From contig CAJXLT010000002.1 in assembly GCA_913056365.1 (NCBI GenBank), forward strand, positions 434,001 through 498,000: a DNA stretch of 64,000 nt, written 5' to 3'. A program made the position numbers and the translations under genes. This DNA is from an uncultured Paenibacillaceae bacterium (lineage in GTDB: Bacteria; Bacillota; Bacilli; Paenibacillales; K13). This document shows, piece by piece, positions 1 to 64,000 of the stretch; position 1 is the stretch's first letter; each line of letters opens with the position of its first letter. The notes beneath the pieces were generated by a model. The model searched no databases, was not told the DNA's origin, and saw nothing but the letters and a program-made list of their open reading frames with translations.

Positions 1-785
1 GCATACTTAATATTTGCCATCAAGGACTGTTCTTCCACAATCAAATAATCACTGCCATTGTCGCGATCTGTAACTATACGGTAATCTTTATTAGCTTCCC
101 CTTCCTTGACGTCCATCATCGAGTAGCGGTCCGCTGAGCTTCCGATTCCGCCGATAGATTGATCTCCAGACAGCAGCATCACTCCGCCGTCTTCCCCAAG
201 CTCCCAATTGCTAATCGGTTCCATTAAATTCTCTACACTAATCCACGAACCAATAAAAACGTTCGCATTCACGGCAATCATTTTGTACATCGCATAGCCA
301 TCCGCAGTCTCTACAACCCGCCACTCCTTATCCGGCGGCTCCTCTGCGGACGTAAGCAGCGTGTCAATATTATCATATATAACTTCTCGTTCTTGATATG
401 TATTCTTCTGCGTAGATAAGATTAGATCATTGTTCTTGCGCAAGTAGACGAATATCGAATCCACCATCTCGTAATACCCAATCGTAATATTCAGTTTATT
501 AATAATTCGCAACTTGGTCAGCATATATTCATTGCTGTCCGACACATACGCATTAATAATACTGACATCCTGATCATTAAGCATGCCATATAAGAACAAG
601 TTCGTCTGATATAGAACATTGTCCGTATTCTTCGTATAGAGATCCAGCAAATTGCTATGATTCTTAGAAATTTGATCGCGCACGATATTGATCGCGTAAT
701 AATTACTGTAATACAAAAAAATCGCTAATGGGATGGTGACCAATAAAAAACCAGCTAAAATTCTGAGTTTCACGGATTGCAGCAT
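1..785 (-). CDS. Sensor histidine kinase, N-terminal part (cut by window edge)
   Basis: The reading frame is open from an ATG at 785 to the left edge, about 261 codons. It starts with a short basic N-terminus and a membrane helix (residues about 8-24, containing ILAGFLLVTIPLAIFLYY), followed by a long extracytoplasmic region with helical stretches such as ISKNHSNLLDLYTKN and YMLTKLRIINKLN. This is the usual front end of YesM-type two-component sensor kinases of Paenibacillus (one helix, cache-like sensor, second helix, HAMP, kinase), but HAMP and kinase domains lie outside the window, so the family is an inference. A strong AAGGGGAAC ribosome site precedes the ATG. A terminator on the right separates it from the floA operon. 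Ligand unknown. Confidence 0.75.
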   Translation of the reverse strand, partial: MLQSVKLRILAGFLLVTIPLAIFLYYSNYYAINIVRDQISKNHSNLLDLYTKNTDNVLYQTNLFLYGMLNDQDVSIINAYVSDSNEYMLTKLRIINKLNITIGYYEMVDSIFVYLRKNNDLILSTQKNTYQEREVIYDNIDTLLTSAEEPPDKEWRVVETADGYAMYKMIAVNANVFIGSWISVENLMEPISNWELGEDGGVMLLSGDQSIGGIGSSADRYSMMDVKEGEANKDYRIVTDRDNGSDYLIVEEQSLMANIKY

Positions 786-882
786 GTAGGTTCCCCTTTG
801 GTTCGAATAGGCGCTACTCCTATTGTAATAAGCAGATTTGGGCTTGGCAACCTTTGCTTCACAATGATCCGTACGAATAAAC

Positions 883-933
883 AAAAAAAGAAGATGGCAT
901 AACCGACTTGAAGCCGGTTCCGACCATCTTCTT
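883..933 (-). terminator. Rho-independent terminator of the nfeD-floA operon
   Basis: A 10-bp perfect stem (AAGAAGATGG at 888-897 with CCATCTTCTT at 924-933) encloses a second short stem (AACCG/CGGTT). Read on the minus strand it is followed by a run of T (plus-strand A run at 883-889). It lies just after the stop of the 140-aa gene. Confidence 0.85.
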
Positions 934-938
934 TCATG

Positions 939-1361
939 CTATCTTCTGTACGGTCTCTTCGCTCGCGGCGGTCCGAACACTTCGGACCACATCATTCCAA
1001 GCCTAGCATCATCTGCCGATGGACGATGTTCAGCCGTTATTCGGACTGGACTCGCGGATTCCGGACGTATCCGGTACGGACGAAGCGGCTTCGAATCCGG
1101 TACTGGTTGTGTTGCGCCTTCTGATTCATAAGCTTGAAGTGCCTCCATATATTTATTCTCAGGTTCCACATCGTAGGCTTCTGTCTCCCAATGATCCAGC
1201 TCTCTCGACGGCTGCGGCTCTTCATTCGTGAATGTCGGCATGCCTGATCCTTGCCTCCGAGGACGTACCGGTTCCGCTTCCTTGCGCTTTCGAAACAAAG
1301 CGCTGATCAAGCCAATCACAATTAACAAGATTAGCGGATTGCCGAATAGTACATCAAGCAT
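939..1361 (-). CDS. Small membrane-anchored protein of unknown function downstream of floA
   Basis: A 140-aa protein with one N-terminal hydrophobic helix (residues about 4-20, containing LFGNPLILLIVIGLISALF) followed by a basic stop-transfer (RKRKE) and a hydrophilic, proline- and charge-rich tail ending in RAKRPYRR. The layout predicts a single-pass protein with a cytoplasmic or surface tail of low complexity. It starts 2 bp after the floA stop, so it is the last gene of an nfeD-floA-X operon before the terminator. I do not recognise a family. By position it could act with the flotillin-like FloA in membrane microdomains, but nothing in the sequence shows that. Confidence 0.7.
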   Translation of the reverse strand: MLDVLFGNPLILLIVIGLISALFRKRKEAEPVRPRRQGSGMPTFTNEEPQPSRELDHWETEAYDVEPENKYMEALQAYESEGATQPVPDSKPLRPYRIRPESASPVRITAEHRPSADDARLGMMWSEVFGPPRAKRPYRR

Positions 1362-1363
1362 AC

Positions 1364-2338
1364 TTATTCATCCTTTTCTTGATCGCGGCCGAAGGATGAT
1401 CTCATCTGTGTATCAGCATCAATATTTTTGAAGTTCATGTAATCCATAACACCAAGCTTGCCGCTACGCAACGCTTCGGCCATAGCTTGCGGTACTTGCG
1501 ATTCAGCCTCTACAACCTTCGCTCTCATCTCAACGACGCGCGCGGACATTTCCTGCTCCTGCGCCACAGCCATCGCTCTGCGCTCTTCGGCCTTCGCCTG
1601 TGCGATTTGCTTGTCTGCTTCCGCCTGATCGGTTTGGAGCGTTGCCCCGATGTTCCGACCGACATCGATGTCAGCAATATCTATGGATAAGATTTCGAAT
1701 GCGGTTCCCGCATCAAGCCCTTTCTCCAACACGGTGCGTGAAATCGTATCTGGATTTTCCAACGTTTCCTTATGGCTTCCGGCCGAACCTACTGTCGTGA
1801 CGATCCCTTCCCCTACGCGGGCAATAATCGTCTCTTCACCGGCACCCCCGACCAAGCGGTCGATATTAGCACGAACCGTAACACGCGCCCGCACCTTCAC
1901 CTCAATGCCGTCCTTGGCAACCGCTGCTACAATCGGCGTCTCGATGACTTTCGGATTGACACTCATCTGCACAGCTTGCAGCACGTCTCTCCCCGCGAGA
2001 TCAATGGCAGCTGCCCGTTCGAACTCCAAGTCAATATCTGCACGCTGTGCAGCGATCAATGCATTGACGACACGGTCCACATTACCGCCTGCCAAGTAAT
2101 GGCTTTCCAATTGATTCGTAGACAGGTTAAGCCCTGCCTTCGTTGCCTTGATCAACGGATTCACAACGCGGCTTGGAATAACCCTCCGAATTCGCATCGC
2201 AACCAAGGTTACGATACCGACTCTAACGCCTGAGAACCACGCGGAAATCCAGAGCATCACTGGCACGAAGCTGAAGAAGACCGACAATGCAATAATAATA
2301 ATGGCACCAAATAACAAATACATCACTAATGGATCCAT
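1364..2338 (-). CDS. floA: Flotillin-like protein FloA
   Basis: A 324-aa SPFH/flotillin-like scaffold (YqfA, UPF0365 family) that organises functional membrane microdomains. Residues about 5-30 form a membrane hairpin ([28 protein letters not shown]); the central domain contains the family signatures [19 protein letters not shown] and [19 protein letters not shown]; the C-terminal part is an Ala/Glu-rich coiled coil ([18 protein letters not shown]). Length matches the family (about 330 aa). It lies 29 bp downstream of nfeD; an NfeD-type protease next to a flotillin is a widely conserved pair. A TCCTCC-complement ribosome site precedes the ATG. High certainty. Confidence 0.96.
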
Positions 2339-2367
2339 AGTTCCTCCTTGAATTGATTTATTTTCAA

Positions 2368-3729
2368 TTAATTAGACTCTTCTTTCTGTTCGCGCACGAC
2401 AACCCGATTTCCTTCTATTCGGATCACGACAATCTCTGTGTGCGCCGCGATAAATTCTCCACTAGTCACGACGTCGACACGCTCTTCTCCAATGAACGCA
2501 GTGCCTGACGGACGCAATGCAGTGGAAGCTAAGCCTGTTTGACCAAGCAAGTGCATGCGATCGTTCGCCGAACGATAACCGACATCCCGAGTCATCTGAT
2601 CCTGCAGAATGAATCGCTTCCATACACCCTTCTTGCCAAAGTACTTGCCTACAATAGCGAGGACAACAATCGCTACGAGCACGGCGATGCCAAGCGACAA
2701 CAGCGCCTGCTCTGTACTGTACGCTGCTAGGACAACGCCGCTCAATAAGCTGAGAATACCCAATGTGCCAAGTATGCCAAAGCTCGGTATAAATAATTCC
2801 AATATCATCAGCAATGCCCCTCCAACGAATAACAGCACATGTTCGGAGCCGGCGAACCCTGCTGCGAAATTGCCAAAGAAGTATAAGCCGAACGAAGCAA
2901 GCCCTACAATCCCCGGTATGCCAAATCCGGGTGCAATGATTTCTATCCCTATGCCAACAATGCCGATTAGGATCAAGATAGTCATGACAATCGGATTCGT
3001 CAAGAAGGTGGCAACCTTCTCGGCAAGGCTCAACTCAACTGTAATGATCTGCATCTGTGTGATCCCCAGTTGTTCTTGAACGCCTTCTAGCGAGTCGGCT
3101 ATTCCTTCGGCATACCCTGTCGCTACTGCTTCCTGTGCTGTAAATGTAATCAACTCGCCTGGTCCGTATGTCTTGTCGAGTTCCTTAACTTCCAATGGTC
3201 GGCTGTCATCAACCATCTTCACCGCATAATCACCGTTACGGTCGTTCATCTCGGCAGCTGCGCGCATGTTGCCTGCCCAAGTTGAGATTAGCTTGGAATC
3301 CTCAATACGATTGCCTGCTCCGTCCACGATCGCAGCTGCTCCGATTGTGCTTCCGGGAGCCATTATGATTTGGTCAGCATTCAATGCGATGTAGCTGCCT
3401 GCTGAGATCGCCTTACCATTGACGAACGCTACTGTCGGTATGGTCGCCTCACGAATCGACTCGCCGATACCCATCGCTGAGTCGAGCCTGCCGCCAAGCG
3501 TATCGATATCCAATACAATGTAGGCCGCATAGTTGGACTCCGCTTCTTCGATTGAACGCTCGATGAAGTGTGCTAATCCGTTCTCAATCCCATGCTTGAC
3601 CGGAATGACATAGATCAGCTCATTCGTCTGCTCTTCGGCTTCGACAGCCATGGGAGTCAAGCTTAGTGCTGCAAGCACAATGGCTACAGCCACCATCCAG
3701 AAGGCCGAACGTCTGGAGAACAGCCTCAT
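2368..3729 (-). CDS. nfeD: NfeD family membrane-bound serine protease (ClpP class)
   Basis: A 453-aa long-form NfeD (YqeZ type). I place the start at the ATG at 3729 because AGAAGGAGG lies 7 nt upstream and because a signal-like helix (residues about 8-25) then begins immediately; a longer frame upstream lacks this support. Residues about 36-235 are a ClpP-like protease domain with the motif [13 protein letters not shown] (probable nucleophile near Ser112). Four or more hydrophobic helices follow (residues about 255-375), then a soluble NfeD OB-fold end ([20 protein letters not shown]). The gene sits just upstream of floA; such pairs are thought to act together in membrane quality control. 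Substrate unknown. Confidence 0.94.
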
Positions 3730-3865
3730 GCCATAACCTCCTTCTGTGTAGATGTCGACATATTCAGTTTCCCCTCTGTATGCCGCTTTATCGCTTGGAA
3801 TACTATGTATTACGTTACATGGGAAAACATGTTTCATGATTTATGATAGCATTGGCGAAACAAAT

Positions 3866-3911
3866 AAAAAGAGATCGCCTCGTAGCATTCTCTCGCCACA
3901 GAGCCGACCTC
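3866..3911 (-). terminator. Terminator of the rpsU-yqeY unit
   Basis: On the minus strand GAGGTCGGCTC (3911-3901) pairs with GAGGCGATCTC (3881-3871), 10 of 11 positions counting one G-T pair, followed by TTTTTATTT. It lies between the yqeY stop and the nfeD start and separates the two units. Confidence 0.7.
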
Positions 3912-3945
3912 TATTCAATACAGCATGTCCTTACGGAACATAGCA

Positions 3946-4389
3946 TTAACTTAATTGCTGTAGGACTAGTTGATTCACTATCTTGCCGTCTGCCCGTCCT
4001 TTGACCTTCGGCATTAAAGCTCCCATCACTTTCCCCATCTCGGCTTTAGAAGAAGCACCGACTTCCTGGATGGTCTGTTGTACAATTGCCTTGACTTCTT
4101 CTTCTGTCAGCTGCTTAGGAAGGTACTCATGAATCACTTCAATTTCCTTCTGCAATTGCTCGACCAGATCATCGCGCCCGGCCTTCTGAAATTCCTGGAG
4201 GGAATCCTTGCGTTGTTTGAGCTCACGATTTATGATATCAAGAACGTCTTCCTCTCCCAATTCCTTACGCTGGTCGATTTCGATGTTCTTGATCGATGAA
4301 CGGATCATTCGGATCACGGAGAGTTTGAATTTATCCTGGTTCTTCATCGCTTGTTTCATATCGTTGGTTAATCGTTCTGTCAAGCTCAT
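3946..4389 (-). CDS. yqeY: GatB/YqeY domain protein
   Basis: A 147-aa protein matching the YqeY family along its length: N-terminal SLTERLTNDMKQAMKNQDK, the VIRMIRSSIKN segment, and the C-terminal tRNA-interaction-like domain with GKVMGALMPKVKGRADGK. The domain resembles the tail of GatB, the amidotransferase subunit that recognises misacylated tRNA; the free-standing protein's cellular role is not firmly known. It follows rpsU by 15 bp, the order found in B. subtilis (rpsU-yqeY). Family assignment is certain, role is not. Confidence 0.95.
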   Translation of the reverse strand: MSLTERLTNDMKQAMKNQDKFKLSVIRMIRSSIKNIEIDQRKELGEEDVLDIINRELKQRKDSLQEFQKAGRDDLVEQLQKEIEVIHEYLPKQLTEEEVKAIVQQTIQEVGASSKAEMGKVMGALMPKVKGRADGKIVNQLVLQQLS

Positions 4390-4404
4390 GAGTCGAAACT
4401 CCTC

Positions 4405-4578
4405 CTAGAACTTTCTCTTACGCGCTGCTTCCGACTTCTTCTTGCGCTTAACGCTTGGCTTCTCATAATGCTTGCGCTTCTTGATTTCGGCGAGAACCCC
4501 GTCCTTCGCGAGACCTTTCTTAAAGCGGCGAAGCGCAGCGTCAAGAGATTCATTTTTGCGAACTTTAGTTTCAGACAC
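4405..4578 (-). CDS. rpsU: 30S ribosomal protein S21
   Basis: A 57-aa basic protein with the bS21 signature ([18 protein letters not shown], then [18 protein letters not shown]). I take the GTG at 4578 as start because GGAGGGAGGG lies 7 nt upstream and the protein then has the normal S21 length; a frame extending to 4662 is not supported by homology. It joins the platform of the small subunit. It begins the rpsU-yqeY transcription unit. Confidence 0.97.
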
Positions 4579-4665
4579 CAGATTTCCCTCCCTCCGAACA
4601 GACCGTCCAATTGAAACGGTGTAACACACTTCATTATATGTGATAGAGAAAAGCCGTGTCAACCG

Positions 4666-4995
4666 TTAAAAGGCACTTAGTTTTTCCCCGCCCATTAAAT
4701 GGTAATGGAGATGGAACACGATTTGTCCCGCGTCTGCACCACAATTGTTGAGCAGTCTATACCCGCTCGCTATCCCTTGCTCATCTGCCACAATCTGGGC
4801 TGCCCTATGTATGTCAGCCACGATGGAGAAGTCCGACACGTCATTCATAGTCGGGATGTGCTCCTTAGGCGCAATCAGCACATGCACAGGAGCCTTCGGA
4901 TCAATATCCGCAAAGGCGATGACACGCTCATCCTCATAAAATTTTGTTGAAGGCAGCTCACCCTTCACAATTTTACAAAAAATACAATCTGACAT
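4666..4995 (-). CDS. hit: HIT family nucleotide-binding protein (HinT-like)
   Basis: A 109-aa histidine-triad protein. It has the N-terminal CIFCKIVKGELPS zinc/structural segment, the IDPKAPVHVLIAPKEH strand, and the catalytic triad HLHYHLMGG near residues 95-103. Members hydrolyse AMP-lysine or aminoacyl-AMP phosphoramidates; some Firmicute members are called Hit/HinT. The length is typical. AGAAGGAGG-like ribosome site just upstream. Located between addA and rpsU as a single gene. Confidence 0.95.
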   Translation of the reverse strand: MSDCIFCKIVKGELPSTKFYEDERVIAFADIDPKAPVHVLIAPKEHIPTMNDVSDFSIVADIHRAAQIVADEQGIASGYRLLNNCGADAGQIVFHLHYHLMGGEKLSAF

Positions 4996-5082
4996 CTTCT
5001 GACCTCCTTCTCATTACATAATCTATAGCAATCATAGCTTAAGCAGCAAGGTGAAGTCCAATAGATTAGCACACGTTCCTGC

Positions 5083-8000
5083 CTACAGACGAACGACATG
5101 CGCTCCGTCGAAGAGGAAAATATAGGACTCTGCAACTGGCTCGCCCCATATTCGTTCGATCGCTCTAGCGTATAACTGCAATTGCATGCGATAGCTGTCT
5201 GCTACGTGCTGCGGTGTTCTCCCCCGTAATGAATCTGTTTTGTAATCAAGTAATACCCAGCCTTGCTCATCGCGAAACAAGCAGTCAATTACCCCTTGCA
5301 TCAGCACGGATTCGCCAGCAAGGCTCGCGTCGTGCTCCCCGTATACTTCTTCGACTGGAAGCGCATAGCTGAACGGCAGCTCCCGTCGAACATCAGACGA
5401 TGCAAGCATCCGACGACCGAGATCTGTTGCGAAGAAAGCCGCAATGACTTGTGGATTGATCTCTTGCAGCTGATCGGATCGAAGCATCAACTGCTCCCCC
5501 ATGCGTTGCAGTTCTACATGAACCTGCTCTTCACCCAATTCTGGTGCAAGCGTAATCGCCTGCATGACAGCATGATAGACTGTTCCTTTCTCCGCTGCGG
5601 TCATCCCGCGTTCCTCTGCGAAGCGAGGCCGCCGCAGCAGTCTGTGCCGGAAGGAAGCCGCCGTCTCGCTATGGACGACTGTTCCGTCAGGCAGAACGCC
5701 TGCTGCTTGATACTCTTCTTCCTTCTGCCAGTGGCGCTCGCCCATCCGTTTCAATTCAGATACAGACGTTTTGGATAGCAGGCCTGACGCCGCTTCATAC
5801 GGATATCGCCATTGCAATATGCTGCTAATTCGCCGACTATGGGCACTCTCACTCCAATCGGGCAGACTGTCGCCATTTCGAATCGCAGCCATCGTGTGCT
5901 CATCCGCCATCCACTCACTGGCAGGCGCTGCTTGTCCTGCTGCGTCCGGACCTAACGTAATCACTTTCCAACAGGACGTATCCTGACGAAGCCATGCAGG
6001 CGCTGCATGGCGGCTAGCATCTTGACGCAACGAATCAGCGGCAGGATGTCGAATGAGGGACGGTCCTAGCCAATCCAAGAAGGAGCTTGCTTCCGTAAGG
6101 AGTGTGGACGGCAACTGAAGCTCAGCAATCTCTGCAGCAGCATCCCACCGCTGCAACGCTTTCTCGCGATTTTGCACAGTGCCGACCATAATTAATTTTT
6201 CCTTCGGTCGCGTCAAGGCCACATACAGAATCCTCATCTCCTCTGCCAGCATCTCCAACCGCATGCGATGACGAATCGCCATGTACGGCAGAGATGGGTA
6301 ACTGACATGCAGCTCGCGATCGACCACTTTCGGTCCGAAGCCGAGTTCCTTATGCAATAGAAATGGCGACTGGACATCTTGTTGGTTGAATTTTTTACCA
6401 AGACCTGCAACGAACACTACCGGAAATTCCAAGCCTTTGCTCTTATGAATAGACATTATCCGCACAACATCCTCTTGCTCGCCTAACGCTCGGGCTGCAC
6501 CCAGATCATTCCCGCTGTCACGGATCTTCTCGATAAATCGCAGAAATCGGAACAAGCCGCGGAACGAAGTGGCTTCGTATTGTCGTGCACGGTCATACAA
6601 TACCCGCAAATTCGCTTGTCGCTGCGCGCCTCCCGGCAATCCTCCTACAAAGTCGTAAAGGCCGGTATCCCTGTACAGATCCCAGATTAATGTAGACAAG
6701 GCGTCTAGCGCTGCTTGCTGCCGCCATGCACGCAGCCGCTGCAAGAACAGCTTCAGCTTATCCCGCAATGCAGATTCAGAGCCATCCTCATCGCCAACAT
6801 AGGCTGTAACTGCATCATAATAGCTCATGCCTTGGCGCCCTGTTCTGATTACAGCCAGCTCCTCTGCCCGCAAGCCGACAACAGGCGAGCGGAGAACAGC
6901 CGCAAGCGGAATATCCTGCTGCGGATTGTCGATCAGCGAGAGCAGAGACAACGCCCACTCCACCTCGCCTGCGCGGAAATAACCAGTCTGCAATTCTGCA
7001 TAAGCAGGAATGCCCATCAAGCGGAATTCCTCCATCATCTCTGGTGCCCATTGCTGTGTAGCACGGAGCAGGATGACCATATCTTGATAAGCAACAGGAC
7101 GGTATCCCTTCAGCTTCTTGTCATACACTTGCATAGGTGCCGAACCGTCTGCTCCCATGAACTGACGTATACGGCGGGCGATCAGCCTAGCCTCAAGCTG
7201 AGCCGCCAGCAGATCAGAAGTGTCTTCTCCTTCTCCATCCTCACCTTCCTCTTGTTCATCACCGCGTTCTGCGTTATGATCTTCCCGATCAACTACGAGC
7301 AGCTCCACATCAAGATCCTGCAGATCATTCATAGGAGCCGGGAAGCCCTTGCCGTACTTAAGCTCCGCTCCCTCATCATATTCAATTTCGGCAACTTGCT
7401 CGCGCATCATTTGTCTGAACAGAAAATTGACACCGTCTATAACCTCTTGTCGACTGCGGAAATTACGAGCAAGATCTATGCGCACTCCTGATGACGCATC
7501 AAGCTGAGCCGCGCTTCCTCCACTAGCAATTGAATCAGGTTCGACAGATACTTCCGTCAGCATAGTCTGGTCGATACGCTCGAACTGTTTGTACTTAGCA
7601 AGGAATAAGCCGGGATCAGCAAGTCGGAAGCGGTAAATACTCTGCTTCACATCTCCAACCATAAACCGTTTACCCGCTCCCCCAGCCAATAAGGATAGAA
7701 TCGTCTCCTGAACCAAATTCGTATCTTGATACTCATCGACTAGCACTTCTGCGAAATGCTCGCGATATGTCTCAGCCGCATCTGACGGTATTAGGTCACT
7801 AGGCGTTGACTCTGGATGACGCAAGATGAACAATGCCAAATGCTCAAGATCTGAGAAATCCAGCAAGCCTTTGTCTCGCTTCATCAACGTATAGGTCTCA
7901 TCGAACGATTCGACAAATTCGGCGAGTTCTTCCATGAGGGGAGCTAATGCAAGCACCTCGCTGCGCATGTCGTCAGGTGTTCGGGCGAACCATTCCCGAT

Positions 8001-8997
8001 TCGTTCTCTCCAGCTTCTCCTTCGCCTTCTTCCGCAAGCCGCTCGCCTTATCTTGCAAGCTCTTGTCATATTCATCGCCTCTGCACGCCTTCAGCCTGCC
8101 GAAAGCTACAGCTTGGAAGGCGCTGTACATGGACTCCCAATCTTGTTCCATGCAAGCTTCGCGCAGAACCAACGCCATCTCCAGTTCAGACTCTATTTGC
8201 TCCGCATACGGTACAGGTCCCCCAGGCTCTGCACACAGATCAAGCGCCCGTCGAAGCAGAGAAATTGCAGCATCCACCTGCAAGCGAACCGCAGCAAACA
8301 AGCTTGATGTCCAATGTGTCAATTGCTTGTCGTGTGCGGCATCAGCGAACAGCTTAGCCATACTCGACAGCCAGTGTGAAGGCCACGGATGACTGCGGGA
8401 AAATTCGTGCAGTCGCATAGTAAGTGTCATAAAACCAGCATCGCTGCGCTCCCCGCCGAATACATCTACAAGCTGCCAGAACAAGCTGTCTTCTGGCTTC
8501 GACTCATAACAGCGTTCCAGCAATGTCTCCATCGCCTCTGCACGCAGCAACTCAGCTTCATGCTCGCCGGCAATGCGAAAGCCGGGATCAAGCGGAATAA
8601 GCTGATAATAGCGGCTAATGACCTCCATGCAGAACGAATGCAGCGTCGTAATAGATGCTCGGTGAATCAAGGCAAGCTGCCTGCGTATATGTGGAGAATC
8701 CGGATTCCGTTCCAGTTCGTCCTCCAACGCTTCACGTATGCGTCCGCGCATCTCATCCGCGGCAGCTTTCGTAAAGGTGGAGACGAGCATCCGATCAATA
8801 TCGATCGGGTCATCTTCATCCAATACGCGGCGAATAATTCGCTCAACGAGTACAGCTGTTTTGCCAGATCCGGCAGCCGCAGCTACCAAAATATCTGTAC
8901 CGCGTGCTGTGATAGCAGCCCACTGCTCATCTGTCCATGCAACGTCTGGCGGCTTAGGCACATCAGTATATGAGGCACGCTTGCTGTCCTTATTCAT
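5083..8997 (-). CDS. addA: ATP-dependent helicase/nuclease subunit A (AddA)
   Basis: A 1304-aa UvrD-superfamily helicase with a C-terminal RecB-type nuclease. Seen are the Walker A AAAAGSGKTAVLVERI (residues about 38-53), motif II DEYQDTN (about 421), the QSIYRFRLADP motif III, motif VI VALTRPKE, and nuclease residues in GTVYHAVMQ (about 1137) and LLDYKTD (about 1250). With AddB it processes double-strand breaks to a recombinogenic 3' end, the Firmicute equivalent of RecBCD. Its start overlaps the addB stop by 8 bp, so the two are translationally coupled. Length fits the family (about 1200-1300 aa). Confidence 0.97.
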   Translation of the reverse strand: MNKDSKRASYTDVPKPPDVAWTDEQWAAITARGTDILVAAAAGSGKTAVLVERIIRRVLDEDDPIDIDRMLVSTFTKAAADEMRGRIREALEDELERNPDSPHIRRQLALIHRASITTLHSFCMEVISRYYQLIPLDPGFRIAGEHEAELLRAEAMETLLERCYESKPEDSLFWQLVDVFGGERSDAGFMTLTMRLHEFSRSHPWPSHWLSSMAKLFADAAHDKQLTHWTSSLFAAVRLQVDAAISLLRRALDLCAEPGGPVPYAEQIESELEMALVLREACMEQDWESMYSAFQAVAFGRLKACRGDEYDKSLQDKASGLRKKAKEKLERTNREWFARTPDDMRSEVLALAPLMEELAEFVESFDETYTLMKRDKGLLDFSDLEHLALFILRHPESTPSDLIPSDAAETYREHFAEVLVDEYQDTNLVQETILSLLAGGAGKRFMVGDVKQSIYRFRLADPGLFLAKYKQFERIDQTMLTEVSVEPDSIASGGSAAQLDASSGVRIDLARNFRSRQEVIDGVNFLFRQMMREQVAEIEYDEGAELKYGKGFPAPMNDLQDLDVELLVVDREDHNAERGDEQEEGEDGEGEDTSDLLAAQLEARLIARRIRQFMGADGSAPMQVYDKKLKGYRPVAYQDMVILLRATQQWAPEMMEEFRLMGIPAYAELQTGYFRAGEVEWALSLLSLIDNPQQDIPLAAVLRSPVVGLRAEELAVIRTGRQGMSYYDAVTAYVGDEDGSESALRDKLKLFLQRLRAWRQQAALDALSTLIWDLYRDTGLYDFVGGLPGGAQRQANLRVLYDRARQYEATSFRGLFRFLRFIEKIRDSGNDLGAARALGEQEDVVRIMSIHKSKGLEFPVVFVAGLGKKFNQQDVQSPFLLHKELGFGPKVVDRELHVSYPSLPYMAIRHRMRLEMLAEEMRILYVALTRPKEKLIMVGTVQNREKALQRWDAAAEIAELQLPSTLLTEASSFLDWLGPSLIRHPAADSLRQDASRHAAPAWLRQDTSCWKVITLGPDAAGQAAPASEWMADEHTMAAIRNGDSLPDWSESAHSRRISSILQWRYPYEAASGLLSKTSVSELKRMGERHWQKEEEYQAAGVLPDGTVVHSETAASFRHRLLRRPRFAEERGMTAAEKGTVYHAVMQAITLAPELGEEQVHVELQRMGEQLMLRSDQLQEINPQVIAAFFATDLGRRMLASSDVRRELPFSYALPVEEVYGEHDASLAGESVLMQGVIDCLFRDEQGWVLLDYKTDSLRGRTPQHVADSYRMQLQLYARAIERIWGEPVAESYIFLFDGAHVVRL

Positions 8998-11900
8998 CGT
9001 TCATCCCTTCCTTCTCCAGCTTGCTCCAGACGTCCAGCTTCCCAATTCCAGCAAGCTGGTTGTACGCATTGCCCGTATATAACGGATCGAATTGACATAC
9101 TGACTTGTACGGACAGAAACCGCAAGGGGTCTTCGTCCCTAGCCTATAAGGAGTGATGGCAACTTCTCCGGCAGCAATGCTGCTTCCGATATGATGCATG
9201 CTGCCCCTTATCGCTCTGCGCAAGTTCGGCCATTGCTCCGGAGTGAATGTGGACGACTGGCTCTCTACGACTTCTCCGGACGTTCTCAGCCGAACCGGAA
9301 TAATTTCCGAGTAGCCTGCATCCAACGTACGGTCCATCGCTTGTATAACATCATTGCGTCCCATGATAAGACCGCGCTGCTTGAATCGCTTCAATGCTTC
9401 TTTGCTTGCCTTCTCTTGTTCCACCGGACCTGCAAAGGCTATGACCGGATTGTGTACATGTACATAGAAGGCGCCTGCAGCTTCTGCGGGGCGACCAAGC
9501 CACTGTTCAGCATGGCTCACTGCTACGTCGAGATAAGCCAGCAGCTGCAAGCTCAGTCCATAATACACCTCTGCCAGGTTCAACTGGACAGAGCCTGATT
9601 TGTAATCGATCACCCGTAGCAGCAAGCTGTCTCCACGCTCTGCCTGATCGACGCGATCGATTCGTCCGGCTACTTCCATCTCCGTACCATCGGCCAACGT
9701 GAATCGCAGCGGCGGAATGCGCCCCTTACGTCCGAACTCAATCTCTAGGCCAGCAGGCGTAAATTCGCCTCTTGCTGCTTGCACGGCGAGCATCGCTGTC
9801 GTGCGGCTGATGATATCCTTCAGCTTGCGGGCCATATAGCGATAACGATGAGAGCTTAGCAAAATTTCGCTTTGCAAGCGCGGCGTCAGATGTGCCACAG
9901 CCTGTTCCGCCATCCGCTCGCAATCTTCCTCCTGCAGCTCGCCCCAGCTTATGCCGGCAGCAAGCATCTCACCTGCAATCCAACTAAGTGCTGCATGGAA
10001 GAACTGACCGATGTCCGGAGCTTCAAGTCGATATACAGCGCGTTCTTCCAAGCGCAAGCCGTATGCGGCAAACTGAGCGAATGGGCACGCTGCCTGCTTC
10101 TCCATGCGCGACACACTTGCTTTCAGCCTATCCCCGTACAGCAGCTTAGCTGTCGTGCCGGACAACGCTTCCTCACGATTCGTGTAGAACAATCCTCCCA
10201 GTCTAGTTTGCAGCGCCCACTTGCGGGTTGGTTCTGTCAGATGCCAGGAATAGATGTCCCACCAAAAATTAGCAATGTGCGCACCTGCGAGCCAATAACG
10301 AATCTGATTGACTAAATAGGAAGCCGCTCGATCCGGAGCATGTATGAAGGTGAGCTGAACATCTTCCGGCATAGCCGGCTCTGGCTCTCCTGCAAGCCAA
10401 TGCGCAGACAAGGTAGGAAACATGCCTTTGACACGACGCACTACTTCAGAAGGCGTCAGCGCCTTCCCTTCCTCATCAGCAACCGGGTAGCTAAGCCACA
10501 GCTTATCTTGCGGCACACTTAATGTTGAATAAATTAAGAACTGCTCGTCCAACAGCTTGCGCTTGCTTCCTGGCGCGAGCATAAGACCGCCTTCGGCAAG
10601 CAGGTCGCGTTCTTGCTCTGACAGCACACTGTCCTCCGTCGGACGTGCGGGCATAGCACCATCATTGGCACCGAGAACAAATACCGCACGCACATGTCCC
10701 GGTCTCGTCCGCTCCATGCTCCCTACCAGCACCTCATCCAGTGATGGGGGAACTAATGCGAGCTTAATCTGCTCTAATCCTGCAAGCAGCCAATCGGCAA
10801 ATGTAGCGGTGGAGATCACTTCCTGACCGGTTGCGTCGACCATCTGCTCCAACATATCTATAACACTGTCCCATACTTGCATATGCTCACGCGCTCGATC
10901 TGGACTGCCGTCCGCCACCGCTTGTTCACTCCACTGCTCCAGATGAGCCGGGATATCTGTATCCTCTAACAACGCAAACAATGCTTCCGCTTGCTCTCGG
11001 ACAGTGGCCGCCTTGGACAATCGCTCCTGAAATCGCATCAATGGCGTGGATATGGTCATGCGAAGGGTATGGATTTCGTTCAAATCATATTTATCATGCT
11101 CTGCATCTTCGTCTTCCAGCGAATAGCGAAGTCTATAAGTCCATGGCTTGTCATTCAACCATGCAGCTCCCTGCAGACCGAATGCCAATACGTAATTTTC
11201 CAGTCGATCGAGGGCTGCTCTGTGCGCCATGCTTCGCTCACGATATGAAAGTTCGGCATGCATGGCTGCAGGACTGAAGAAACCCGTCTTCGCACAGCGA
11301 AACACAGCCTCATAGGGCCAATAATGCATGACAGTTTCCAGAGCAGAGCGAATAAACTCCAACAGCGGATGATGGATTGCCGCTTGCTTGCGATCGACAA
11401 AATGCGGAATACCGCAGTCTCCGAGTACGAGTGAGATCAGTTCTTCATAAACGTCCGGTTGGCGGAGCAAGACGGCCATATCTCTCCAGCGATAGCCGTG
11501 ATCCCGAGCAAGCGACATCATCTCGCGGGCCATCCCCTCCACTTCCGCTCTGCGATTCACAGCAGCTGCAATATGAATCGATGACTTCGGCTCCGCACCG
11601 CATTCATGTGTATGCTGATCGGTCCATTTCTTGCGGCTTGCATAATGGCATTCGAGATGGGCCAATACCGGACTTGCTGCATGGCGGTGCGTGGCGGCTG
11701 CCTGTTCATGCATAGCCGTCACCTCGCCTAGATCTGCACCGCAGTCCATCGCAAGCTGCTTCAGTTTCATCAGCGTAATGGCAGTAGGATGAAAGAGGTC
11801 CAATTCATCCGGCTGCTCGCCCAGCTCACGATCACGATCAACGGATAACGTAACCGTCACCTTCGGACAAACTCGAAACAGCTCGCCCAACACGCGATAT

Positions 11901-12550
11901 TCCTGAGGGGTAAAGCCGTTAAAGCCGTCAATCCAAACTTCCATCTGACGGGCGTAGGTGGATGCAGGAAGCTTCTCAGCGAGCAGCTCCAACGCGTCCT
12001 CCGTATCCAAATACCGCTCCCTCACAGCAGCATCATAATCGGCATATAGCATAGACAAATCGGCTAGCTTCGCAGCAAAGTCCCGTCCACCTGCACCTTC
12101 TGCCAATCCCGTATCTAGCATATGCGAAGCTAAATTCGCAGGATCGATCTCATACCTCTTGCATTCTGTAATAAATTGCAACAGCTTCTCTGTATAAGCT
12201 ACTTGATCTGCTTGTGCACGCAATGTCTGCAGCTCATCTTGGCGCTTCTTCATCAATGTGTACAGCAGCAGCTTCTTACCGATATCGCCGATCGGCGGCT
12301 TCGCCATACCGCCGGTTTCTTGCATAATGCGAAAGGCCATTCGGCGGAAGCTCAGCACCTGCGCACGAATGACCCCATGAAGTCCGGAAGTGGAGGCCAA
12401 TGCCTTCTCCGCCGAGAAGCTTGCTTGCTCCGGCACTAGCCATACGATAGGCTTACCTGCAGGATCTTGGCGCAGACCTTCGCGAATTTGTTCTAGACAA
12501 TATCGACTTTTGCCGCTTCCTGCACGACCGATAACCAAATAAACGGTCAT
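8990..12550 (-). CDS. addB: ATP-dependent helicase/deoxyribonuclease subunit B (AddB)
   Basis: A 1186-aa AddB. The ATG at 12550 is chosen because GGGGAGGAG lies a few bases upstream and the protein then starts at MTVYLVIGRAGSGKS with Walker A at residues 8-15; a TTG nine codons upstream is unlikely. The nuclease core has VIDYKSG (about residue 980), and an iron-sulphur cluster is predicted from one Cys near residue 820 (AACPFAQF) plus three in CGFCPYKSVC (about 1140). It nicks/degrades the 5' strand and recognises Chi in the AddAB complex. Sits directly downstream of an unusual repeat (12570-12750). Confidence 0.96.
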   Translation of the reverse strand: MTVYLVIGRAGSGKSRYCLEQIREGLRQDPAGKPIVWLVPEQASFSAEKALASTSGLHGVIRAQVLSFRRMAFRIMQETGGMAKPPIGDIGKKLLLYTLMKKRQDELQTLRAQADQVAYTEKLLQFITECKRYEIDPANLASHMLDTGLAEGAGGRDFAAKLADLSMLYADYDAAVRERYLDTEDALELLAEKLPASTYARQMEVWIDGFNGFTPQEYRVLGELFRVCPKVTVTLSVDRDRELGEQPDELDLFHPTAITLMKLKQLAMDCGADLGEVTAMHEQAAATHRHAASPVLAHLECHYASRKKWTDQHTHECGAEPKSSIHIAAAVNRRAEVEGMAREMMSLARDHGYRWRDMAVLLRQPDVYEELISLVLGDCGIPHFVDRKQAAIHHPLLEFIRSALETVMHYWPYEAVFRCAKTGFFSPAAMHAELSYRERSMAHRAALDRLENYVLAFGLQGAAWLNDKPWTYRLRYSLEDEDAEHDKYDLNEIHTLRMTISTPLMRFQERLSKAATVREQAEALFALLEDTDIPAHLEQWSEQAVADGSPDRAREHMQVWDSVIDMLEQMVDATGQEVISTATFADWLLAGLEQIKLALVPPSLDEVLVGSMERTRPGHVRAVFVLGANDGAMPARPTEDSVLSEQERDLLAEGGLMLAPGSKRKLLDEQFLIYSTLSVPQDKLWLSYPVADEEGKALTPSEVVRRVKGMFPTLSAHWLAGEPEPAMPEDVQLTFIHAPDRAASYLVNQIRYWLAGAHIANFWWDIYSWHLTEPTRKWALQTRLGGLFYTNREEALSGTTAKLLYGDRLKASVSRMEKQAACPFAQFAAYGLRLEERAVYRLEAPDIGQFFHAALSWIAGEMLAAGISWGELQEEDCERMAEQAVAHLTPRLQSEILLSSHRYRYMARKLKDIISRTTAMLAVQAARGEFTPAGLEIEFGRKGRIPPLRFTLADGTEMEVAGRIDRVDQAERGDSLLLRVIDYKSGSVQLNLAEVYYGLSLQLLAYLDVAVSHAEQWLGRPAEAAGAFYVHVHNPVIAFAGPVEQEKASKEALKRFKQRGLIMGRNDVIQAMDRTLDAGYSEIIPVRLRTSGEVVESQSSTFTPEQWPNLRRAIRGSMHHIGSSIAAGEVAITPYRLGTKTPCGFCPYKSVCQFDPLYTGNAYNQLAGIGKLDVWSKLEKEGMNDE

Positions 12551-12569
12551 TCGACTCCTCCCCTTCCTT

Positions 12570-12750
12570 ACACCCAAAAGTGATGCATAACCTTCGATGA
12601 TAATTCCTATTACTTTTGCGGGGCCCGATTATATACCCACAAAAGTGATGCATGCCTTCGAAGATGACTCCTATTACTTTTGCGGGGCCCGATTCAATTA
12701 CCCACAAAAGTGATGTATTACCTTCGATGAAAATTGCTAGTATTGCAGAG
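12570..12750. repeat. Tandem array of 2.5 palindromic units (about 64-65 bp period)
   Basis: Left arms ACCCACAAAAGTGATGCAT occur at about 12572, 12635 and 12700; right arms CTATTACTTTTGCGGGGC at 12607 and 12671. Left and right arms are near inverted copies of each other (CCCACAAAAGTGATG versus the complement CCCGCAAAAGTAATA), so each unit can fold into a hairpin with a short loop containing CCTTCGA. The third unit lacks the right arm. The array fills the gap between the rRNA methyltransferase stop and addB. No ORF is supported here. Confidence 0.85.
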
Positions 12751-12765
12751 CTTCTATGTTGATTC

Positions 12766-14178
12766 CTATAAGGTTGTCACTTCGAATATCGCAAACTTCA
12801 AGTAGTTCCCTTCATCAACGCCCAATATATGCGGATGATCCTTGCCCGCACCGTTACATTCTACAAGTCTCAACCTTTTTCCTGCATCCTGCGCAGCCTG
12901 ACGAACGGTTTCCAGAAATAGGTCTGCCCGAACATGATAGGAACAGCTAGCCGTTACGAGAAATCCCCCCTCATTCACGAGCTTCAATGCATGAAGATTA
13001 ATATCCTTGTAGCCGCGGCATGCACTAGCTACTGCAGCACGGTTCTTCGCGAATGCTGGCGGATCTAAGATCACTACATCCCATGTTCTTCCGCCCGATT
13101 CGAGTGCAGTCGAAGTATCTGGACGTTGTTTTGCCGGTACATTCGCCAAGTCACCACGCTTCTGTCTAGCTGACAAGCCAGCAACTTGTTCACGCAAATA
13201 TTGGAACGCATCTGCAACAACGAATTCCACCCTGTCTTCAAACCCATTCAACACAACGTTCTGACGAGCGCTCTCAATCGCATGCTCAGATACGTCGAGG
13301 CAAGTCACTTTCTTCGCCCCGTAGTGACAAGCATGCAGCGTGAAGCTGCCCGTATGGGAGAAGCATTCCAACACGGTCGCCCCGTCCCAGTACGGATACG
13401 TGACTGGTTTGCCATTCTTGTTCACAGGCGCGAGCTGCAACCGCCCATCCAGTTCCACTTCTCTCCGTTCAATGCCGCTGCGCCATCCCCAACCTTGCAT
13501 AAGCGGCGCAATCGCAGCCCGATTCTCGCGCTGGTCGAAGAAGTAGCCGGTCTTCTGTCCTTCCTCAATATCAACTTGAAGCTTTAGACCGTTTTCCTCT
13601 ATTTCCACATACCGTACCGATTCGCCGTACAACAATCCCTTCGTCTCAGTCAATCCTTCCAATTCTCTGACACCTACATCGCTGCGTTCATAGATCGATC
13701 GCGGTTGGAATACTGCAATCAACGCCTGCGTCACTTGCGACTTGCGCTTGTCCATGGCATACGTAAGAAATTGTACGACCAATACATCATGAAATTTATC
13801 CACGATCAATCCCGGAAGCCCATCCGCTTCGCCATATACTGCCCGATAAGCCTCTACTTGTCCTAAGAAGCGCTTACGATAACGCCTGCACGAAGTGATT
13901 TTATCTGTTAGAAACGCTTCATCCATCACCTCTAATCGCTGATAGGCAACGACTCTAGCCCGAATTCGGGAATGCGGATTGTAAGCTCCTGTCGCGAGAA
14001 ATTTGCCGCGGTGATCCACAATGTCAACGAGATCCCCTGGTTCAGCTTCCCCATTCAACCGCTCCACTTCATTCTCATAAACCCATGGATGTCCGGCTTC
14101 GAGCCGTTTCTTGCGCTTCGTGCTTAATACTAGCGAAGCTCTAGTCTGTTGCTCATCTATATGTATCGTAGTCATCAT
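12766..14178 (-). CDS. Class I rRNA large-subunit methyltransferase (RlmI/YwbD-like)
   Basis: A 470-aa SAM-dependent methyltransferase with an N-terminal PUA RNA-binding domain (about residues 15-90, LVLSTKRKKRLEAGHPWVYE), a central region ending LKLQVDIEEGQKTGYFFDQR, SAM motif I VLECFSHTGSFTLHA near 268, and catalytic motif IV VVILDPPAFAKNR near 370. RlmI methylates 23S rRNA cytosine 1962 in E. coli (5-methyl); this is the same architecture. It is about 70 aa longer than usual because of two hydrophilic insertions (about residues 229-263 and 330-365). Starts at ATG 14178 with AAGGAGGAG upstream. Confidence 0.9.
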   Translation of the reverse strand: MMTTIHIDEQQTRASLVLSTKRKKRLEAGHPWVYENEVERLNGEAEPGDLVDIVDHRGKFLATGAYNPHSRIRARVVAYQRLEVMDEAFLTDKITSCRRYRKRFLGQVEAYRAVYGEADGLPGLIVDKFHDVLVVQFLTYAMDKRKSQVTQALIAVFQPRSIYERSDVGVRELEGLTETKGLLYGESVRYVEIEENGLKLQVDIEEGQKTGYFFDQRENRAAIAPLMQGWGWRSGIERREVELDGRLQLAPVNKNGKPVTYPYWDGATVLECFSHTGSFTLHACHYGAKKVTCLDVSEHAIESARQNVVLNGFEDRVEFVVADAFQYLREQVAGLSARQKRGDLANVPAKQRPDTSTALESGGRTWDVVILDPPAFAKNRAAVASACRGYKDINLHALKLVNEGGFLVTASCSYHVRADLFLETVRQAAQDAGKRLRLVECNGAGKDHPHILGVDEGNYLKFAIFEVTTL

Positions 14179-14345
14179 ACCTGTTGCTCCTCCTTGTCAT
14201 GCCTGTTCAGGCTTGTTCATATGATGATGGTAACCCGCAATTTGCAAGCATTCCTTCGTTATTGGTTGTTCGTTCCAGTCTATTGCAGAGCCGCTACAAG
14301 TGTTGGCATTACGATCCGTACATTCAATGAAGGAGATGTCTCTCC

Positions 14346-15413
14346 ATGATGGCAGAACTGATTCTCCCCTTGATTGCAGGTTTAGCCATGTTCCTATTCG
14401 GGATGAAAGTAATGGAGCTTGCGCTGCATACTTGGGCAGGGGATTATTTGAAAAACGCGTTAGGCACCTTCACATCCACTCCGCTGCGCGGTATGCTAAC
14501 CGGCACTATTCTGACAGCCATTCTGCAAAGCAGCAGTGCCATTACCGTCATCACGATCGGACTCGTCAACGCAGGTATGCTCACCTTTCCCCGCACCTTG
14601 GGAATCATTCTTGGCACGAATATAGGCACCTGCCTAACAACAGAACTACTTGGACTGAACTTGAATAATGCTGCTATACCTATGCTTATTGGCTCATCCG
14701 CTATATGGTTAGTAGCATGGATGCTGCACGCAGACACGGATGACAGCGAAGCTCGCATAACTGACGGCAGGTCGATATTCATTCGCTCCGTCTTGCAACC
14801 GCGACGTGTCCCAAGCCGATCAATCAAGTCGAACCGTCCATCTCGATTGATCAGCAACATGATGCGTCCAGTCAAGCTGTTCGCAATGGCTGCTGCTGGC
14901 TTCTCCTGTATTCTGCTCGGGATGCAAGTGATGAACACGATCGTTCCTGGACTTCAAGCAAGAGGGGTGTTCGCATGGTTTCTGGAAATGTCACAATCCG
15001 GCATGCTGTGGGGAGTCGCCGCCGGTACGTGCATGACAGCTATCATCCAGAGCAGTTCAGCGGCAGTGGCAATCGTAATGGGTTTGGCAGCTGTACAGGC
15101 AATCAGCCCCGAGCTAGCCATTGCTATGGTTCTGGGAGCCAATATTGGCACGTGTGCTACCGGATTAATTGCCGCTATTGGCGGCACGCGTGCGGGTAAG
15201 ATGGTCGCTTGGGCACAAGTGGTGCTCAACGTAGCAGGCACCCTGCTTGTTCTCCCGTTCATTCCACTGCTTGCGGATTGGTCTGCTGCACTTGCGTCAA
15301 ATCCTGCAAGCCAGATCGCCCATGCGCAAACCATTTTCAACATTGCCTGTTCCTTACTTGCGTTGCCGCTATGCTACTTGCCCTGGCTTCGCATACAAAC
15401 GAGACGATTATAA
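14346..15413 (+). CDS. Na/Pi cotransporter family protein (YqeW-like)
   Basis: A 355-aa membrane protein with the internal duplication typical of Na+/phosphate cotransporters: TAILQSSSAITVITIGLVNA near residues 58-77 and TAIIQSSSAAVAIVMGLAAV near 228-247, each followed by a GxNIGTC motif (LGTNIGTCLT and LGANIGTCATG). The QSSSA repeats form the re-entrant substrate site. It lacks the C-terminal PhoU domain of longer relatives. It has its own plus-strand start divergent from the methyltransferase gene, with AAGGAG upstream, and overlaps the Nudix gene tail to tail by 6 bp. B. subtilis YqeW occupies the corresponding place. Confidence 0.92.
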   Translation: MMAELILPLIAGLAMFLFGMKVMELALHTWAGDYLKNALGTFTSTPLRGMLTGTILTAILQSSSAITVITIGLVNAGMLTFPRTLGIILGTNIGTCLTTELLGLNLNNAAIPMLIGSSAIWLVAWMLHADTDDSEARITDGRSIFIRSVLQPRRVPSRSIKSNRPSRLISNMMRPVKLFAMAAAGFSCILLGMQVMNTIVPGLQARGVFAWFLEMSQSGMLWGVAAGTCMTAIIQSSSAAVAIVMGLAAVQAISPELAIAMVLGANIGTCATGLIAAIGGTRAGKMVAWAQVVLNVAGTLLVLPFIPLLADWSAALASNPASQIAHAQTIFNIACSLLALPLCYLPWLRIQTRRL

Positions 15414-15836
15414 ACTTGCCAGTTTATGCAATGCTAGCTGCAGTACCGGTGTAATATTGTCATACCCAGCTGCTCGCTGACGCTCTTCGGCTTCGATCGG
15501 AGATAACCACAGCACATTGCCGATCTCTTCCATTTGCACACGATCCTGACCGCCGACTGCTTCAATAAGAAAATAGTGGACAACCTTCTCCACTTCACCT
15601 TTGTCCGTATGATTATACACATATGCAGTCGTATCCAACGGTTCGATGATCCGACCGATTGTCCCTGTTTCTTCTTCGATCTCCCGCAGCGCGGTCTGTT
15701 CGATAGTCTCCCCATCTTCCATCTTGCCCTTCGCCAGTGTGACATGTCCGAATCTGTCCTGGATAAGTTGAACGACTAATTCGCCATCCACTCTCTTGTA
15801 CACAACGCCGCCAGCTGATACTTCCTTGTTCTCCAT
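15408..15836 (-). CDS. Nudix hydrolase
   Basis: A 142-aa Nudix protein with a complete Nudix box, GKMEDGETIEQTALREIEEE followed by TGT (GX5EX7REUXEEXGU), preceded by the beta strand SAGGVVYKRVDGELVVQLI. It hydrolyses a nucleoside diphosphate linked to another group; the compact single-domain form resembles Ap4A hydrolase/MutT-type members, but substrate cannot be read from sequence. Its 3' end overlaps the Na/Pi transporter convergently. A plausible imperfect hairpin (GAGGATT/AATCCTC, about 15885-15940) lies upstream and may end the mtaB transcript. Confidence 0.93.
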   Translation of the reverse strand: MENKEVSAGGVVYKRVDGELVVQLIQDRFGHVTLAKGKMEDGETIEQTALREIEEETGTIGRIIEPLDTTAYVYNHTDKGEVEKVVHYFLIEAVGGQDRVQMEEIGNVLWLSPIEAEERQRAAGYDNITPVLQLALHKLASL

Positions 15837-15950
15837 ATAGCTTCGCCCCTTTGTCTGAACTTACCCTGAATGTGAAATGAAAGAGGATTCCCCTTCGAGC
15901 AACGCGCCGTACAGGGCTGATTGCGACAAGGAAATCCTCCAGTATCCGAG

Positions 15951-17291
15951 CTACACTGCCTGCACCCGCTCCTCCAACACACGGACAAGCTTGCCGCGGC
16001 ATTCATTCACGCCCGCTTCTTCAATCTTGATGCGGCAGAGCGAACCAATGAGCTCCTCTCCACCTGCAAATGCTACATGCAAATAGTTATCTGTGTGACC
16101 AATAACGATACCGTCCTGCTCGCGTCCCTTCTGCAGACGCTCTGGAATAACATCAAGCACTTCTCCGACGTATTGCGAAGCGTATTCCAGCTGCATCTGC
16201 TCCGACAGATCGATCAGCGCGTGTACACGACGGTTCTTCTCTTCTTCATCGACCTGATCCTCCATTCGCGAAGCCGGTGTTCCTGTTCGCTTAGAATAGG
16301 GGAACACGTGCATCTCTGCGAACTTCATCTCCTTCATAAACTGATAGCCGCGCTCGAACATCTCTTCGGTTTCTCCAGGGAACCCGACGATAACATCTGT
16401 TGTAATGGCTACGCCAGGCATAGCTTCATGCAATCTGCGAATCTTCTCAGCGAATTCCGCAGTCGTATACTTCCGACGCATACGCTTCAGCACATCGTCG
16501 TCTCCAGCCTGCAACGGAATATGCAGATGACGACACATCTTGTCGGATTGATTGAGCACTTCGATCATATCCTCAGTGATCTGGCTTGCCTCAATCGAGC
16601 TAATACGGATACGCTCCAGCCCTTCGATCTTATCAAGATCGCGAAGCAAGCTCGTTAGCGTATAGTTCTCGAGGTCGTCGCCGTAACCGCCGGTATGAAT
16701 GCCGGTCAATACGATTTCCTTATAACCTGAAGCGACGAGCTGACGTGCCTGTGCAAGAACACTTTGCGGTTCGCGGCTGCGGCTCAAGCCCCGCGTCCAT
16801 GGAATAATACAGAATGTGCAGAAGTTGTTGCAGCCTTCTTGAATTTTCAAGAACGCACGAGTACGATCGGAGAAATCCGGTACGTCAAGCTCTTCGAAGC
16901 TGCGTGTCTTCATAATATTACGCACGGCGTTGACTGGTTGACGCTCCCGTTGAAACTGCTCGATATATTCCATGATCCGCTCACGATCTTGTGTGCCGAT
17001 CACAATATCGACACCTGGAATTTCCAATATCTCGGCAGGAGCAGTCTGGGCATAGCAGCCCGTCACCGCAATGATTGCTTCCGGATTGCGCCTAACAGCG
17101 CGCCGAATAATCTGTCTGCTCTTTTTGTCGCCGGTATTCGTAACCGTACATGTATTGACAACATACACGTCCGCATCTGTTTCGAAATCTGCTTGCTCAT
17201 AGCCAGCTTGCTTGAACTGCTGCCATATGGCTTCCGTATCGTAGAAATTCACCTTGCAGCCCAATGTATGAAATGCTACTGTCGGCTTCAT
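15951..17291 (-). CDS. mtaB: tRNA (N6-threonylcarbamoyladenosine-37 C2)-methylthiotransferase MtaB
   Basis: A 446-aa radical-SAM methylthiotransferase (YqeV). The N-terminal UPF0004 domain has three cluster cysteines (FHTLGCKVN, VNTCTVTN, VTGCYAQ); the radical-SAM CxxxCxxC is in GCNNFCTFCIIPWTRG; a TRAM domain ends the protein (LHVAFAGGEELIGSLCRIKI). It converts t6A37 to ms2t6A in tRNAs reading ANN codons. Its ATG overlaps the rsmE stop by 4 bp (ATGA), so the two are coupled. Order prmA, rsmE, mtaB matches B. subtilis apart from an inserted protease gene. Confidence 0.97.
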   Translation of the reverse strand: MKPTVAFHTLGCKVNFYDTEAIWQQFKQAGYEQADFETDADVYVVNTCTVTNTGDKKSRQIIRRAVRRNPEAIIAVTGCYAQTAPAEILEIPGVDIVIGTQDRERIMEYIEQFQRERQPVNAVRNIMKTRSFEELDVPDFSDRTRAFLKIQEGCNNFCTFCIIPWTRGLSRSREPQSVLAQARQLVASGYKEIVLTGIHTGGYGDDLENYTLTSLLRDLDKIEGLERIRISSIEASQITEDMIEVLNQSDKMCRHLHIPLQAGDDDVLKRMRRKYTTAEFAEKIRRLHEAMPGVAITTDVIVGFPGETEEMFERGYQFMKEMKFAEMHVFPYSKRTGTPASRMEDQVDEEEKNRRVHALIDLSEQMQLEYASQYVGEVLDVIPERLQKGREQDGIVIGHTDNYLHVAFAGGEELIGSLCRIKIEEAGVNECRGKLVRVLEERVQAV

Positions 17292-18061
17292 CGGCTCCCC
17301 CCCATTTCTCCATATTCATATAACACACATGTCAACGCTACCAGAGCAGCGGTTTCGGTGCGCAAGATGCGCGGACCTACATGAACCCGGCTCGCTCCAG
17401 CAGACTGCGCTTGCTCTGCTTCCTGCTCTGTAAATCCGCCCTCAGGGCCTATAATAACCCAAATTCGCTGCTTGCCGGAGGCAGATCGATCTGCCTGCTC
17501 CCGCCATTGCCTAAGCACTTGACCGAGCCCATTATCCACCTCCTGCTCATAGCACAGAAGTACAAGGTCAGCTTCATCAAAGCGCTGCAACAGCTCCTTC
17601 CAGGATACAATCCGGTCGATATGAGGTACAAGGTCGCGGTGGGCTTGTTCGGCAGCTTCCTTGGCGATCTTATGCCAGCGTTCCAGCCGCTTCGCTTCCT
17701 TCTTATCATCATACTGTACGATCGTCCGCGCAGACACGAACGGAATGAAGCCAGCTGCGCCGATTTCCGTACAGCGCTGAATGACTGTCTCCATCTTATC
17801 CCCTTTGGGTAAACTTTGCGCTATATAAATATCAATCCCCGGTTCACGGCTCTCCTCGATCCATTCGAGAATCTTCGCCTCAACGATCCCTTTCATAGCG
17901 GCGGCAACTTCCACAACAGCTGTCCGCCCGTCCGGAGCACAGCAAAGAAAACGATCGCCGATGCGCCCTCTCATCACATTCATCACATGATGAGCATCAT
18001 CGCCCGTGATCGTTACACCGTCATCCTGCCATTGTTCTGCCGGAACAAAATACCGTTGCAA
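17288..18061 (-). CDS. rsmE: 16S rRNA (uracil-1498-N3)-methyltransferase
   Basis: A 257-aa RsmE of the SPOUT fold. I choose a TTG start at 18061: AAGAAGGAGAG lies just upstream, and the protein then begins LQRYFV, as family members do (MQRYFV). Seen are the PUA-like N-terminal domain with DDAHHVMNVMRGRIGD, the helix segment KGDKMETVIQRCTEIGAAGF, and the trefoil-knot SAM motif IGPEGGFTEQE followed by LGxRILRTETAA-type GPRILRTETAALVA. Methylates U1498 of 16S rRNA. Coupled to mtaB. Confidence 0.95.
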   Translation of the reverse strand: MQRYFVPAEQWQDDGVTITGDDAHHVMNVMRGRIGDRFLCCAPDGRTAVVEVAAAMKGIVEAKILEWIEESREPGIDIYIAQSLPKGDKMETVIQRCTEIGAAGFIPFVSARTIVQYDDKKEAKRLERWHKIAKEAAEQAHRDLVPHIDRIVSWKELLQRFDEADLVLLCYEQEVDNGLGQVLRQWREQADRSASGKQRIWVIIGPEGGFTEQEAEQAQSAGASRVHVGPRILRTETAALVALTCVLYEYGEMGGSR

Positions 18062-18181
18062 ACCAGCTCTCTCCTTCTTGTGCATGAAGCGAATTCGTCT
18101 ACTGCCAGCAACCGCTCTCTCATCCCAGCTGATGCTCAACCTACATCTTACAACTTTTTCGCAATGATTGCCATACTCCTG

Positions 18182-18856
18182 TTACAAGACATCGGACCAA
18201 AACAGTAACAGAGCCGTGTGCAGCTGGGTAACCCATCCGAATAACGGATCGATCGTAACCTTCCTTAGCGGCGGAATGAACACAATAAGCAAGAAAATAA
18301 AAAATGACCAATGCTCTACCTGCCGCAAGCGATAGCTAAGCTTAAGCGGCAGAAGCTCCACTACAATGCGGTACCCGTCCAACGGCGGAAGGGGCAGCAG
18401 ATTGAAGAAGAACAGCAGAATATTCATAGAAACAAACAGAACGAAAAACGATTCTACAGCGTATGCTGTCCCAGCTGACCAGCTATCACTCCATGAACTG
18501 CCGAACAAAGCGGTGTGTAAGGCAGCGCCTAGCACGGCGAGCAGCAAATTGCTAAGCGGCCCGACTACAGCAACAACCATATTCATTCGACGCGGCATAG
18601 TGAAATTCGCAGCGTTGACCATGACCGGCTTCGCCCAACCGAAGCCAGCGAGGAAGATGAGCACCAAGCCGAGCCAGTCCAGATGCGCCATCGGATTCAA
18701 CGTCAGGCGCCCTTGCTTCTGCGGCGTATCATCGCCAAATCGATGAGCCGTATAAGCATGGGCAAACTCATGAACCGTGAACGCAATAATGACACTGAGC
18801 AGCAGAAATGGCCAATATTCCAAAACAAAGGCCATCTGGGATTGCAAGCCTTCCAT
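18182..18856 (-). CDS. Site-2 protease family (M50) membrane metalloprotease
   Basis: A 224-aa integral membrane protein with zinc ligands in HEFAHAYTAHRFGDDT (HExxH-type, near residue 28-32) and the second M50 motif LLPLPPLDGYRIV (N/PxxxLDG-type, near 150). The segment GRLTLNPMAHLDWLG is typical of the small YwhC-like subgroup found in many bacteria. It would cleave transmembrane substrates; none is known for this subgroup. Lies 4 bp downstream of prmA and probably shares its transcript. It separates prmA from rsmE, which are adjacent in B. subtilis. Confidence 0.92.
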   Translation of the reverse strand: MEGLQSQMAFVLEYWPFLLLSVIIAFTVHEFAHAYTAHRFGDDTPQKQGRLTLNPMAHLDWLGLVLIFLAGFGWAKPVMVNAANFTMPRRMNMVVAVVGPLSNLLLAVLGAALHTALFGSSWSDSWSAGTAYAVESFFVLFVSMNILLFFFNLLPLPPLDGYRIVVELLPLKLSYRLRQVEHWSFFIFLLIVFIPPLRKVTIDPLFGWVTQLHTALLLFWSDVL

Positions 18857-18860
18857 ACGA

Positions 18861-19850
18861 TCACTCCCCTCTGCGCGCCGTCAATGCGATCCAATCCTGC
18901 TCGGCATTTCGTTGAATCACGTCAAATCCGGCTTGACCAAGCGCTTCAATCACAAGTTCTTCCTTCTGACTAATGATGCCAGAGGCTATATAGTACCCGC
19001 CTGGCTTCAGCGCTTCATAGACGTCATCGACGAACAAGACTAAGATTTCAGCCAATATGTTGGCCACAACTAGATCGACAGGCAAGGAAACACCCAGCCC
19101 AGCTTCTTGCCGGATTGCCGCTTCATGTGCATCTGACTTCAGCAAGCCGAGCAAATCGCTTTCACGTACGGTTACTTCCTGTTGCAATCCGTTCAGACGA
19201 ACGTTCTCTGTTGCGCTGGAAACGGCCACCGGGTCGAGATCAATCGCCAACACTTGAGATGCCCCGAGCTTGGAAGCGGCGATTGCCAGCACACCAGAGC
19301 CCGTACCTACATCTATAACCTGATCTCCAGGCTTGATCGTCTGCTCTAACGTTCTCAAGCATAGCGCAGTCGTCTCATGCGTTCCTGTGCCGAAAGCCAT
19401 CCCTGGATCGAGCTCGATAATACGTTCGCCCTCTGCTGGTTCGTATGGCTCCCACGTTGGCTTGATCGTCAGCGTCTCTGTAATCCGAATCGGCTTGAAG
19501 TAGGTCTTCCAAGCGTTCGCCCAATCCTCTTCATCGACAGCGCGCCAACTAAATTGCGCGTCACCCGGGTCGAGACCGAAGGAAGACAACTCCTGTATGA
19601 ATGGTTTCAACTGTGTGATGAGTGCTTCCGGATCTGATGTATCTGCGAAATATGCCTTAATTTCAGCATCGCCTTCCGGAATATTATTGAGCGGCATCTC
19701 GTACCATTGCCCGAGTGAAGTATCCCGCGGCCGTTCCAGATTACCTGATTCCTCGATTGTGACGCCTCCGGCACCCATCTGATGCAAGCGGTCTGCAATC
19801 GCTTCCGTAGCTTCCTCACGTGTATATATCGTCACTTCATGCCAAAGCAT
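18861..19850 (-). CDS. prmA: Ribosomal protein L11 methyltransferase
   Basis: A 329-aa PrmA. The ATG at 19850 gives MLWHEVTIYTREEATEAI, the usual PrmA start, with AAAGGATG upstream; eight extra codons in the open frame are not supported. The N-terminal L11-binding domain is followed by a class I methyltransferase with DPGMAFGTGTHETTALCLR, motif I VIDVGTGSGVLAIAASKLGA and the NPPY-equivalent DLVVANILAEIL. It trimethylates L11. Placed downstream of dnaJ as in B. subtilis but separated by two unknown small genes. Confidence 0.96.
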   Translation of the reverse strand: MLWHEVTIYTREEATEAIADRLHQMGAGGVTIEESGNLERPRDTSLGQWYEMPLNNIPEGDAEIKAYFADTSDPEALITQLKPFIQELSSFGLDPGDAQFSWRAVDEEDWANAWKTYFKPIRITETLTIKPTWEPYEPAEGERIIELDPGMAFGTGTHETTALCLRTLEQTIKPGDQVIDVGTGSGVLAIAASKLGASQVLAIDLDPVAVSSATENVRLNGLQQEVTVRESDLLGLLKSDAHEAAIRQEAGLGVSLPVDLVVANILAEILVLFVDDVYEALKPGGYYIASGIISQKEELVIEALGQAGFDVIQRNAEQDWIALTARRGE

Positions 19851-19937
19851 CGTGCACCATCCTTTAAGATCCATAGTAGCATTGTCCTATTGTACCTTAT
19901 GAGCTGCCGCTTGAAAAGCTGCCCTAGACACACAACG

Positions 19938-19973
19938 AATAGGCTGCCTACGGTTATTCCGCCTGCAGCCTAT
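19938..19973 (-). terminator. Probable hairpin terminator before prmA
   Basis: ATAGGCTGC and GCAGCCTAT form a 9-bp perfect stem with a 17-nt loop (about 19940-19973). On the minus strand it follows the stop of the 123-aa gene and precedes prmA. The T-tract is poor (TTCGTTGTG), so efficiency is uncertain. Confidence 0.5.
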
Positions 19974-20018
19974 ATGAATTGATATGGATACGCCAGTTCC
20001 TCGAACGCTATACTGTAA

Positions 20019-20390
20019 TTAATAAATGCCGCCCGCCTGTTCAATCACTTGAAGTGCTTGGTGGTGAACTTCCTCCGGCATGACTGCAGTTAGCAGAATA
20101 TCACGTCCTGCAAGCTCGTCCTGACCGCCATCGCTCATCCCGCTTGCACTCGGATCTGCAGCAGCAAGAATTCCCGCCGATCGGGAACTCACATTAGCCC
20201 CCATTGTCATATCAGCCAAGCTTCCTACATCACCAGTAATTGGATGCTGCACATGATCTGTCCCTTCTCCTGGATAACGGTTAAAGCGATCGATACGGAT
20301 AGCAACAGCCCGCAGTGCCTCTAGCTTCGCCTGTACACTTTGCGCTTCTTCTGGAGATTTGAAATAGGCTAATATGTTCTTCTCTGCCAT
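20019..20390 (-). CDS. Unknown small protein, paralogue of its upstream neighbour
   Basis: A 123-aa protein I do not recognise. It has two alpha/beta half-modules, ILAYFKSPEEAQSVQAKLEA near the start and DILLTAVMPEEVHHQALQVI near the end, joined by a Gly/Ser/Ala/Asp-rich, probably disordered linker (about residues 45-92). No signal peptide, no cysteine. The layout resembles two beta-alpha-beta halves of a ferredoxin-like or ACT-like fold. It lies 29 bp downstream of a similar gene (20420-20794) and is probably co-transcribed. Ribosome site AGGAGGGTTTTGC-like upstream of the ATG. Could be a stress- or spore-related small protein, but that is a guess. Confidence 0.75.
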   Translation of the reverse strand: MAEKNILAYFKSPEEAQSVQAKLEALRAVAIRIDRFNRYPGEGTDHVQHPITGDVGSLADMTMGANVSSRSAGILAAADPSASGMSDGGQDELAGRDILLTAVMPEEVHHQALQVIEQAGGIY

Positions 20391-20419
20391 TCAGCAAAAC
20401 CCTCCTGTACCAATGTCAT

Positions 20420-20794
20420 TCATTCGCTTAGCTTGGCGCCATGCTTCAATAATAGCGCTATTGCTTGAGGAGCAAGCTCGCTTGTTACTTCGCATTCGAG
20501 CAAATACCCCGAGCTGCGGCCTTCCTGCCTTCGATCAGAATCAAGATTCGATCCAAATGCTCCATTAGCCGCATATACGCCGCCAACGCTAGGGAGCGTA
20601 CCCGTAGATGGAATGGTGTTCAAATAAGACGATGGAAGGTTTCTATTGTATCCTGCGAAGAACGGTTCTTCCTCTGCCGCCTCCCCCGCCAGCCGCTCTA
20701 CGATAATATCTCGAGCGCCGCAAGCTTGCAGTTGGGGGATCACTCTCTGCGCATGATCCTCAGTGTCGAAATATACAGCTAATCGCTCCGTCAT
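20420..20794 (-). CDS. Unknown small protein, paralogue of its downstream neighbour
   Basis: A 124-aa protein with the same plan as the next gene: LAVYFDTEDHAQRVIPQLQA, a short strand RDIIVERL, a Gly/Asn/Ser-rich linker (about residues 45-90), then YLLECEVTSELAPQAIALLL. The aligned ends (YF-x-[ST]-x-[ED]-x-AQ-x-V near the N-terminus and a hydrophobic strand plus QA-hydrophobic helix near the C-terminus) indicate a duplication. A GAGGTGACC ribosome site precedes the ATG. It is the first gene of a two-gene unit sitting between dnaJ (on its downstream... left side is prmA) and the dnaJ terminator. Function unknown. Confidence 0.75.
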   Translation of the reverse strand: MTERLAVYFDTEDHAQRVIPQLQACGARDIIVERLAGEAAEEEPFFAGYNRNLPSSYLNTIPSTGTLPSVGGVYAANGAFGSNLDSDRRQEGRSSGYLLECEVTSELAPQAIALLLKHGAKLSE

Positions 20795-20865
20795 AACTGG
20801 TCACCTCGCATATAATTTCTTCTATGTTCTTCCCCATTCACCTATGTATTATGTAATGCCATCAC

Positions 20866-20910
20866 AAAAAACAGCTGCCTCTAATCATTGGGATGATAGA
20901 GACAGCTGTT
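20866..20910 (-). terminator. Terminator of the hrcA-grpE-dnaK-dnaJ operon
   Basis: On the minus strand AACAGCTGTCTCTA pairs with TAGAGGCAGCTGTT (13 of 14 canonical or wobble positions), followed by TTTTTTG. It lies 21 bp after the dnaJ stop. Confidence 0.92.
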
Positions 20911-20930
20911 ATCTGCTGCTACTGATATCG

Positions 20931-22046
20931 TTAATCGCCTAGAAATGCTTTCTTCATACGTTCAAAGAAAGTTTGCTGCTTGTCATGCGTATCTTCTCCG
21001 CTCAGCTCTGCAAACTCGCGCAGCAGATCACGCTGCCTGTCACTAATGTTCGTCGGCGTTACGACCACGACCTTCACGTGCTGGTCACCTTGCCCGTAGC
21101 CCCGCAGCCTTGGCACACCTTTGCCTTTCAAGCGGAAGTACGTATCTGTCTGCGTACCCGGCGGGATTTTGATCTTCACACGACCATCCAACGTCGGCAC
21201 TTCAATTTCATCGCCGAGTGATGCCTGTGCGAATGTAAGCGGCACCTCGCAATAGATATCATCTTCTTCCCGTTCGAAGAAATCGTGCGACTTCACCCGA
21301 ATGACGACGTATAGATCGCCGGGAGGACCGCCCTTGCTGCCGGATTCCCCTTCGCCGGACACTCTCATCTGTGCGCCGTCATCCACACCTGCAGGTATCT
21401 TAATATGAATCGTGCGTTGCTTCTTCACCTTGCCGCTGCCGTGACATTGTCCGCACTTATCCTTGATGGTTGTCCCTTGTCCGTTACAGGACGAGCACAC
21501 CCTGCGATTGACAATGCGGCCAAATACGGTGTTTTGTACAACCTCTTGCTGTCCGCTGCCGCCGCATACGGAACAAGTATCCGGCTTCGTGCCAGCTTTG
21601 GCACCTGATCCTGCGCAGCGATCACACGTTTCTGTTCGCGGTATTTGGATGTCTAATTCCTTACCGAATACAGCTTCCTTGAACTCGATTTGCAGCGTAT
21701 ATTGCAGATCAGCACCTTTCTGCGGCGCATTCGGATTGCGGCGACCTCCGCCTCCCCCTCCGAAGAACATATCGAAGATATCGCCGAAGCCGCCTTCGAA
21801 GCCGCCCATACCGCCCATGCCTTGATTGGGATCTACATGACCATATTGATCATAGGTCGCTTTCTTCTGAGAATCACTCAGCACATCATACGCTTCTTTA
21901 ACTTCCTTGAACTTCTGCTCAGCATCCTCCGCCTTATTGACATCCGGATGATACTGGCGAGCCATCTTTCTGTATGCTTTTTTGATTTCATCTGTCGAAG
22001 CGTTCCGGTCGAGACCCAACACTTCGTAATAATCACGTTTGCTCAC
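20931..22046 (-). CDS. dnaJ: Chaperone protein DnaJ
   Basis: A 371-aa type I Hsp40. It has a J domain with the HPD motif (RQYHPDVNK, about residues 30-38), a Gly/Phe-rich linker ([20 protein letters not shown]), four zinc motifs ([32 protein letters not shown]) and a C-terminal substrate domain. It stimulates the DnaK ATPase and delivers substrates. It is the last gene of the HrcA-controlled operon. A 164-bp gap with a stable hairpin separates it from dnaK. Confidence 0.98.
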
Positions 22047-22084
22047 ATTACTTCCACTCCCATTTGAGGCCGAGACAAAGCGAA

Positions 22085-22115
22085 AGTCAAAGCCTGATCA
22101 ACTTCGGCTTTGACT
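22085..22115 (-). other. Intergenic hairpin between dnaK and dnaJ
   Basis: AGTCAAAGCC (22085-22094) and GGCTTTGACT (22106-22115) form a perfect 10-bp stem with an 11-nt loop. There is no T-tract on the minus strand, so it looks more like an mRNA-processing or stability element, or a weak attenuator, than a terminator. It lies in the dnaK-dnaJ gap of 164 bp. Confidence 0.65.
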
Positions 22116-22210
22116 CCCGCTCGCTGGCGCCCCTGCTCGTCTGGAACATCCAGACCGTGCATCGCGGTCATCCATGCTCACTGTTCAGCTGCCTGCTCAG
22201 CAGCCAGTCA

Positions 22211-24049
22211 TTATTTCTTATCGTCTACAACCTCATAATCTGCATCAACGACGTTATCCTTCTTATTGTCGCCTTCACCGTTATCTGCTCCGCCTTGCGC
22301 TGCTTCAGCATCCTTCGCTGCTTGCTCATAGAGCTTAACGGAAAGCTGCTGCACAATTTCGGTCAATGCTTCAGTCGCTTGCTTGATCGCGTCTGTGTCT
22401 TCACCTTCCAGAGCCTTCTTCACATTGTCCTTCGCTTCGTTAGCTTTGTCGATTTCGGCTTGATCCACCTTGTCACCAAGATCATTAAGCGTCTTCTCTG
22501 TTGTATAGACGAGCTGATCCGCTTCATTGCGCACTTCTACTGCTTCCTTGCGCTTGCGGTCTTCTTCTGCATTGGATTCTGCTTCCTTCATCATCTTATC
22601 GATCTCTTCATCACTCAAACCGCTTGAGGAAGTAATCGTAATCTTCTGTGACTTGCCTGTGCCCTTATCTTGCGCAGACACATTCACGATACCGTTCGCA
22701 TCGATATCGAAGGTAACCTCAATCTGCGGAACACCGCGCGGTGCAGGTGGAATCTCACTCAGCATGAAGCGGCCGAGCGACTTGTTATCTGCAGCCATCG
22801 CACGTTCCCCTTGCAGCACGTGGATTTCTACACTTGTCTGGCTATCTGCATACGTAGAGAATACCTGAGACTTGCTAGTAGGGATCGTTGTATTGCGTTC
22901 AATCATCTTCGTCGATACACCGCCTGCAGTCTCAATACCGAGGGAGAGCGGCGTAACGTCCAAGAGCACAACGTCTTTGACATCGCCTGTCAGAACGCCT
23001 GCTTGCACGGCTGCGCCAAGTGCCACAACCTCATCTGGATTTACCCCTTTGTGCGGCTCTTTGCCTGTCAGCTTCTTCACTGCTTCCTGAACTGCAGGAA
23101 TTCGCGTGGAGCCGCCGACGAGCACAATCTTGTCAATCTGACTCGGATCTAATCCGGCATCCTTCAGCGCTTGACGGCTTGGTCCCATCGTACGCTCTAC
23201 AAGATCAGCAGAGATTTCTTCAAACTTAGCGCGAGTCAAGTTCAACTCCAAGTGCTGCGGAACTCCGTCTACGACCGTAATGAACGGCAGCGATACGGTA
23301 GTTGTCATTACACTGGACAATTCCTTCTTCGCCTTCTCTGCCGCGTCCTTCAGACGCTGTACAGCAGCTTTATCCTTGCTGAGATCAATGCCTTGCTCCT
23401 TCTTGAACTCTGCTACGAGATAGTCGATAACCTTCTGGTCGAAGTCATCCCCGCCGAGATTATTGTCGCCGCTTGTAGCCTTCACTTCGAAGAAGCCGTC
23501 ACCAAGCTCAAGGATCGACACATCGAACGTGCCGCCGCCCAAGTCGAAGACGAGAATCGTCTGATCCTCTTCCTTCTCGAAGCCGTATGCCAATGCCGCT
23601 GCAGTCGGCTCGTTCACGATCCGCAGCACTTCGAGACCGGCAATCTTGCCAGCATCCTTCGTCGCTTGACGCTGGCTGTCGTTGAAGTAAGCCGGAACAG
23701 TAATGACCGCTTGCGTCACTTCTGAACCAAGATAGGCTTCGGCATCTGCTTTCAGCTTCTGCAAGATGATGGCCGAAATTTCCTGAGGTGTAAAGTCCTT
23801 CTCATCAATCGATTCCTTATGGTTCGTTCCCATATGACGTTTGATCGAAATAATGGTGCGATCTGGATTCGTAATCGCTTGACGCTTCGCGGTTTCACCG
23901 ACGATGCGCTCTCCGTCTTTCTTAAAGCCAACGACCGAAGGGGTCGTCCGGTTGCCTTCCGCGTTCGGGATGACAACAGCTTCGCCGCCCTCCATCACTG
24001 CTACACAAGAGTTTGTTGTACCGAGGTCGATACCAATGACCTTACTCAT
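22211..24049 (-). CDS. dnaK: Chaperone protein DnaK (Hsp70)
   Basis: A 612-aa Hsp70. Visible motifs: phosphate-1 [18 protein letters not shown] (residues 5-22), [14 protein letters not shown] phosphate-2, [17 protein letters not shown] adenosine motif, a substrate-binding domain starting near residue 360 with [17 protein letters not shown], and an acidic C-terminus ending [11 protein letters not shown]. The nucleotide-binding domain has the shorter loop of Gram-positive DnaK. It folds and protects proteins with GrpE and DnaJ. It follows grpE by 35 bp with a GGAGG ribosome site. Confidence 0.98.
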
Positions 24050-24084
24050 AATACGATGTTCCTCCTTATTGTTGTTATCATCGA

Positions 24085-24708
24085 CTACGTGCTCACTTTC
24101 ACCATGGCAGGACGCAGCACCTTGTCCTTCAGCTTGTAGCCCTTCTGCACTTCCTCCACGACTACGCCTTCCTCATACTCTTCAGATTCTACCTGCATGA
24201 TCGCCTGATGCAGCTCGGGATTGAACGGCTGACCGACTGCTTCGATCGCTTGCAATCCTTCTTGTTCGAGCACTTGTGCAAACTGGCGGTGAATCATATC
24301 CACCCCTTTGGTCAGTGCTTCATAATCATCGTTCGACGAGCTCACCTCCAGCGCGCGCTGGAAATTGTCGACGACAGGCAGCAGCTGCTCAAGCAATCGG
24401 CTGGACGCATACTTCGCGAAGTCTTCCTTCTCCTGCCTGGACCTTCTGCGGAAATTATCGTAATCGGCCTGCAGACGAAGCAGTCGCTGGTTGAGATCTT
24501 CCTTCTCTGCACGCAACTTAGCTGCTTCATCCTGATCTGCCGCAGTCACTTCTGCATGATCGGATACATCCGCCTGATCGCTATATGTAGCATCCGGAGC
24601 GGCTTCATCCGCGGCTTGATTGTCTCCATTCCCCTTCGCAACATTCTCTTCTGGTACGGAATCGTCTTGCTTAGCTTCTTCCCGCATCGTTTCTTCTTGC
24701 TGCTTCAC
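24085..24708 (-). CDS. grpE: Nucleotide exchange factor GrpE
   Basis: A 207-aa GrpE. I use the GTG at 24708 because AAGGAGGTGAGG lies about 11 nt upstream; an ATG seven codons further in is the alternative. The acidic disordered N-terminus (to about residue 60) is followed by a long coiled coil ([32 protein letters not shown]) and the C-terminal beta domain with [17 protein letters not shown] and [20 protein letters not shown]. It releases ADP from DnaK. Second gene of the hrcA operon, 126 bp after hrcA. Confidence 0.96.
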
Positions 24709-24834
24709 TCCACTCCTCACCTCCTTGTAAATATGAGAACAATAAGTCAAGCGCCGATCCGGTGAACCGGCTCAGCGCACTGTTACCACATGTAGCTGGA
24801 ACGATCACCAGGACCTAGTATTCCCTATGAGCAA

Positions 24835-25860
24835 CTATTTGTACCATCTGGACAAAATGTCAGAGATATCGTCAGATAAATATTGGAGTAAATTCATAAC
24901 CTTGGCGTACTCCATGCGCGTAGGTCCTAATATGCCAATCGTTCCTATATGCATACCATTCATACTGTAGGTTGCTGTAATCAAGCTGCAGTTATGAATC
25001 GCTTCTACATTGTTCTCAGCACCAATCTGCACCTGTATACCTTCTCGCTGGCTGGACAGCAGCCTCACGAGCGTCCGGCTCTCGTCGAACAATTCAAGCA
25101 AGGACTTCACTTTCTCCACATCCTTGAACTCAGGCTGTGCCAGCATATGCGTCATACCGCTAGTATACAGCTTCTCCTCCTTGCTCTCGTTGAGCACACC
25201 TTCCACAAGGTGAATCAGCTCCTCGTAACCGGCAACATGACGGCTCAATTCATCGCCAATTTCATTGTAAAGCTTAGACTTCAGATGCAACAATGGCACG
25301 CCCGTTAGTTTCGCATTGAAGAAGTTGACGAACCGTTCAATCTCCGAGACCGGCACATCCTTCGGGATCGAAACCATGCGATTCTCAACCTGACCGGTAT
25401 TCGTCACGATAATGACTACAGCAGCTTCGTCTGACATGGGAACGAGCTGCAAGTGTCTCAAGGTTGTATGAAACATCTCAGGTCCGAGTGCAATCGATGT
25501 GTAGCTCGTAATATTGGAGAAGATTGCGGCGACTTGCTGCATGACCTTCTCTGTCTGCTGGATCTGAACGGTGAAAAACTGCTTGAGCTCTCGAGAATCC
25601 AAGTTGTTCATCCGTGCCAGATCGACCAAGTGATCCACATAATAGCGGTATCCCTTGTGAGACGGAATACGTCCCGCTGATGTGTGTGGCTGTTCTAGAA
25701 AACCCATGTCTTCTAAATCAGACATCTCATTACGGATCGTCGCCGGACTGAATGTCACATCTTCACGCTTGGAAATGCTGCGGGAACCTACTGGTTCTGC
25801 AGAGCGAATATAATCATCAACTATCGCGCTCAAGATTAATCGTTGTCTGTCAGACAGCAT
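24835..25860 (-). CDS. hrcA: Heat-inducible transcription repressor HrcA
   Basis: A 341-aa HrcA. The N-terminal winged helix (MLSDRQRLILSAIVDDYI, then SPATIRNEMSDLEDMGFLEQ and HTSAGRIPSHKGYRYYVDH) is characteristic; the rest is a GAF-like and dimerisation region with GTIGILGPTRMEYAKVM. It binds CIRCE and represses the operon until DnaK/GroEL loads are high. A CIRCE element lies directly upstream at 25904-25930, consistent with autoregulation of hrcA-grpE-dnaK-dnaJ. Confidence 0.97.
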   Translation of the reverse strand: MLSDRQRLILSAIVDDYIRSAEPVGSRSISKREDVTFSPATIRNEMSDLEDMGFLEQPHTSAGRIPSHKGYRYYVDHLVDLARMNNLDSRELKQFFTVQIQQTEKVMQQVAAIFSNITSYTSIALGPEMFHTTLRHLQLVPMSDEAAVVIIVTNTGQVENRMVSIPKDVPVSEIERFVNFFNAKLTGVPLLHLKSKLYNEIGDELSRHVAGYEELIHLVEGVLNESKEEKLYTSGMTHMLAQPEFKDVEKVKSLLELFDESRTLVRLLSSQREGIQVQIGAENNVEAIHNCSLITATYSMNGMHIGTIGILGPTRMEYAKVMNLLQYLSDDISDILSRWYK

Positions 25861-25903
25861 CGCCTTTCACCCCCGAATGGACATGAATGTTCCAACTGAA
25901 TCA

Positions 25904-25930
25904 TTAGCACTCATCGCTGCCGAGTGCTAA
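25904..25930. promoter_or_regulatory. CIRCE operator (HrcA binding site)
   Basis: TTAGCACTC at 25904-25912, a 9-bp spacer, and GAGTGCTAA at 25922-25930: an exact match to the CIRCE consensus. It lies 43 bp upstream of the hrcA ATG, downstream of the candidate -10, where bound HrcA would block transcription. Confidence 0.98.
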
Positions 25931-25941
25931 GCTTTATATCA

Positions 25942-25971
25942 AAAATACCAAAACAAAAGGCTCGTTGTCAA
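25942..25971 (-). promoter_or_regulatory. Candidate sigma-A promoter for the hrcA operon
   Basis: On the minus strand TTGACA (25971-25966), an 18-bp spacer, and TATTTT (25947-25942). It sits just after the stop of the GNAT gene and just before CIRCE. The -35 is perfect; the -10 is weak and a TATAAA a few bases later could serve instead. Confidence 0.55.
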
Positions 25972-25972
25972 G

Positions 25973-26452
25973 TCAATCGAGCCTTTTCAATACTGCGATT
26001 TCATCGCAGCAATGCTGTTTTGTACAGTGTACGCAATCGCGCCAAACTTTCTCCGGGAAGATTTCCTTCTCCACCACTCCGAAGCCATTGCGCTGAAAAA
26101 ATTGCACCTCGTACGTAAGTGCCATCAATTTCGGAATATGCTGTCTTCGCGCTTCTTCTTCCAATATGGCTACAATCTTGCTGCCGATCCCTCTCCCCTT
26201 ATAATCCGCACTAACCCCGAGTGATCTGATCTCAACTAGATCGCTGCCAAGCTGACACAGGGATCCGCAGCCGACCAATTGCTCTGAGTCTTCTTCCTCT
26301 GCTACGACAAAGCTGTCCAGCTGTCTGGCCAGCGCTTCTCTGGAACGAGGGAGCATGATGCCCCGTTCCGCGTAGTGGGCGATCAAACCGTACAACTGTT
26401 CAATATCTTCTGTTTTTGCCTTTCGGCATGTGACATTCATCGTCCTCACCAC
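25973..26452 (-). CDS. GNAT family N-acetyltransferase
   Basis: A GNAT-fold protein of up to 159 aa with the acetyl-CoA loop VEIRSLGVSADYKGRGIGSK (R/Q-x-x-G-x-G/A as YKGRGIG, near residues 83-90) and a C-terminal FFQRNGFGVVEKEIFPEK strand-loop. It resembles the ArgA-like acetyltransferases found beside hemW in Paenibacilli. A CxxC...CC cluster near the end (DCVHCTKQHCCDE) could bind metal. The start is unsure: GTG at 26452 or ATG at 26440 (a GAGG is too close to the latter). Substrate unknown. Not present at this point in B. subtilis. Confidence 0.85.
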   Translation of the reverse strand: MVRTMNVTCRKAKTEDIEQLYGLIAHYAERGIMLPRSREALARQLDSFVVAEEEDSEQLVGCGSLCQLGSDLVEIRSLGVSADYKGRGIGSKIVAILEEEARRQHIPKLMALTYEVQFFQRNGFGVVEKEIFPEKVWRDCVHCTKQHCCDEIAVLKRLD

Positions 26453-26472
26453 ATTTCTGCAAACTGTTTTTT

Positions 26473-27633
26473 CTATACATGTACGCCTACGAATGCGGCG
26501 AATACTTCATTACCAAGCTCACGCCCTCGTTCCGTGAGCCGAAACCCTGTAATTGTACGTTCCAGCAAACCGTTCTCTATACAAGCTGCAAGCTGAGAGG
26601 CGAATACCGTATCTACATGCACGCCGAATTGCTCTCTGAACGCCGCTTGATGAATACCTTCATTCATTCGCAATCCGACCATCATATAATCCTCCATCGC
26701 TTCTTCGCGGCTGACCTCCCACTGTTCGGCGATCGGAAGCCCCGCTGTAGCCGCTGCAATGTACTCTTGCACGCCCTTCACATTGACATGCCTGCGGCCT
26801 CTGGTATAGCCGTGCGCGCCGGCGCCTAATCCATAATAACTGTGATTGCACCAATATCCGATATTGTGCCGGCTCTCCTTGCCTGGTGATGCGAAATTAC
26901 TGATCTCATATTGGTGATACCCTGCAGCTTCAAGCTTATGCATGATGAGTCGATACATCGCAAGCTCTTCTTCTTCTGCTGGAAGGGGCAGACGGTTCTG
27001 CTCATACCACGTATGAAATAACGTTTGTTCCTCCACCTTCAGACTGTACAACGAATAATGGGGGAGCTTCAACGCCAGCGCCTTATTCACGCTTTGTTCT
27101 ACATTGTCCAATGTTTGTCTTGGCAGACCGAACATGAGATCAATCGACAAGTTGTCAAACCCTGCCTCTCTTGCCCATTCGATGCTTTCGTAAACTTCGT
27201 CAACACGGTGGATACGACCGATCGCTTCGAGCAACTCATTCTGAAACGACTGCACGCCGAAGCTGATCCGGTTGACGCCCCCAGCTCTCATCACCTGCAG
27301 CTTGTCCGGAGCGGTTGTACCCGGATTCGCTTCCATCGTAAATTCCAAGCTCGGACTCCGATCTGGAAATGCCTGCTCCAGCATCGTGATCAAATATCTC
27401 ATTTGCTCATTATCTAGAATAGTAGGTGTACCGCCTCCGACGAATATCGTATCGATCTGTCCAGGCGGCAGCTGTTCCACTGTCTGATGCAGCTCTAGTT
27501 CAAGCGCATGGAGATAATCCGATACCGGCTGACCTTGGACTGCATACGTATTGAAATCACAATAATAGCACTTGTGCTTGCAGAACGGTATGTGAACATA
27601 CACAGAACGAGGCACCTGTTGTCTATGCATCAC
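26473..27633 (-). CDS. hemW: Radical SAM heme chaperone HemW
   Basis: A 386-aa HemN-like radical SAM protein. The motif HIPFCKHKCYYCDFNTY (residues about 14-30) holds the CxxxCxxC cluster ligands followed by the HemW-type phenylalanine; the next landmarks are FVGGGTPT, NPGTTAPDKL and GVQSFQNELL. Such short members act as heme chaperones rather than coproporphyrinogen dehydrogenases (which carry an extra Cys and N-terminal region, absent here). It is the first gene after lepA, as in B. subtilis where it was named hemN. Confidence 0.93.
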   Translation of the reverse strand: MMHRQQVPRSVYVHIPFCKHKCYYCDFNTYAVQGQPVSDYLHALELELHQTVEQLPPGQIDTIFVGGGTPTILDNEQMRYLITMLEQAFPDRSPSLEFTMEANPGTTAPDKLQVMRAGGVNRISFGVQSFQNELLEAIGRIHRVDEVYESIEWAREAGFDNLSIDLMFGLPRQTLDNVEQSVNKALALKLPHYSLYSLKVEEQTLFHTWYEQNRLPLPAEEEELAMYRLIMHKLEAAGYHQYEISNFASPGKESRHNIGYWCNHSYYGLGAGAHGYTRGRRHVNVKGVQEYIAAATAGLPIAEQWEVSREEAMEDYMMVGLRMNEGIHQAAFREQFGVHVDTVFASQLAACIENGLLERTITGFRLTERGRELGNEVFAAFVGVHV

Positions 27634-27711
27634 ACGCTACCCTCCTCTCTCTAAGGCAAACAGCGGATTCTGAAGGTTTTCCTCCAAAACCCGCTTCGAT
27701 AACAGCCCAGC

Positions 27712-29523
27712 TTAATCGTCTATTCTGAGAACAGCCATGAATGCTTCCTGCGGCACTCCTACGTTGCCGACTTGCTTCATGCGTTTCTTGCCTTCCTTCT
27801 GCTTCTCAAGCAACTTGCGCTTCCGCGAGATATCCCCGCCATAGCACTTCGCAAGTACGTTCTTACGCATCGCTTTGACGGATTCGCGAGCAATAATTTT
27901 TTGACCGATTGCTGCTTGTATCGGAACTTCGAACATTTGGCGCGGAATCAATTCCTTCAGCTTCTCGCACATCACTTTGCCTCGCTGATACGCCTTGTCT
28001 CGATGTACGATAAAGGACAGCGCATCTACCTGCTCGGCGTTCAGCAGTATGTCCATCTTCACAAGCTTGGACGTCTTGTAGCCAGAAAACTCGTAATCAA
28101 ACGAAGCATAGCCCTTCGTTCCCGACTTCAGCTGATCGAAGAAATCATAAACAATCTCCGATAGCGGCATATCGTATGTTAATGTCACACGGTTAGCGTC
28201 CAAATACTCCATATTAATAAAATCACCGCGTTTGCTCTGGCACAACTCCATAATCGTTCCAACGAAGTCATTCGGAACCATGATCGATGCCTTCACATAC
28301 GGCTCTTCAATATAGTCGATCTTGCCAACTTCGGGCATATGCGACGGATTGTCGATACTTATCCTCTCACCATCCGTCTTCGTCACCTGATACACGACAC
28401 TTGGAGCTGTCGTGATTAGCGGGATGTTGAATTCTCGCTCAATGCGCTCCTGTATAATCTCCATATGCAGGAGACCGAGGAAGCCGCAGCGGAAGCCGAA
28501 GCCTAGAGCGCTCGATGTTTCCGGTTCATATCGCAGTGAAGCGTCATTCAGCTCGAGCTTCTCCAGCGCTTCCCTCAGATCGTTGTAATCTGACGTGTCA
28601 ATAGGGTATAGACCGCAGAACACCATCGGGTTAATCTTGCGATAGCCTGGCAACGCTTCAAGTGCCGGCTTCTTCGTTTCCGTAATTGTATCGCCGACGC
28701 GTGTATCCTTCACATTCTTAATACCGGCAACGACAAATCCGACATCGCCGACCGTTAGCTCGTCCACCATTGTCATACGCGGAGCGAACACGCCTACCTC
28801 GATAACTTCGAATGTCTTGCTCGTGGCCATCATCTTGATCTTGGAGCCTGCACGAATCGTGCCGTCGATCACACGGACATACACGATTACACCTTTGTAA
28901 GCATCGTAATGCGAATCGAAGATCAACGCTTTGAGCGGCTGCTCCGGATCGCCTGTCGGCGCAGGAACCTTGTGCACGACCTGTTCTAGAATTTCCTTGA
29001 TACCGATCCCGTTCTTAGCTGATGCCAGTACAGCATCACTCGTATCCAAGCCGATGACCTCTTCCACTTCCTGCTTCACTCGTTCCGGCTCGGCGCTAGG
29101 CAAATCTATCTTGTTCACCAGAGGCAATATCTCAAGGTTATTGTCCAAGGCTAAGTATACGTTAGCCATTGTTTGTGCTTCGATGCCCTGTGCGGCATCG
29201 ATAACTAGCACAGCCCCTTCGCAGGCAGCCAAGCTTCGCGACACTTCATACGTAAAGTCGACATGCCCCGGTGTATCAATTAAGTTCAGCAAGTATTCCT
29301 CGCCGTTGTCAGCTTTATAGGTCAAGCGCACAGCCTGCAGCTTGATCGTAATGCCGCGCTCTCGCTCCAGGTCCATCTGATCGAGCACCTGCTCTTGCAT
29401 CTCCCGCTTGGTCAACGCACCCGTATATTCCAGAATGCGGTCCGCCAATGTCGATTTTCCATGGTCGATATGCGCGATTATCGAGAAATTTCTAATTTTC
29501 TTTTGCCGTTCTGTGCGATCCAT
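27712..29523 (-). CDS. lepA: Elongation factor 4 (LepA)
   Basis: A 603-aa translational GTPase. The ATG at 29523 has GGAGGGTAAGC upstream; a TTG six codons earlier overlaps this ribosome site and is rejected. Motifs: G1 [16 protein letters not shown]2 [10 protein letters not shown]3 DTPGHVDF, G4 NKIDLP, and the LepA-specific C-terminal domain with [19 protein letters not shown]. It back-translocates or helps assemble ribosomes, depending on the study. Upstream lies the yqxA-like gene. Confidence 0.98.
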
Positions 29524-29603
29524 GCTTACCCTCCAACCCAAAATGAACCGAATCTATTGCTAGTCGTAAATACAATCCATTATAGCAGTTGTCGGGCTCA
29601 GCA

Positions 29604-29948
29604 TCAATCCGTTGCTGATTCAAACCACGCTACTAGTGTTTCCAGCGATTTGTGAGCAGTGCGCTGTACCAGTTCACCTGTCTGATCGGCCGCCTTCTCC
29701 ATGAACGATTGACGCGGTTCCGTATTCCATGGCTCATTAAGTTTCATCGCTGCATTGCGGCGCTCATCTTGCTCAAGTTCAGTCTCAATCAACTCTAGCT
29801 CTGGCAATTGCGTAACGGCAGCTTGATCGATTGTCTCACTGAAAGGACCGTGAATCTCTTCTACACCGTTCGTTACCGTATTCATACCGATCCACACCCC
29901 CATGACTAACACAATGAAGGCTGACGCCAACTTTCCCTTCCATTGCAT
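29604..29948 (-). CDS. Small membrane protein in the YqxA position (DUF3679-like)
   Basis: A 114-aa protein with one N-terminal hydrophobic helix (residues about 7-26, LASAFIVLVMGVWIGMNTV) and an acidic, amphipathic outside tail (PELELIETELEQDERRN). It sits between spoIIP and lepA, the place of B. subtilis yqxA, and the helix-then-acidic-tail plan agrees with that family, but I assign it mainly by position. Probably made in sporulating cells with spoIIP. Start supported by a GGAACGATCGGG-type weak ribosome site, so the exact start is less sure. Confidence 0.7.
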   Translation of the reverse strand: MQWKGKLASAFIVLVMGVWIGMNTVTNGVEEIHGPFSETIDQAAVTQLPELELIETELEQDERRNAAMKLNEPWNTEPRQSFMEKAADQTGELVQRTAHKSLETLVAWFESATD

Positions 29949-29998
29949 ATTCCCGATCGTTCCTTTCCATTGAAGTATCCATCGGGTGAACCATCCTA

Positions 29999-31246
29999 TT
30001 AGATTTCCTGACTGGATTGCTGCTGTTCTTGATCCACCCTCTCTGCCTCCATAATCTGCTCTGCAATAATGTTGCTAAGCACATCTACCGTTCGGTAGCA
30101 CTCCTCTAAGGAGTTCTCCGGACCGCCAATCTCAATCAGAATGCTGTTCTCGGACTGGGATTGATTATATTCCGCATTGCCGCTGCTCGCTGTCTTCCCC
30201 CATACCCCTCGAGACAAGCCGGGATACGCTTCTTCTAGCTTGGAATGAATTGCATTGGCGAAGGCTTCATTCTCCTCCCAATTCGGATTGCGCCTCCCGA
30301 TAATGAAATAGATTTGTGCATAATCCTTACCGTTAATCGTTGCAGTAGTTAACTCCCGCGGCTGTGAATCACGATGAATATCGAATAAATAGTTCAGTTG
30401 GGGAAAAGAAGCGAACGCCTCCTTCACCGTCTTGAGCGAATATTTATAGGAATAGTTCCAATTGTACGCCGGCTCTGCCGTCGAATAATCCTTGTTGGAG
30501 CTAGCCGCACCAATGCCAAGCTCCTTCAGCCTAGCAGCCATGCGCTTGCCTAACAGCGTAACATTGATCTCATCATCGAATGCCTCGTTCAGCTCACTCT
30601 TCCCTTCTAATTCGGGCAGATAGGATTCACGATTATGGGAATGGTATATGAATGCGCGCACCAGGTCCGATGATGCTGCTAGAGGCGGTGATACCGGCGG
30701 CTGCTCTGTCCCTTGACTATCCCCGTTAGGCCCGTCACTGGCATCTCCGCGATCAGCATCCAATGGAAGATTCTCATCTGTCACAGCCACTCGTCCTGAA
30801 GGCTCTTCCCTGACGTGCAGATCCGACGGTTCAAGGGCATTCTTGGGCGGCGCATAATCAGCCGGTTCATGAAACGCGGGATTGCCGACAGCACTTCGCA
30901 GATTTACCGTCTTCTCCGCAGCTAGTCCAGGCACACCGCTTGCCAACAACGTCTTCGGATCATGCGGGTTAATGTTCGTCGCTAGCTGAAGAGCGAAGCT
31001 GAAGATAGTATCTCCTGAGAAGGAAGATTTCGTCTGCTGCTCATCCAAGTAAGGGATTTCCATCGCCAGCATGTCGGAGAAGAATTTGCCTGACAATGAG
31101 GCTGCTGCGCCTTGAATCGAGGATAGTGGGGGATGGATCCATCTCGCCTGTACGATGCCCCCTACACCCAACACGATAATCAATGCCAGCGTGCTGATAG
31201 ACAGTAGTATGAAGGGATGCAATGGCCAATTGTGCTTTCGGTTCAC
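29999..31246 (-). CDS. spoIIP: Stage II sporulation protein P
   Basis: A 415-aa SpoIIP. It starts at GTG 31246 with GGAGGAACAATC upstream. One N-terminal membrane helix (about 13-31, LSISTLALIIVLGVGGIV), a Ser/Pro/Asp-rich linker, and the C-terminal amidase/endopeptidase domain with RAFIYHSHNRESYLPEL, YLFDIHRDSQPRE and ILIEIGGPENSLEEC. It degrades septal peptidoglycan during engulfment together with SpoIID and SpoIIM. Gene order gpr-spoIIP-yqxA-lepA is conserved. Confidence 0.96.
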   Translation of the reverse strand: MNRKHNWPLHPFILLSISTLALIIVLGVGGIVQARWIHPPLSSIQGAAASLSGKFFSDMLAMEIPYLDEQQTKSSFSGDTIFSFALQLATNINPHDPKTLLASGVPGLAAEKTVNLRSAVGNPAFHEPADYAPPKNALEPSDLHVREEPSGRVAVTDENLPLDADRGDASDGPNGDSQGTEQPPVSPPLAASSDLVRAFIYHSHNRESYLPELEGKSELNEAFDDEINVTLLGKRMAARLKELGIGAASSNKDYSTAEPAYNWNYSYKYSLKTVKEAFASFPQLNYLFDIHRDSQPRELTTATINGKDYAQIYFIIGRRNPNWEENEAFANAIHSKLEEAYPGLSRGVWGKTASSGNAEYNQSQSENSILIEIGGPENSLEECYRTVDVLSNIIAEQIMEAERVDQEQQQSSQEI

Positions 31247-31399
31247 GATTGTTCCTCCGTTTCTTGCAGCAGCAGTGAAGCTAGCCGCCTAAGCTCGTAA
31301 TCTATTTACTATGAATCTATGAGCAGGTAGAAACGAATAGAACTGAAAAAAACTATACTCACGTTCCGAAGGCAGCATGTACTTACATGTAACGGATAA

Positions 31400-31438
31400 G
31401 ATGCTACCCATGCCATTGCGGACTTGCAGGGCAGCATC
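31400..31438 (-). terminator. Hairpin terminator after gpr
   Basis: GATGCTACCC (31400-31409) pairs with GGGCAGCATC (31429-31438) in 9 of 10 positions with a 19-nt loop; on the minus strand it directly follows the gpr stop and runs into CTTATCC. The T-tract is short. Confidence 0.6.
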
Positions 31439-31443
31439 ACAGG

Positions 31444-32457
31444 CTAGTGTGTATAAGCCGATACATTATTGACATCAACCGCTTCATGTAATGCGGCATT
31501 CAAGCCACTCGCTATTATATTGGCAATATCCTCGATAAATTGATCAACTTCCTTAGGCGTAACTAACAGATCGTGGCCAAGCGGATTCAGCACTTCTCTT
31601 ACCATCGCCAAGCGTTCTTGCTCATTCATCTTATCTAACGCTCCGAAGATATATTCCGTATTGCTCGTATGTTGACGAAAGTGCTGCATCACCATCTCGA
31701 TACTGTTATTCACAATCGTAGAAGCATACACGACCGTTGGCACACCTATTGCAATGACAGGAACGCCAACAATTTCTTGTGTCACACCTTTGCGCTTGTT
31801 GCCAATACCTGACCCTGGATGGATGCCTGTATCGGCAATTTGAATCGTCGTATTGACGCGATCGATCGCCTTGGATGCTAGCGCATCAATAGCAATAACT
31901 AGATCTGGCTTCGACTTTTCGACTACGCCCTGTACGACTTCGCTCGTTTCTATTCCAGTTGTGCCAAGCACGCCTGGCGCGATGGCGCTTACTTGCCGAT
32001 AACCAGGACTCACACGCTCAGGCATCAACTCGAAGTAATGTCGTGTGACCATCACATTCTCTACAACGTTCGGACCGAGCGCATCCGGGGTGACGTTCCA
32101 ATTACCTAAGCCGATCACTAGCACCTTGGCATCTGTGGGGATGTTCACCTTCTTCAGAAACCGTTCAAATTCCTTGGCGAACGCCGTTGCCACCCGATCC
32201 TGCAAATCCGAATCCTTGTTGCGCAGACCTGGCACCTCAATCGTGAAATAATGCCCCTTCAGCTTGCCCATAGCTCGAGCACCTTCATCTGATTCCACAT
32301 CAATGCGAGACATGCGAATGCCATCTTCATCAAGCTGCTCCATAGTCACACCAGGAATTTGCTCACCGTATGTTTGACTTGCAAGCTCGCGCGCTTCCAA
32401 CGCAAGGTCGAGGCGAATTTCTTCGAAGTTGTCCTGATCGTGCGGCATATTGTCCAT
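31444..32457 (-). CDS. gpr: Germination protease (GPR)
   Basis: A 337-aa GPR, the aspartic-type protease that degrades small acid-soluble proteins during germination. It has the propeptide region ending near FEEIRLDLALEAREL, then VLVIGLGNWNVTPDALGPNV and VIAIDALASKAIDRVNTTIQ, both diagnostic. GPR is made as an inactive zymogen in the forespore and self-processes. It is divergent from rpsT. A sigma-G-like promoter lies just upstream at 32490-32519. Confidence 0.97.
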   Translation of the reverse strand: MDNMPHDQDNFEEIRLDLALEARELASQTYGEQIPGVTMEQLDEDGIRMSRIDVESDEGARAMGKLKGHYFTIEVPGLRNKDSDLQDRVATAFAKEFERFLKKVNIPTDAKVLVIGLGNWNVTPDALGPNVVENVMVTRHYFELMPERVSPGYRQVSAIAPGVLGTTGIETSEVVQGVVEKSKPDLVIAIDALASKAIDRVNTTIQIADTGIHPGSGIGNKRKGVTQEIVGVPVIAIGVPTVVYASTIVNNSIEMVMQHFRQHTSNTEYIFGALDKMNEQERLAMVREVLNPLGHDLLVTPKEVDQFIEDIANIIASGLNAALHEAVDVNNVSAYTH

Positions 32458-32489
32458 TATGTTCTACCTCCAGGATAGTTTTGTCTCCC

Positions 32490-32519
32490 TATTGTGCGAT
32501 TATCCACTGCTTGTTATGC
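32490..32519 (-). promoter_or_regulatory. Candidate sigma-G (forespore) promoter of gpr
   Basis: Minus strand: GCATA (32519-32515), an 18-bp spacer, CACAATA (32496-32490). Against the sigma-G pattern GHATR-N18-CATWHTA the -35 is perfect and the -10 matches 6 of 7. The implied transcript would begin about 26 nt upstream of the ATG at 32457. Known forespore control of gpr in Bacillus supports it. Confidence 0.65.
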
Positions 32520-32579
32520 ACAAGTGCAGCTCTGCTTCCTCACACATCCGACTCTCTGCAGCGACACTTAGGTCATCTA

Positions 32580-32608
32580 TTGATTTTTCGCATTCTGCAT
32601 GGTAAAAT
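32580..32608 (+). promoter_or_regulatory. Candidate sigma-A promoter of rpsT
   Basis: TTGATT (32580-32585), a 17-bp spacer, TAAAAT (32603-32608), on the plus strand. It would give a leader of about 125 nt before rpsT, holding a small hairpin (CACGGG/CCCGTG at 32700-32716) just before the ribosome site. Confidence 0.65.
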
Positions 32609-32741
32609 GTACAGAGTTGTGACTAGAAAACGCTAGGATTCGTTGTCTGCAAAGCGGCTGCCAGCATCGCATACCGGCGTATTCACGGAAATCCACCTTC
32701 ACGGGCAATTCCCGTGTAAAGCAGTTTAGGAGGTGAATGCA

Positions 32742-33008
32742 GTGCCAAACATTAAATCCGCTATCAAACGGGTAAAAACAAGCGAAAAGCGTCGTCTTCG
32801 CAACGCATCGCAAAAATCCGCGCTTAGAACTTCGGTTAAAGCCGTGGACAACGCGATCCAGTCTAGCGACGCTGAACAAGCTCAGGCAGCTCTAATCGAG
32901 GCGACCAAGAAATTGGACAAAGCCGTAACTAAAGGCTTGATTCATAAAAATGCGGCGGCTCGCAAGAAGTCCCGCCTTGCCAAACAAATCAACAAGCTTG
33001 CTAAGTAA
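32742..33008 (+). CDS. rpsT: 30S ribosomal protein S20
   Basis: An 88-aa S20 ([20 protein letters not shown], then [19 protein letters not shown]). The GTG at 32742 is chosen because AGGAGG lies 8 nt upstream and the protein then starts as family members do; a longer frame from 32733 overlaps the ribosome site. S20 binds 16S rRNA early in 30S assembly. Divergent from gpr and convergent with holA, as in B. subtilis. Confidence 0.97.
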
Positions 33009-33025
33009 TCCATTATGAGATTGCA

Positions 33026-33072
33026 AAGGGGCTGTTTCTTAAAGTCAAGATGACTTTAAGAAACAGCCCCTT
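33026..33072. terminator. Bidirectional terminator between rpsT and holA
   Basis: A perfect 22-bp inverted repeat (33026-33047 and 33051-33072, beginning AAGGGGCTGTTTC) with a 3-nt loop. It ends both rpsT (plus) and holA (minus). Stability comes from the stem; flanking T-tracts are short. Confidence 0.92.
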
Positions 33073-33085
33073 CGTTATATATTCC

Positions 33086-34120
33086 TTATGTTGTCGTCGC
33101 TTCAGATGCAAGCTTCAGCAGGAACATATCAAGACCGAGCGGCTTCTCCACTTGCCCTGTCTTCATCTGATAATCAAGCTCTGCAAGCGACTGCATAATA
33201 GACGCTAGCCGTTGTTCCTCATATATACGGCCTTGACCGGACGCCACCTTCACGGCGTATGGATGCACACCGATTGACGATGCCATTTGCTGCTGCGAAT
33301 AACCTCTGCGGCTCAGCTCCTTGACTTGCGCAATGATCCGATACTGTCTCGCAATGAGGGAGACAATCTTAATCGGTTCCTCCTTCTGCTTAAGCAGCTC
33401 ATCTAGCATGGCGAAGGCCTTCTCCATACGATGATTCACAATATCATCAACCATCTGGAAGATATTCTGCTCCACCGTGCGGGTCATGATCGCCATCACC
33501 ATATCCAGTGTAATCGTTCCATCCCTACCAGCCATCGCGGCTAGTTTCTCTAGTTCGCTTGCCAGCAGCTGCAAGTTACTGCCGCCTGCAGCAGCAACGG
33601 CTTCCAAGGCATCCTCTTCCATTCGGGTTCCCAGCTTCTCCATTCTCCGTTCAATCCAGACAGCCAACTCACCAGGAGTTAATGAGCTGCAAGGCACTAA
33701 GGAATTTAACTTCTTAAGTTTCTTGACAATCTTCTTCCGCTCATCTAATTTATCTTCATAAACAGTGAGCAGCAGCACGGTCGTATCAGCTGAAGATTCC
33801 AAATATTGATGAAGACGATCCAGATCATGCTCGACCTTGCTCTTATCCTTGCTCCCTGTCAGAAAGCGCGCATTCGCAGCTATAACTAGTTTGCGGGCAG
33901 TCATGAACGGAAGCGTCTCTGCATCTTCAAGCACATGCACCAGCGGCGTCTCTAAGCAGTCATACTTACTTACAGCGAGTTCCTCTGTTCCAGGTTCCGC
34001 AACTTGAGCGATCAATTGTCTGCTAAACTCCTCTATTAGATATGTTTCTGAGCCGTAACATACGTACACAGATTTCAGTTGCCCTCTTGTCATCTCTTTC
34101 CACACAGTGCGGTCACTCAT
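33086..34120 (-). CDS. holA: DNA polymerase III subunit delta
   Basis: A 344-aa HolA (delta, clamp-loader wrench). I choose the ATG at 34120, which has ATGAGG 6 nt upstream; an eight-codon longer frame is possible. It has KSVYVCYGSETYLIEEFSRQ at the N-terminus, a degenerate AAA+ fold (no Walker A, as expected for delta) and the C-terminal collar with QYRIIAQVKELSRRGYSQQQM. It opens the beta clamp. Same location as yqeN in B. subtilis. Confidence 0.94.
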   Translation of the reverse strand: MSDRTVWKEMTRGQLKSVYVCYGSETYLIEEFSRQLIAQVAEPGTEELAVSKYDCLETPLVHVLEDAETLPFMTARKLVIAANARFLTGSKDKSKVEHDLDRLHQYLESSADTTVLLLTVYEDKLDERKKIVKKLKKLNSLVPCSSLTPGELAVWIERRMEKLGTRMEEDALEAVAAAGGSNLQLLASELEKLAAMAGRDGTITLDMVMAIMTRTVEQNIFQMVDDIVNHRMEKAFAMLDELLKQKEEPIKIVSLIARQYRIIAQVKELSRRGYSQQQMASSIGVHPYAVKVASGQGRIYEEQRLASIMQSLAELDYQMKTGQVEKPLGLDMFLLKLASEATTT

Positions 34121-34205
34121 AGACATCCTCATTTCGTACTTCATTGTACATGAATCGCTTCTCTACTCATTCTAACATCGCGTTGCAATGTCTGACAACG
34201 AGCAA

Positions 34206-34243
34206 CGAAAGGACGCCCCTGGTATACAGGTGACGTCCTTTCG
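34206..34243. terminator. Hairpin downstream of the anti-sigma gene
   Basis: CGAAAGGACG (34206-34215) and CGTCCTTTCG (34234-34243) form a perfect 10-bp stem with an 18-nt loop that is itself partly palindromic (CTGGTATACAGG). It lies in a 260-bp gap with no gene and probably ends the minus-strand sigma/anti-sigma transcript, although the stop is 138 bp away. Confidence 0.6.
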
Positions 34244-34380
34244 TCGGCACATATATATTAACACGCCGGGAGATTGCCTAGGATCATCCCCGGCAGTGGC
34301 CATACAAGACATGCCGTGCAGTGTTGTCGATTCCTTATTGTTGCTATCACTATACGTCAGCCAATGGCAAAATGTGCAGC

Positions 34381-35550
34381 TTACTCTTGTATATTGTCTT
34401 CGGACCTCTCCCTTGCGTTCACCGCAAGCCGATATGTCTCATCCTCGAGCTTATAACGCATGATGACTAAACTGTCTTCTTCCTCACTCCATGTCAGAAC
34501 AGGGACATCCTGTGTTTCCATGAACGAGCCAACGTATAGCGCCGCCCCGGTAGAAGTCTCATGGACTGCAAGCCTGTACAGGCCGCTGGATTCCTCAATA
34601 TAGGCAGTCAGTTCACCAGATGAAGACATACTAGTCTCCAGACGTTCCACTTCTGAGGAGGATGAGGCTTCGACCGGCTGATCATTCATAGCATACCTCG
34701 GTTCCATGAGTCCAGGTTCAGACGGAGCTTCTTGCGAAGAAATTCCTTGTCCTTCTTCCGAAGTGTCTAACTTGTCATCGGCAAGAGGAACATACCCTTC
34801 TTGGGGTTGCTGTGACGCTGGCTCTCCATCACTGGATACAGGCGCTGATGGACCTTGGTCTTCAACAGCCACATCAGGCTGACCTCCTGCGTTTCCGAAG
34901 GAATCCATACTTGTGTCACCACTTGATTCCGTTCCGCTGTCTGGAGCCTGCCGGAACAAGTGCGCTTCAGCCTCTGGAGGAGCGCTGTCTTCGGGATACG
35001 CACTGCTCTTGGACGCTTGCGAATTGTCGGAGCCACTAGTAGCTTTCACCCTATTATTCGAATCCGAGTCGTAAGCCAATTGATTCGCACTTGCTGAATC
35101 CGCAGCATCTAATCTCGCTTCTCCCGCATTATCCAATTGACTGCCGCTAGGCTGAACCGCGGTTACTACGACGAGTACCAGAACGGCTGCAGCTGCGATA
35201 CCGCTTGCCGCTTTGACGAACGTGGCCCGCTTGAGACGTCCAAGCAATCCTGACTCACGCTCTGCAACAGACTGTTCGTTCAGCGGACGGCCGTTATCAT
35301 CTAAGTCCATCCCTTGGCTGCGAAGCTCATCGATTTCCTGCAGACGCGGCAATATGTGATCTACCAGACTGTAAGCAGGCGAGACTTTGGGCAGGCTGAC
35401 TAGATCTTCGGAAAGCTGTTCCATTCGGGCATACATTCCCGCGCATGCAGCACATTGCTTCAGATGTCCGTTCATAGCTTCTAATTCCTGTTTCGTTAAT
35501 TCCTGATCCAGATGTCTCTGTATCAGCTCCATCACCTCTTGGCACTTCAT
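34381..35550 (-). CDS. Anti-sigma factor with zinc-finger domain and large extracytoplasmic region
   Basis: A 389-aa membrane anti-sigma factor. The N-terminal ZAS domain has the HxxxCxxC motif HLKQCAAC (about residues 29-36) after a helix KCQEVMELIQRHLDQELTKQ. A membrane helix follows at about 112-132 (AASGIAAAAVLVLVVVTAVQ). The outside part is a long Ser/Asp/Glu-rich, probably disordered linker (about 135-300) and then a compact C-terminal module with LYRLAVHETSTGAALYVG and PVLTWSEEEDSLVI, which looks like one blade of a TolB/PD40 beta-propeller. Coupled (ATGA overlap) to the sigma factor gene. Signal unknown. Confidence 0.9.
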   Translation of the reverse strand: MKCQEVMELIQRHLDQELTKQELEAMNGHLKQCAACAGMYARMEQLSEDLVSLPKVSPAYSLVDHILPRLQEIDELRSQGMDLDDNGRPLNEQSVAERESGLLGRLKRATFVKAASGIAAAAVLVLVVVTAVQPSGSQLDNAGEARLDAADSASANQLAYDSDSNNRVKATSGSDNSQASKSSAYPEDSAPPEAEAHLFRQAPDSGTESSGDTSMDSFGNAGGQPDVAVEDQGPSAPVSSDGEPASQQPQEGYVPLADDKLDTSEEGQGISSQEAPSEPGLMEPRYAMNDQPVEASSSSEVERLETSMSSSGELTAYIEESSGLYRLAVHETSTGAALYVGSFMETQDVPVLTWSEEEDSLVIMRYKLEDETYRLAVNARERSEDNIQE

Positions 35551-36095
35551 CCGCGAACACCGCCCTTCTGATACTCATGAAGTAAAGACTGCAGCTGTTG
35601 CCTCGCCCTGTACAAGTAAGACTTCACCGTATTTAAGGGGAGGTTCAACGAATCAGCAATCTCATTATATGAAAAATCCTGCAAATACCGGAGTACCACG
35701 ACGGCGCGATGGTGCTCGGGCAGTTTTTGTATAGCTTCGTGAATGTCCTTGGCAATATAGGTAGACACAATTTCATCCTCGACATCGCGCTCTGTCTGGA
35801 ACACCATATTGTGTTCATCTATAGACACGGTCGGTTTCGTACGACGGAACTTGTCAATACAAATATTCGTAACAATCCGTTGCACCCACGTCTTGAATTG
35901 GGCCTTCTCTTCATAGGTTTGAATCTTCGTGTATATACGGATGAGCGCTTCTTGGGCAGCGTCCATCGCGTCCTGCTCATTCCCCAAGATATAATAAGCT
36001 GTGCGGTAAACATGGGTCTCGATATCACGCAAAAGAGTGACGAGAGCGTCGCGATCGCCCGATTGAGCAGCTTTAATTTGGTCCTGCTCTACCAC
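35547..36095 (-). CDS. ECF sigma factor (sigma-W-like)
   Basis: A 182-aa extracytoplasmic-function sigma factor. GTG 36095 is taken as start because GGAGG lies 7 nt upstream; a longer frame to 36185 reads through the leader. Region 2 has TAYYILGNEQDAMDAAQEAL and IRIYTKIQTYEEKAQFKTWV; region 4 has IQKLPEHHRAVVVLRYLQDF and SYNEIADSLNLPLNTVKSYL. It is coupled to the zinc-finger anti-sigma gene downstream. Regulon unknown. Not found between comEC and holA in B. subtilis (where small yqzM lies). Confidence 0.93.
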   Translation of the reverse strand: MVEQDQIKAAQSGDRDALVTLLRDIETHVYRTAYYILGNEQDAMDAAQEALIRIYTKIQTYEEKAQFKTWVQRIVTNICIDKFRRTKPTVSIDEHNMVFQTERDVEDEIVSTYIAKDIHEAIQKLPEHHRAVVVLRYLQDFSYNEIADSLNLPLNTVKSYLYRARQQLQSLLHEYQKGGVRG

Positions 36096-36123
36096 CCTGA
36101 TCCTCCTCTCTTGCAACCTTCTA

Positions 36124-36150
36124 GACGGAAAGCCTTCCGAATATGTTGCA
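36124..36150 (-). promoter_or_regulatory. Weak candidate ECF autoregulatory promoter
   Basis: Minus strand: TGCAAC (36150-36145), a 17-bp spacer, CGTC (36127-36124), resembling the ECF pattern TGAAAC-N16-CGTA. It would give a leader of about 20-25 nt before the sigma gene. One mismatch in each element, so only suggestive. Confidence 0.3.
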
Positions 36151-36196
36151 TGAACTGCATGATGTATCCGTTTTTTCTCTATCACTTCACATTCCT

Positions 36197-36224
36197 ATTA
36201 TAATCCCAAGCAGCAGGAGTGCAA
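36197..36224 (-). promoter_or_regulatory. Candidate sigma-A promoter for the sigma/anti-sigma operon
   Basis: Minus strand: TTGCAC (36224-36219), a 16-bp spacer, perfect TATAAT (36202-36197). It overlaps the 3' end region of comEC-upstream sequence only by proximity and reads toward the ECF gene with a leader of about 95 nt. Confidence 0.6.
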
Positions 36225-36237
36225 GCTTCCAATATCA

Positions 36238-38685
36238 TCATACGTCTGGAAGTGTAGACTGTATAAGCAAACTGCGTCCGTCGTGCTCCATAATAATCCG
36301 AATTCCGCCATGCTTATCGGTTCGCCATATTTCCGCCCCTGCTTTTTTCAATCGCCCCAATGTATCAGGATGGGGGTGTCCGTATATATTGCGGGCACCC
36401 GCAGATATAACCGCATACTTCGGCTGCCAATATTGAAGCCATTCACGCGTTGAAGCATAGCGGCTTCCGTGATGACCAACCTTCAGCACATCTACCCCGC
36501 ATACAGGCTTGGATTCACATGCCGGAATGAGATCTCCACTGTTATACAGAGATAACCAAGCTGACTCGCTGACTTGGCCTGCATCTCCTGCGAATAACAA
36601 CTTCGCTTCACCCATTCGCATCCATAGTACGACGGAATGCTCGTTCTCGCTGTCGCTCACTAGAGCAGAATTGTTCGGCCATACTACGCGAAGCTCTGTT
36701 CGAGCATCAGCTTGAAGCACATGTCCTGCTTCCACGATGCGAATGGGAATTTGTTCTGCTGTCGCAGCTTCGTACAAGGCAGTAGACGATAGGCTATTCT
36801 GACTTCGTCCATTCAGAATCAGTGTACCAACCTTCGTTCTACTCATGACTGCCAGCATTCCGCCAATATGATCATGATCGCCGTGTGTAGCGATGATGGC
36901 ATCGAGCTTAGCAATCCCCCGCTTGCGTAGTAATGGCACGATCACGTCCTTGCCTACCTCGTATGGATCGCGCCGCGCTCTCCATGCTTCCTGCGGACCA
37001 AATTGCATCGTACCGCCTGCATCTACAAGCAACACTTTGCCTTGAGGAGTACGAATCAGAACAGCATCCCCTTGACCGACATCAATAAATTCTACCCAAC
37101 CAACACGGCTCCATCGTTCTGCCTGGAAGCCGAATCCGACAAGAGCCAGCAAGCTCAGACCAGCGAGCATCGTCGGGAGCGGTTTCCTCCTCAGAGCAAA
37201 TTGGAGTAAGCATGCTGCCGTCACCCAGAACAGGATGATCCATACATAAGATGGTGAACGTCCGACCAGAAGCATCAACTGCATGTCCTCCATCCACGCC
37301 GCGGCATCAAACACGAACGACAACATCCAGGAAACAGGCAGTGACAGCCACTGCCCGACAGGCTCCCAAATTAGCGCTGCCGCAGCAGAAGCAAGCCCAA
37401 GCGGGAGCACGATTCCTGTGAATATCGGAACAACTGCTAAATTCGCCGGGAGCGAGAGCAGAGAAATACTGTTGAAATGATAGAGCACAAGTGGAAAGGA
37501 GGCGACCTGAGCTACAACAGACACAGCCAAAAACCCTCGCAATCCGACACCTGGCAGCGGGATGCTTCGTACTAATGGCGGTACTGCAACAAGCAGACTG
37601 AGCGTTACGGTGAAGGACAACTGAAAACCAATATCCTGCAAATAATAGGGGTCATACATCAACATCCCGCAAGCAGTCAAGGCGACTGCAGTCAGCCCGC
37701 CTCGCCGATCACGCTTCTTCCAGAACCATAGTCCTACAAGCGCCATGCAGCCCGCTCTTACCGCAGACGGTGCTGCACCCGTCAACAGCACATAGAACGG
37801 CACTAATCCGTATGCGCAGGCGCGCACCCATTCGTCTGGCACACCAATCCGGCGCAGCAATCCATACCATATTGCCAGCCATACGCCGATATGTAAACCG
37901 GATATCGCAATCAAATGCGTAAGTCCTAATGCTGCAAACACTTCAAACTGCGAGGGATCAAGTTCACTGCGGTCTCCAACGAGCAAGCTGCGCATTAAGC
38001 CTCCCCATGCTGCTGGATAAATACGTTCCAATTTGGCGGCCATCGCGTCTTGCATGCTGTCCAGACCTCGAAGCAGCATTGTATGCGGACCTGTGCTGCG
38101 CAAGCGCGCTGCTTCCCAATCGACCGCACTCAGCCCTTCTACACGCAGTATCGCGTGGATACGATGCCGCAGCAAATAGCGGCTATAGTCGAACAATCCT
38201 TCATTGCGAGCGGAATCCGGGCGGCTTATCGATCCTGTTAACCGCAGTCGGTCACCTCTTCCCCATGTCTGCACGGTATGACTTTCATGCTCGCTGGACA
38301 AATAGAGGAAGCTCTGTACCTTCTCGCCTCCAGAAGTTCGCAGCACGAAGGACACCCGATCTCCGTCGCGCTTCACTTTGCTCGCAATCGTGCCATCGAT
38401 GCTCTCGACGAACCGCTCTGTTCCCGCAGCAGGCAAATCAAACGTCGTTCGATTGCATTGTATAACAACCATCGTATAAACAGCCGACACAACGACGATC
38501 AACAGTCCAGTCCATGCGAGAATACGCGCCGAATACACCATCCTGTTCCAGACACATAGAAGTCCGAATGCTAATACTGTTAGAACTGCTGCTGTTACCA
38601 AATTAGGCAGTATGAAGCTCGCAACCGTGCCTCCAATCCAACAGCAAGCTGCTGCCGATAATGCGATCATATTACTGTGCTTCAT
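36238..38685 (-). CDS. comEC: DNA internalization competence protein ComEC/Rec2
   Basis: An 815-aa protein. The N-terminus has several membrane helices and an OB-like DUF4131 region (about 1-190); the competence domain with many helices follows (LTHLIAISGLHIGVWLAIWY); the C-terminal metallo-beta-lactamase-like nuclease domain has FIDVGQGDAVLI and the zinc motif ATHGDHDHIGGM, plus VLKVGHHGSRYAS. It forms the membrane channel for single-stranded DNA uptake and may degrade the other strand. It ends only about 50 bp upstream of the sigma promoter. Downstream of comEB, but with a terminator in between. Confidence 0.95.
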   Translation of the reverse strand: MKHSNMIALSAAACCWIGGTVASFILPNLVTAAVLTVLAFGLLCVWNRMVYSARILAWTGLLIVVVSAVYTMVVIQCNRTTFDLPAAGTERFVESIDGTIASKVKRDGDRVSFVLRTSGGEKVQSFLYLSSEHESHTVQTWGRGDRLRLTGSISRPDSARNEGLFDYSRYLLRHRIHAILRVEGLSAVDWEAARLRSTGPHTMLLRGLDSMQDAMAAKLERIYPAAWGGLMRSLLVGDRSELDPSQFEVFAALGLTHLIAISGLHIGVWLAIWYGLLRRIGVPDEWVRACAYGLVPFYVLLTGAAPSAVRAGCMALVGLWFWKKRDRRGGLTAVALTACGMLMYDPYYLQDIGFQLSFTVTLSLLVAVPPLVRSIPLPGVGLRGFLAVSVVAQVASFPLVLYHFNSISLLSLPANLAVVPIFTGIVLPLGLASAAAALIWEPVGQWLSLPVSWMLSFVFDAAAWMEDMQLMLLVGRSPSYVWIILFWVTAACLLQFALRRKPLPTMLAGLSLLALVGFGFQAERWSRVGWVEFIDVGQGDAVLIRTPQGKVLLVDAGGTMQFGPQEAWRARRDPYEVGKDVIVPLLRKRGIAKLDAIIATHGDHDHIGGMLAVMSRTKVGTLILNGRSQNSLSSTALYEAATAEQIPIRIVEAGHVLQADARTELRVVWPNNSALVSDSENEHSVVLWMRMGEAKLLFAGDAGQVSESAWLSLYNSGDLIPACESKPVCGVDVLKVGHHGSRYASTREWLQYWQPKYAVISAGARNIYGHPHPDTLGRLKKAGAEIWRTDKHGGIRIIMEHDGRSLLIQSTLPDV

Positions 38686-38708
38686 ATCATCAACCCTCCC
38701 TAATACAC

Positions 38709-38774
38709 AAAAAAACCTCCATCCACAACAAGCACGTTCTGATACTCAGACTTTGCTTGTTGCAAACAGAGGTT
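38709..38774 (-). terminator. Terminator between comEB and comEC
   Basis: On the minus strand AACCTC...GAGGTT forms an outer stem and AACAAGCA/TGCTTGTT an inner one, then TTTTTTTG. It lies after comEB and 24 bp before the comEC start, so comEC must be read through or have its own promoter. Confidence 0.8.
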
Positions 38775-38830
38775 CTTCCTCATGTTTCCCATTGCAGGAA
38801 TTATGCTATTCTATCTTATAGCGGGAATGC

Positions 38831-39352
38831 TCAATGCTGCGGTTCGATCGCCTGAATGCCTAGCGGAATCGAATAGCCTTCCAAGTGGCGGAAAGCAATC
38901 CCGCACTGCTTCATTAATCTCGTAACCTTGTCGCTATCCTTCGGATAGCCGCGATGATAGACAATCTCATGCACACCGCTGTTCGCCAACATGTTCGCAC
39001 AGGTCCAGCACGGTTGGTCTGTCACATAGACGGTAGCACCTTCTCGATCGCTCCGATCTGTGAACAGCAGCAAGTTCTGCTCTGCGTGAATCGTACGGAT
39101 GCAGCGCTGTTTCTTGACCATATCTTCCTTCCCGTCATGCTGGACAATTTCGTACTCCTCCACTAACATGCACCCTGCCTCAGAGCAATCCTCTACACCT
39201 GTAGGCGCACCGTTGTACGCTGTTCCCAATAACTTCTTACCTAGCACTAGAACAGCGCCAACCTGTCGCCTTCCACAACGTGATCGCGTCGAAGCCATGT
39301 AGGCGATGTCCATGAAGTAAGTATCCCAATCTTTGCGCGGAGGAACACTCAT
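38831..39352 (-). CDS. comEB: ComE operon protein 2 (dCMP deaminase family)
   Basis: A 173-aa zinc deaminase. Zinc and catalytic residues are in TIHAEQNLLLF (HAE) and TDQPCWTCANMLANSG (PCxxC). N-terminal WDTYFMDIAYMASTRSRC is typical. The family converts dCMP to dUMP; its role in competence is unclear, as comEB of B. subtilis is dispensable. It lies downstream of metY with a 35-bp gap. Confidence 0.95.
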   Translation of the reverse strand: MSVPPRKDWDTYFMDIAYMASTRSRCGRRQVGAVLVLGKKLLGTAYNGAPTGVEDCSEAGCMLVEEYEIVQHDGKEDMVKKQRCIRTIHAEQNLLLFTDRSDREGATVYVTDQPCWTCANMLANSGVHEIVYHRGYPKDSDKVTRLMKQCGIAFRHLEGYSIPLGIQAIEPQH

Positions 39353-39387
39353 TGCCTGCCTCTCCTTTCTGCCACACGGAATGCCCC

Positions 39388-40698
<1,311 letters not shown>

Positions 40699-40828
40699 TC
40701 ATAATAAGCTATTCCACTTCATGTCATTTATTTTCTCATAATTTCCTGTAAAATAAAAGGTAGAATCCTTTACGCAATAACTAGTGTATGTCCATTCTCG
40801 GATGTTCGATGCCAGAGGAGCGATACCT

Positions 40829-41674
40829 ATGAACAGAACAGGCTTAGTATTGGAAGGCGGTGGCATGCGCGGCGTCTATACAGCTGGTGTGCTTGAGTTC
40901 TTCCTGGAGCAAGAATTGTACATTCCGCATGTTACCGGTGTTTCCGCTGGAGCGTCGATTGGCGCATCCTATGTTTCCCGTCAGCTTGGACGCAACGAAC
41001 GAATCACGATCGGCTATATTGATGATCCGCGGTACATTGGAATAGGCAATTGGTTCCGCGAGCGAAGCCTCTTCGGCATGAACTTCATCTTCGACGAGCT
41101 GCCGAATGTACTCGTACCGTTAGATTACGACACATTCCGGTCATCTGAACAGCAGTTCTGGATTGGTGTTACGGACTGCTTGACAGGTCAGGCTCGATTT
41201 GTTCATAAGGACGAAACGAATGATGTGCTGCGTGTCGTACGCGCCTCTTGCAGCTTGCCGTTCGTATCACCCACTGTAGAAATAGACCGTATCCCGTATA
41301 TGGATGGAGGCGTCTCAGAGCCAATACCCCTAGTGAAATCGGAGCAAGACGGCAATGACAAGCATATTATCATTCTGACTCGTGAAGCAAGCTATCGCAA
41401 AACACCACCAAGCATGACTTGGCTGACACGGCGTTATTACCGGCGTTATCCACGGCTTGTAGAGACGATGCTTCAACGATACAAGCAGTATAATGACACG
41501 CTGGAACGCATAGCTGAGATGGAGCAGAGAGGTACTGCGTTCGTATTCCGACCGGCAACGGCTCCTGTTGTCGGACGGATGGAGAAGGACAAGCGCAAGC
41601 TCACAGCTTTCTACCAGGAAGGATATGCAGCGGCCAAGCAGCGATTTGCCGAGCTGACGGCATGGCTGTCATAA
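40829..41674 (+). CDS. Patatin-like phospholipase family protein
   Basis: A 281-aa alpha/beta hydrolase. The ATG at 40829 has GAGGAG 8 nt upstream and gives MNRTGLVLEGGGMRGVYTAG; a longer frame from 40784 lacks a ribosome site. The oxyanion hole GGGMRG (about residue 10-15), nucleophile elbow GVSAGAS (Ser near 42) and catalytic DGG in YMDGGVSEPIPL (near 165) are all present. It resembles B. subtilis YlbK/E. coli YjjU-type patatins. Probable lipid acyl hydrolase; substrate unknown. Single plus-strand gene inside the com cluster. Confidence 0.93.
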   Translation: MNRTGLVLEGGGMRGVYTAGVLEFFLEQELYIPHVTGVSAGASIGASYVSRQLGRNERITIGYIDDPRYIGIGNWFRERSLFGMNFIFDELPNVLVPLDYDTFRSSEQQFWIGVTDCLTGQARFVHKDETNDVLRVVRASCSLPFVSPTVEIDRIPYMDGGVSEPIPLVKSEQDGNDKHIIILTREASYRKTPPSMTWLTRRYYRRYPRLVETMLQRYKQYNDTLERIAEMEQRGTAFVFRPATAPVVGRMEKDKRKLTAFYQEGYAAAKQRFAELTAWLS

Positions 41675-41700
41675 GCCGTCGCATATATCGATGTTCCTCC

Positions 41701-42198
41701 CTACTCTATCGTGATCAGATCTGCCAGCTTCTCCATCGTCTTGGGACCGATGCCCTTCACCTCTTGCAAGTCGTCCTTCGATTCGTACAACCCGTGCAGC
41801 ATACGATGCTGGATGATCGCTTGTGCCTTCGCCGGTCCGATGCCTGGCAGATGCTGCAATTCCTCTGTGCCGGCACGATTAATAGGAACCGGGAACGGGG
41901 AAGGCTCCTCCTTATTCTCCGGTTCGTCAATCGGCGGCTCCTTCGTTCCCTCTGCTTCACCTGCGTCGACTATAGGCGTACCTGCGGGATCACCTAGCTC
42001 TACAGGACTAGGTGATTGCTCGGTCACTACAAGCAGCCACATACAGACAAGTGCTGCTGCCAGGATCAACCAAAGCAGCCATTGCCGTACTTCTATCCGC
42101 ATATTTACTTTACCTGTCATTTGCTTTTGTTTGCCTGACACGGACATCCCCCATCCCAGGACGGAAGTCCTCTTTTTTTCCTTTCTTTGATTCACCAT
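41701..42198 (-). CDS. comEA: Competence protein ComEA (helix-hairpin-helix DNA receptor)
   Basis: A 165-aa ComEA. I use ATG 42198, which has AAAGGGGAAAG just upstream; a longer frame is less likely. One membrane helix (about 39-58, WLLWLILAAALVCMWLLVV) is followed by an acidic Pro/Glu-rich linker and two HhH motifs: LQHLPGIGPAKAQAIIQHR and LQEVKGIGPKTMEKL. It lacks the usual SLBB domain between helix and HhH (only about 60 aa linker), so it is a short form. It binds incoming dsDNA. Divergent from comER as in B. subtilis, but not contiguous with comEB. Confidence 0.92.
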   Translation of the reverse strand: MVNQRKEKKRTSVLGWGMSVSGKQKQMTGKVNMRIEVRQWLLWLILAAALVCMWLLVVTEQSPSPVELGDPAGTPIVDAGEAEGTKEPPIDEPENKEEPSPFPVPINRAGTEELQHLPGIGPAKAQAIIQHRMLHGLYESKDDLQEVKGIGPKTMEKLADLITIE

Positions 42199-42284
42199 TT
42201 CTTTCCCCTTTCTTGTATAATATCGGCTGCCTGGCATATAGATGAGGTAGACTGCAATTTTTGCTCGTAGGAGGGTGTTAGGAT

Positions 42285-43118
42285 ATGAATGTTGGGTTTA
42301 TTGGCACGGGCAGTATGGGGAGCATCCTGATTGAGTCATTCATTCGCTCTGGAGCCTTGCTTCCTGAGAACATTACAGCAAGCAATCGTTCATACTGGAA
42401 GGCAGAACGACTCGCTGAGATGTATCCAGGCTTGTGCGCCGCGAAATCGAATGCGGAGGTGATTGCAGAAAGCGAAATTGTATTTCTATGCGTCAAGCCG
42501 AGCGAGTACAAGCATGTCATTGATGAAATTGGAGCGATCATCCCACATTCCCATATTGTCATCTCCATCACCAGTCCTGTTCTCATCCGCCACTTAGAGG
42601 AGCTGCTCCCTTGCAAGATCGCCAAAGTTGTACCAAGCATTACGAATTTCGTCTGCAGCGGCGCCACCTTGTGCGTATACGGAAGCCGGATTGGCAACAC
42701 AGACCGTGATCTTCTAGAGCGGCTGTTCAGTCATATAAGCGCACCTATCGAAATCGAGGAAGACTATACGCGCGTAGCATCTGATTTATCCAGCTGCGGA
42801 CCTGCTTTTCTCTCCTACTTCATCCAGCAATTCATTCACGCTGCCGTTGCCGAAACCGGGATTCCTAAGATGGAGGCAGAGAGACTGGCATCGGAAATGA
42901 CGCTCGGTACCGGAATGCTGCTGACATCAGGCAAGTTTACGCCGGATGCATTGCGAGAACGGGTGTCCGTCCCAGGCGGCATTACGGCGGAAGGCTTGCG
43001 CCTGATGGACCAAGAGCTTCATGGCATGTTCAATCGTCTTATTCAAACGACCCATAGGAAGTATAAGGAGGATGTGGATAAGATCGAATCGCTGTTCTTT
43101 TCCACACGTGTCGATTAA
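42285..43118 (+). CDS. comER: Late competence protein ComER (pyrroline-5-carboxylate reductase fold)
   Basis: A 277-aa NAD(P)-binding protein of the P5C reductase superfamily. The Rossmann motif GFIGTGSMGSIL opens the protein; FLCVKPSEYKHVIDEIG and the C-terminal TPDALRERVSVPGGITAEGL are typical. Starts at ATG 42285 with AGGAGGGTGTTAGGAT upstream. In B. subtilis comER is transcribed away from comEA and reported to affect sporulation and biofilm; it is not required for uptake. Enzymatic activity of ComER is unproven. Confidence 0.94.
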   Translation: MNVGFIGTGSMGSILIESFIRSGALLPENITASNRSYWKAERLAEMYPGLCAAKSNAEVIAESEIVFLCVKPSEYKHVIDEIGAIIPHSHIVISITSPVLIRHLEELLPCKIAKVVPSITNFVCSGATLCVYGSRIGNTDRDLLERLFSHISAPIEIEEDYTRVASDLSSCGPAFLSYFIQQFIHAAVAETGIPKMEAERLASEMTLGTGMLLTSGKFTPDALRERVSVPGGITAEGLRLMDQELHGMFNRLIQTTHRKYKEDVDKIESLFFSTRVD

Positions 43119-43130
43119 TCTGATCCCCCC

Positions 43131-43182
43131 AAAAAAAACAGCAGCCAGGCGCCGTGCTGTTCACGGAAATGCCTGACTGCTG
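43131..43182. terminator. Bidirectional terminator between comER and leuS
   Basis: CAGCAGCCAGGC (43139-43150) pairs with GCCTGACTGCTG (43171-43182), 11 of 12, with a 20-nt loop. The A run at 43131-43138 gives the T-tract for the minus-strand leuS transcript. Confidence 0.9.
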
Positions 43183-43213
43183 CTGATTATCTAAGTGGGC
43201 CTTGCGACTCTCT

Positions 43214-45658
43214 TTAGTTGGCTACAATATTAACTAATTTGCCTTTGACCGCTATGACTTTCCTTACAGTCTTACCGTCTAGCGCTGCTTTCACCTTCTC
43301 CACTTCCATAGCTACACGTTGCATCTCTTCTTGCTCCATGTCACTTGGAATTTGGATGCGGTCAACGATTTTGCCGCTTATTTGCACCACAATCTCCACT
43401 TCATTATCGACCGTCAATGATTCATCGTAGGTCGGCCAAGGCACATACGTAATCGTCTCCTTGTAGCCGAGACGGCTCCACAGCTCCTCAGCAACATGCG
43501 GCGCAAGCGGTGACAACAGCTGTACAAAGTGCTCCATCGCTTCCTTCGGAAGCGACTCCTGCTTGTAAGCTTCGTTCACAAATATCATTAACTGGCTGAT
43601 CGCGGTATTAAAGCGCAGATGCTCGAAATCGTCCGTTACCTTCTTAATCGTACGGTGCCATACGCGTTCGAATGGAACTGAGCTTGCATATTCTTGAATT
43701 TTCGGATTCAGCTCGCCGTTGTCCCCAATGAATAATCGCCACACACGGCTGAGAAACCGATACGTGCCCTCAACACCGCTGGCATTCCAAGGCTTCGTAG
43801 CCTCGAGCGGGCCCATGAACATCTCGTACATCCGAAGTGTATCCGCGCCAAATTCCGATACGATCTCATCCGGATTAATGACATTGCCGCGGGATTTGCT
43901 CATCTTCTCCATATTTTCCCCGAGAATCATTCCTTGATTGACGAGCTTATGGAATGGCTCCTTCGTCGATACGACTCCAAGGTCATACAGCACCTTATGC
44001 CAGAACCGGGCATAGAGCAAGTGAAGCACGGCATGCTCTGCGCCGCCGATATACAGATCGACCGGCAACCACTCCTTCTGCTTCTCCGTAGAGCATAGCG
44101 CATCATCATTATGCGGATCAATGAACCGCAAATAATACCAGCAGCTTCCTGCCCATTGCGGCATCGTATTCGTCTCTCGTCTAGCCGGTTGACCGGATTC
44201 AGGATCGACTGTATTCACCCAATCCGTCACATTGGCGAGCGGGGACTCTCCTGTGCCAGACGGCTTGATCTCATCCACATCCGGCAGCAACAGCGGCAAC
44301 TGGTCCTCAGGAACCGGCTTCATCGTCCCGTCTTCCAGATGCAGGATCGGGATCGGCTCGCCCCAATAGCGCTGTCTGCTGAACAGCCAGTCGCGCAGCC
44401 GGTATGTTACCTTGCCTGCACCCTTGCCGTTCTTCTCCAGCCAGTCGATCATGGTGGCTATCGCTTGCTCATTGTTCAAGCCGTCCAGCAGACCGGAACG
44501 AATATGCGGACCATCGCCTGTATAAGCTTCCTTCGTCACATCGCCGCCTTCAATAACTTCGATGATCGGCAGATCAAACTTCTTCGCGAATTCCCAGTCC
44601 CGTTGGTCATGACCCGGTACTGCCATGATGGCACCAGTCCCATAGCCGGCAAGCACATAATCAGCAATCCAGATCGGCAGCTTGGCTCCGTTGACAGGAT
44701 TGATCGCGTAAGCTCCGGTAAACACACCGGATTTATCCTTCGCCAGATCCGTTCGCTCCAGATCGCTCTTACGCGCAGCCTGCTCCTGATACGCCTTGAC
44801 AGCAGCCTGCTGTTCAGTCGATACGATTCGCTCCACTAGCTCATGCTCAGGAGCAAGTACGCAGTAGCTAGCCCCGAACAACGTATCTGGGCGGGTCGTA
44901 AATACGGTCAGTTCTTCTGCTGTGCCGGCTTCTGCTTCTATCGCGAATCGGGCTTCCGCTCCCGTAGATTTCCCAATCCAGTTGCGTTGCATATCCTTGA
45001 TGCTCTCTGACCAATCCAGCTCCTCCAAGTCTTCCAACAGCCGCTCTGCATACTCGGTTATCTTCAATATCCATTGCCGCATCGGCTTGCGGATGACCGG
45101 ATGACCGCCGCGCTCACTCTTGCCGTCAATAACTTCCTCATTCGCAAGCACAGTACCAAGCGCAGGACACCAGTTGACCGGCACTTCTGCAACATAAGCC
45201 AGCCCCTTCTTGTACAATTGAAGGAATATCCACTGGGTCCACTTGTAATAAGCCGGATCGGTCGTACTAATTTCTCTATCCCAATCGTAGGAGAAACCGA
45301 GTGACTTGATCTGCCGCCGGAAATTATTAATATTCGTCACGGTAATGTCTCGCGGATGCTCTCCTGTATCTAGTGCATGCTGCTCTGCCGGCAGCCCGAA
45401 AGCGTCCCAGCCCATCGGATGCAACACATTATAACCGCGCATTCGCTTATAGCGGGAGACGATGTCCGTTGCCGTATAGCCTTCCGGATGACCGACGTGC
45501 AGTCCGGCGCCTGACGGATACGGAAACATATCCAATGCGTAAAATTTCGCCTTGTTCGTGCCTTCCTGAACCTGGAACGTATTATTCTCATCCCAATATT
45601 TCTGCCACTTCGGTTCAATCGATTGCGGGTTGTAGTAGTTTCCTGATCCTTCCTGCAT
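43214..45658 (-). CDS. leuS: Leucyl-tRNA synthetase
   Basis: An 814-aa class I synthetase. HIGH motif as HVGHPEGYT (about residues 49-57) and KMSKS as [15 protein letters not shown] (about 582). The CP1 editing domain carries the [12 protein letters not shown] threonine-rich motif, and the anticodon-binding and C-terminal domains are complete. Starts at ATG 45658 with AGAGGAGG upstream. It is controlled by a T-box leader (45731-46010). Confidence 0.98.
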
Positions 45659-45730
45659 CCCATTTACCTCCTCTAGTTACCTGCGAAATGGATAATAAGC
45701 TTCGAATTTCTATTCCTGTTACACACAAAT

Positions 45731-46010
45731 AACCTCACGCCACTAGCTGCTATCGCTAGGGACGAGAGGTTCGAATTCCCGTGGTACCACCCTAGTTGGC
45801 TTGCCGACCTGCTTGGTCATGGAAGCCCACTCGAATCCTTAACGCGGATAAATCGGCACACTGCATCGCTCAATCGCTCAAGCATACGCATATGCGGCTC
45901 CGAGGTGAGTTCACTAAGGCAACTGACCGGCTTGCACCTGACGCCGGCTCTCTGTACAGCTAATCCTTACCTACTGCTCCTCATCTAAGCCATTCATCAC
46001 CATTCATATG
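45731..46010 (-). promoter_or_regulatory. T-box leader (leucine) of leuS
   Basis: The minus strand holds the T-box sequence AGGGTGGTACCACG (45793-45780) and Stem I features: GTGAACTCACC with a CTC leucine specifier codon (45909-45907), an AGTA/GA-rich bulge region and GGTGCAAGCCGG loop. A stem AACCTC/GAGGTT (45731-45771) after the T-box is the terminator candidate; it includes CTAGC/GCTAG inside. Uncharged tRNA-Leu would pair and favour the antiterminator. Confidence 0.95.
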
Positions 46011-46016
46011 TATTCG

Positions 46017-46046
46017 ATTATAAAAAACTTCCATTCCTTCTGTCAA
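46017..46046 (-). promoter_or_regulatory. Sigma-A promoter of the leuS T-box transcript
   Basis: Minus strand: TTGACA (46046-46041), an 18-bp spacer, TATAAT (46022-46017); both hexamers match consensus. The start point would be near 46010, giving a leader of about 350 nt. It overlaps the tail of yqeM. Confidence 0.85.
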
Positions 46047-46062
46047 GATTTCCGTCCAGCGT

Positions 46063-46824
46063 TCATCTGACAGCTGTGTAAAAAACCCGTTGCGTATGCT
46101 CCTCCGGCGGCTCCATAGTGAAATCCGCATGGACATACACATCGCGGAAGCCACAGTCGCGAAGCAATTCGACTACTACTTCCGGTTCATAAGTTCGCTG
46201 GCGATGCACCTCATCAATGCGCACATAGCGATCATCGTCCTCACAGCGGAAGATCGTGAGTTGATGCTCCACTTGGCAACGTTTCTCATTGAATACACAC
46301 GCCCACAAATAAGCAAGATCCGGCTCATTCCATATAAACGGTTGTTCCTCCGCATACGCCTGAAGCTGGTTCGGATGATGCAGATCAAACAGGAAGGTGC
46401 CCCCCGGCTTCAACGCCAGATAGGCAGCGCGGAAGGCGCTCTGCAATTCATGCGGCTCCAGCAAGTAATTCAAGCAGTCACAGAACGAAATGACCGCATC
46501 CGTGGAATCGGCCAGCTGCCAATCACGCGCATCCTGCTGCTGCCATTCACAGGAGCCTTGTACGCCGAACGGCTGCTGACGGGCGGTAACCGCCCACTTC
46601 CCGGCTGCGACCTCAAGCATTTGTTCCGATAGATCGATTCCAGTCACCGTATATCCTTTCAACGCGAGCGGAATGCTTATGTTGCCCGTCCCGCAGCCTA
46701 TATCTGCTATGCGCTCCGGCTTGCCGAGAAGCTCCCACATCGCCTCAGCATAATCGACCCATTGGTCATACGGCATGTCGGCCATCAGACGGTCATATAC
46801 GTATGCAAATTGATTGTAGGCCAC
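46063..46824 (-). CDS. yqeM: Class I SAM-dependent methyltransferase (YqeM-like)
   Basis: A 253-aa methyltransferase starting AYNQFAYVYDRLMADMPYDQ, with motif I IADIGCGTGNISIPLALKG (about 39-56), LSEQMLEVAAGK, and the acidic post-I region ADSTDAVISFCDCLNYLL. It matches YqeM, found between yqeL (rsfS) and comER in B. subtilis; here cvfB separates it from rsfS. Substrate not known. It is separated from leuS by the promoter of the T-box transcript. Confidence 0.9.
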   Translation of the reverse strand: MAYNQFAYVYDRLMADMPYDQWVDYAEAMWELLGKPERIADIGCGTGNISIPLALKGYTVTGIDLSEQMLEVAAGKWAVTARQQPFGVQGSCEWQQQDARDWQLADSTDAVISFCDCLNYLLEPHELQSAFRAAYLALKPGGTFLFDLHHPNQLQAYAEEQPFIWNEPDLAYLWACVFNEKRCQVEHQLTIFRCEDDDRYVRIDEVHRQRTYEPEVVVELLRDCGFRDVYVHADFTMEPPEEHTQRVFYTAVR

Positions 46825-46826
46825 AG

Positions 46827-47729
46827 CTATTCCTCCTGCTCAGCTTGGTCATCGCTCCCCAGCTTCGTCCAGCTGCCCTCTTGCGAAACAAGGCCGTCCT
46901 TCATCAGCTTGCCGAGCGCTCGCTTGAAAGCTGATTTACTCATACCGAATCGCTTCTGGATAATATCTGCCGGTGTTTCGTCTGAGTACGGCATCGCACC
47001 ATTCGGCCGTTCCTGCAGTGCCGCAAGCAGCTTCTCTGCGTCCTCACTCTGTCTTTCCTGCTTACGCGCGCGCATAGATAAGTTGACACGTCCGTCTTCA
47101 CGCACATAAGTGACGCGCAGCTCTACTTCCTCGCCCATGCGCAGCAGCCGTGTACGTTCCGATTCGTGCAGAAATCCGAATGCGCCGAACCCTAACACAC
47201 CGCCATCTACAACAACGAAGTCGCCCATTTGCAATGGCTTATAGACGGTAGCCTGGACGAATTGGTTTTTCCAGCTTTGCGGAGCTTCGAACATGAGTGC
47301 CGATAGATCGTCCTCGCCTGCAGCCTTGGCCAGCAACCTCCCCTGCTTGTCATGTGTCGGCAGAATATATACATAATCTCCGACCTGAGGCCACAGCTCC
47401 TTCATTTCGGGCAGTTCTCTAACCGGCAACAGAAGATGACGGCTCAATCCCATATCGAGAAAGCAGCCAAAGCGCGGATGTATATCCGCTACCTGCAATC
47501 GTGATACCTTACCAGATTCAATATCCGGCTCTCGCATCGTTGCAGCTAATCGGTCTTCACTGTCGTGGAACAAGAAGACGTCCACCCGTTCGCCGATCTT
47601 TACTTCACCGACGACTTCGCTATAATGCATGAGCACATCCGGCACATTCGGCAACGTCAGGAAAAATCCGTGAGGTCGAACTTCTCGCGCAACGATCATA
47701 CTCGCATAGGTGCCAGCTTGAAGTTTCAT
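46827..47729 (-). CDS. cvfB: S1-domain RNA-binding protein CvfB
   Basis: A 300-aa protein with three S1-like segments (AGTYASMIVAREVRPHGFFL; VSRLQVADIHPRFGCFLDMG; YKPLQMGDFVVVDGGVLGFG) and a C-terminal winged helix (ETPADIIQKRFGMSKSAFKR). This is the CvfB/YitL family, linked to virulence-gene RNA control in Staphylococcus. I choose ATG 47729, whose ATGA overlaps the rsfS stop; the upstream Cys-rich stretch in the open frame overlaps rsfS. Absent from this place in B. subtilis. Confidence 0.93.
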   Translation of the reverse strand: MKLQAGTYASMIVAREVRPHGFFLTLPNVPDVLMHYSEVVGEVKIGERVDVFLFHDSEDRLAATMREPDIESGKVSRLQVADIHPRFGCFLDMGLSRHLLLPVRELPEMKELWPQVGDYVYILPTHDKQGRLLAKAAGEDDLSALMFEAPQSWKNQFVQATVYKPLQMGDFVVVDGGVLGFGAFGFLHESERTRLLRMGEEVELRVTYVREDGRVNLSMRARKQERQSEDAEKLLAALQERPNGAMPYSDETPADIIQKRFGMSKSAFKRALGKLMKDGLVSQEGSWTKLGSDDQAEQEE

Positions 47730-48070
47730 ACTGTTTCCACAGTTCGGGCATCGGACCAAAGCCGTTCAATATTGTAAAATTGACGGTCTTCCCGATGGAA
47801 AATATGCACGATCACATCACCGAAATCCATCAATACCCAACGACCGGTGTCATACCCTTCCATCCCTCGAATACGCGCGCCGGCTTTTTCCGCCTGCTGC
47901 TTCACTTCAGTCGCGATGGATTGAACCTGAATGTCTGAATTACCGTGGCAAATGACGAAGTAATCTGCTATTGTGGACAATCCTTGCAAATCAAGCGCCA
48001 CAGGTTCATGCCCTTTCTTCTCTTCGATCGCTTTCCATATCGTCTGCATTAACTGCATCGATTGCGTCAT
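47726..48070 (-). CDS. rsfS: Ribosome silencing factor RsfS
   Basis: A 114-aa RsfS (YqeL). Conserved marks are DYFVICHGNSDIQVQSIATE, the EGYDTGRWVLMDFGDVIVH block and a C-terminal FYNIERLW. It binds L14 and prevents subunit joining when nutrients are low. Coupled to yqeK upstream and cvfB downstream by ATGA overlaps. Confidence 0.97.
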   Translation of the reverse strand: MTQSMQLMQTIWKAIEEKKGHEPVALDLQGLSTIADYFVICHGNSDIQVQSIATEVKQQAEKAGARIRGMEGYDTGRWVLMDFGDVIVHIFHREDRQFYNIERLWSDARTVETV

Positions 48071-48672
48071 GAACGTCCTGCCTCCTTTGTGTCTTGCTGC
48101 GTGGAATCCAGTTCCTCCAGCAAGCTGTTGCGCGCCAGTACAGTTAACGGAAATATACGCGCACCCTGTTTCATTAATTGAACGATGGTACTGTCGAATC
48201 CGGCAATCAAGGCTGACTCTAAGCTAACATCTGCCAGTTCCCGCAGTCGATCAACACCTGGGAAGTTTCTACCCGGCTCGATATAATCCGCCAGACATAC
48301 AATCTTGTCCAGCAATGTCATTTGGGGTCTGCCCGACGTATGATACCGAATCGCATCTAGAATGAGCTCGTCCGCTACTTGGTATTCTTGCTCTGCTACA
48401 ATAGCTCCTACAGGTGCATGCCACAACGGCTTCTCATATTGCAGCCATGGTTCTGTATCGCCAGCATCGAGCAGTGCTTGGCGCTGCTTCTCTACCGGCC
48501 AATATTTCGCCACATCATGCAGCACGGCAGCCCACTCCGCCTGAACCGGATCCGCGCCGTACTTCCGGGCGAGTCGGATCGCTGTATCTCGCACGCCGAT
48601 TGTATGCAGCCACCGCTTCTCCGGCATTTGCGCACGCACACTTTCCATGACCGCTTGCAATTCAAGCTTCAT
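48067..48672 (-). CDS. yqeK: Bis(5'-nucleosyl)-tetraphosphatase YqeK (HD domain)
   Basis: A 201-aa HD-domain phosphohydrolase. HTIGVRDTAIRLARKYG and AAVLHDVAKYWP give the metal-binding H...HD, with YHTSGRPQMTLLDKIVCLAD later. YqeK proteins cleave Ap4A symmetrically to ADP. It overlaps nadD by 11 bp and rsfS by 4 bp. Confidence 0.95.
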   Translation of the reverse strand: MKLELQAVMESVRAQMPEKRWLHTIGVRDTAIRLARKYGADPVQAEWAAVLHDVAKYWPVEKQRQALLDAGDTEPWLQYEKPLWHAPVGAIVAEQEYQVADELILDAIRYHTSGRPQMTLLDKIVCLADYIEPGRNFPGVDRLRELADVSLESALIAGFDSTIVQLMKQGARIFPLTVLARNSLLEELDSTQQDTKEAGRS

Positions 48673-49255
48673 ACAATCTACGCTCCTTTATATAATCATA
48701 GACCGAATCCGGCACGAGGAAACGGACAGAGCGCCCTTTTCTTCGCAAGGAGCGCACGAATGTGGAGGACACATCAACAGCCGGCATCTCTACCCAGTCT
48801 AGCCGGGATGCAAGCTTCTCTGGCAGCATGATGTCATGGATATGAGGAAATCCGGGTCTGTCCAATGCAGCAAACCGCACACGACTCGCCAATTCAGAAA
48901 TACGCTTCCAGCTTGGCAATATCGCCGCCATGTCCGCTCCTATAATAAAGCTGAACTGGTGATCGGGGTAAGCTTCTGTTAAGGCCTTCATCGTGTCAGC
49001 TGTGTACGAAATCCCGCCACGCCTCAGCTCAATATCCGTAACACAGATATCATCATAGGCGGCTGTTGCCCGCTCCAGCATATCCAGCCGTTCCTCTGCT
49101 GCAGCTGCATCCCCGTCTTGCCGCTTATGGGGAGGAACGAAAGTTGGCATCAACCAGACTTCATCCAGCTGTAGACCTTCCTTGGCGCATTCAGCCGCAA
49201 TCAGATGACCGATATGAACGGGATCGAACGTCCCCCCCAATATGCCGATCTTCAT
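48662..49255 (-). CDS. nadD: Nicotinate-nucleotide adenylyltransferase
   Basis: A 197-aa NadD. The nucleotidyl-transferase motif GGTFDPVHIGHL (residues 6-17) and the C-terminal DVSSTFVRSLRRKGRSVRFL (the SSTxIR equivalent) are present. Forms NaAD from NaMN and ATP. Overlaps yhbY by 4 bp and yqeK by 11 bp. Confidence 0.97.
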   Translation of the reverse strand: MKIGILGGTFDPVHIGHLIAAECAKEGLQLDEVWLMPTFVPPHKRQDGDAAAAEERLDMLERATAAYDDICVTDIELRRGGISYTADTMKALTEAYPDHQFSFIIGADMAAILPSWKRISELASRVRFAALDRPGFPHIHDIMLPEKLASRLDWVEMPAVDVSSTFVRSLRRKGRSVRFLVPDSVYDYIKERRLYEA

Positions 49256-49551
49256 CGCAAGCCCGCCAAGTTAATTTCCTTATGATCCTTGGACTCCTTA
49301 TACAACACGATCACCTTGCCAATCACTTGTACAAGCTCCGCCCCTGACTTAGACGCTATCTCGGCAGCCACTTCATGCCGCTCATCCATGCAGTTCGGGA
49401 GCACACTTATTTTCATCAGTTCGCGCTTCTCTATCGCCTCTTGCACATGCCGGATCAAATGATCGTTGACGCCGCCTTTGCCTACTTGGAATAGCGGGTC
49501 CAAATGGTGCGCAAGTGAGCGAAGATACCGTTTTTGTTTTCCTGTTAGCAA
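49252..49551 (-). CDS. yhbY: Ribosome assembly RNA-binding protein YhbY/YqeI
   Basis: A 99-aa CRM-domain protein: LTGKQKRYLRSLAHHLDPLF, then QVGKGGVNDHLIRHVQEAIE with the GxxG loop. I choose TTG 49551, because GAGGTGA lies 5 nt upstream and B. subtilis YqeI begins MLTGKQKRFLRS; a longer frame runs into aroE. Associates with pre-50S particles. Lies 13 bp after aroE. Confidence 0.94.
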   Translation of the reverse strand: MLTGKQKRYLRSLAHHLDPLFQVGKGGVNDHLIRHVQEAIEKRELMKISVLPNCMDERHEVAAEIASKSGAELVQVIGKVIVLYKESKDHKEINLAGLR

Positions 49552-49564
49552 TCGATTCACCTCA

Positions 49565-50431
49565 CTATTCGAAGGAGCGCAATACTGCGCTCCGCATCTG
49601 TTCGACTGGAGCCGGCACGCCTGTCCAATATTCGAACGCATATGCACCTTGATACACGAACATACCGAGTCCTCCGTGAATGGTGCGGCCTAGCTGCTTG
49701 GCCTCCTGCAAGAACCGAGTGACCAGCGGATTGTAGATCAAGTCACTGAACACCTCGGCAGCTGGCCAATCACCAGGGTTCGCTGGCTGTTCTTCCGCGG
49801 CCGGATGCATACCAATAGATGTCGTATTAACAATCAGATCATAGGACGCCTGCTTGCACGCCGTCCACGGAACCACCTCGATCATACCGTAACTTGTCAG
49901 TGCTGTCGCTAGCTCCTGTGCCTTCTGCTCCGTTCGATTCGCAATCGCAACGACGGCCGGTTGTTCTTGCAGCAGCGCATACACGACTCCTCTAGCAGCC
50001 CCGCCTGCGCCCAACACCAGTATGCGCTTCCCTTGTAGGGACATACTCGTTTCTTGTTTCAGGGAACGCACATAACCGATACCATCCGTATTATGCCCGA
50101 TTAGCCGCCCATTCTTGTTCACTACCGTATTCACCGCTCCGATAATGCGCGCTGCAGGATCGATCTCATCTAGGTAATCCATGACAGCGACCTTGTGCGG
50201 GATCGTTACATTCAAGCCGCCAAAGCCCATTGCACGGATGCCGTTCATTGTCGCACCAAGCTGTTCTGGAGCAATGTCGAATGCCGCATAGGCAGCATTT
50301 AATCCTGCTGCCTGGAAGGCACTGTTCAGCATAACGGGCGATTTCGACTGCCGTACTGGATGACCAAGCACACCGTACATCACTGTATCGCTATTCAACT
50401 GCACGCCCTCCAGCTTCTCTCGCTCGTTCAA
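49565..50431 (-). CDS. aroE: Shikimate dehydrogenase
   Basis: A 288-aa AroE. Signature: YGVLGHPVRQSKSPVMLNSA (shikimate binding), NVTIPHKVAVMDYLDEID (Lys catalytic), VLGAGGAARGVVYALL (NADP loop) and DLIYNPLVTRFLQEAK. TTG 50431 is the start, with GGGAGGAG 7 nt upstream. Reduces 3-dehydroshikimate in aromatic amino acid synthesis. The order yqeH-aroE-yhbY is conserved. Confidence 0.96.
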   Translation of the reverse strand: MNEREKLEGVQLNSDTVMYGVLGHPVRQSKSPVMLNSAFQAAGLNAAYAAFDIAPEQLGATMNGIRAMGFGGLNVTIPHKVAVMDYLDEIDPAARIIGAVNTVVNKNGRLIGHNTDGIGYVRSLKQETSMSLQGKRILVLGAGGAARGVVYALLQEQPAVVAIANRTEQKAQELATALTSYGMIEVVPWTACKQASYDLIVNTTSIGMHPAAEEQPANPGDWPAAEVFSDLIYNPLVTRFLQEAKQLGRTIHGGLGMFVYQGAYAFEYWTGVPAPVEQMRSAVLRSFE

Positions 50432-50454
50432 TATGATACTCCTCCCAAGTTGTT

Positions 50455-51579
50455 CTAAATCAGACGATCACGCACCGCATACAGGACGCCTTCAGGAATA
50501 TAAATGGCCAGCTCCGCGCCTATGTCCGCATTCAGCGCAATCCAACCAAGTCCTGAAATATAGACATCTGCTTTCTTGCCCTTCGGTATAAATAGACGGT
50601 GCCTCACCAATGGCGGGAGCTCTGTTAATTCGTCTACCTCTGGCGGAGAGAGCAAGCCTCCCTTGTGCTCCGCGTACAATGTCTCTGCCTTGTCCAGCTT
50701 CGTACGGTGAACCTTGATCTGGTTCGATACGTAACAGGTGAATGACTGCGGCTCACCTTGTATGAAGTCAAATCTGGCCAAGGCACCGAAAAATAATGTC
50801 TGCTTCTCTTGCAGCTGATAGACGAGCGGCTTCACAGACTTATCCGGCATCAGCTTGCCTAATATTCGCTTCGGGACGACCTCCGTTAACCTGTGCGGAT
50901 ATACAATCCCAGGCGTATCGATAATCGCACTTCCGTCCTCCAATGGAATATGAACGGCATCCAGTGTAGTTCCCGGAATCGGTGAAGTGGTTAGCTCCGT
51001 CTCCATATCGCTGTAATCATGGATCAAGCGATTGATTAAAGTCGACTTGCCTACATTCGTTGCGCCGACGATATATACATCCCTTCCAGCTCTATGTCGA
51101 TCAATACCGGTCACAACACGGTCGAACCCAAGGTTGCGCTTGGCACTACACATCTCTACGCCTACTACCCGCAAGCCTTGCGCTTTCGCTTGCTGCTGGA
51201 TCCAATTCAAGATGCGGTTCCAATTCAGCCCCTTCGGCAGCAAGTCCATCTTGTTAGCCACCAGCAAAACCGGATTGTTGCCTACGAATCGGTGCAGTCC
51301 AGCAATCAAGCTGCCCTCAAAATCGAAAATATCGGCAATGGCAACGACTAAGCTATCCGTATCTGCAATAGCAGACAACAGCTTCACGAAAGCAGCCTGG
51401 TCCACGGTTACAGATGAAATCTCATTATAATGTCGAATACGGAAGCAGCGCTTGCATATTACGTTCTCCTGATCCATCGCAGCGGCCGGAACAAATCCAG
51501 GCTTGTCCGAATGCTCGTTCTGCAAGACAGAGCCGCAACCCACACAACGTGAACTGCTGCCCATATTTGCTGCTGTCAT
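50455..51579 (-). CDS. yqeH: Ribosome biogenesis GTPase YqeH
   Basis: A 374-aa circularly permuted GTPase. An N-terminal zinc finger (RCVGCGS and VICKRCFRIRHYNEI) precedes motifs in the permuted order G4 VANKMDLLPK, G5 MCSAKRN, G1 IVGATNVGKSTLINRLIHD, G3 IIDTPGIVYP. Needed for 30S assembly. The ATG at 51579 overlaps the yqeG stop. Confidence 0.97.
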   Translation of the reverse strand: MTAANMGSSSRCVGCGSVLQNEHSDKPGFVPAAAMDQENVICKRCFRIRHYNEISSVTVDQAAFVKLLSAIADTDSLVVAIADIFDFEGSLIAGLHRFVGNNPVLLVANKMDLLPKGLNWNRILNWIQQQAKAQGLRVVGVEMCSAKRNLGFDRVVTGIDRHRAGRDVYIVGATNVGKSTLINRLIHDYSDMETELTTSPIPGTTLDAVHIPLEDGSAIIDTPGIVYPHRLTEVVPKRILGKLMPDKSVKPLVYQLQEKQTLFFGALARFDFIQGEPQSFTCYVSNQIKVHRTKLDKAETLYAEHKGGLLSPPEVDELTELPPLVRHRLFIPKGKKADVYISGLGWIALNADIGAELAIYIPEGVLYAVRDRLI

Positions 51580-52103
51580 GATTCATCCCCCTTGAACATA
51601 TGATGTCCACTCTTCTTCAAACGCGCTACAGCAGCTTTCTCCAGCCTTCGGTTCACCCGGGTGAATATTCCTTCTCCAGTAAGGGAAACAGGCTTCACTA
51701 GCACCGTATACAAACCAAGCCGATTGCCGCCAAGCACATCAGTCAGCATTTGATCGCCAACGACAACCGTTTCACTCGTCTCGGTTTGCAGCACTTGCAT
51801 GGCCCGAAGGAATGCTTTCGGTGAAGGCTTGCGTGCGCCATGTACGAAAGAGACATTCAAGGGATTGGCAAATGTCGAAACGCGTGTCTGCTTGTTGTTC
51901 GACACGATGACTACCTTCCAGCCCCGCTCACGTACGTTGTTCAACCAAGCAACCAACTCTGGAGTGGCTAGCGGATCAGTAGCACCGACCAGCGTATTGT
52001 CCAGATCGGTAATAATTCCCCGCTTGCCTTCTGTCCACAGTCGGTCCAAATCTATTTCATAAATGGATTCTACCATTTCTTTCGGTATTAGCTTATTCAG
52101 CAA
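51576..52103 (-). CDS. yqeG: HAD phosphatase YqeG
   Basis: A 175-aa HAD-IIIA phosphatase. Motif I is DLDNTLVGAT (about residues 33-42), motif II VSNNKQTRV, motif III about VVGDQMLTDVLGGNRLG. It belongs to the YqeG family, related to PGP phosphatases such as GEP4/PgsA partners; in B. subtilis its role is not settled. It is the first gene of the yqeG-yqeH-aroE-yhbY-nadD-yqeK-rsfS-cvfB-yqeM run. Confidence 0.94.
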   Translation of the reverse strand: MLNKLIPKEMVESIYEIDLDRLWTEGKRGIITDLDNTLVGATDPLATPELVAWLNNVRERGWKVVIVSNNKQTRVSTFANPLNVSFVHGARKPSPKAFLRAMQVLQTETSETVVVGDQMLTDVLGGNRLGLYTVLVKPVSLTGEGIFTRVNRRLEKAAVARLKKSGHHMFKGDES

Positions 52104-52176
52104 TATCCGTTCACCTCAGAACAGTTTTCATGCATCAAACTATACCACATCCCGCCAATTTGTTGCAAAGACAATA

Positions 52177-52222
52177 ACCCGCTGCTGCCGGAGCATTGAT
52201 GCTGCTCTCGGCTGCAGCGGGT
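52177..52222 (-). terminator. Terminator of the moxR-DUF58-transglutaminase operon
   Basis: ACCCGCTG (52177-52184) pairs with CAGCGGGT (52215-52222), continuing inside with GAGCA/TGCTC. On the minus strand it is followed by TATTGTCTTT. It lies after the transglutaminase stop and before yqeG. Confidence 0.8.
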
Positions 52223-52244
52223 GTGCGAATCGGCGGCTCGATGC

Positions 52245-54464
52245 CTACATCGCCTTCTTCAACTGTTCGACCAACTCGTTCATACGCTCTACATCTTGCT
52301 CCTGCACATGAACTCGACTGTACTTCGCCTGCTCGAACAGCTCGAGGACATCGGTTAGTTCAGATTCAAGCTTTCCATTGAACTGGATCCACCGTTCTAC
52401 CGCTTCTCTCGCCGTTTCCGAATCACGCCGCGAATAGCCTCGCTTGCGAGCAAGCTTTAACAATGCATCGAACATATAGATGACGCGTTCGCTGTACCCA
52501 TGCGGTTTGGGCCGTATTTGTCTCAAGAGAGAGCCAAGCACACCGATTCTATACAAGAAGTATAGCAGCACAGCGATTAGAAGCACAGCCCCCGCTATGA
52601 ACAGCACAGTTGTGCGTCCATCCTTACCCGCACTCTCGCTTCCCGCTGTCTCTGGCGACTCCACTTCGGGCAGGTCGAGCGCTTGTGGCGACTGTTCAAC
52701 AGCGTCAGCAGTAGGCATATAGAAGTCCGCAGTCGGTTCGAATGGAATCCAACCATATCCTTCAAAATAAACTTCAACCCATGAATGAGCATCAGAATTT
52801 CGAATCAGGTACTCTCCAGCTCCGTTCGGGTCTGTATACCTGTCGATCGCGCCTTCATATCCGTATATCTCCAGCTGATTCGTGCCTGACGTATATCCTT
52901 TGACCCAACGGGTTGGGATGTCCAGAGTGCGCAGCATTACAGCCATTGCAGTCGAATAATAATCGCAATACCCTTCCTTAATTTCGAACAGAAAGCGGTC
53001 TACGAAGTCCTCGCTTTCTCCTTTGCTTATATCAGGTTGATTCGTATAAGGAAACGTCTCACGCAAATATGTTTCTACCGCTTTGGCCCGGTCATAGTCA
53101 TTATCCGCTTCTGCTGTTATTTGCTCAGCTAATTCCTTCACTCTATCCGAAAGCGTATCCGGTACACTCGTATATGCTGCGAGATCAAGCGAATAAGACT
53201 CCTCTGCTTGTCTTAACGCTTCGCCGGACGCAGCAGGCATATGGGAAACTAATGTGTACGTTCGCGGATACTCGTCCTCATCTCCCAGATACAACAAAGC
53301 AGCATCTGCGTTCGACCAAGCTATGTCAGTCGTTCGCCCCTCCGCATTGCCATTGACCTGTTCTAATACCGCTGGCTTCATAGCGCCGAATAAGACCGGA
53401 TAGGCTTGCTCGGACAAGATCGAAACTGACTGTCTAACTTCCACATAATCGCCTAGATTCTCAGACTCGAACGGGGTTTGCAAGCGAACCGTAACAGCTT
53501 CTTTTGCCGAGATGCTCTCCCATCCTTCACCTGTATATACTTGCTTGCTCTCACCGCGCCAATAGCTTCTGCGATCTGTAACGATGCGCATAACCTCACT
53601 ATGATCATAGTCGAAGCCGTTGCCAAGCGCGCTATCATTTCGACCATAACCAGACGAGGCATTCCTGCTAGACACCGTTGCGCTTGAGCTTACAATCGGT
53701 TTCTGCCCAAGCTTGGACACCTCGTTCCCCTGCCAAGCTTGCCAGGCGGTATAAGGATCGGTAAGCAATGGTCTAGTTTCTGGCGCCGCCGTTCCGATGC
53801 TTACTGTTACAGCGATCACGATCACTGCCGGCCATATGATCGTGCCAGGATAGTCTCCGATATATGCCCAAGCTTGCGGGTGTCGCTTGCGAAAATCGTT
53901 GTAGTGGGACAAAATAGCTAATACGAGTCCGCAACAGACGATTAGCGCTGTCTCTTGCCATAGATAAATTTTCCCTGTGCTGTCGGCTATCGCAAACACG
54001 AGGATCGATGCGAGCACAAGTCCAATCACCTTATATTTCGTCTTAGCCCAAGCCAATACGAACTGGTAAGCGCACCAGAAGGCCAGCGTATACCAAATAT
54101 AAGGAAGAAATGGCTGCACAAGCTGCAGCAGGTTATCCGCAAGCGGCCTTCCTTCATACCAAACAGGTTCAAAGCCGAGTATAGAACTGTGTATCCACAA
54201 GATGAAGAAAAATTGTACGAATACGCGAATGCTCTTCCTCAATGGAAGCAGCACCTCAGCAATGCCGCATACGATAAGCGATGTGAAGACGACCGTTCTC
54301 GTCTCCGAGAACCAAGCATATCCATTGTACGTCTCGCTCCCTAACCAATAAGCAAATTGGAACACAATCGTGATCCAAGCTGCTGCAGCCAGCCGATCCG
54401 TCCATTCTGCCAGCCAGCCCTTCCCAATTCGTCGAAGCATGGCTGTCAACTTTGTCCTGATCAT
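52245..54464 (-). CDS. Transglutaminase-like membrane protein (TgpA family)
   Basis: A 739-aa protein starting at ATG 54464 (GGGGGGACGACACAT upstream; the ATGA overlaps the DUF58 stop). It has six or so N-terminal helices (DUF3488-like, to about residue 235), an outside transglutaminase core with the catalytic Cys in EGYCDYYSTAMAVMLRTLDI, His in AHSWVEVYFEGYGWIPFEP, a further helix near 625-645 (TVLFIAGAVLLIAVLLYFLY) and a DUF4129 tail. Works with MoxR and DUF58 proteins in most bacteria, role uncertain. Confidence 0.93.
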   Translation of the reverse strand: MIRTKLTAMLRRIGKGWLAEWTDRLAAAAWITIVFQFAYWLGSETYNGYAWFSETRTVVFTSLIVCGIAEVLLPLRKSIRVFVQFFFILWIHSSILGFEPVWYEGRPLADNLLQLVQPFLPYIWYTLAFWCAYQFVLAWAKTKYKVIGLVLASILVFAIADSTGKIYLWQETALIVCCGLVLAILSHYNDFRKRHPQAWAYIGDYPGTIIWPAVIVIAVTVSIGTAAPETRPLLTDPYTAWQAWQGNEVSKLGQKPIVSSSATVSSRNASSGYGRNDSALGNGFDYDHSEVMRIVTDRRSYWRGESKQVYTGEGWESISAKEAVTVRLQTPFESENLGDYVEVRQSVSILSEQAYPVLFGAMKPAVLEQVNGNAEGRTTDIAWSNADAALLYLGDEDEYPRTYTLVSHMPAASGEALRQAEESYSLDLAAYTSVPDTLSDRVKELAEQITAEADNDYDRAKAVETYLRETFPYTNQPDISKGESEDFVDRFLFEIKEGYCDYYSTAMAVMLRTLDIPTRWVKGYTSGTNQLEIYGYEGAIDRYTDPNGAGEYLIRNSDAHSWVEVYFEGYGWIPFEPTADFYMPTADAVEQSPQALDLPEVESPETAGSESAGKDGRTTVLFIAGAVLLIAVLLYFLYRIGVLGSLLRQIRPKPHGYSERVIYMFDALLKLARKRGYSRRDSETAREAVERWIQFNGKLESELTDVLELFEQAKYSRVHVQEQDVERMNELVEQLKKAM

Positions 54465-55711
54465 ATGTGTCGTCCCCCCAGCAACTGCGGTAATTCCTTC
54501 AGTTGAGCGAACGGATAGCTGACAAACCCGCGTGCACGCAACATCGCAGACCATTGTCTGGCCTGATCCTCTTCACCGCTGCGTACAGGAAGGAAATGAC
54601 AGGCACTCATATGATTGCGTGCTGCCCATGCGAGTGTATCCATGATAGATTGATCCTGCACGGGAGAGAGAAGCACGATCATCGCACCTCTACCTAGCGA
54701 ACTGGCAAATCCTTCTGCTAGCTGCATAGGAGAATAAGAAGAATCAGGCTCGGCTTCAACGAGATGATCAATCATTGCATCCGCATGCAATTCCCCCCGT
54801 TTGGCGGTGAATACAGTCGCCTGTTTCCCTCCCGATACAAGACCCATCAACATCTGTTGGCGACTGCCATATCGTATCAACGAAGCAACGGCTGATACGG
54901 CAAGCTCGAATACGGTCGCTTGATCTGTATAAACTTGCTTCCTTCTATCAAGAATGAAGACGAGTCTCGGCATCGCCTCCCGCTCATACTCCTTAGACTT
55001 CCAAGCACCCGTTCTAGCTGTAGCGTTCCAATGAATGCGGGAAAGCTTGTCACCATATACATATTCACGCACACCATTAATCTGGGTTGTCTCCCGGTTC
55101 GCTCTAGAGGTAGCTGTATGAGCATGTGCGCCTTTGCTCAGTTGCTTATAGTACACCCAATCTGGAATGTCCGTCATACGCGGATATACACGAATGTGCT
55201 GCTGCTTCTTCACCGTACCGCGATGCTCGAACAAGCCGAAAATATCCTCTGTTGCGAAGATCATTTCCTGTAACGTATATATACCGCGCTCTAATGGAGC
55301 CGTTTCATAAGTTACTTCGCCTCTGCGTCGATAATCTGGGATGAATGTCGAAGAAATTGGAATAGCGCGGCCCTTGCTTGATTGAATCTGTTCTTCGAAC
55401 AGTACATAAGGAATCGGATAGAACCCAGGGATGTCAACATCAACCTTCACCTTCAGCGGATTCCCAGCCGAAATTTGATTCCCGTGACCGGTATTGCTAA
55501 GAATCCTGACTGCCTTGACGTGGGCTATCCCGCTCCAGCGACCAAGATACAAGTAAGTACCCAGCACCATGACGAAAATAAACAACATAAATGCCAATTT
55601 ACCACCCTGAAACAAGACGAAGAACAAAGAGCAGATCGCTAAGGCAATCAGGACAGCTGCACGCTTCACATTGCCCTTACGGAGGGCAGTTCTAGCTGCA
55701 ATCGGATTCAT
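54461..55711 (-). CDS. DUF58 domain protein
   Basis: A 416-aa protein with two N-terminal helices (RAAVLIALAICSLFFVLFQG and AFMLFIFVMVLGTYLYLGRW) and the DUF58 motif RETTQINGVREYVYGDKLSR followed by IHWNATARTGAWKSKEYERE. The rest has a von Willebrand A-like fold with LVFILDRRKQVYTD. Part of the MoxR-DUF58-TgpA module (3 bp to moxR, 4-bp overlap with the transglutaminase gene). Confidence 0.94.
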   Translation of the reverse strand: MNPIAARTALRKGNVKRAAVLIALAICSLFFVLFQGGKLAFMLFIFVMVLGTYLYLGRWSGIAHVKAVRILSNTGHGNQISAGNPLKVKVDVDIPGFYPIPYVLFEEQIQSSKGRAIPISSTFIPDYRRRGEVTYETAPLERGIYTLQEMIFATEDIFGLFEHRGTVKKQQHIRVYPRMTDIPDWVYYKQLSKGAHAHTATSRANRETTQINGVREYVYGDKLSRIHWNATARTGAWKSKEYEREAMPRLVFILDRRKQVYTDQATVFELAVSAVASLIRYGSRQQMLMGLVSGGKQATVFTAKRGELHADAMIDHLVEAEPDSSYSPMQLAEGFASSLGRGAMIVLLSPVQDQSIMDTLAWAARNHMSACHFLPVRSGEEDQARQWSAMLRARGFVSYPFAQLKELPQLLGGRHI

Positions 55712-55714
55712 TGA

Positions 55715-56671
55715 TTATCTCCCAAGCCGCACTGGAGCGGCTATCTGCTCAATAATGTGTTCCAATATCTTAGCCTCTGTAGCACCTTCCATCCGCGCTT
55801 CTGCTCGCAGCATCATTCGGTGAGCCAACACAGGATAGGCCAGTTTCTTCACATCGTCCGGTATAACATAATCACGCTGCTGAACAAGTGCGAACGCTTT
55901 GGCCGCAGCAATCAGCGCTAATGAAGCACGCGGGCTGGCCCCAAGGAATACACCGGCATGCTGCCGGGTCCGACGGGTGATCGCAATGCCGTATTCAAGG
56001 ACTGCCTGATCCAGATGCACTTGCTTAGCTGCTTGTTGCAGCTGTTGAACTTGCTGCAGAGACATCACAGCTGTAAGCGTATCCAATGGATGACGAACAG
56101 ACTGGCTGCTAACAAGCCGAGTCTCGGTTGCTTCATCCGGATAACCCAAGCTGATCTTCATCATGAAACGATCTAGCTGCGCCTCTGGCAGTGAATAAGT
56201 ACCTTCGAAGTCAATTGGATTCTGTGTTGCAAAGACTAGGAACGGCTGCGGCAGCTTGTGAGACTCGCCGTCCACAGTGACATGACCTTCCTCCATCGCT
56301 TCTAATAATGCGGATTGGGTTTTCGTAGTGGCGCGATTAATTTCATCTGCCAACAATATATTCGTCATAACAGGTCCCGGTCGGAATACGAAGGTTTCAT
56401 CCCTAGGGTGAAAAATCGATACGCCTGTAATATCAGTCGGCAGTAAGTCGGGATTACATTGCACACGACGGAATGTACTGTCAATAGACTTGGAGAGCGC
56501 TTTAATTAATACCGTCTTCCCCGTTCCCGGCACATCTTCGAGTAGCATATGCCCCTCTGCCAGCAAGGTCGTAACGATCCATTCTATTTCTTGTTTTTTG
56601 CCCATGATGCAGGTATCCAGGTTGTCGATTAGTTGCCGAATATTGTCCATATCGGCTTGCTGCAGAGTCAT
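55715..56671 (-). CDS. MoxR family AAA ATPase
   Basis: A 318-aa AAA+ protein. I choose ATG 56671, as the GGAGG is 7 nt upstream; an ATG two codons earlier is too close. Walker A LEDVPGTGKTVLIKALS (about 37-53), Walker B NILLADEINRA, sensor 1 FATQNPIDFEGTYSLPEAQL. First gene of the module; MoxR proteins act as chaperones for von Willebrand A-domain partners. Confidence 0.94.
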   Translation of the reverse strand: MTLQQADMDNIRQLIDNLDTCIMGKKQEIEWIVTTLLAEGHMLLEDVPGTGKTVLIKALSKSIDSTFRRVQCNPDLLPTDITGVSIFHPRDETFVFRPGPVMTNILLADEINRATTKTQSALLEAMEEGHVTVDGESHKLPQPFLVFATQNPIDFEGTYSLPEAQLDRFMMKISLGYPDEATETRLVSSQSVRHPLDTLTAVMSLQQVQQLQQAAKQVHLDQAVLEYGIAITRRTRQHAGVFLGASPRASLALIAAAKAFALVQQRDYVIPDDVKKLAYPVLAHRMMLRAEARMEGATEAKILEHIIEQIAAPVRLGR

Positions 56672-56780
56672 GGTCATACCTCCAGTATAATAAAAGGTTC
56701 CTCCTTATCATCATACCGAAGTTATGCCGTAACGTACATCGGCAAATTATCAAAAAAATGTTGTCAGAATCTACTAAGAC

Positions 56781-56970
56781 ACCCACGAAAGTGAAGTCTT
56801 GCTGTTCTGCGTGCTTGCTCTGAAATAGTAACAAATACCTGCAAAAGTGCATGCTTGGAGCGTACAGAGAAGGTGATTTCCTGAATTACCTGCGAATGTG
56901 CATCTTTGCATACGGGCAACACTCGTTCAGACCTTCTGAGCCTCAGAAGGATGTATATCCGCAGGTATTC
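56781..56970. repeat. Degenerate intergenic repeat cluster
   Basis: Three diverged copies of a short motif occur here: ACCCACGAAAGTGAAG (56781), ACCTGCAAAAGTGCAT (56837) and ACCTGCGAATGTGCAT (56888), 51-56 bp apart. They resemble the left arm of the array at 12570-12750. A perfect 8-bp hairpin (CCTTCTGA/TCAGAAGG, about 56932-56950) and a reverse-like CCGCAGGTATTC/AACTTTCGGG stretch follow. The 368-bp gap between spoVAE and moxR contains no gene. Confidence 0.7.
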
Positions 56971-57039
56971 ATAACTTTCGGGCATGTTTGGGAGGACAAG
57001 GCTGCAGAATCGCAGGAATTTCCCCCTTAACATGCGTGC

Positions 57040-57393
57040 TCAGCCTTTCGGCTTGAACACAAGGGCAGCAAGGAAGGAAAAGATGATCGCAGCAGATATC
57101 CCTCCGCTGGTCACTTCGAATATACCGGTAACGACGCCCATGATCCCGTCCCGCTCCAATTCCGACAGCGCGCCGTGCACTAGCGAATTGCCGAAGCTCG
57201 TAATCGGAACACTCGCTCCAGCACCGGCAAATTCCACAAGCGGGTCATACAGACCTAGTCCGTCTGCCACTGCGCCTGCGACGACTAACAAGCTCATCGT
57301 ATGACCCGGCGTCAGCTTCGCCACATCGAACATGAGCTGTCCGATGACACATATCGCACCGCCAACAAGGAATGCCCATACAAATTGCATCAT
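57040..57393 (-). CDS. spoVAE: Stage V sporulation protein AE
   Basis: A 117-aa membrane protein of the SpoVAE (AEb) family: FVWAFLVGGAICVIGQLMFD, then AGAGASVPITSFGNSLVHGA and GIFEVTSGGISAAIIFSFLA. It is homologous to SpoVAC. The SpoVA complex forms the forespore inner-membrane channel for dipicolinic acid uptake and release. Ends the operon DUF421-spoVAC-spoVAD-spoVAE. Confidence 0.95.
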   Translation of the reverse strand: MMQFVWAFLVGGAICVIGQLMFDVAKLTPGHTMSLLVVAGAVADGLGLYDPLVEFAGAGASVPITSFGNSLVHGALSELERDGIMGVVTGIFEVTSGGISAAIIFSFLAALVFKPKG

Positions 57394-57394
57394 C

Positions 57395-58408
57395 TTATAT
57401 CACCCCGCTTTCCAAGCATACCGCATGCGCAATGCACGGAATGCTCTCTCCTTGTTGGCTTGTGAGCGGCGAAAGCAACGCTCCGGTTGCAACGACGAGT
57501 ACCCGCTTCAACTCGCCTTGTTGAAGCTTCTTCATAATATGTCCGTATGTCACGACAGCCGAGCATGCACACCCACTGCCGCCTGCCCATACACTTTGGC
57601 GCTCCCGATCGTAGATCATCAATCCGCAATCATGGAAGGTTGTGTCGGCAATTGGTACTCGATGCTCGCGCAGCAATTCACCGGCTATATCATGACCGAC
57701 CTGTGCCAAATCACCCGTAACAATCAGATCGAAGTCTCCAGGCGCTCTTCCCGTGTCCTTCAAGTGAGCTTGGATCGTATCGACCGCAGCTGGTGCCATT
57801 GCGGCTCCCATGTTGTTCGGGTCCTTAATGCCCATATCCATAATGCGTCCGATCGTAGCTGATGCTACGCGCGGGCCGCTTCCTTCTGCCGCAAGTACTG
57901 CAGCGCCAGCGCCTGTTACAGTAAACTGTGCAGTCGGCGGCTTCTGTGCCCCGTATTCCGTCGGATAGCGAAATTGCTTCTCCGCCGACGAATTGTGACT
58001 GCACGTACCTGCCAGAACGTACTTGGCACCCCCGCTATTCACGATCATCGCAGCAATTGCCAAGCTTTCCATCGAAGTCGAGCAAGCGCCGAATACACCG
58101 ATGTACGGGATGCCCAAGGTACGCGCAGAGAACGTCGCGCTAATAATCTGATTCATCAGATCACCGCCGACGAAAAACTGCACATCCTCCTTCGTTAGCT
58201 TCGCATTTTCTATTGCAAGCTTGGCAGCTTCCTCTAACAGCATTCGCTCCGCTTGCTCCCAGCTTTTCTGCTTCAGTATGCTGTCTTCATGCACGATATC
58301 GAAATCTGCCGCGAGCGGTCCCTTGCCTTCGTAGGGACCAACAACCGTTGCCGTCGCTTGAATGACAGGTTGCTTGTCGAAGGTCCATGTTTGATGCCCG
58401 GTTAACAT
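57395..58408 (-). CDS. spoVAD: Stage V sporulation protein AD
   Basis: A 337-aa thiolase-fold protein that binds dipicolinic acid. Seen: DVQFFVGGDLMNQIISATFS, VFGACSTSMESLAIAAMIV (thiolase-like elbow), FTVTGAGAAVLAAEGSGPRV, and GGSGCACSAVVTYGHIMKKL near the C-terminus. The 1-bp gap to spoVAE and the shared base with spoVAC indicate coupling. Confidence 0.96.
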   Translation of the reverse strand: MLTGHQTWTFDKQPVIQATATVVGPYEGKGPLAADFDIVHEDSILKQKSWEQAERMLLEEAAKLAIENAKLTKEDVQFFVGGDLMNQIISATFSARTLGIPYIGVFGACSTSMESLAIAAMIVNSGGAKYVLAGTCSHNSSAEKQFRYPTEYGAQKPPTAQFTVTGAGAAVLAAEGSGPRVASATIGRIMDMGIKDPNNMGAAMAPAAVDTIQAHLKDTGRAPGDFDLIVTGDLAQVGHDIAGELLREHRVPIADTTFHDCGLMIYDRERQSVWAGGSGCACSAVVTYGHIMKKLQQGELKRVLVVATGALLSPLTSQQGESIPCIAHAVCLESGVI

Positions 58409-58884
58409 TAATGCGCACCCCCGCCGAGAATATGATGCAGAATTCCGATGAAGAAGGCAGCAACAACACCGAATACGATAACTGAACCGGCTAACTTGAA
58501 CATATTGCCGCCAACACCAAGCACTAGCCCTTCACTGCGATGCTCCAGCGCAGAAGAACATAGAGAGTTAGCGAATCCAGTCACCGGAACAGCCGCTCCA
58601 GCACCTGCCCATTGAGCGATCTTGTCGTAAACCCCGAAGCTCGTCAGCAAGACTGAAATAAATATGAGAATTGCCACAGTTGGATCACTCGCCTTGTCTT
58701 GCTCCATATCGAACCAATGGACCATAGCTTCCATAATCCCTTGACCCAAGACACAGATCGCGCCGCCCGCAACAAACGCACGAATGCAATTCAGCACAAT
58801 CGGTCTCGGCGGCTCCTTGCCCTTAGCTAACGCTTGATACTTCCGCTGCACCTGTGTCGTCTTCTTCATCTGCTGATTCGCCAT
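58408..58884 (-). CDS. spoVAC: Stage V sporulation protein AC
   Basis: A 158-aa SpoVAC, a mechanosensitive-type inner-membrane protein. It has the family blocks FVAGGAICVLGQGIMEAMVH and AGAGAAVPVTGFANSLCSSA, similar to SpoVAE. It starts at ATG 58884 with AGAGGAGCAG upstream and follows the DUF421 gene by 19 bp. Only AC, AD and AE are present; SpoVAA, AB and AF are absent here. Confidence 0.96.
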   Translation of the reverse strand: MANQQMKKTTQVQRKYQALAKGKEPPRPIVLNCIRAFVAGGAICVLGQGIMEAMVHWFDMEQDKASDPTVAILIFISVLLTSFGVYDKIAQWAGAGAAVPVTGFANSLCSSALEHRSEGLVLGVGGNMFKLAGSVIVFGVVAAFFIGILHHILGGGAH

Positions 58885-58903
58885 CGGACCTGCTCCTCTC
58901 TGC

Positions 58904-59770
58904 TTAGGAAGTCGTTAAGTAAGGCTCTATGCTATTCATAATCAGCTTCATTCGACCTGCGCCTTGCTCATACTGCTGCTTGGCTGCCTCATCTTGCGTA
59001 GACAAGGCGAACAATTCAAGATCCGCCTGGCATTTCTTCAAGGTCGCATACAACAGTTCTCTTGAAGAAGGAGCAGGCACCTTCAGCTGGTCATCATACA
59101 AATCCACGAACAACTCACCGTAAGAATTAGCTTGTCCCAGAAAGACGTTCTCCTGTAATACCCCCAATTTGTCCAGCTCTGTCTGCAGCCATCCGGGGTT
59201 CAGTCCTAGCGTTGCCAAACCTTCCAATACGAGCTCGCCATCCATAATAACGGTTTGCGGCTCTACTTGATTCGGCACCTTCACACCGAGATGAGCAGGA
59301 GTAATCGGCTGCTTATTCGGCTTCATCAATACAGAGAGCTCACCTGACGTTTCTAACAACGCGAATTCTACATCGGCATATTGGAAGGCGTTCTTCTGCC
59401 GCAATTGCTCCAGCAAGTCTTCTGTCGTATATCGGACTTTCGTCATATTGTCTTCCATGATCTTGCCGTCTTTGATCAACACCGTTCCTTTGCCATGCAC
59501 CAAATCACGGAGCCGCTTACTCTTCAAACTGAAAAACTCAATGCCAGCCATCACGACAGCCCATACAATTAATGCAACAAACCCGTACATCCAGTTGCGA
59601 TCAGGATGCAGAGAGATAAAGCCAACCATGCTGCCCAATGTAATGCCTGTGATGTATTCGAAGTACGATAGCTGCGTAATCTGGCGGCTGCCAAGAACAA
59701 AGCGCGTGATAATAAACAGCAATACTAAAGCTGACGCTGTCCGCAGCGCAACCTCCAACCATTGTGGCAT
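58904..59770 (-). CDS. DUF421 membrane protein with DUF1657-like C-terminal tail (YetF/2Duf type)
   Basis: A 288-aa protein starting at ATG 59770 (GGGAGAG upstream). Three helices (about residues 6-26, 34-50, 60-79) are followed by the cytoplasmic DUF421 domain (KGTVLIKDGKIMEDNMTKVR; TPAHLGVKVPNQVEPQTVIM). The last 46 residues, TLKKCQADLELFALSTQ onward, closely match the free-standing DUF1657 protein encoded divergently next door. It heads an operon with spoVAC-D-E. In Bacillus, DUF421 and DUF1657 genes accompany the mobile spoVA-2mob operon that raises spore heat resistance; I infer a related forespore-membrane role. Confidence 0.88.
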   Translation of the reverse strand: MPQWLEVALRTASALVLLFIITRFVLGSRQITQLSYFEYITGITLGSMVGFISLHPDRNWMYGFVALIVWAVVMAGIEFFSLKSKRLRDLVHGKGTVLIKDGKIMEDNMTKVRYTTEDLLEQLRQKNAFQYADVEFALLETSGELSVLMKPNKQPITPAHLGVKVPNQVEPQTVIMDGELVLEGLATLGLNPGWLQTELDKLGVLQENVFLGQANSYGELFVDLYDDQLKVPAPSSRELLYATLKKCQADLELFALSTQDEAAKQQYEQGAGRMKLIMNSIEPYLTTS

Positions 59771-59808
59771 CGATACAGTCTCTCCCTTATTGCAGCATTT
59801 GATATACA

Positions 59809-59838
59809 CATTATGAGCGCAATGCAACAAGCTTATGA
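59809..59838 (-). promoter_or_regulatory. Candidate sigma-G promoter of the DUF421-spoVA operon
   Basis: Minus strand: TCATA (59838-59834), an 18-bp spacer, CATAATG (59815-59809). Versus GHATR-N18-CATWHTA this is 4 of 5 and 6 of 7 with exact spacing. The transcript would start about 33 nt before the ATG at 59770. Forespore expression would fit the operon. Confidence 0.5.
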
Positions 59839-59917
59839 GTAGTGAAATATTGTCATTGATAAAAACCCGTAGAACAGACAAATTATAGATAAGATTCAGG
59901 AAAGGAGTGGTGAACAA

Positions 59918-60124
59918 GTGACTGTCGCATCTGATGTCAAAACATGCTTGGCATCCTTGAAAAGCGCGCAGGCGAGTCTAGAGCAATTCGCACTAAGTAC
60001 GCAAAATCAAGAGGCTAAATCATTATTCGAGCAAGCAGCTCAATCTACACAACAAGTCGTCGATCAAGTGAACACCCGCGTGCAACAATTGGAAAGCGAG
60101 GAGCCTCAGTACGAAGGCTTCTAA
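59918..60124 (+). CDS. DUF1657 small protein
   Basis: A 68-aa, coiled-coil, helix-rich protein (TVASDVKTCLASLKSAQASL, then EQFALSTQNQEAKSLFEQAA). It starts at GTG 59918 with AAAGGAG upstream. It belongs to DUF1657, small helical proteins encoded near spoVA and DUF421 genes. The block Q-A-x-L-E-x-FALSTQ is shared with the tail of the divergent DUF421 protein. Probably forespore-made; function unknown. Confidence 0.9.
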   Translation: MTVASDVKTCLASLKSAQASLEQFALSTQNQEAKSLFEQAAQSTQQVVDQVNTRVQQLESEEPQYEGF

Positions 60125-60143
60125 ACAAGGTCTTGTGCGCTTG

Positions 60144-60176
60144 GCTGCTCCGTCGCTAGCTAAGGTGCGGAGCAGC
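60144..60176 (+). terminator. Probable terminator after the DUF1657 gene
   Basis: GCTGCTCCG (60144-60152) and CGGAGCAGC (60168-60176) form a perfect 9-bp stem with a 15-nt loop, 20 bp after the stop. No clear T-tract follows (ATTCGG), so it may act as a weak terminator or an mRNA-stabilising hairpin. Confidence 0.5.
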
Positions 60177-60266
60177 ATTCGGCACAAGCTAAAATATCAG
60201 TTGCAAAATTCGCTAAAATAGGACAAAGTAATACTTAAGTAAGACATTAAAAAAATAGGTGATCGC

Positions 60267-61637
60267 GTGAGCGAAAATTTCGAAACATTGCTTCTCCATG
60301 TATTGGTTCTAATTTTCCCTATTTTTATTTATCAGCTGTTTTGGCACGAGCGACCTGTGCGCAGCAGTGCTCCCCCTCCCCTGCTGATCGGGACATTATG
60401 CAGCTGTGGTGTCATTGTATGCATGCTGCTTCCGTATGAAATCGATTTTGGCTATACGTACGATCTGCGTATCATTCCGTTATTGATCAGTTATTTGTAC
60501 GGAGGACCCTTAGCTGGTCTGTTGAGTACCTTCATATATATATGCATGAGCTTCATTACCGGAGGAGAGGGATTCTGGTTCGTGCTTCAAGTTATCCTTC
60601 CTGTACTATTGATTGGCTACTTGTACACCGGAACATTCCAGAAGCTGAATCACAGCATTCGAATTACCACAGGGGTGGTGCTGAGCCTTGTTCACACGTT
60701 CGTATTCGTCATCGTGTATTGGCTCTATCATCCAGAGCTGCTTACTCTGAAGCATGTGCAATTGTTCAGCGGGATAGCTGGCATTCAAGCAACAAGCACA
60801 GCACTCGTCTTCTTCTTGATTGAGAAGATGCTGCGCAATGAGTCATTGCGTATGAAATTATGGCAAAGTGAAAAAAGCAAAGTCGTCCAACAACTGGCTG
60901 CCAGTGTGTCGCATGAGGTACGCAATCCATTAACAGCAACTACAGGATTCCTACAGCTTCTCAAGCAGCAAGAGCTCCCTGCTGCCAAACGAGAACTATA
61001 CATACAAGTCGCGCTCGACGAACTGAAGAAGGCCGAGTCCATCGTCTCGGATTACTTGTCCTTATCCCATTCTGACACCACTGTCAATGACACACTTAAT
61101 CTCAAGGCAGAGGCAGAAGCATGCATGACGATGCTAGGACCTTATGCCAAATTACACAATGTTCAAACCGTTGCTCAGATGTCCGAGAATATATTTATTT
61201 GCGGCAATCAACCAAAACTGAGGCAATGCCTTATTAATATGATGAGGAATGGGATTGAAGCGATGCCAAGCGGCGGTCAGCTCTTAATCAATCTCACTTC
61301 TAACAACAATCAACAGCAAGCTGTATTCTCGATAACTGATACGGGAACCGGCATGACCGAAGAACAAATTAAACATCTCGGCAGTCCGTTCTACGCACAT
61401 GCTGGCAAGGGAACTGGATTGGGACTGATGGTCGCATACAGTATCATTGATACGATGCAAGGATCTGTAGATATTGTCAGTACAGTAGGAGAAGGAACGA
61501 CATTCTCGATTACGTTGCCCATCAGCAAGGAGCATCCGAATTCTCCCATCTCATCAACAAGGAACCGCATCAAGTATGCCGTGTCACGGAAGCTGCACCG
61601 TATTATGGCCATGAACAGAACGCCCGACCGAAGGTAG
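60267..61637 (+). CDS. Sensor histidine kinase with 5-6 membrane helices (KinB-like)
   Basis: A 456-aa kinase starting at GTG 60267 (AGGTGATCGC upstream). Residues about 8-195 have six hydrophobic segments including PLLISYLYGGPLAGLLSTFI, a 5TMR-LYT-type region. A short linker leads to HisKA with LAASVSHEVRNPLTATTGFL (phospho-His about 216) and an HATPase domain: MMRNGIEAMPSGGQLL (N box) and DTGTGMTEEQIKHLG, KGTGLGLMV. This layout matches sporulation kinase KinB, which feeds Spo0F. No response regulator is adjacent, as expected for phosphorelay kinases. It lies between spoVA and sigK. Confidence 0.88.
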   Translation: MSENFETLLLHVLVLIFPIFIYQLFWHERPVRSSAPPPLLIGTLCSCGVIVCMLLPYEIDFGYTYDLRIIPLLISYLYGGPLAGLLSTFIYICMSFITGGEGFWFVLQVILPVLLIGYLYTGTFQKLNHSIRITTGVVLSLVHTFVFVIVYWLYHPELLTLKHVQLFSGIAGIQATSTALVFFLIEKMLRNESLRMKLWQSEKSKVVQQLAASVSHEVRNPLTATTGFLQLLKQQELPAAKRELYIQVALDELKKAESIVSDYLSLSHSDTTVNDTLNLKAEAEACMTMLGPYAKLHNVQTVAQMSENIFICGNQPKLRQCLINMMRNGIEAMPSGGQLLINLTSNNNQQQAVFSITDTGTGMTEEQIKHLGSPFYAHAGKGTGLGLMVAYSIIDTMQGSVDIVSTVGEGTTFSITLPISKEHPNSPISSTRNRIKYAVSRKLHRIMAMNRTPDRR

Positions 61638-61652
61638 CAGCGGTCGGGCGTT
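61619..61652 (+). terminator. Terminator overlapping the kinase stop codon
   Basis: AACGCCCGACCG (61619-61630) pairs with CGGTCGGGCGTT (61641-61652), a perfect 12-bp stem, followed by GTTGTTC. The left arm lies inside the last codons of the kinase gene (stop at 61637). It may also serve sigK on the minus strand. Confidence 0.9.
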
Positions 61653-61681
61653 GTTGTTCAAATTCATAGCGAAACCTATGT

Positions 61682-62386
61682 TCACCTTTGCTTCTGTTTG
61701 TAAAACTCATGGTATAGCTTCATCAAGGCGCGTTTCTCAATACGTGAGACGTAGGAACGTGAAATCCCTAACTCCTTGGCGATCTCGCGCTGCGTACGCT
61801 CTTCCCCACCCTTCTCCAATCCGAAGCGGCCGCGAATCACTTCCTGCTCTCGATCATCTAGAATATGCAAGTGACTGTATATTTTCGTCTTTTCAATTTT
61901 GACCTGTACTTGATCCACAACCTCATCATGCTCGGTGCCAAGGATATCCTGCAACGTAATTTCATTTCCTTCCTTATCAGTCCCGATCGGATCGTGAAGG
62001 GAAACATCCTTGCGGGTTTTCTTCAGCGATCGCAAGTGCATGAGAATCTCATTCTCAATACAGCGTGCAGCGAAGGTAGCCAGCTTCGTGCCCTTATTCG
62101 GACTGTAGCTCTCAATCGCCTTAATGAGTCCAATGGTCCCGATTGAAATCAAATCCTCCTGATCCTCACCCGTATTGTCAAACTTCTTAACGATATGCGC
62201 AACAAGGCGCAGGTTATGTTCAATCAGAAGGTTGCGGGATACCGGATCACCTTCCGACATCCGCTGCAGATGCAGGGACTCCTCCTTTTCCTCCAATGGC
62301 TGGGGGAACACATTGCTCTTTACGTATGAGACGAGAAGCATCAATTCTTTCAAAAACATGGCAATGGCAGCAAATAATCCAGGCAC
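61682..62386 (-). CDS. sigK: RNA polymerase sigma-K factor (pro-sigma-K)
   Basis: A 234-aa late mother-cell sigma factor. The pro-sequence [20 protein letters not shown] (about 20 residues, hydrophobic) is intact. Region 2 has [20 protein letters not shown] and [16 protein letters not shown]; region 4 has [20 protein letters not shown]. The start is GTG 62386 with GGAGGTG upstream. The frame is continuous, so there is no skin-type insertion. It is activated by intramembrane proteolysis (SpoIVFB) in other species; that protease is not in the window. Confidence 0.97.
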
Positions 62387-62493
62387 GCAGTGACACCTCC
62401 ATCATGATCTCGGCGGAACGAACCGCCGCACGGTTTCCCTTGAAGTCTGACTTACCCGGAATGTGACCTGATAGAAGCGACAGGCCTTACAAC

Positions 62494-62537
62494 AAAAAAA
62501 GGCAACAGCGCCGCTCTTCGCCGAGCGGACTGTTACC
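62494..62537 (-). terminator. Rho-independent terminator upstream of sigK
   Basis: On the minus strand GGTAACAG pairs with CTGTTGCC outside, and CCGCTC with GAGCGG inside (62502-62537), followed by TTTTTTTG. It insulates sigK from minus-strand transcription of the accessory patch. No intact minus-strand gene lies upstream of it, only the fragment at 62695-62841. Confidence 0.85.
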
Positions 62538-62556
62538 ATTGTATGTGGGTGCGTGC
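62538..62556. repeat. Left copy of a 19-bp near-direct repeat
   Basis: ATTGTATGTGGGTGCGTGC at 62538-62556, matching ATTATATGTGGGTGCATAC at 63710-63728 in 16 of 19 positions and in the same orientation. The two flank the patch that holds the GNAT-like cassette. Could be an insertion footprint, or coincidence. Confidence 0.45.
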
Positions 62557-62661
62557 CTATGTGTGCCTGTACGTAGGAGATTCAGATTTGAAGTGTTAGC
62601 TGTAAATGTGCGAAATGATCCATTCAAGAAGAATCCTCACATTAAAGGAGGTTGTTTACTC

Positions 62662-62742
62662 TTGAACACTGATCCTCATGATGAAAAAAAACGACTAAAC
62701 TACGTTCGCAGGAAATGCCTTGCCATTCTGCGTCAGTGTTAG
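62662..62742 (+). CDS. Possible 26-codon small ORF with strong ribosome site
   Basis: A TTG at 62662 is preceded by AAAGGAGG (10 nt spacing) and opens a frame NTDPHDEKKRLNYVRRKC ending at 62742, giving a 26-residue basic peptide. An antisense frame covers the same bases and looks more protein-like, so this may be spurious. The ribosome site is the main support. No homologue known to me. Confidence 0.25.
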   Translation: MNTDPHDEKKRLNYVRRKCLAILRQC

Positions 62743-62841
62743 ATCGAAAGTTTCCCAGCCCGAATGTGAAGCAATAAAGTTTTGCATAGCTGCCACAACT
62801 TTAGGGACGTCCGAGCAATCCCTATATGTTAATCTATATAG
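62695..62841 (-). pseudogene. Fragment of an unidentified gene (C-terminal end)
   Basis: In the minus frame ending at 62695 the translation LYRLTYRDCSDVPKVVAAMQ ... WETFDLTLTQNGKAFP reads like the amphipathic end of a real protein, but upstream the frame runs into antisense of the GNAT-like gene without a ribosome site or plausible start. It ends with its own stop, and a terminator lies about 160 bp beyond. Best seen as a decayed remnant; I do not recognise the family. Confidence 0.35.
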
Positions 62842-62855
62842 CGGGAGGTAGATGC

Positions 62856-63320
62856 GTGTTACTACATTTCCGCAGCGGCGAGACATACCCTGTTTCGTTC
62901 CTTGCGTTGCAGCCATATGATATAGAGGATCAGATGCAGGATTGGAACGATTCGTTCGATTGGACAGTTTATTTTGGCCACCGTGGTGTTGAAGTCTATA
63001 AGATGGTTATCCGTGGCAATGATGTAATACAAGGGGTTATTGCTCTTGAGCGTAAAGAGGATCATGTTTGGGTTCATCTTATCGAGAGCTTACCTGATGA
63101 GCGCAAGGAGTTCGATCTAATAGGCGAGCATCTGTTGGCAATCGCATGCAAACGAAGCATGGAGCTTGGGCTTGATGGTGTAGTTGCTTTTCAATCGAAG
63201 ACGCGTTCGCGACTCATGATGTATTACATAAACGACGTTGGTGCTGCACACTTTGGAGGTGGCCTTATGGTTATCGAAGAACCTGTCGCTAAGCGTCTAG
63301 TTATGCTATACTTATCCTAA
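62856..63320 (+). CDS. GNAT-like protein of an accessory two-gene cassette
   Basis: A 154-aa protein starting at GTG 62856 (GGGAGGT upstream). I do not recognise a named family. The second half is GNAT-like: strand NDVIQGVIALERKEDHVWVH, helix DLIGEHLLAIACKRSMELG, strand DGVVAFQSKT, then LMMYYINDVGAAHFGGGLMV and a final strand RLVMLYL. The usual acetyl-CoA loop R-x-x-G-x-G/A is not obvious, so catalysis is doubtful. Thirteen bases downstream starts a 53-codon gene with its own ribosome site, and the pair ends in a terminator. Confidence 0.7.
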   Translation: MLLHFRSGETYPVSFLALQPYDIEDQMQDWNDSFDWTVYFGHRGVEVYKMVIRGNDVIQGVIALERKEDHVWVHLIESLPDERKEFDLIGEHLLAIACKRSMELGLDGVVAFQSKTRSRLMMYYINDVGAAHFGGGLMVIEEPVAKRLVMLYLS

Positions 63321-63333
63321 GAGGTGATTAATC

Positions 63334-63495
63334 ATGAAAAAGACAATGAGTCTTGATGATGCTGCTCGTCGATATGCAGGCGGTCATTACGTTAAGCAAT
63401 CGATGCCCGGTCCCAATCCCGAACGCGACCAAATGGTCAGCGATGCTATAGCTAAATTGAAGCAGGTTCGACCTGCTGCCAAGGTTCGCCGATAA
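63334..63495 (+). CDS. 53-aa protein, partner of the GNAT-like gene
   Basis: ATG 63334 to TAA 63495, preceded by AAGAGGTGATTAATC. The product begins MKKTMSLDDAARRYAGGHYV and ends QVRPAAKVRR; it is basic at both ends with a predicted helix RDQMVSDAIAKLKQV. The order enzyme-like gene then tiny gene, 13 bp apart, suggests co-translation. It could be an antitoxin-like or DNA-binding partner, but I see no known motif. The terminator hairpin overlaps its last codons. Confidence 0.6.
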   Translation: MKKTMSLDDAARRYAGGHYVKQSMPGPNPERDQMVSDAIAKLKQVRPAAKVRR

Positions 63496-63510
63496 GGCGA
63501 GCCTTTTTTT
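63481..63510 (+). terminator. Terminator of the accessory cassette
   Basis: AAGG-TT-CGCC (63481-63490) pairs with GGCG-AG-CCTT (63496-63505 approx.), loop GATAA, then TTTTTTT. Its left arm is coding for the end of the 53-aa protein. Confidence 0.85.
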
Positions 63511-63556
63511 ATTGGAGTTGCATCGACTCACTCCATTTTTCCGTAATGGTGTGAAC

Positions 63557-63748
63557 TCAGTATGGAACAGATTTAACCAGACTAGAACGCACCCCACGTT
63601 CCGCTTGCCAAACAATTTGCTCGAACTCTTGCAGCCACCGCTCAATGTTAAGTCGGTAATCGCCAAGTCCCACGTATAGCATAATCAAATCGAAACCATT
63701 CTCTCGAGCATTATATGTGGGTGCATACTTAAGCGTATCTGAACACAA
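63557..63748 (-). pseudogene. Possible remnant ORF (63 codons) in the accessory patch
   Basis: The minus frame encodes a plausible protein stretch (APTYNARENGFDLIMLYVGL, DYRLNIERWLQEFEQIVWQA) but starts only with a TTG lacking a ribosome site, five codons after an in-frame stop. It may be a truncated gene. The right copy of the near-direct repeat lies inside it. I do not recognise the family. Confidence 0.35.
63710..63728. repeat. Right copy of a 19-bp near-direct repeat
   Basis: ATTATATGTGGGTGCATAC, see the copy at 62538-62556 (16 of 19 identical, same orientation, 1.17 kb apart). Confidence 0.45.
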
Positions 63749-63840
63749 GGAAGATTAGTCCCCGGTTCCTTGGCATATACTATGGAGGCCGTGAAAATGA
63801 TGTTCACACCTGCATTCACGAAAAAAATACGTGAAGTCAC

Positions 63841-63869
63841 TTGACACAATAGGCATATGTAAGTAATAA
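63841..63869 (+). promoter_or_regulatory. Sigma-A promoter of ahpC
   Basis: TTGACA (63841-63846), a 17-bp spacer, TAATAA (63864-63869) on the plus strand, followed within 20 bp by a PerR-like box. A second TATAAT at 63927-63932 has no convincing -35. Confidence 0.65.
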
Positions 63870-63880
63870 TAATTACATAA

Positions 63881-63895
63881 TTGTAATCATTATAG
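63881..63895. promoter_or_regulatory. PerR-box-like operator upstream of ahpC
   Basis: TTGTAATCATTATAG matches the PerR consensus TTATAATNATTATAA in 13 of 15 positions counting the free central base. It lies just downstream of the candidate -10, where a repressor would block initiation; peroxide would relieve it. ahpC is a known PerR target in Bacillus. Confidence 0.75.
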
Positions 63896-63969
63896 TTACA
63901 GTTCGATCACTTGCCGATCTGGTCACTATAATGATCATACAAAATACACTTTCAGGAGGACGATGTACT

Positions 63970-64000
63970 ATGTCACTAGTTGGAACTGAAGTACTGCCGT
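63970..64000 (+). CDS. ahpC: Alkyl hydroperoxide reductase subunit C, start only (cut by window edge)
   Basis: An ATG at 63970 with AGGAGGA 9 nt upstream opens a frame reading MSLVGTEVLP to the right edge (10 codons). Paenibacillus and Bacillus AhpC peroxiredoxins begin MSLxGxEVxPF, so I assign ahpC from this short piece plus the PerR-like box. The catalytic cysteines are beyond the window. Confidence 0.7.
   Translation, partial: MSLVGTEVLP

Follow-up and report, generated by a model that had tools for sequence, protein, structure and literature searches.

The window, which is the whole stretch of 64,000 nucleotides analysed here, holds a module of five genes (Table 1). A gene for a DUF421 protein with a fused C-terminal DUF1657 tail, the 2Duf gene, heads spoVAC, spoVAD and spoVAE, and a gene for a free DUF1657 protein diverges from it. 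The 2Duf stop (58904) and the spoVAC start (58884) are separated by 19 bp, and the ATG of 2Duf (59770) and the GTG of the free gene (59918) lie 147 bp apart; positions, strands and spacings are all as given in a preliminary description of this DNA. Ribosome-binding-site-like stretches precede both of these starts, and we prefer ATG 59770 as the 2Duf start over TTG 59917, the upper limit of the mechanical open reading frame. The module is adjoined by a membrane histidine kinase gene (60267-61637, plus strand) and a sigma-K gene (61682-62386, minus strand).

Table 1. Features of the 2Duf module, in positions of the window
Feature	Coordinates	Strand	Description
2Duf gene	58904..59770	-	288 aa; 3 predicted N-terminal (membrane) helices, DUF421 domain, C-terminal DUF1657 tail
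DUF1657 tail of 2Duf	58907..59059	-	residues 238-288, Pfam match 238-285; predicted two-helix hairpin 236-257 / 261-286
Free DUF1657 gene	59918..60124	+	68 aa, GTG start; predicted two-helix hairpin 3-27 / 31-61
Divergent intergenic region	59771..59917	.	147 bp
Candidate sporulation-type promoter, 2Duf operon	59809..59838	-	TCATA-N18-CATAATG
Candidate sigma-G-type promoter, free gene	59857..59885	+	TGATA-N17-CAAATTA
spoVAC	58408..58884	-	TIGR02838
spoVAD	57395..58408	-	NF009069 / TIGR02845
spoVAE (spoVAEb type)	57040..57393	-	TIGR02839

Identity, predicted folds and promoter candidates

The DUF421 domain of the fused protein (Pfam E 3.3e-38) and its tail, whose residues 238-285 match DUF1657 (PF07870, E 2.8e-18), both exceed the gathering cut-offs, as does the free protein (PF07870 E 8.2e-21, 74.1 bits against a cut-off of 27.7), while a YetF_N match, at 21.7 bits, falls short of the 26.5 required. 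Over 39 ungapped residues, the 46-residue tail is 44% identical to the free protein (E 5e-10). The DUF1657 kinship of the tail, which the preliminary description had staked on a profile search, is therefore significant. Its proposal that the fusion is related to the proteins of spoVA2mob is also right, and the protein can be named: 2Duf is the published DUF421 plus DUF1657 protein of spoVA2mob (Tn1546) (PMC10126465), and the fusion is not unique to this chromosome. The window protein joins both domains in 288 residues, within the range of about 285-290 amino acids of 2Duf, and its gene lies near three spoVA genes. Moreover, when 67 tails and 65 free proteins are placed in one tree, a single branch (100/96; the columns are few and many forks open) separates all tails from all free proteins, which places the tail of the window with the other 2Duf tails by common descent and points to one split between tail and free protein, followed by separate histories.

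The predicted structure of 2Duf (pLDDT 82, pTM 0.44) has three long N-terminal helices, a DUF421 fold and a tail hairpin, and the free protein is predicted as a hairpin (pLDDT 90, pTM 0.71). The solved soluble domain of YetF, 3c6f, matches 2Duf residues 82-225 by profile (E 2.1e-28) and by fold (E 8e-11). YetF and YdfS of B. subtilis have the DUF421 fold in common with 2Duf but carry no DUF1657 tail, and their genes do not adjoin the spoVA operon (PMC10126465). The third N-terminal helix of 2Duf is followed by a basic stretch, which suggests a core-side position for the soluble part of the protein. The free protein is 68 amino acids long in most rows of the alignment, with a nearly invariant C-terminal EEPQY that is absent from the tail in the window. 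Its model resembles, in fold only, the two-helix hairpins of EncB-type encapsulated ferritin-like proteins (7s5k and 7s5c, TM 0.83-0.87 by query length; Foldseek E 0.05). Iron storage by DUF1657 was considered on the basis of this match and rejected, given that E value and a free family that has no conserved histidine.

We searched the divergent region for promoters with patterns that we take to be the consensus of each sigma factor, in 45 of 70 such regions (near-copies, and two regions shorter than 90 bp or identical ones, were dropped). A first scan of entire intergenic regions gave means near those of shuffles (9.63 vs 9.35; 9.83 vs 9.33). When only -10 sites 15-60 bp ahead of the start were allowed, a restriction chosen once the result of the first scan was known, the z scores on the free-gene side were 10.7 for sigma G, 5.3 for F, 1.7 for E, -0.4 for A and -1.2 for K, and those on the 2Duf side were 4.9 for sigma G, 5.0 for E, 4.6 for F, 3.6 for A and 2.8 for K. 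A putative sigma-G-type promoter is accordingly proposed, with some confidence, for the free gene only.

Genome context, distribution and mobility

The window genome consists of 34 contigs with a completeness of 99.3. By profile search it contains one SpoVAC match, one SpoVAE match and two DUF1657 matches, all at the 2Duf locus, besides five DUF421 matches. Another contig carries, in succession, spoIIAB, sigF, spoVAA, spoVAB and, where spoVAF would be expected, a GerA-family gene, with no spoVAC-D-E there, and the classical arrangement of spoVAA-AB-AC-AD-AEb-AEa-AF behind spoIIA-sigF is thus absent from this genome. The suggestion that the chromosomal spoVA operon itself carries the fusion is therefore borne out in a stronger form than was claimed, since the profile search finds SpoVAC and SpoVAE nowhere else in the genome. 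Among genomes compared at the class level, G104, G144 and G191 have their spoVA genes together behind sigF in the classical manner. In four genomes of one genus (G021, G068, G078 and G086; f10/g18), no SpoVAC or SpoVAE match at E 0.001 is found among the matches listed.

A tree of 83 SpoVAD proteins, rooted by our own choice on the three classical rows, separates these from the rest by one branch (100/100) and has the window protein inside a set of 56 rows (98/94). This set contains all 35 rows that adjoin 2Duf in the order and six Bacillaceae rows of spoVA2mob-like order, and also L182, L186 and L190, which have no such neighbour. Outside it are 19 rows with no DUF421 neighbour (18 of family f10 and one from a P. 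ihumii genome) and five rows of f6, including one in which a DUF421 protein without a tail comes first. NF009069 is the top-ranking NCBIfam model for the SpoVAD of the window and for five other non-classical proteins, and NF006160 for two classical ones.

Related loci have been described, including the seven genes of spoVA2mob (PMC5133452), whose 2Duf is published, for that protein only, as tied to wet-heat resistance and the spore inner membrane. With spoVA2mob and the three-gene spoVA locus of B. cereus (PMC10126465, PMC5133452) the window shares the DUF421 plus DUF1657 architecture of about 285-290 amino acids and the neighbours spoVAC, spoVAD, spoVAEb and free DUF1657, and its SpoVAD belongs to the same clade as those of Bacillaceae loci with the spoVA2mob gene order. 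However, spoVA2mob is ordered DUF1657-yhcN-spoVAC-D-Eb-DUF1657-2duf on one strand, whereas in the window 2duf comes first and the single free gene is divergent; YhcN-family matches occur elsewhere in the genome and none in the window. Moreover, spoVA2mob is an extra operon beside another spoVA operon, and B. cereus likewise has a seven-gene spoVA operon, whereas the window holds the only SpoVAC and SpoVAE matches of its genome. The spoVA2 locus of Clostridium sporogenes PA 3679 comprises genes for a DUF1657 protein and a DUF421/DUF1657 membrane protein with spoVAC, spoVAD and spoVAEb, the membrane protein being entered next to SpoVAC in a figure legend (PMC5376575); it is one pentacistronic operon besides a native spoVA operon, in contrast to the divergent free gene and sole SpoVAC/SpoVAE locus of the window.

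We surveyed 99 genomes of the window's order, taken to be Paenibacillales from its named relatives. Among the matches listed, complemented from the collected loci and a further DUF1657 search, 95 of the 99 genomes have SpoVAC/SpoVAE and 68 have DUF1657; the layout of the window, with the free gene divergent from 2Duf-spoVAC, occurs in 39, and the divergent pair lies away from spoVAC in a further 18. The expectation that linkage to spoVA is conserved in relatives thus holds for many of them and fails for others. The remaining 11 of the 68 deviate (G003, G009, G013, G016, G018, G026, G054, G071, G072, G077 and G097); in G009, G016, G018, G054 and G071 the free gene is directly divergent from spoVAC and 2Duf lies elsewhere. 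A broken 2Duf remnant stands between the free gene and spoVAC in G097 (L095, 4846-5625), which has an intact 2Duf elsewhere. Both forms of DUF1657 are present in 67 of the 68 genomes, G072 having 2Duf only. In G004 (L097, 4818-5633 and 7966-8802) and G005 (L065, 5646-6665) the 2Duf pair is followed by a spoVAD-like gene with no adjoining spoVAC, and a dipicolinate synthase A-like gene is near the pair in G004.

Among 19 loci on GTDB contigs with close relatives, six from Paenibacillus (L047, L049-L052 and L064) are arranged like the window. In nine (L053-L061, of which eight are named as Bacillaceae and one as Paenibacillus sp. FSL R5-0490) the order is free1657-spoVAC-D-E-free1657-2Duf as in spoVA2mob, judged without yhcN, and the 2Duf gene of L061 is split in two frames. 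L046, L048 and L063 have 2Duf without these neighbours, and L062 has no tail. In family f17, the lone DUF1657 match of G104, G127, G144 and G172 is a free gene, which was not found near spoVAC, and G158 has one DUF1657 match whose form is not among the matches listed. The f17 loci L134-L137 have no DUF421 gene in the stretches collected, and each has a gene of about 780-796 amino acids nearby; the two that were scanned are a copper-type ATPase (L134) and a MutS2-like protein (L136).

The 2Duf protein, the fusion and the linkage are not new, because 2Duf is published and its place beside spoVAC is in print. The divergent layout in the order is new here: a literature search of the main texts of open papers found no description of it in Paenibacillales, and the main text of PMC10126465 does not mention "Paenibacillus". 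Also new are the sole SpoVAC/SpoVAE locus, the single split of tail and free protein, their joint erosion, the conservation ranking and the plasmid copy, as set out above and below.

Nearly identical copies of the module, or of its divergent pair, occur in several families. An 11.4-kb stretch around it is 97.7% identical between G006 (f6) and G032 (f5), and the free1657/2Duf pair is 98.6% identical in G096 (f10, 1545 bp) and 96.1% in G004 (f4, 1425 bp). These pairs (L084, L085, L075 and L097) are thus in genomes of four families, together with spoVAC-D-E in G006 and G032. The whole module is also found, with 99.1% identity, on a 62-kb plasmid of Paenibacillus urinalis (NZ_CP118103.1, 58933-62134; L235), which has VirB4- and VirD4-like genes and a tyrosine recombinase and is typed as non-mobilizable. 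Because near-identical copies occur in several families and on a plasmid, the sequences suggest that the module moves and has moved recently. No transposase was matched by Pfam among the ten neighbouring proteins scanned at the near-identical loci. On a Priestia megaterium plasmid (NZ_CP069399.1, 34186-47037; L236) the seven genes lie in the order of spoVA2mob, and an IS110 transposase and recombinases are nearby.

Joint erosion of the tail and the free gene

There is no free gene in 32 of the 99 genomes, 28 of which have spoVAC. In six of these 28 (G002, G014, G029, G038, G040 and G060) a DUF421 protein still heads spoVAC and its tail is decayed or absent; the other 22 have no DUF421 gene before spoVAC, and from elsewhere in these 22 genomes only the DUF1657-bearing gene of G072 was collected. 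With a model built solely from free proteins, we then scored the C-terminal parts of 70 2Duf-like proteins, drawn from 59 genomes. The 59 genomes are 52 of the 67 with a free gene and seven without one, L186 being dropped as lying outside the order.

All eight proteins of the seven genomes without a free gene scored at most 16.1 bits, and all 36 proteins flagged with a divergent free neighbour scored at least 22.2 bits. The other 26 proteins from genomes with a free gene ranged from no match to 48.8 bits. A tail of at least 21 bits, a cut chosen after the scores were known, is present in 49 of the 52 genomes with a free gene, and G058 and G085 have intact tails in uncollected second copies (58.9 and 57.5 Pfam bits). 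Counting these two, an intact tail is found in 51 of 52 genomes with a free gene and in 0 of 7 without one. The earlier idea that tail and free protein belong together is right. The exception is G026, which has a free gene and a tail of 15.9 bits by the free-protein model but 43.6 by Pfam. By the Pfam cut-off, one of the eight proteins without a free gene passes (G072, 36.2 bits). Among 11 low- or mid-scoring proteins with a free gene in the genome, four pass (G026, G027, G092 and G047) and seven fail, all seven in genomes with another intact 2Duf.

The association has a Fisher p of 3.5e-7 before G058 and G085 are added, a value that ignores kinship. On the tree of DUF421 cores, whose root is unsure because the outgroup fell apart, supported branches provide five independent pairs, of which a mean of 4.7 are concordant and 0 contrary (p 0.0625; with five pairs a sign test cannot reach 0.05). 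The DUF421 domains of the eight proteins without a free gene are still recognisable at 122-137 Pfam bits. However, the mean core score is 314 bits for the 16 tail-eroded proteins against 363 bits for the 54 tail-intact ones, and because of these lower scores, part of the erosion may be general divergence. Missed free genes were rejected as the cause of joint loss: open reading frames of at least 45 aa in the 1.5 kb upstream of 13 proteins gave a best score of 2.3 bits against the free-protein model (E 0.15), and genome-wide Pfam searches found no free DUF1657 genes in the seven genomes. Adjacency was also rejected as what keeps the tail intact, for in nine genomes (G032, G042, G044, G050, G075, G077, G089, G095 and G097) intact tails are present on 2Duf copies that no free gene adjoins. 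Tail intactness tracks the presence of the free gene in the genome and not its adjacency.

Conservation differs strongly between the parts. Over 32 loci of the linked layout, the mean pairwise identity is 0.79 for the free protein, 0.72 for SpoVAD, 0.70 for SpoVAC, 0.64 for the soluble part of DUF421, 0.51 for the membrane part and 0.50 for the tail; the free protein is the most conserved of these parts and the tail the least. In the same loci, distances revealed no co-evolution specific to tail and free protein (partial correlation 0.08), and the partial correlation of the free protein with the DUF421 soluble part was 0.28.

Possible roles of the tail and the free protein

In B. subtilis, SpoVAC, D and E form a channel for calcium dipicolinate across the spore inner membrane (PMC11841064). 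Here, 2duf-spoVAC-spoVAD-spoVAE would be an operon, probably expressed in the forespore, with the free DUF1657 gene divergent from it, and its SpoVA proteins would make the same channel in the inner membrane. 2Duf would be a protein of that membrane, probably forming a YetF-like tetramer whose DUF421 domains and DUF1657 hairpins face the core, and the free protein would be a soluble helical hairpin of the same fold as the tail. We consider it the best explanation, and hold it with moderate confidence, that the hairpin of the tail serves as a docking site for the free protein. By this pairing 2Duf would keep a cluster of free protein at the inner membrane, in many cases next to the SpoVA channel, and the two would together raise the wet-heat resistance of the membrane and its proteins. 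Docking is consistent with the joint loss of tail and free gene, with their shared predicted fold and with a divergent pairing that persists away from spoVA. For the window organism we infer the docking, the side of the membrane, the place beside the channel and the effect, and a role in membrane order, as first proposed, would draw on published work.

It is possible, though doubtful, that the free protein is instead an independent small forespore protein, which shares a promoter region and mobility with 2Duf and is lost with the tail through shared dispensability, with no contact between them. The four f17 genomes in which it is the lone DUF1657 match, away from spoVAC, the five genomes in which it stands beside spoVAC with 2Duf elsewhere, and the low tail/free correlation would all suit such a protein. 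Shared dispensability does not readily account for the six genomes without a free gene in which the DUF421 core stays next to spoVAC and only the tail is decayed or absent. These six genomes would favour a reading in which 2Duf chiefly assists the SpoVA channel as an accessory subunit, in its assembly or gating, with DUF1657 only fine-tuning it; the linkage is, moreover, kept in Clostridium, in Bacillaceae and in the window's order, with differing gene orders, in the published descriptions and our loci. We find this unlikely, since the pair is away from spoVAC in 18 genomes and most spoVAC genomes without a free gene (22 of 28) have no DUF421 gene before spoVAC.

The preliminary description left open whether tail and free protein "compete or co-assemble". 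Competition, in which the free protein would cap or block tail-tail pairing in the 2Duf tetramer and so regulate 2Duf, could draw on the same predicted hairpin fold with recognisable similarity and on divergent promoters that would permit separate dosage. It appears improbable, for the loss of a competitor should not alone make the tail decay, and conservation is far higher in the free protein than in the tail. Co-assembly or docking is favoured by the evolutionary data because tails are decayed in genomes without the free gene.

Within the docking explanation, the two partners may not be equal. Membrane proteins such as 2Duf are easily missed by proteomics. In heat-resistant spores of B. subtilis A163, free DUF1657 proteins gave 27 and 17 peptides and 2Duf was undetected (PMC8005191). 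These peptides, the stronger conservation of the free protein and its lone presence in f17 suggest that, of the two, it is the larger partner, anchored by the tail; the free protein can exist without the tail, since four f17 genomes hold the free gene only. A tentative extension, which we regard as rather doubtful, is that the main work would fall to free DUF1657 and not to 2Duf: an abundant hairpin protein, it would assemble under the inner membrane with the 2Duf tail as its anchor beside the SpoVA channel. The five-gene cassette would then be a self-contained and sometimes plasmid-borne wet-heat module that, in this lineage, also supplies the only dipicolinate channel of the cell.

The survey singles out one neighbour of 2Duf, the free DUF1657 protein. 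The genomes with an intact pair, those with the pair away from spoVA and those with a DUF421 core minus tail and free gene provide natural experiments on it, and the apparent movement of the module bears on the control of spores in food.
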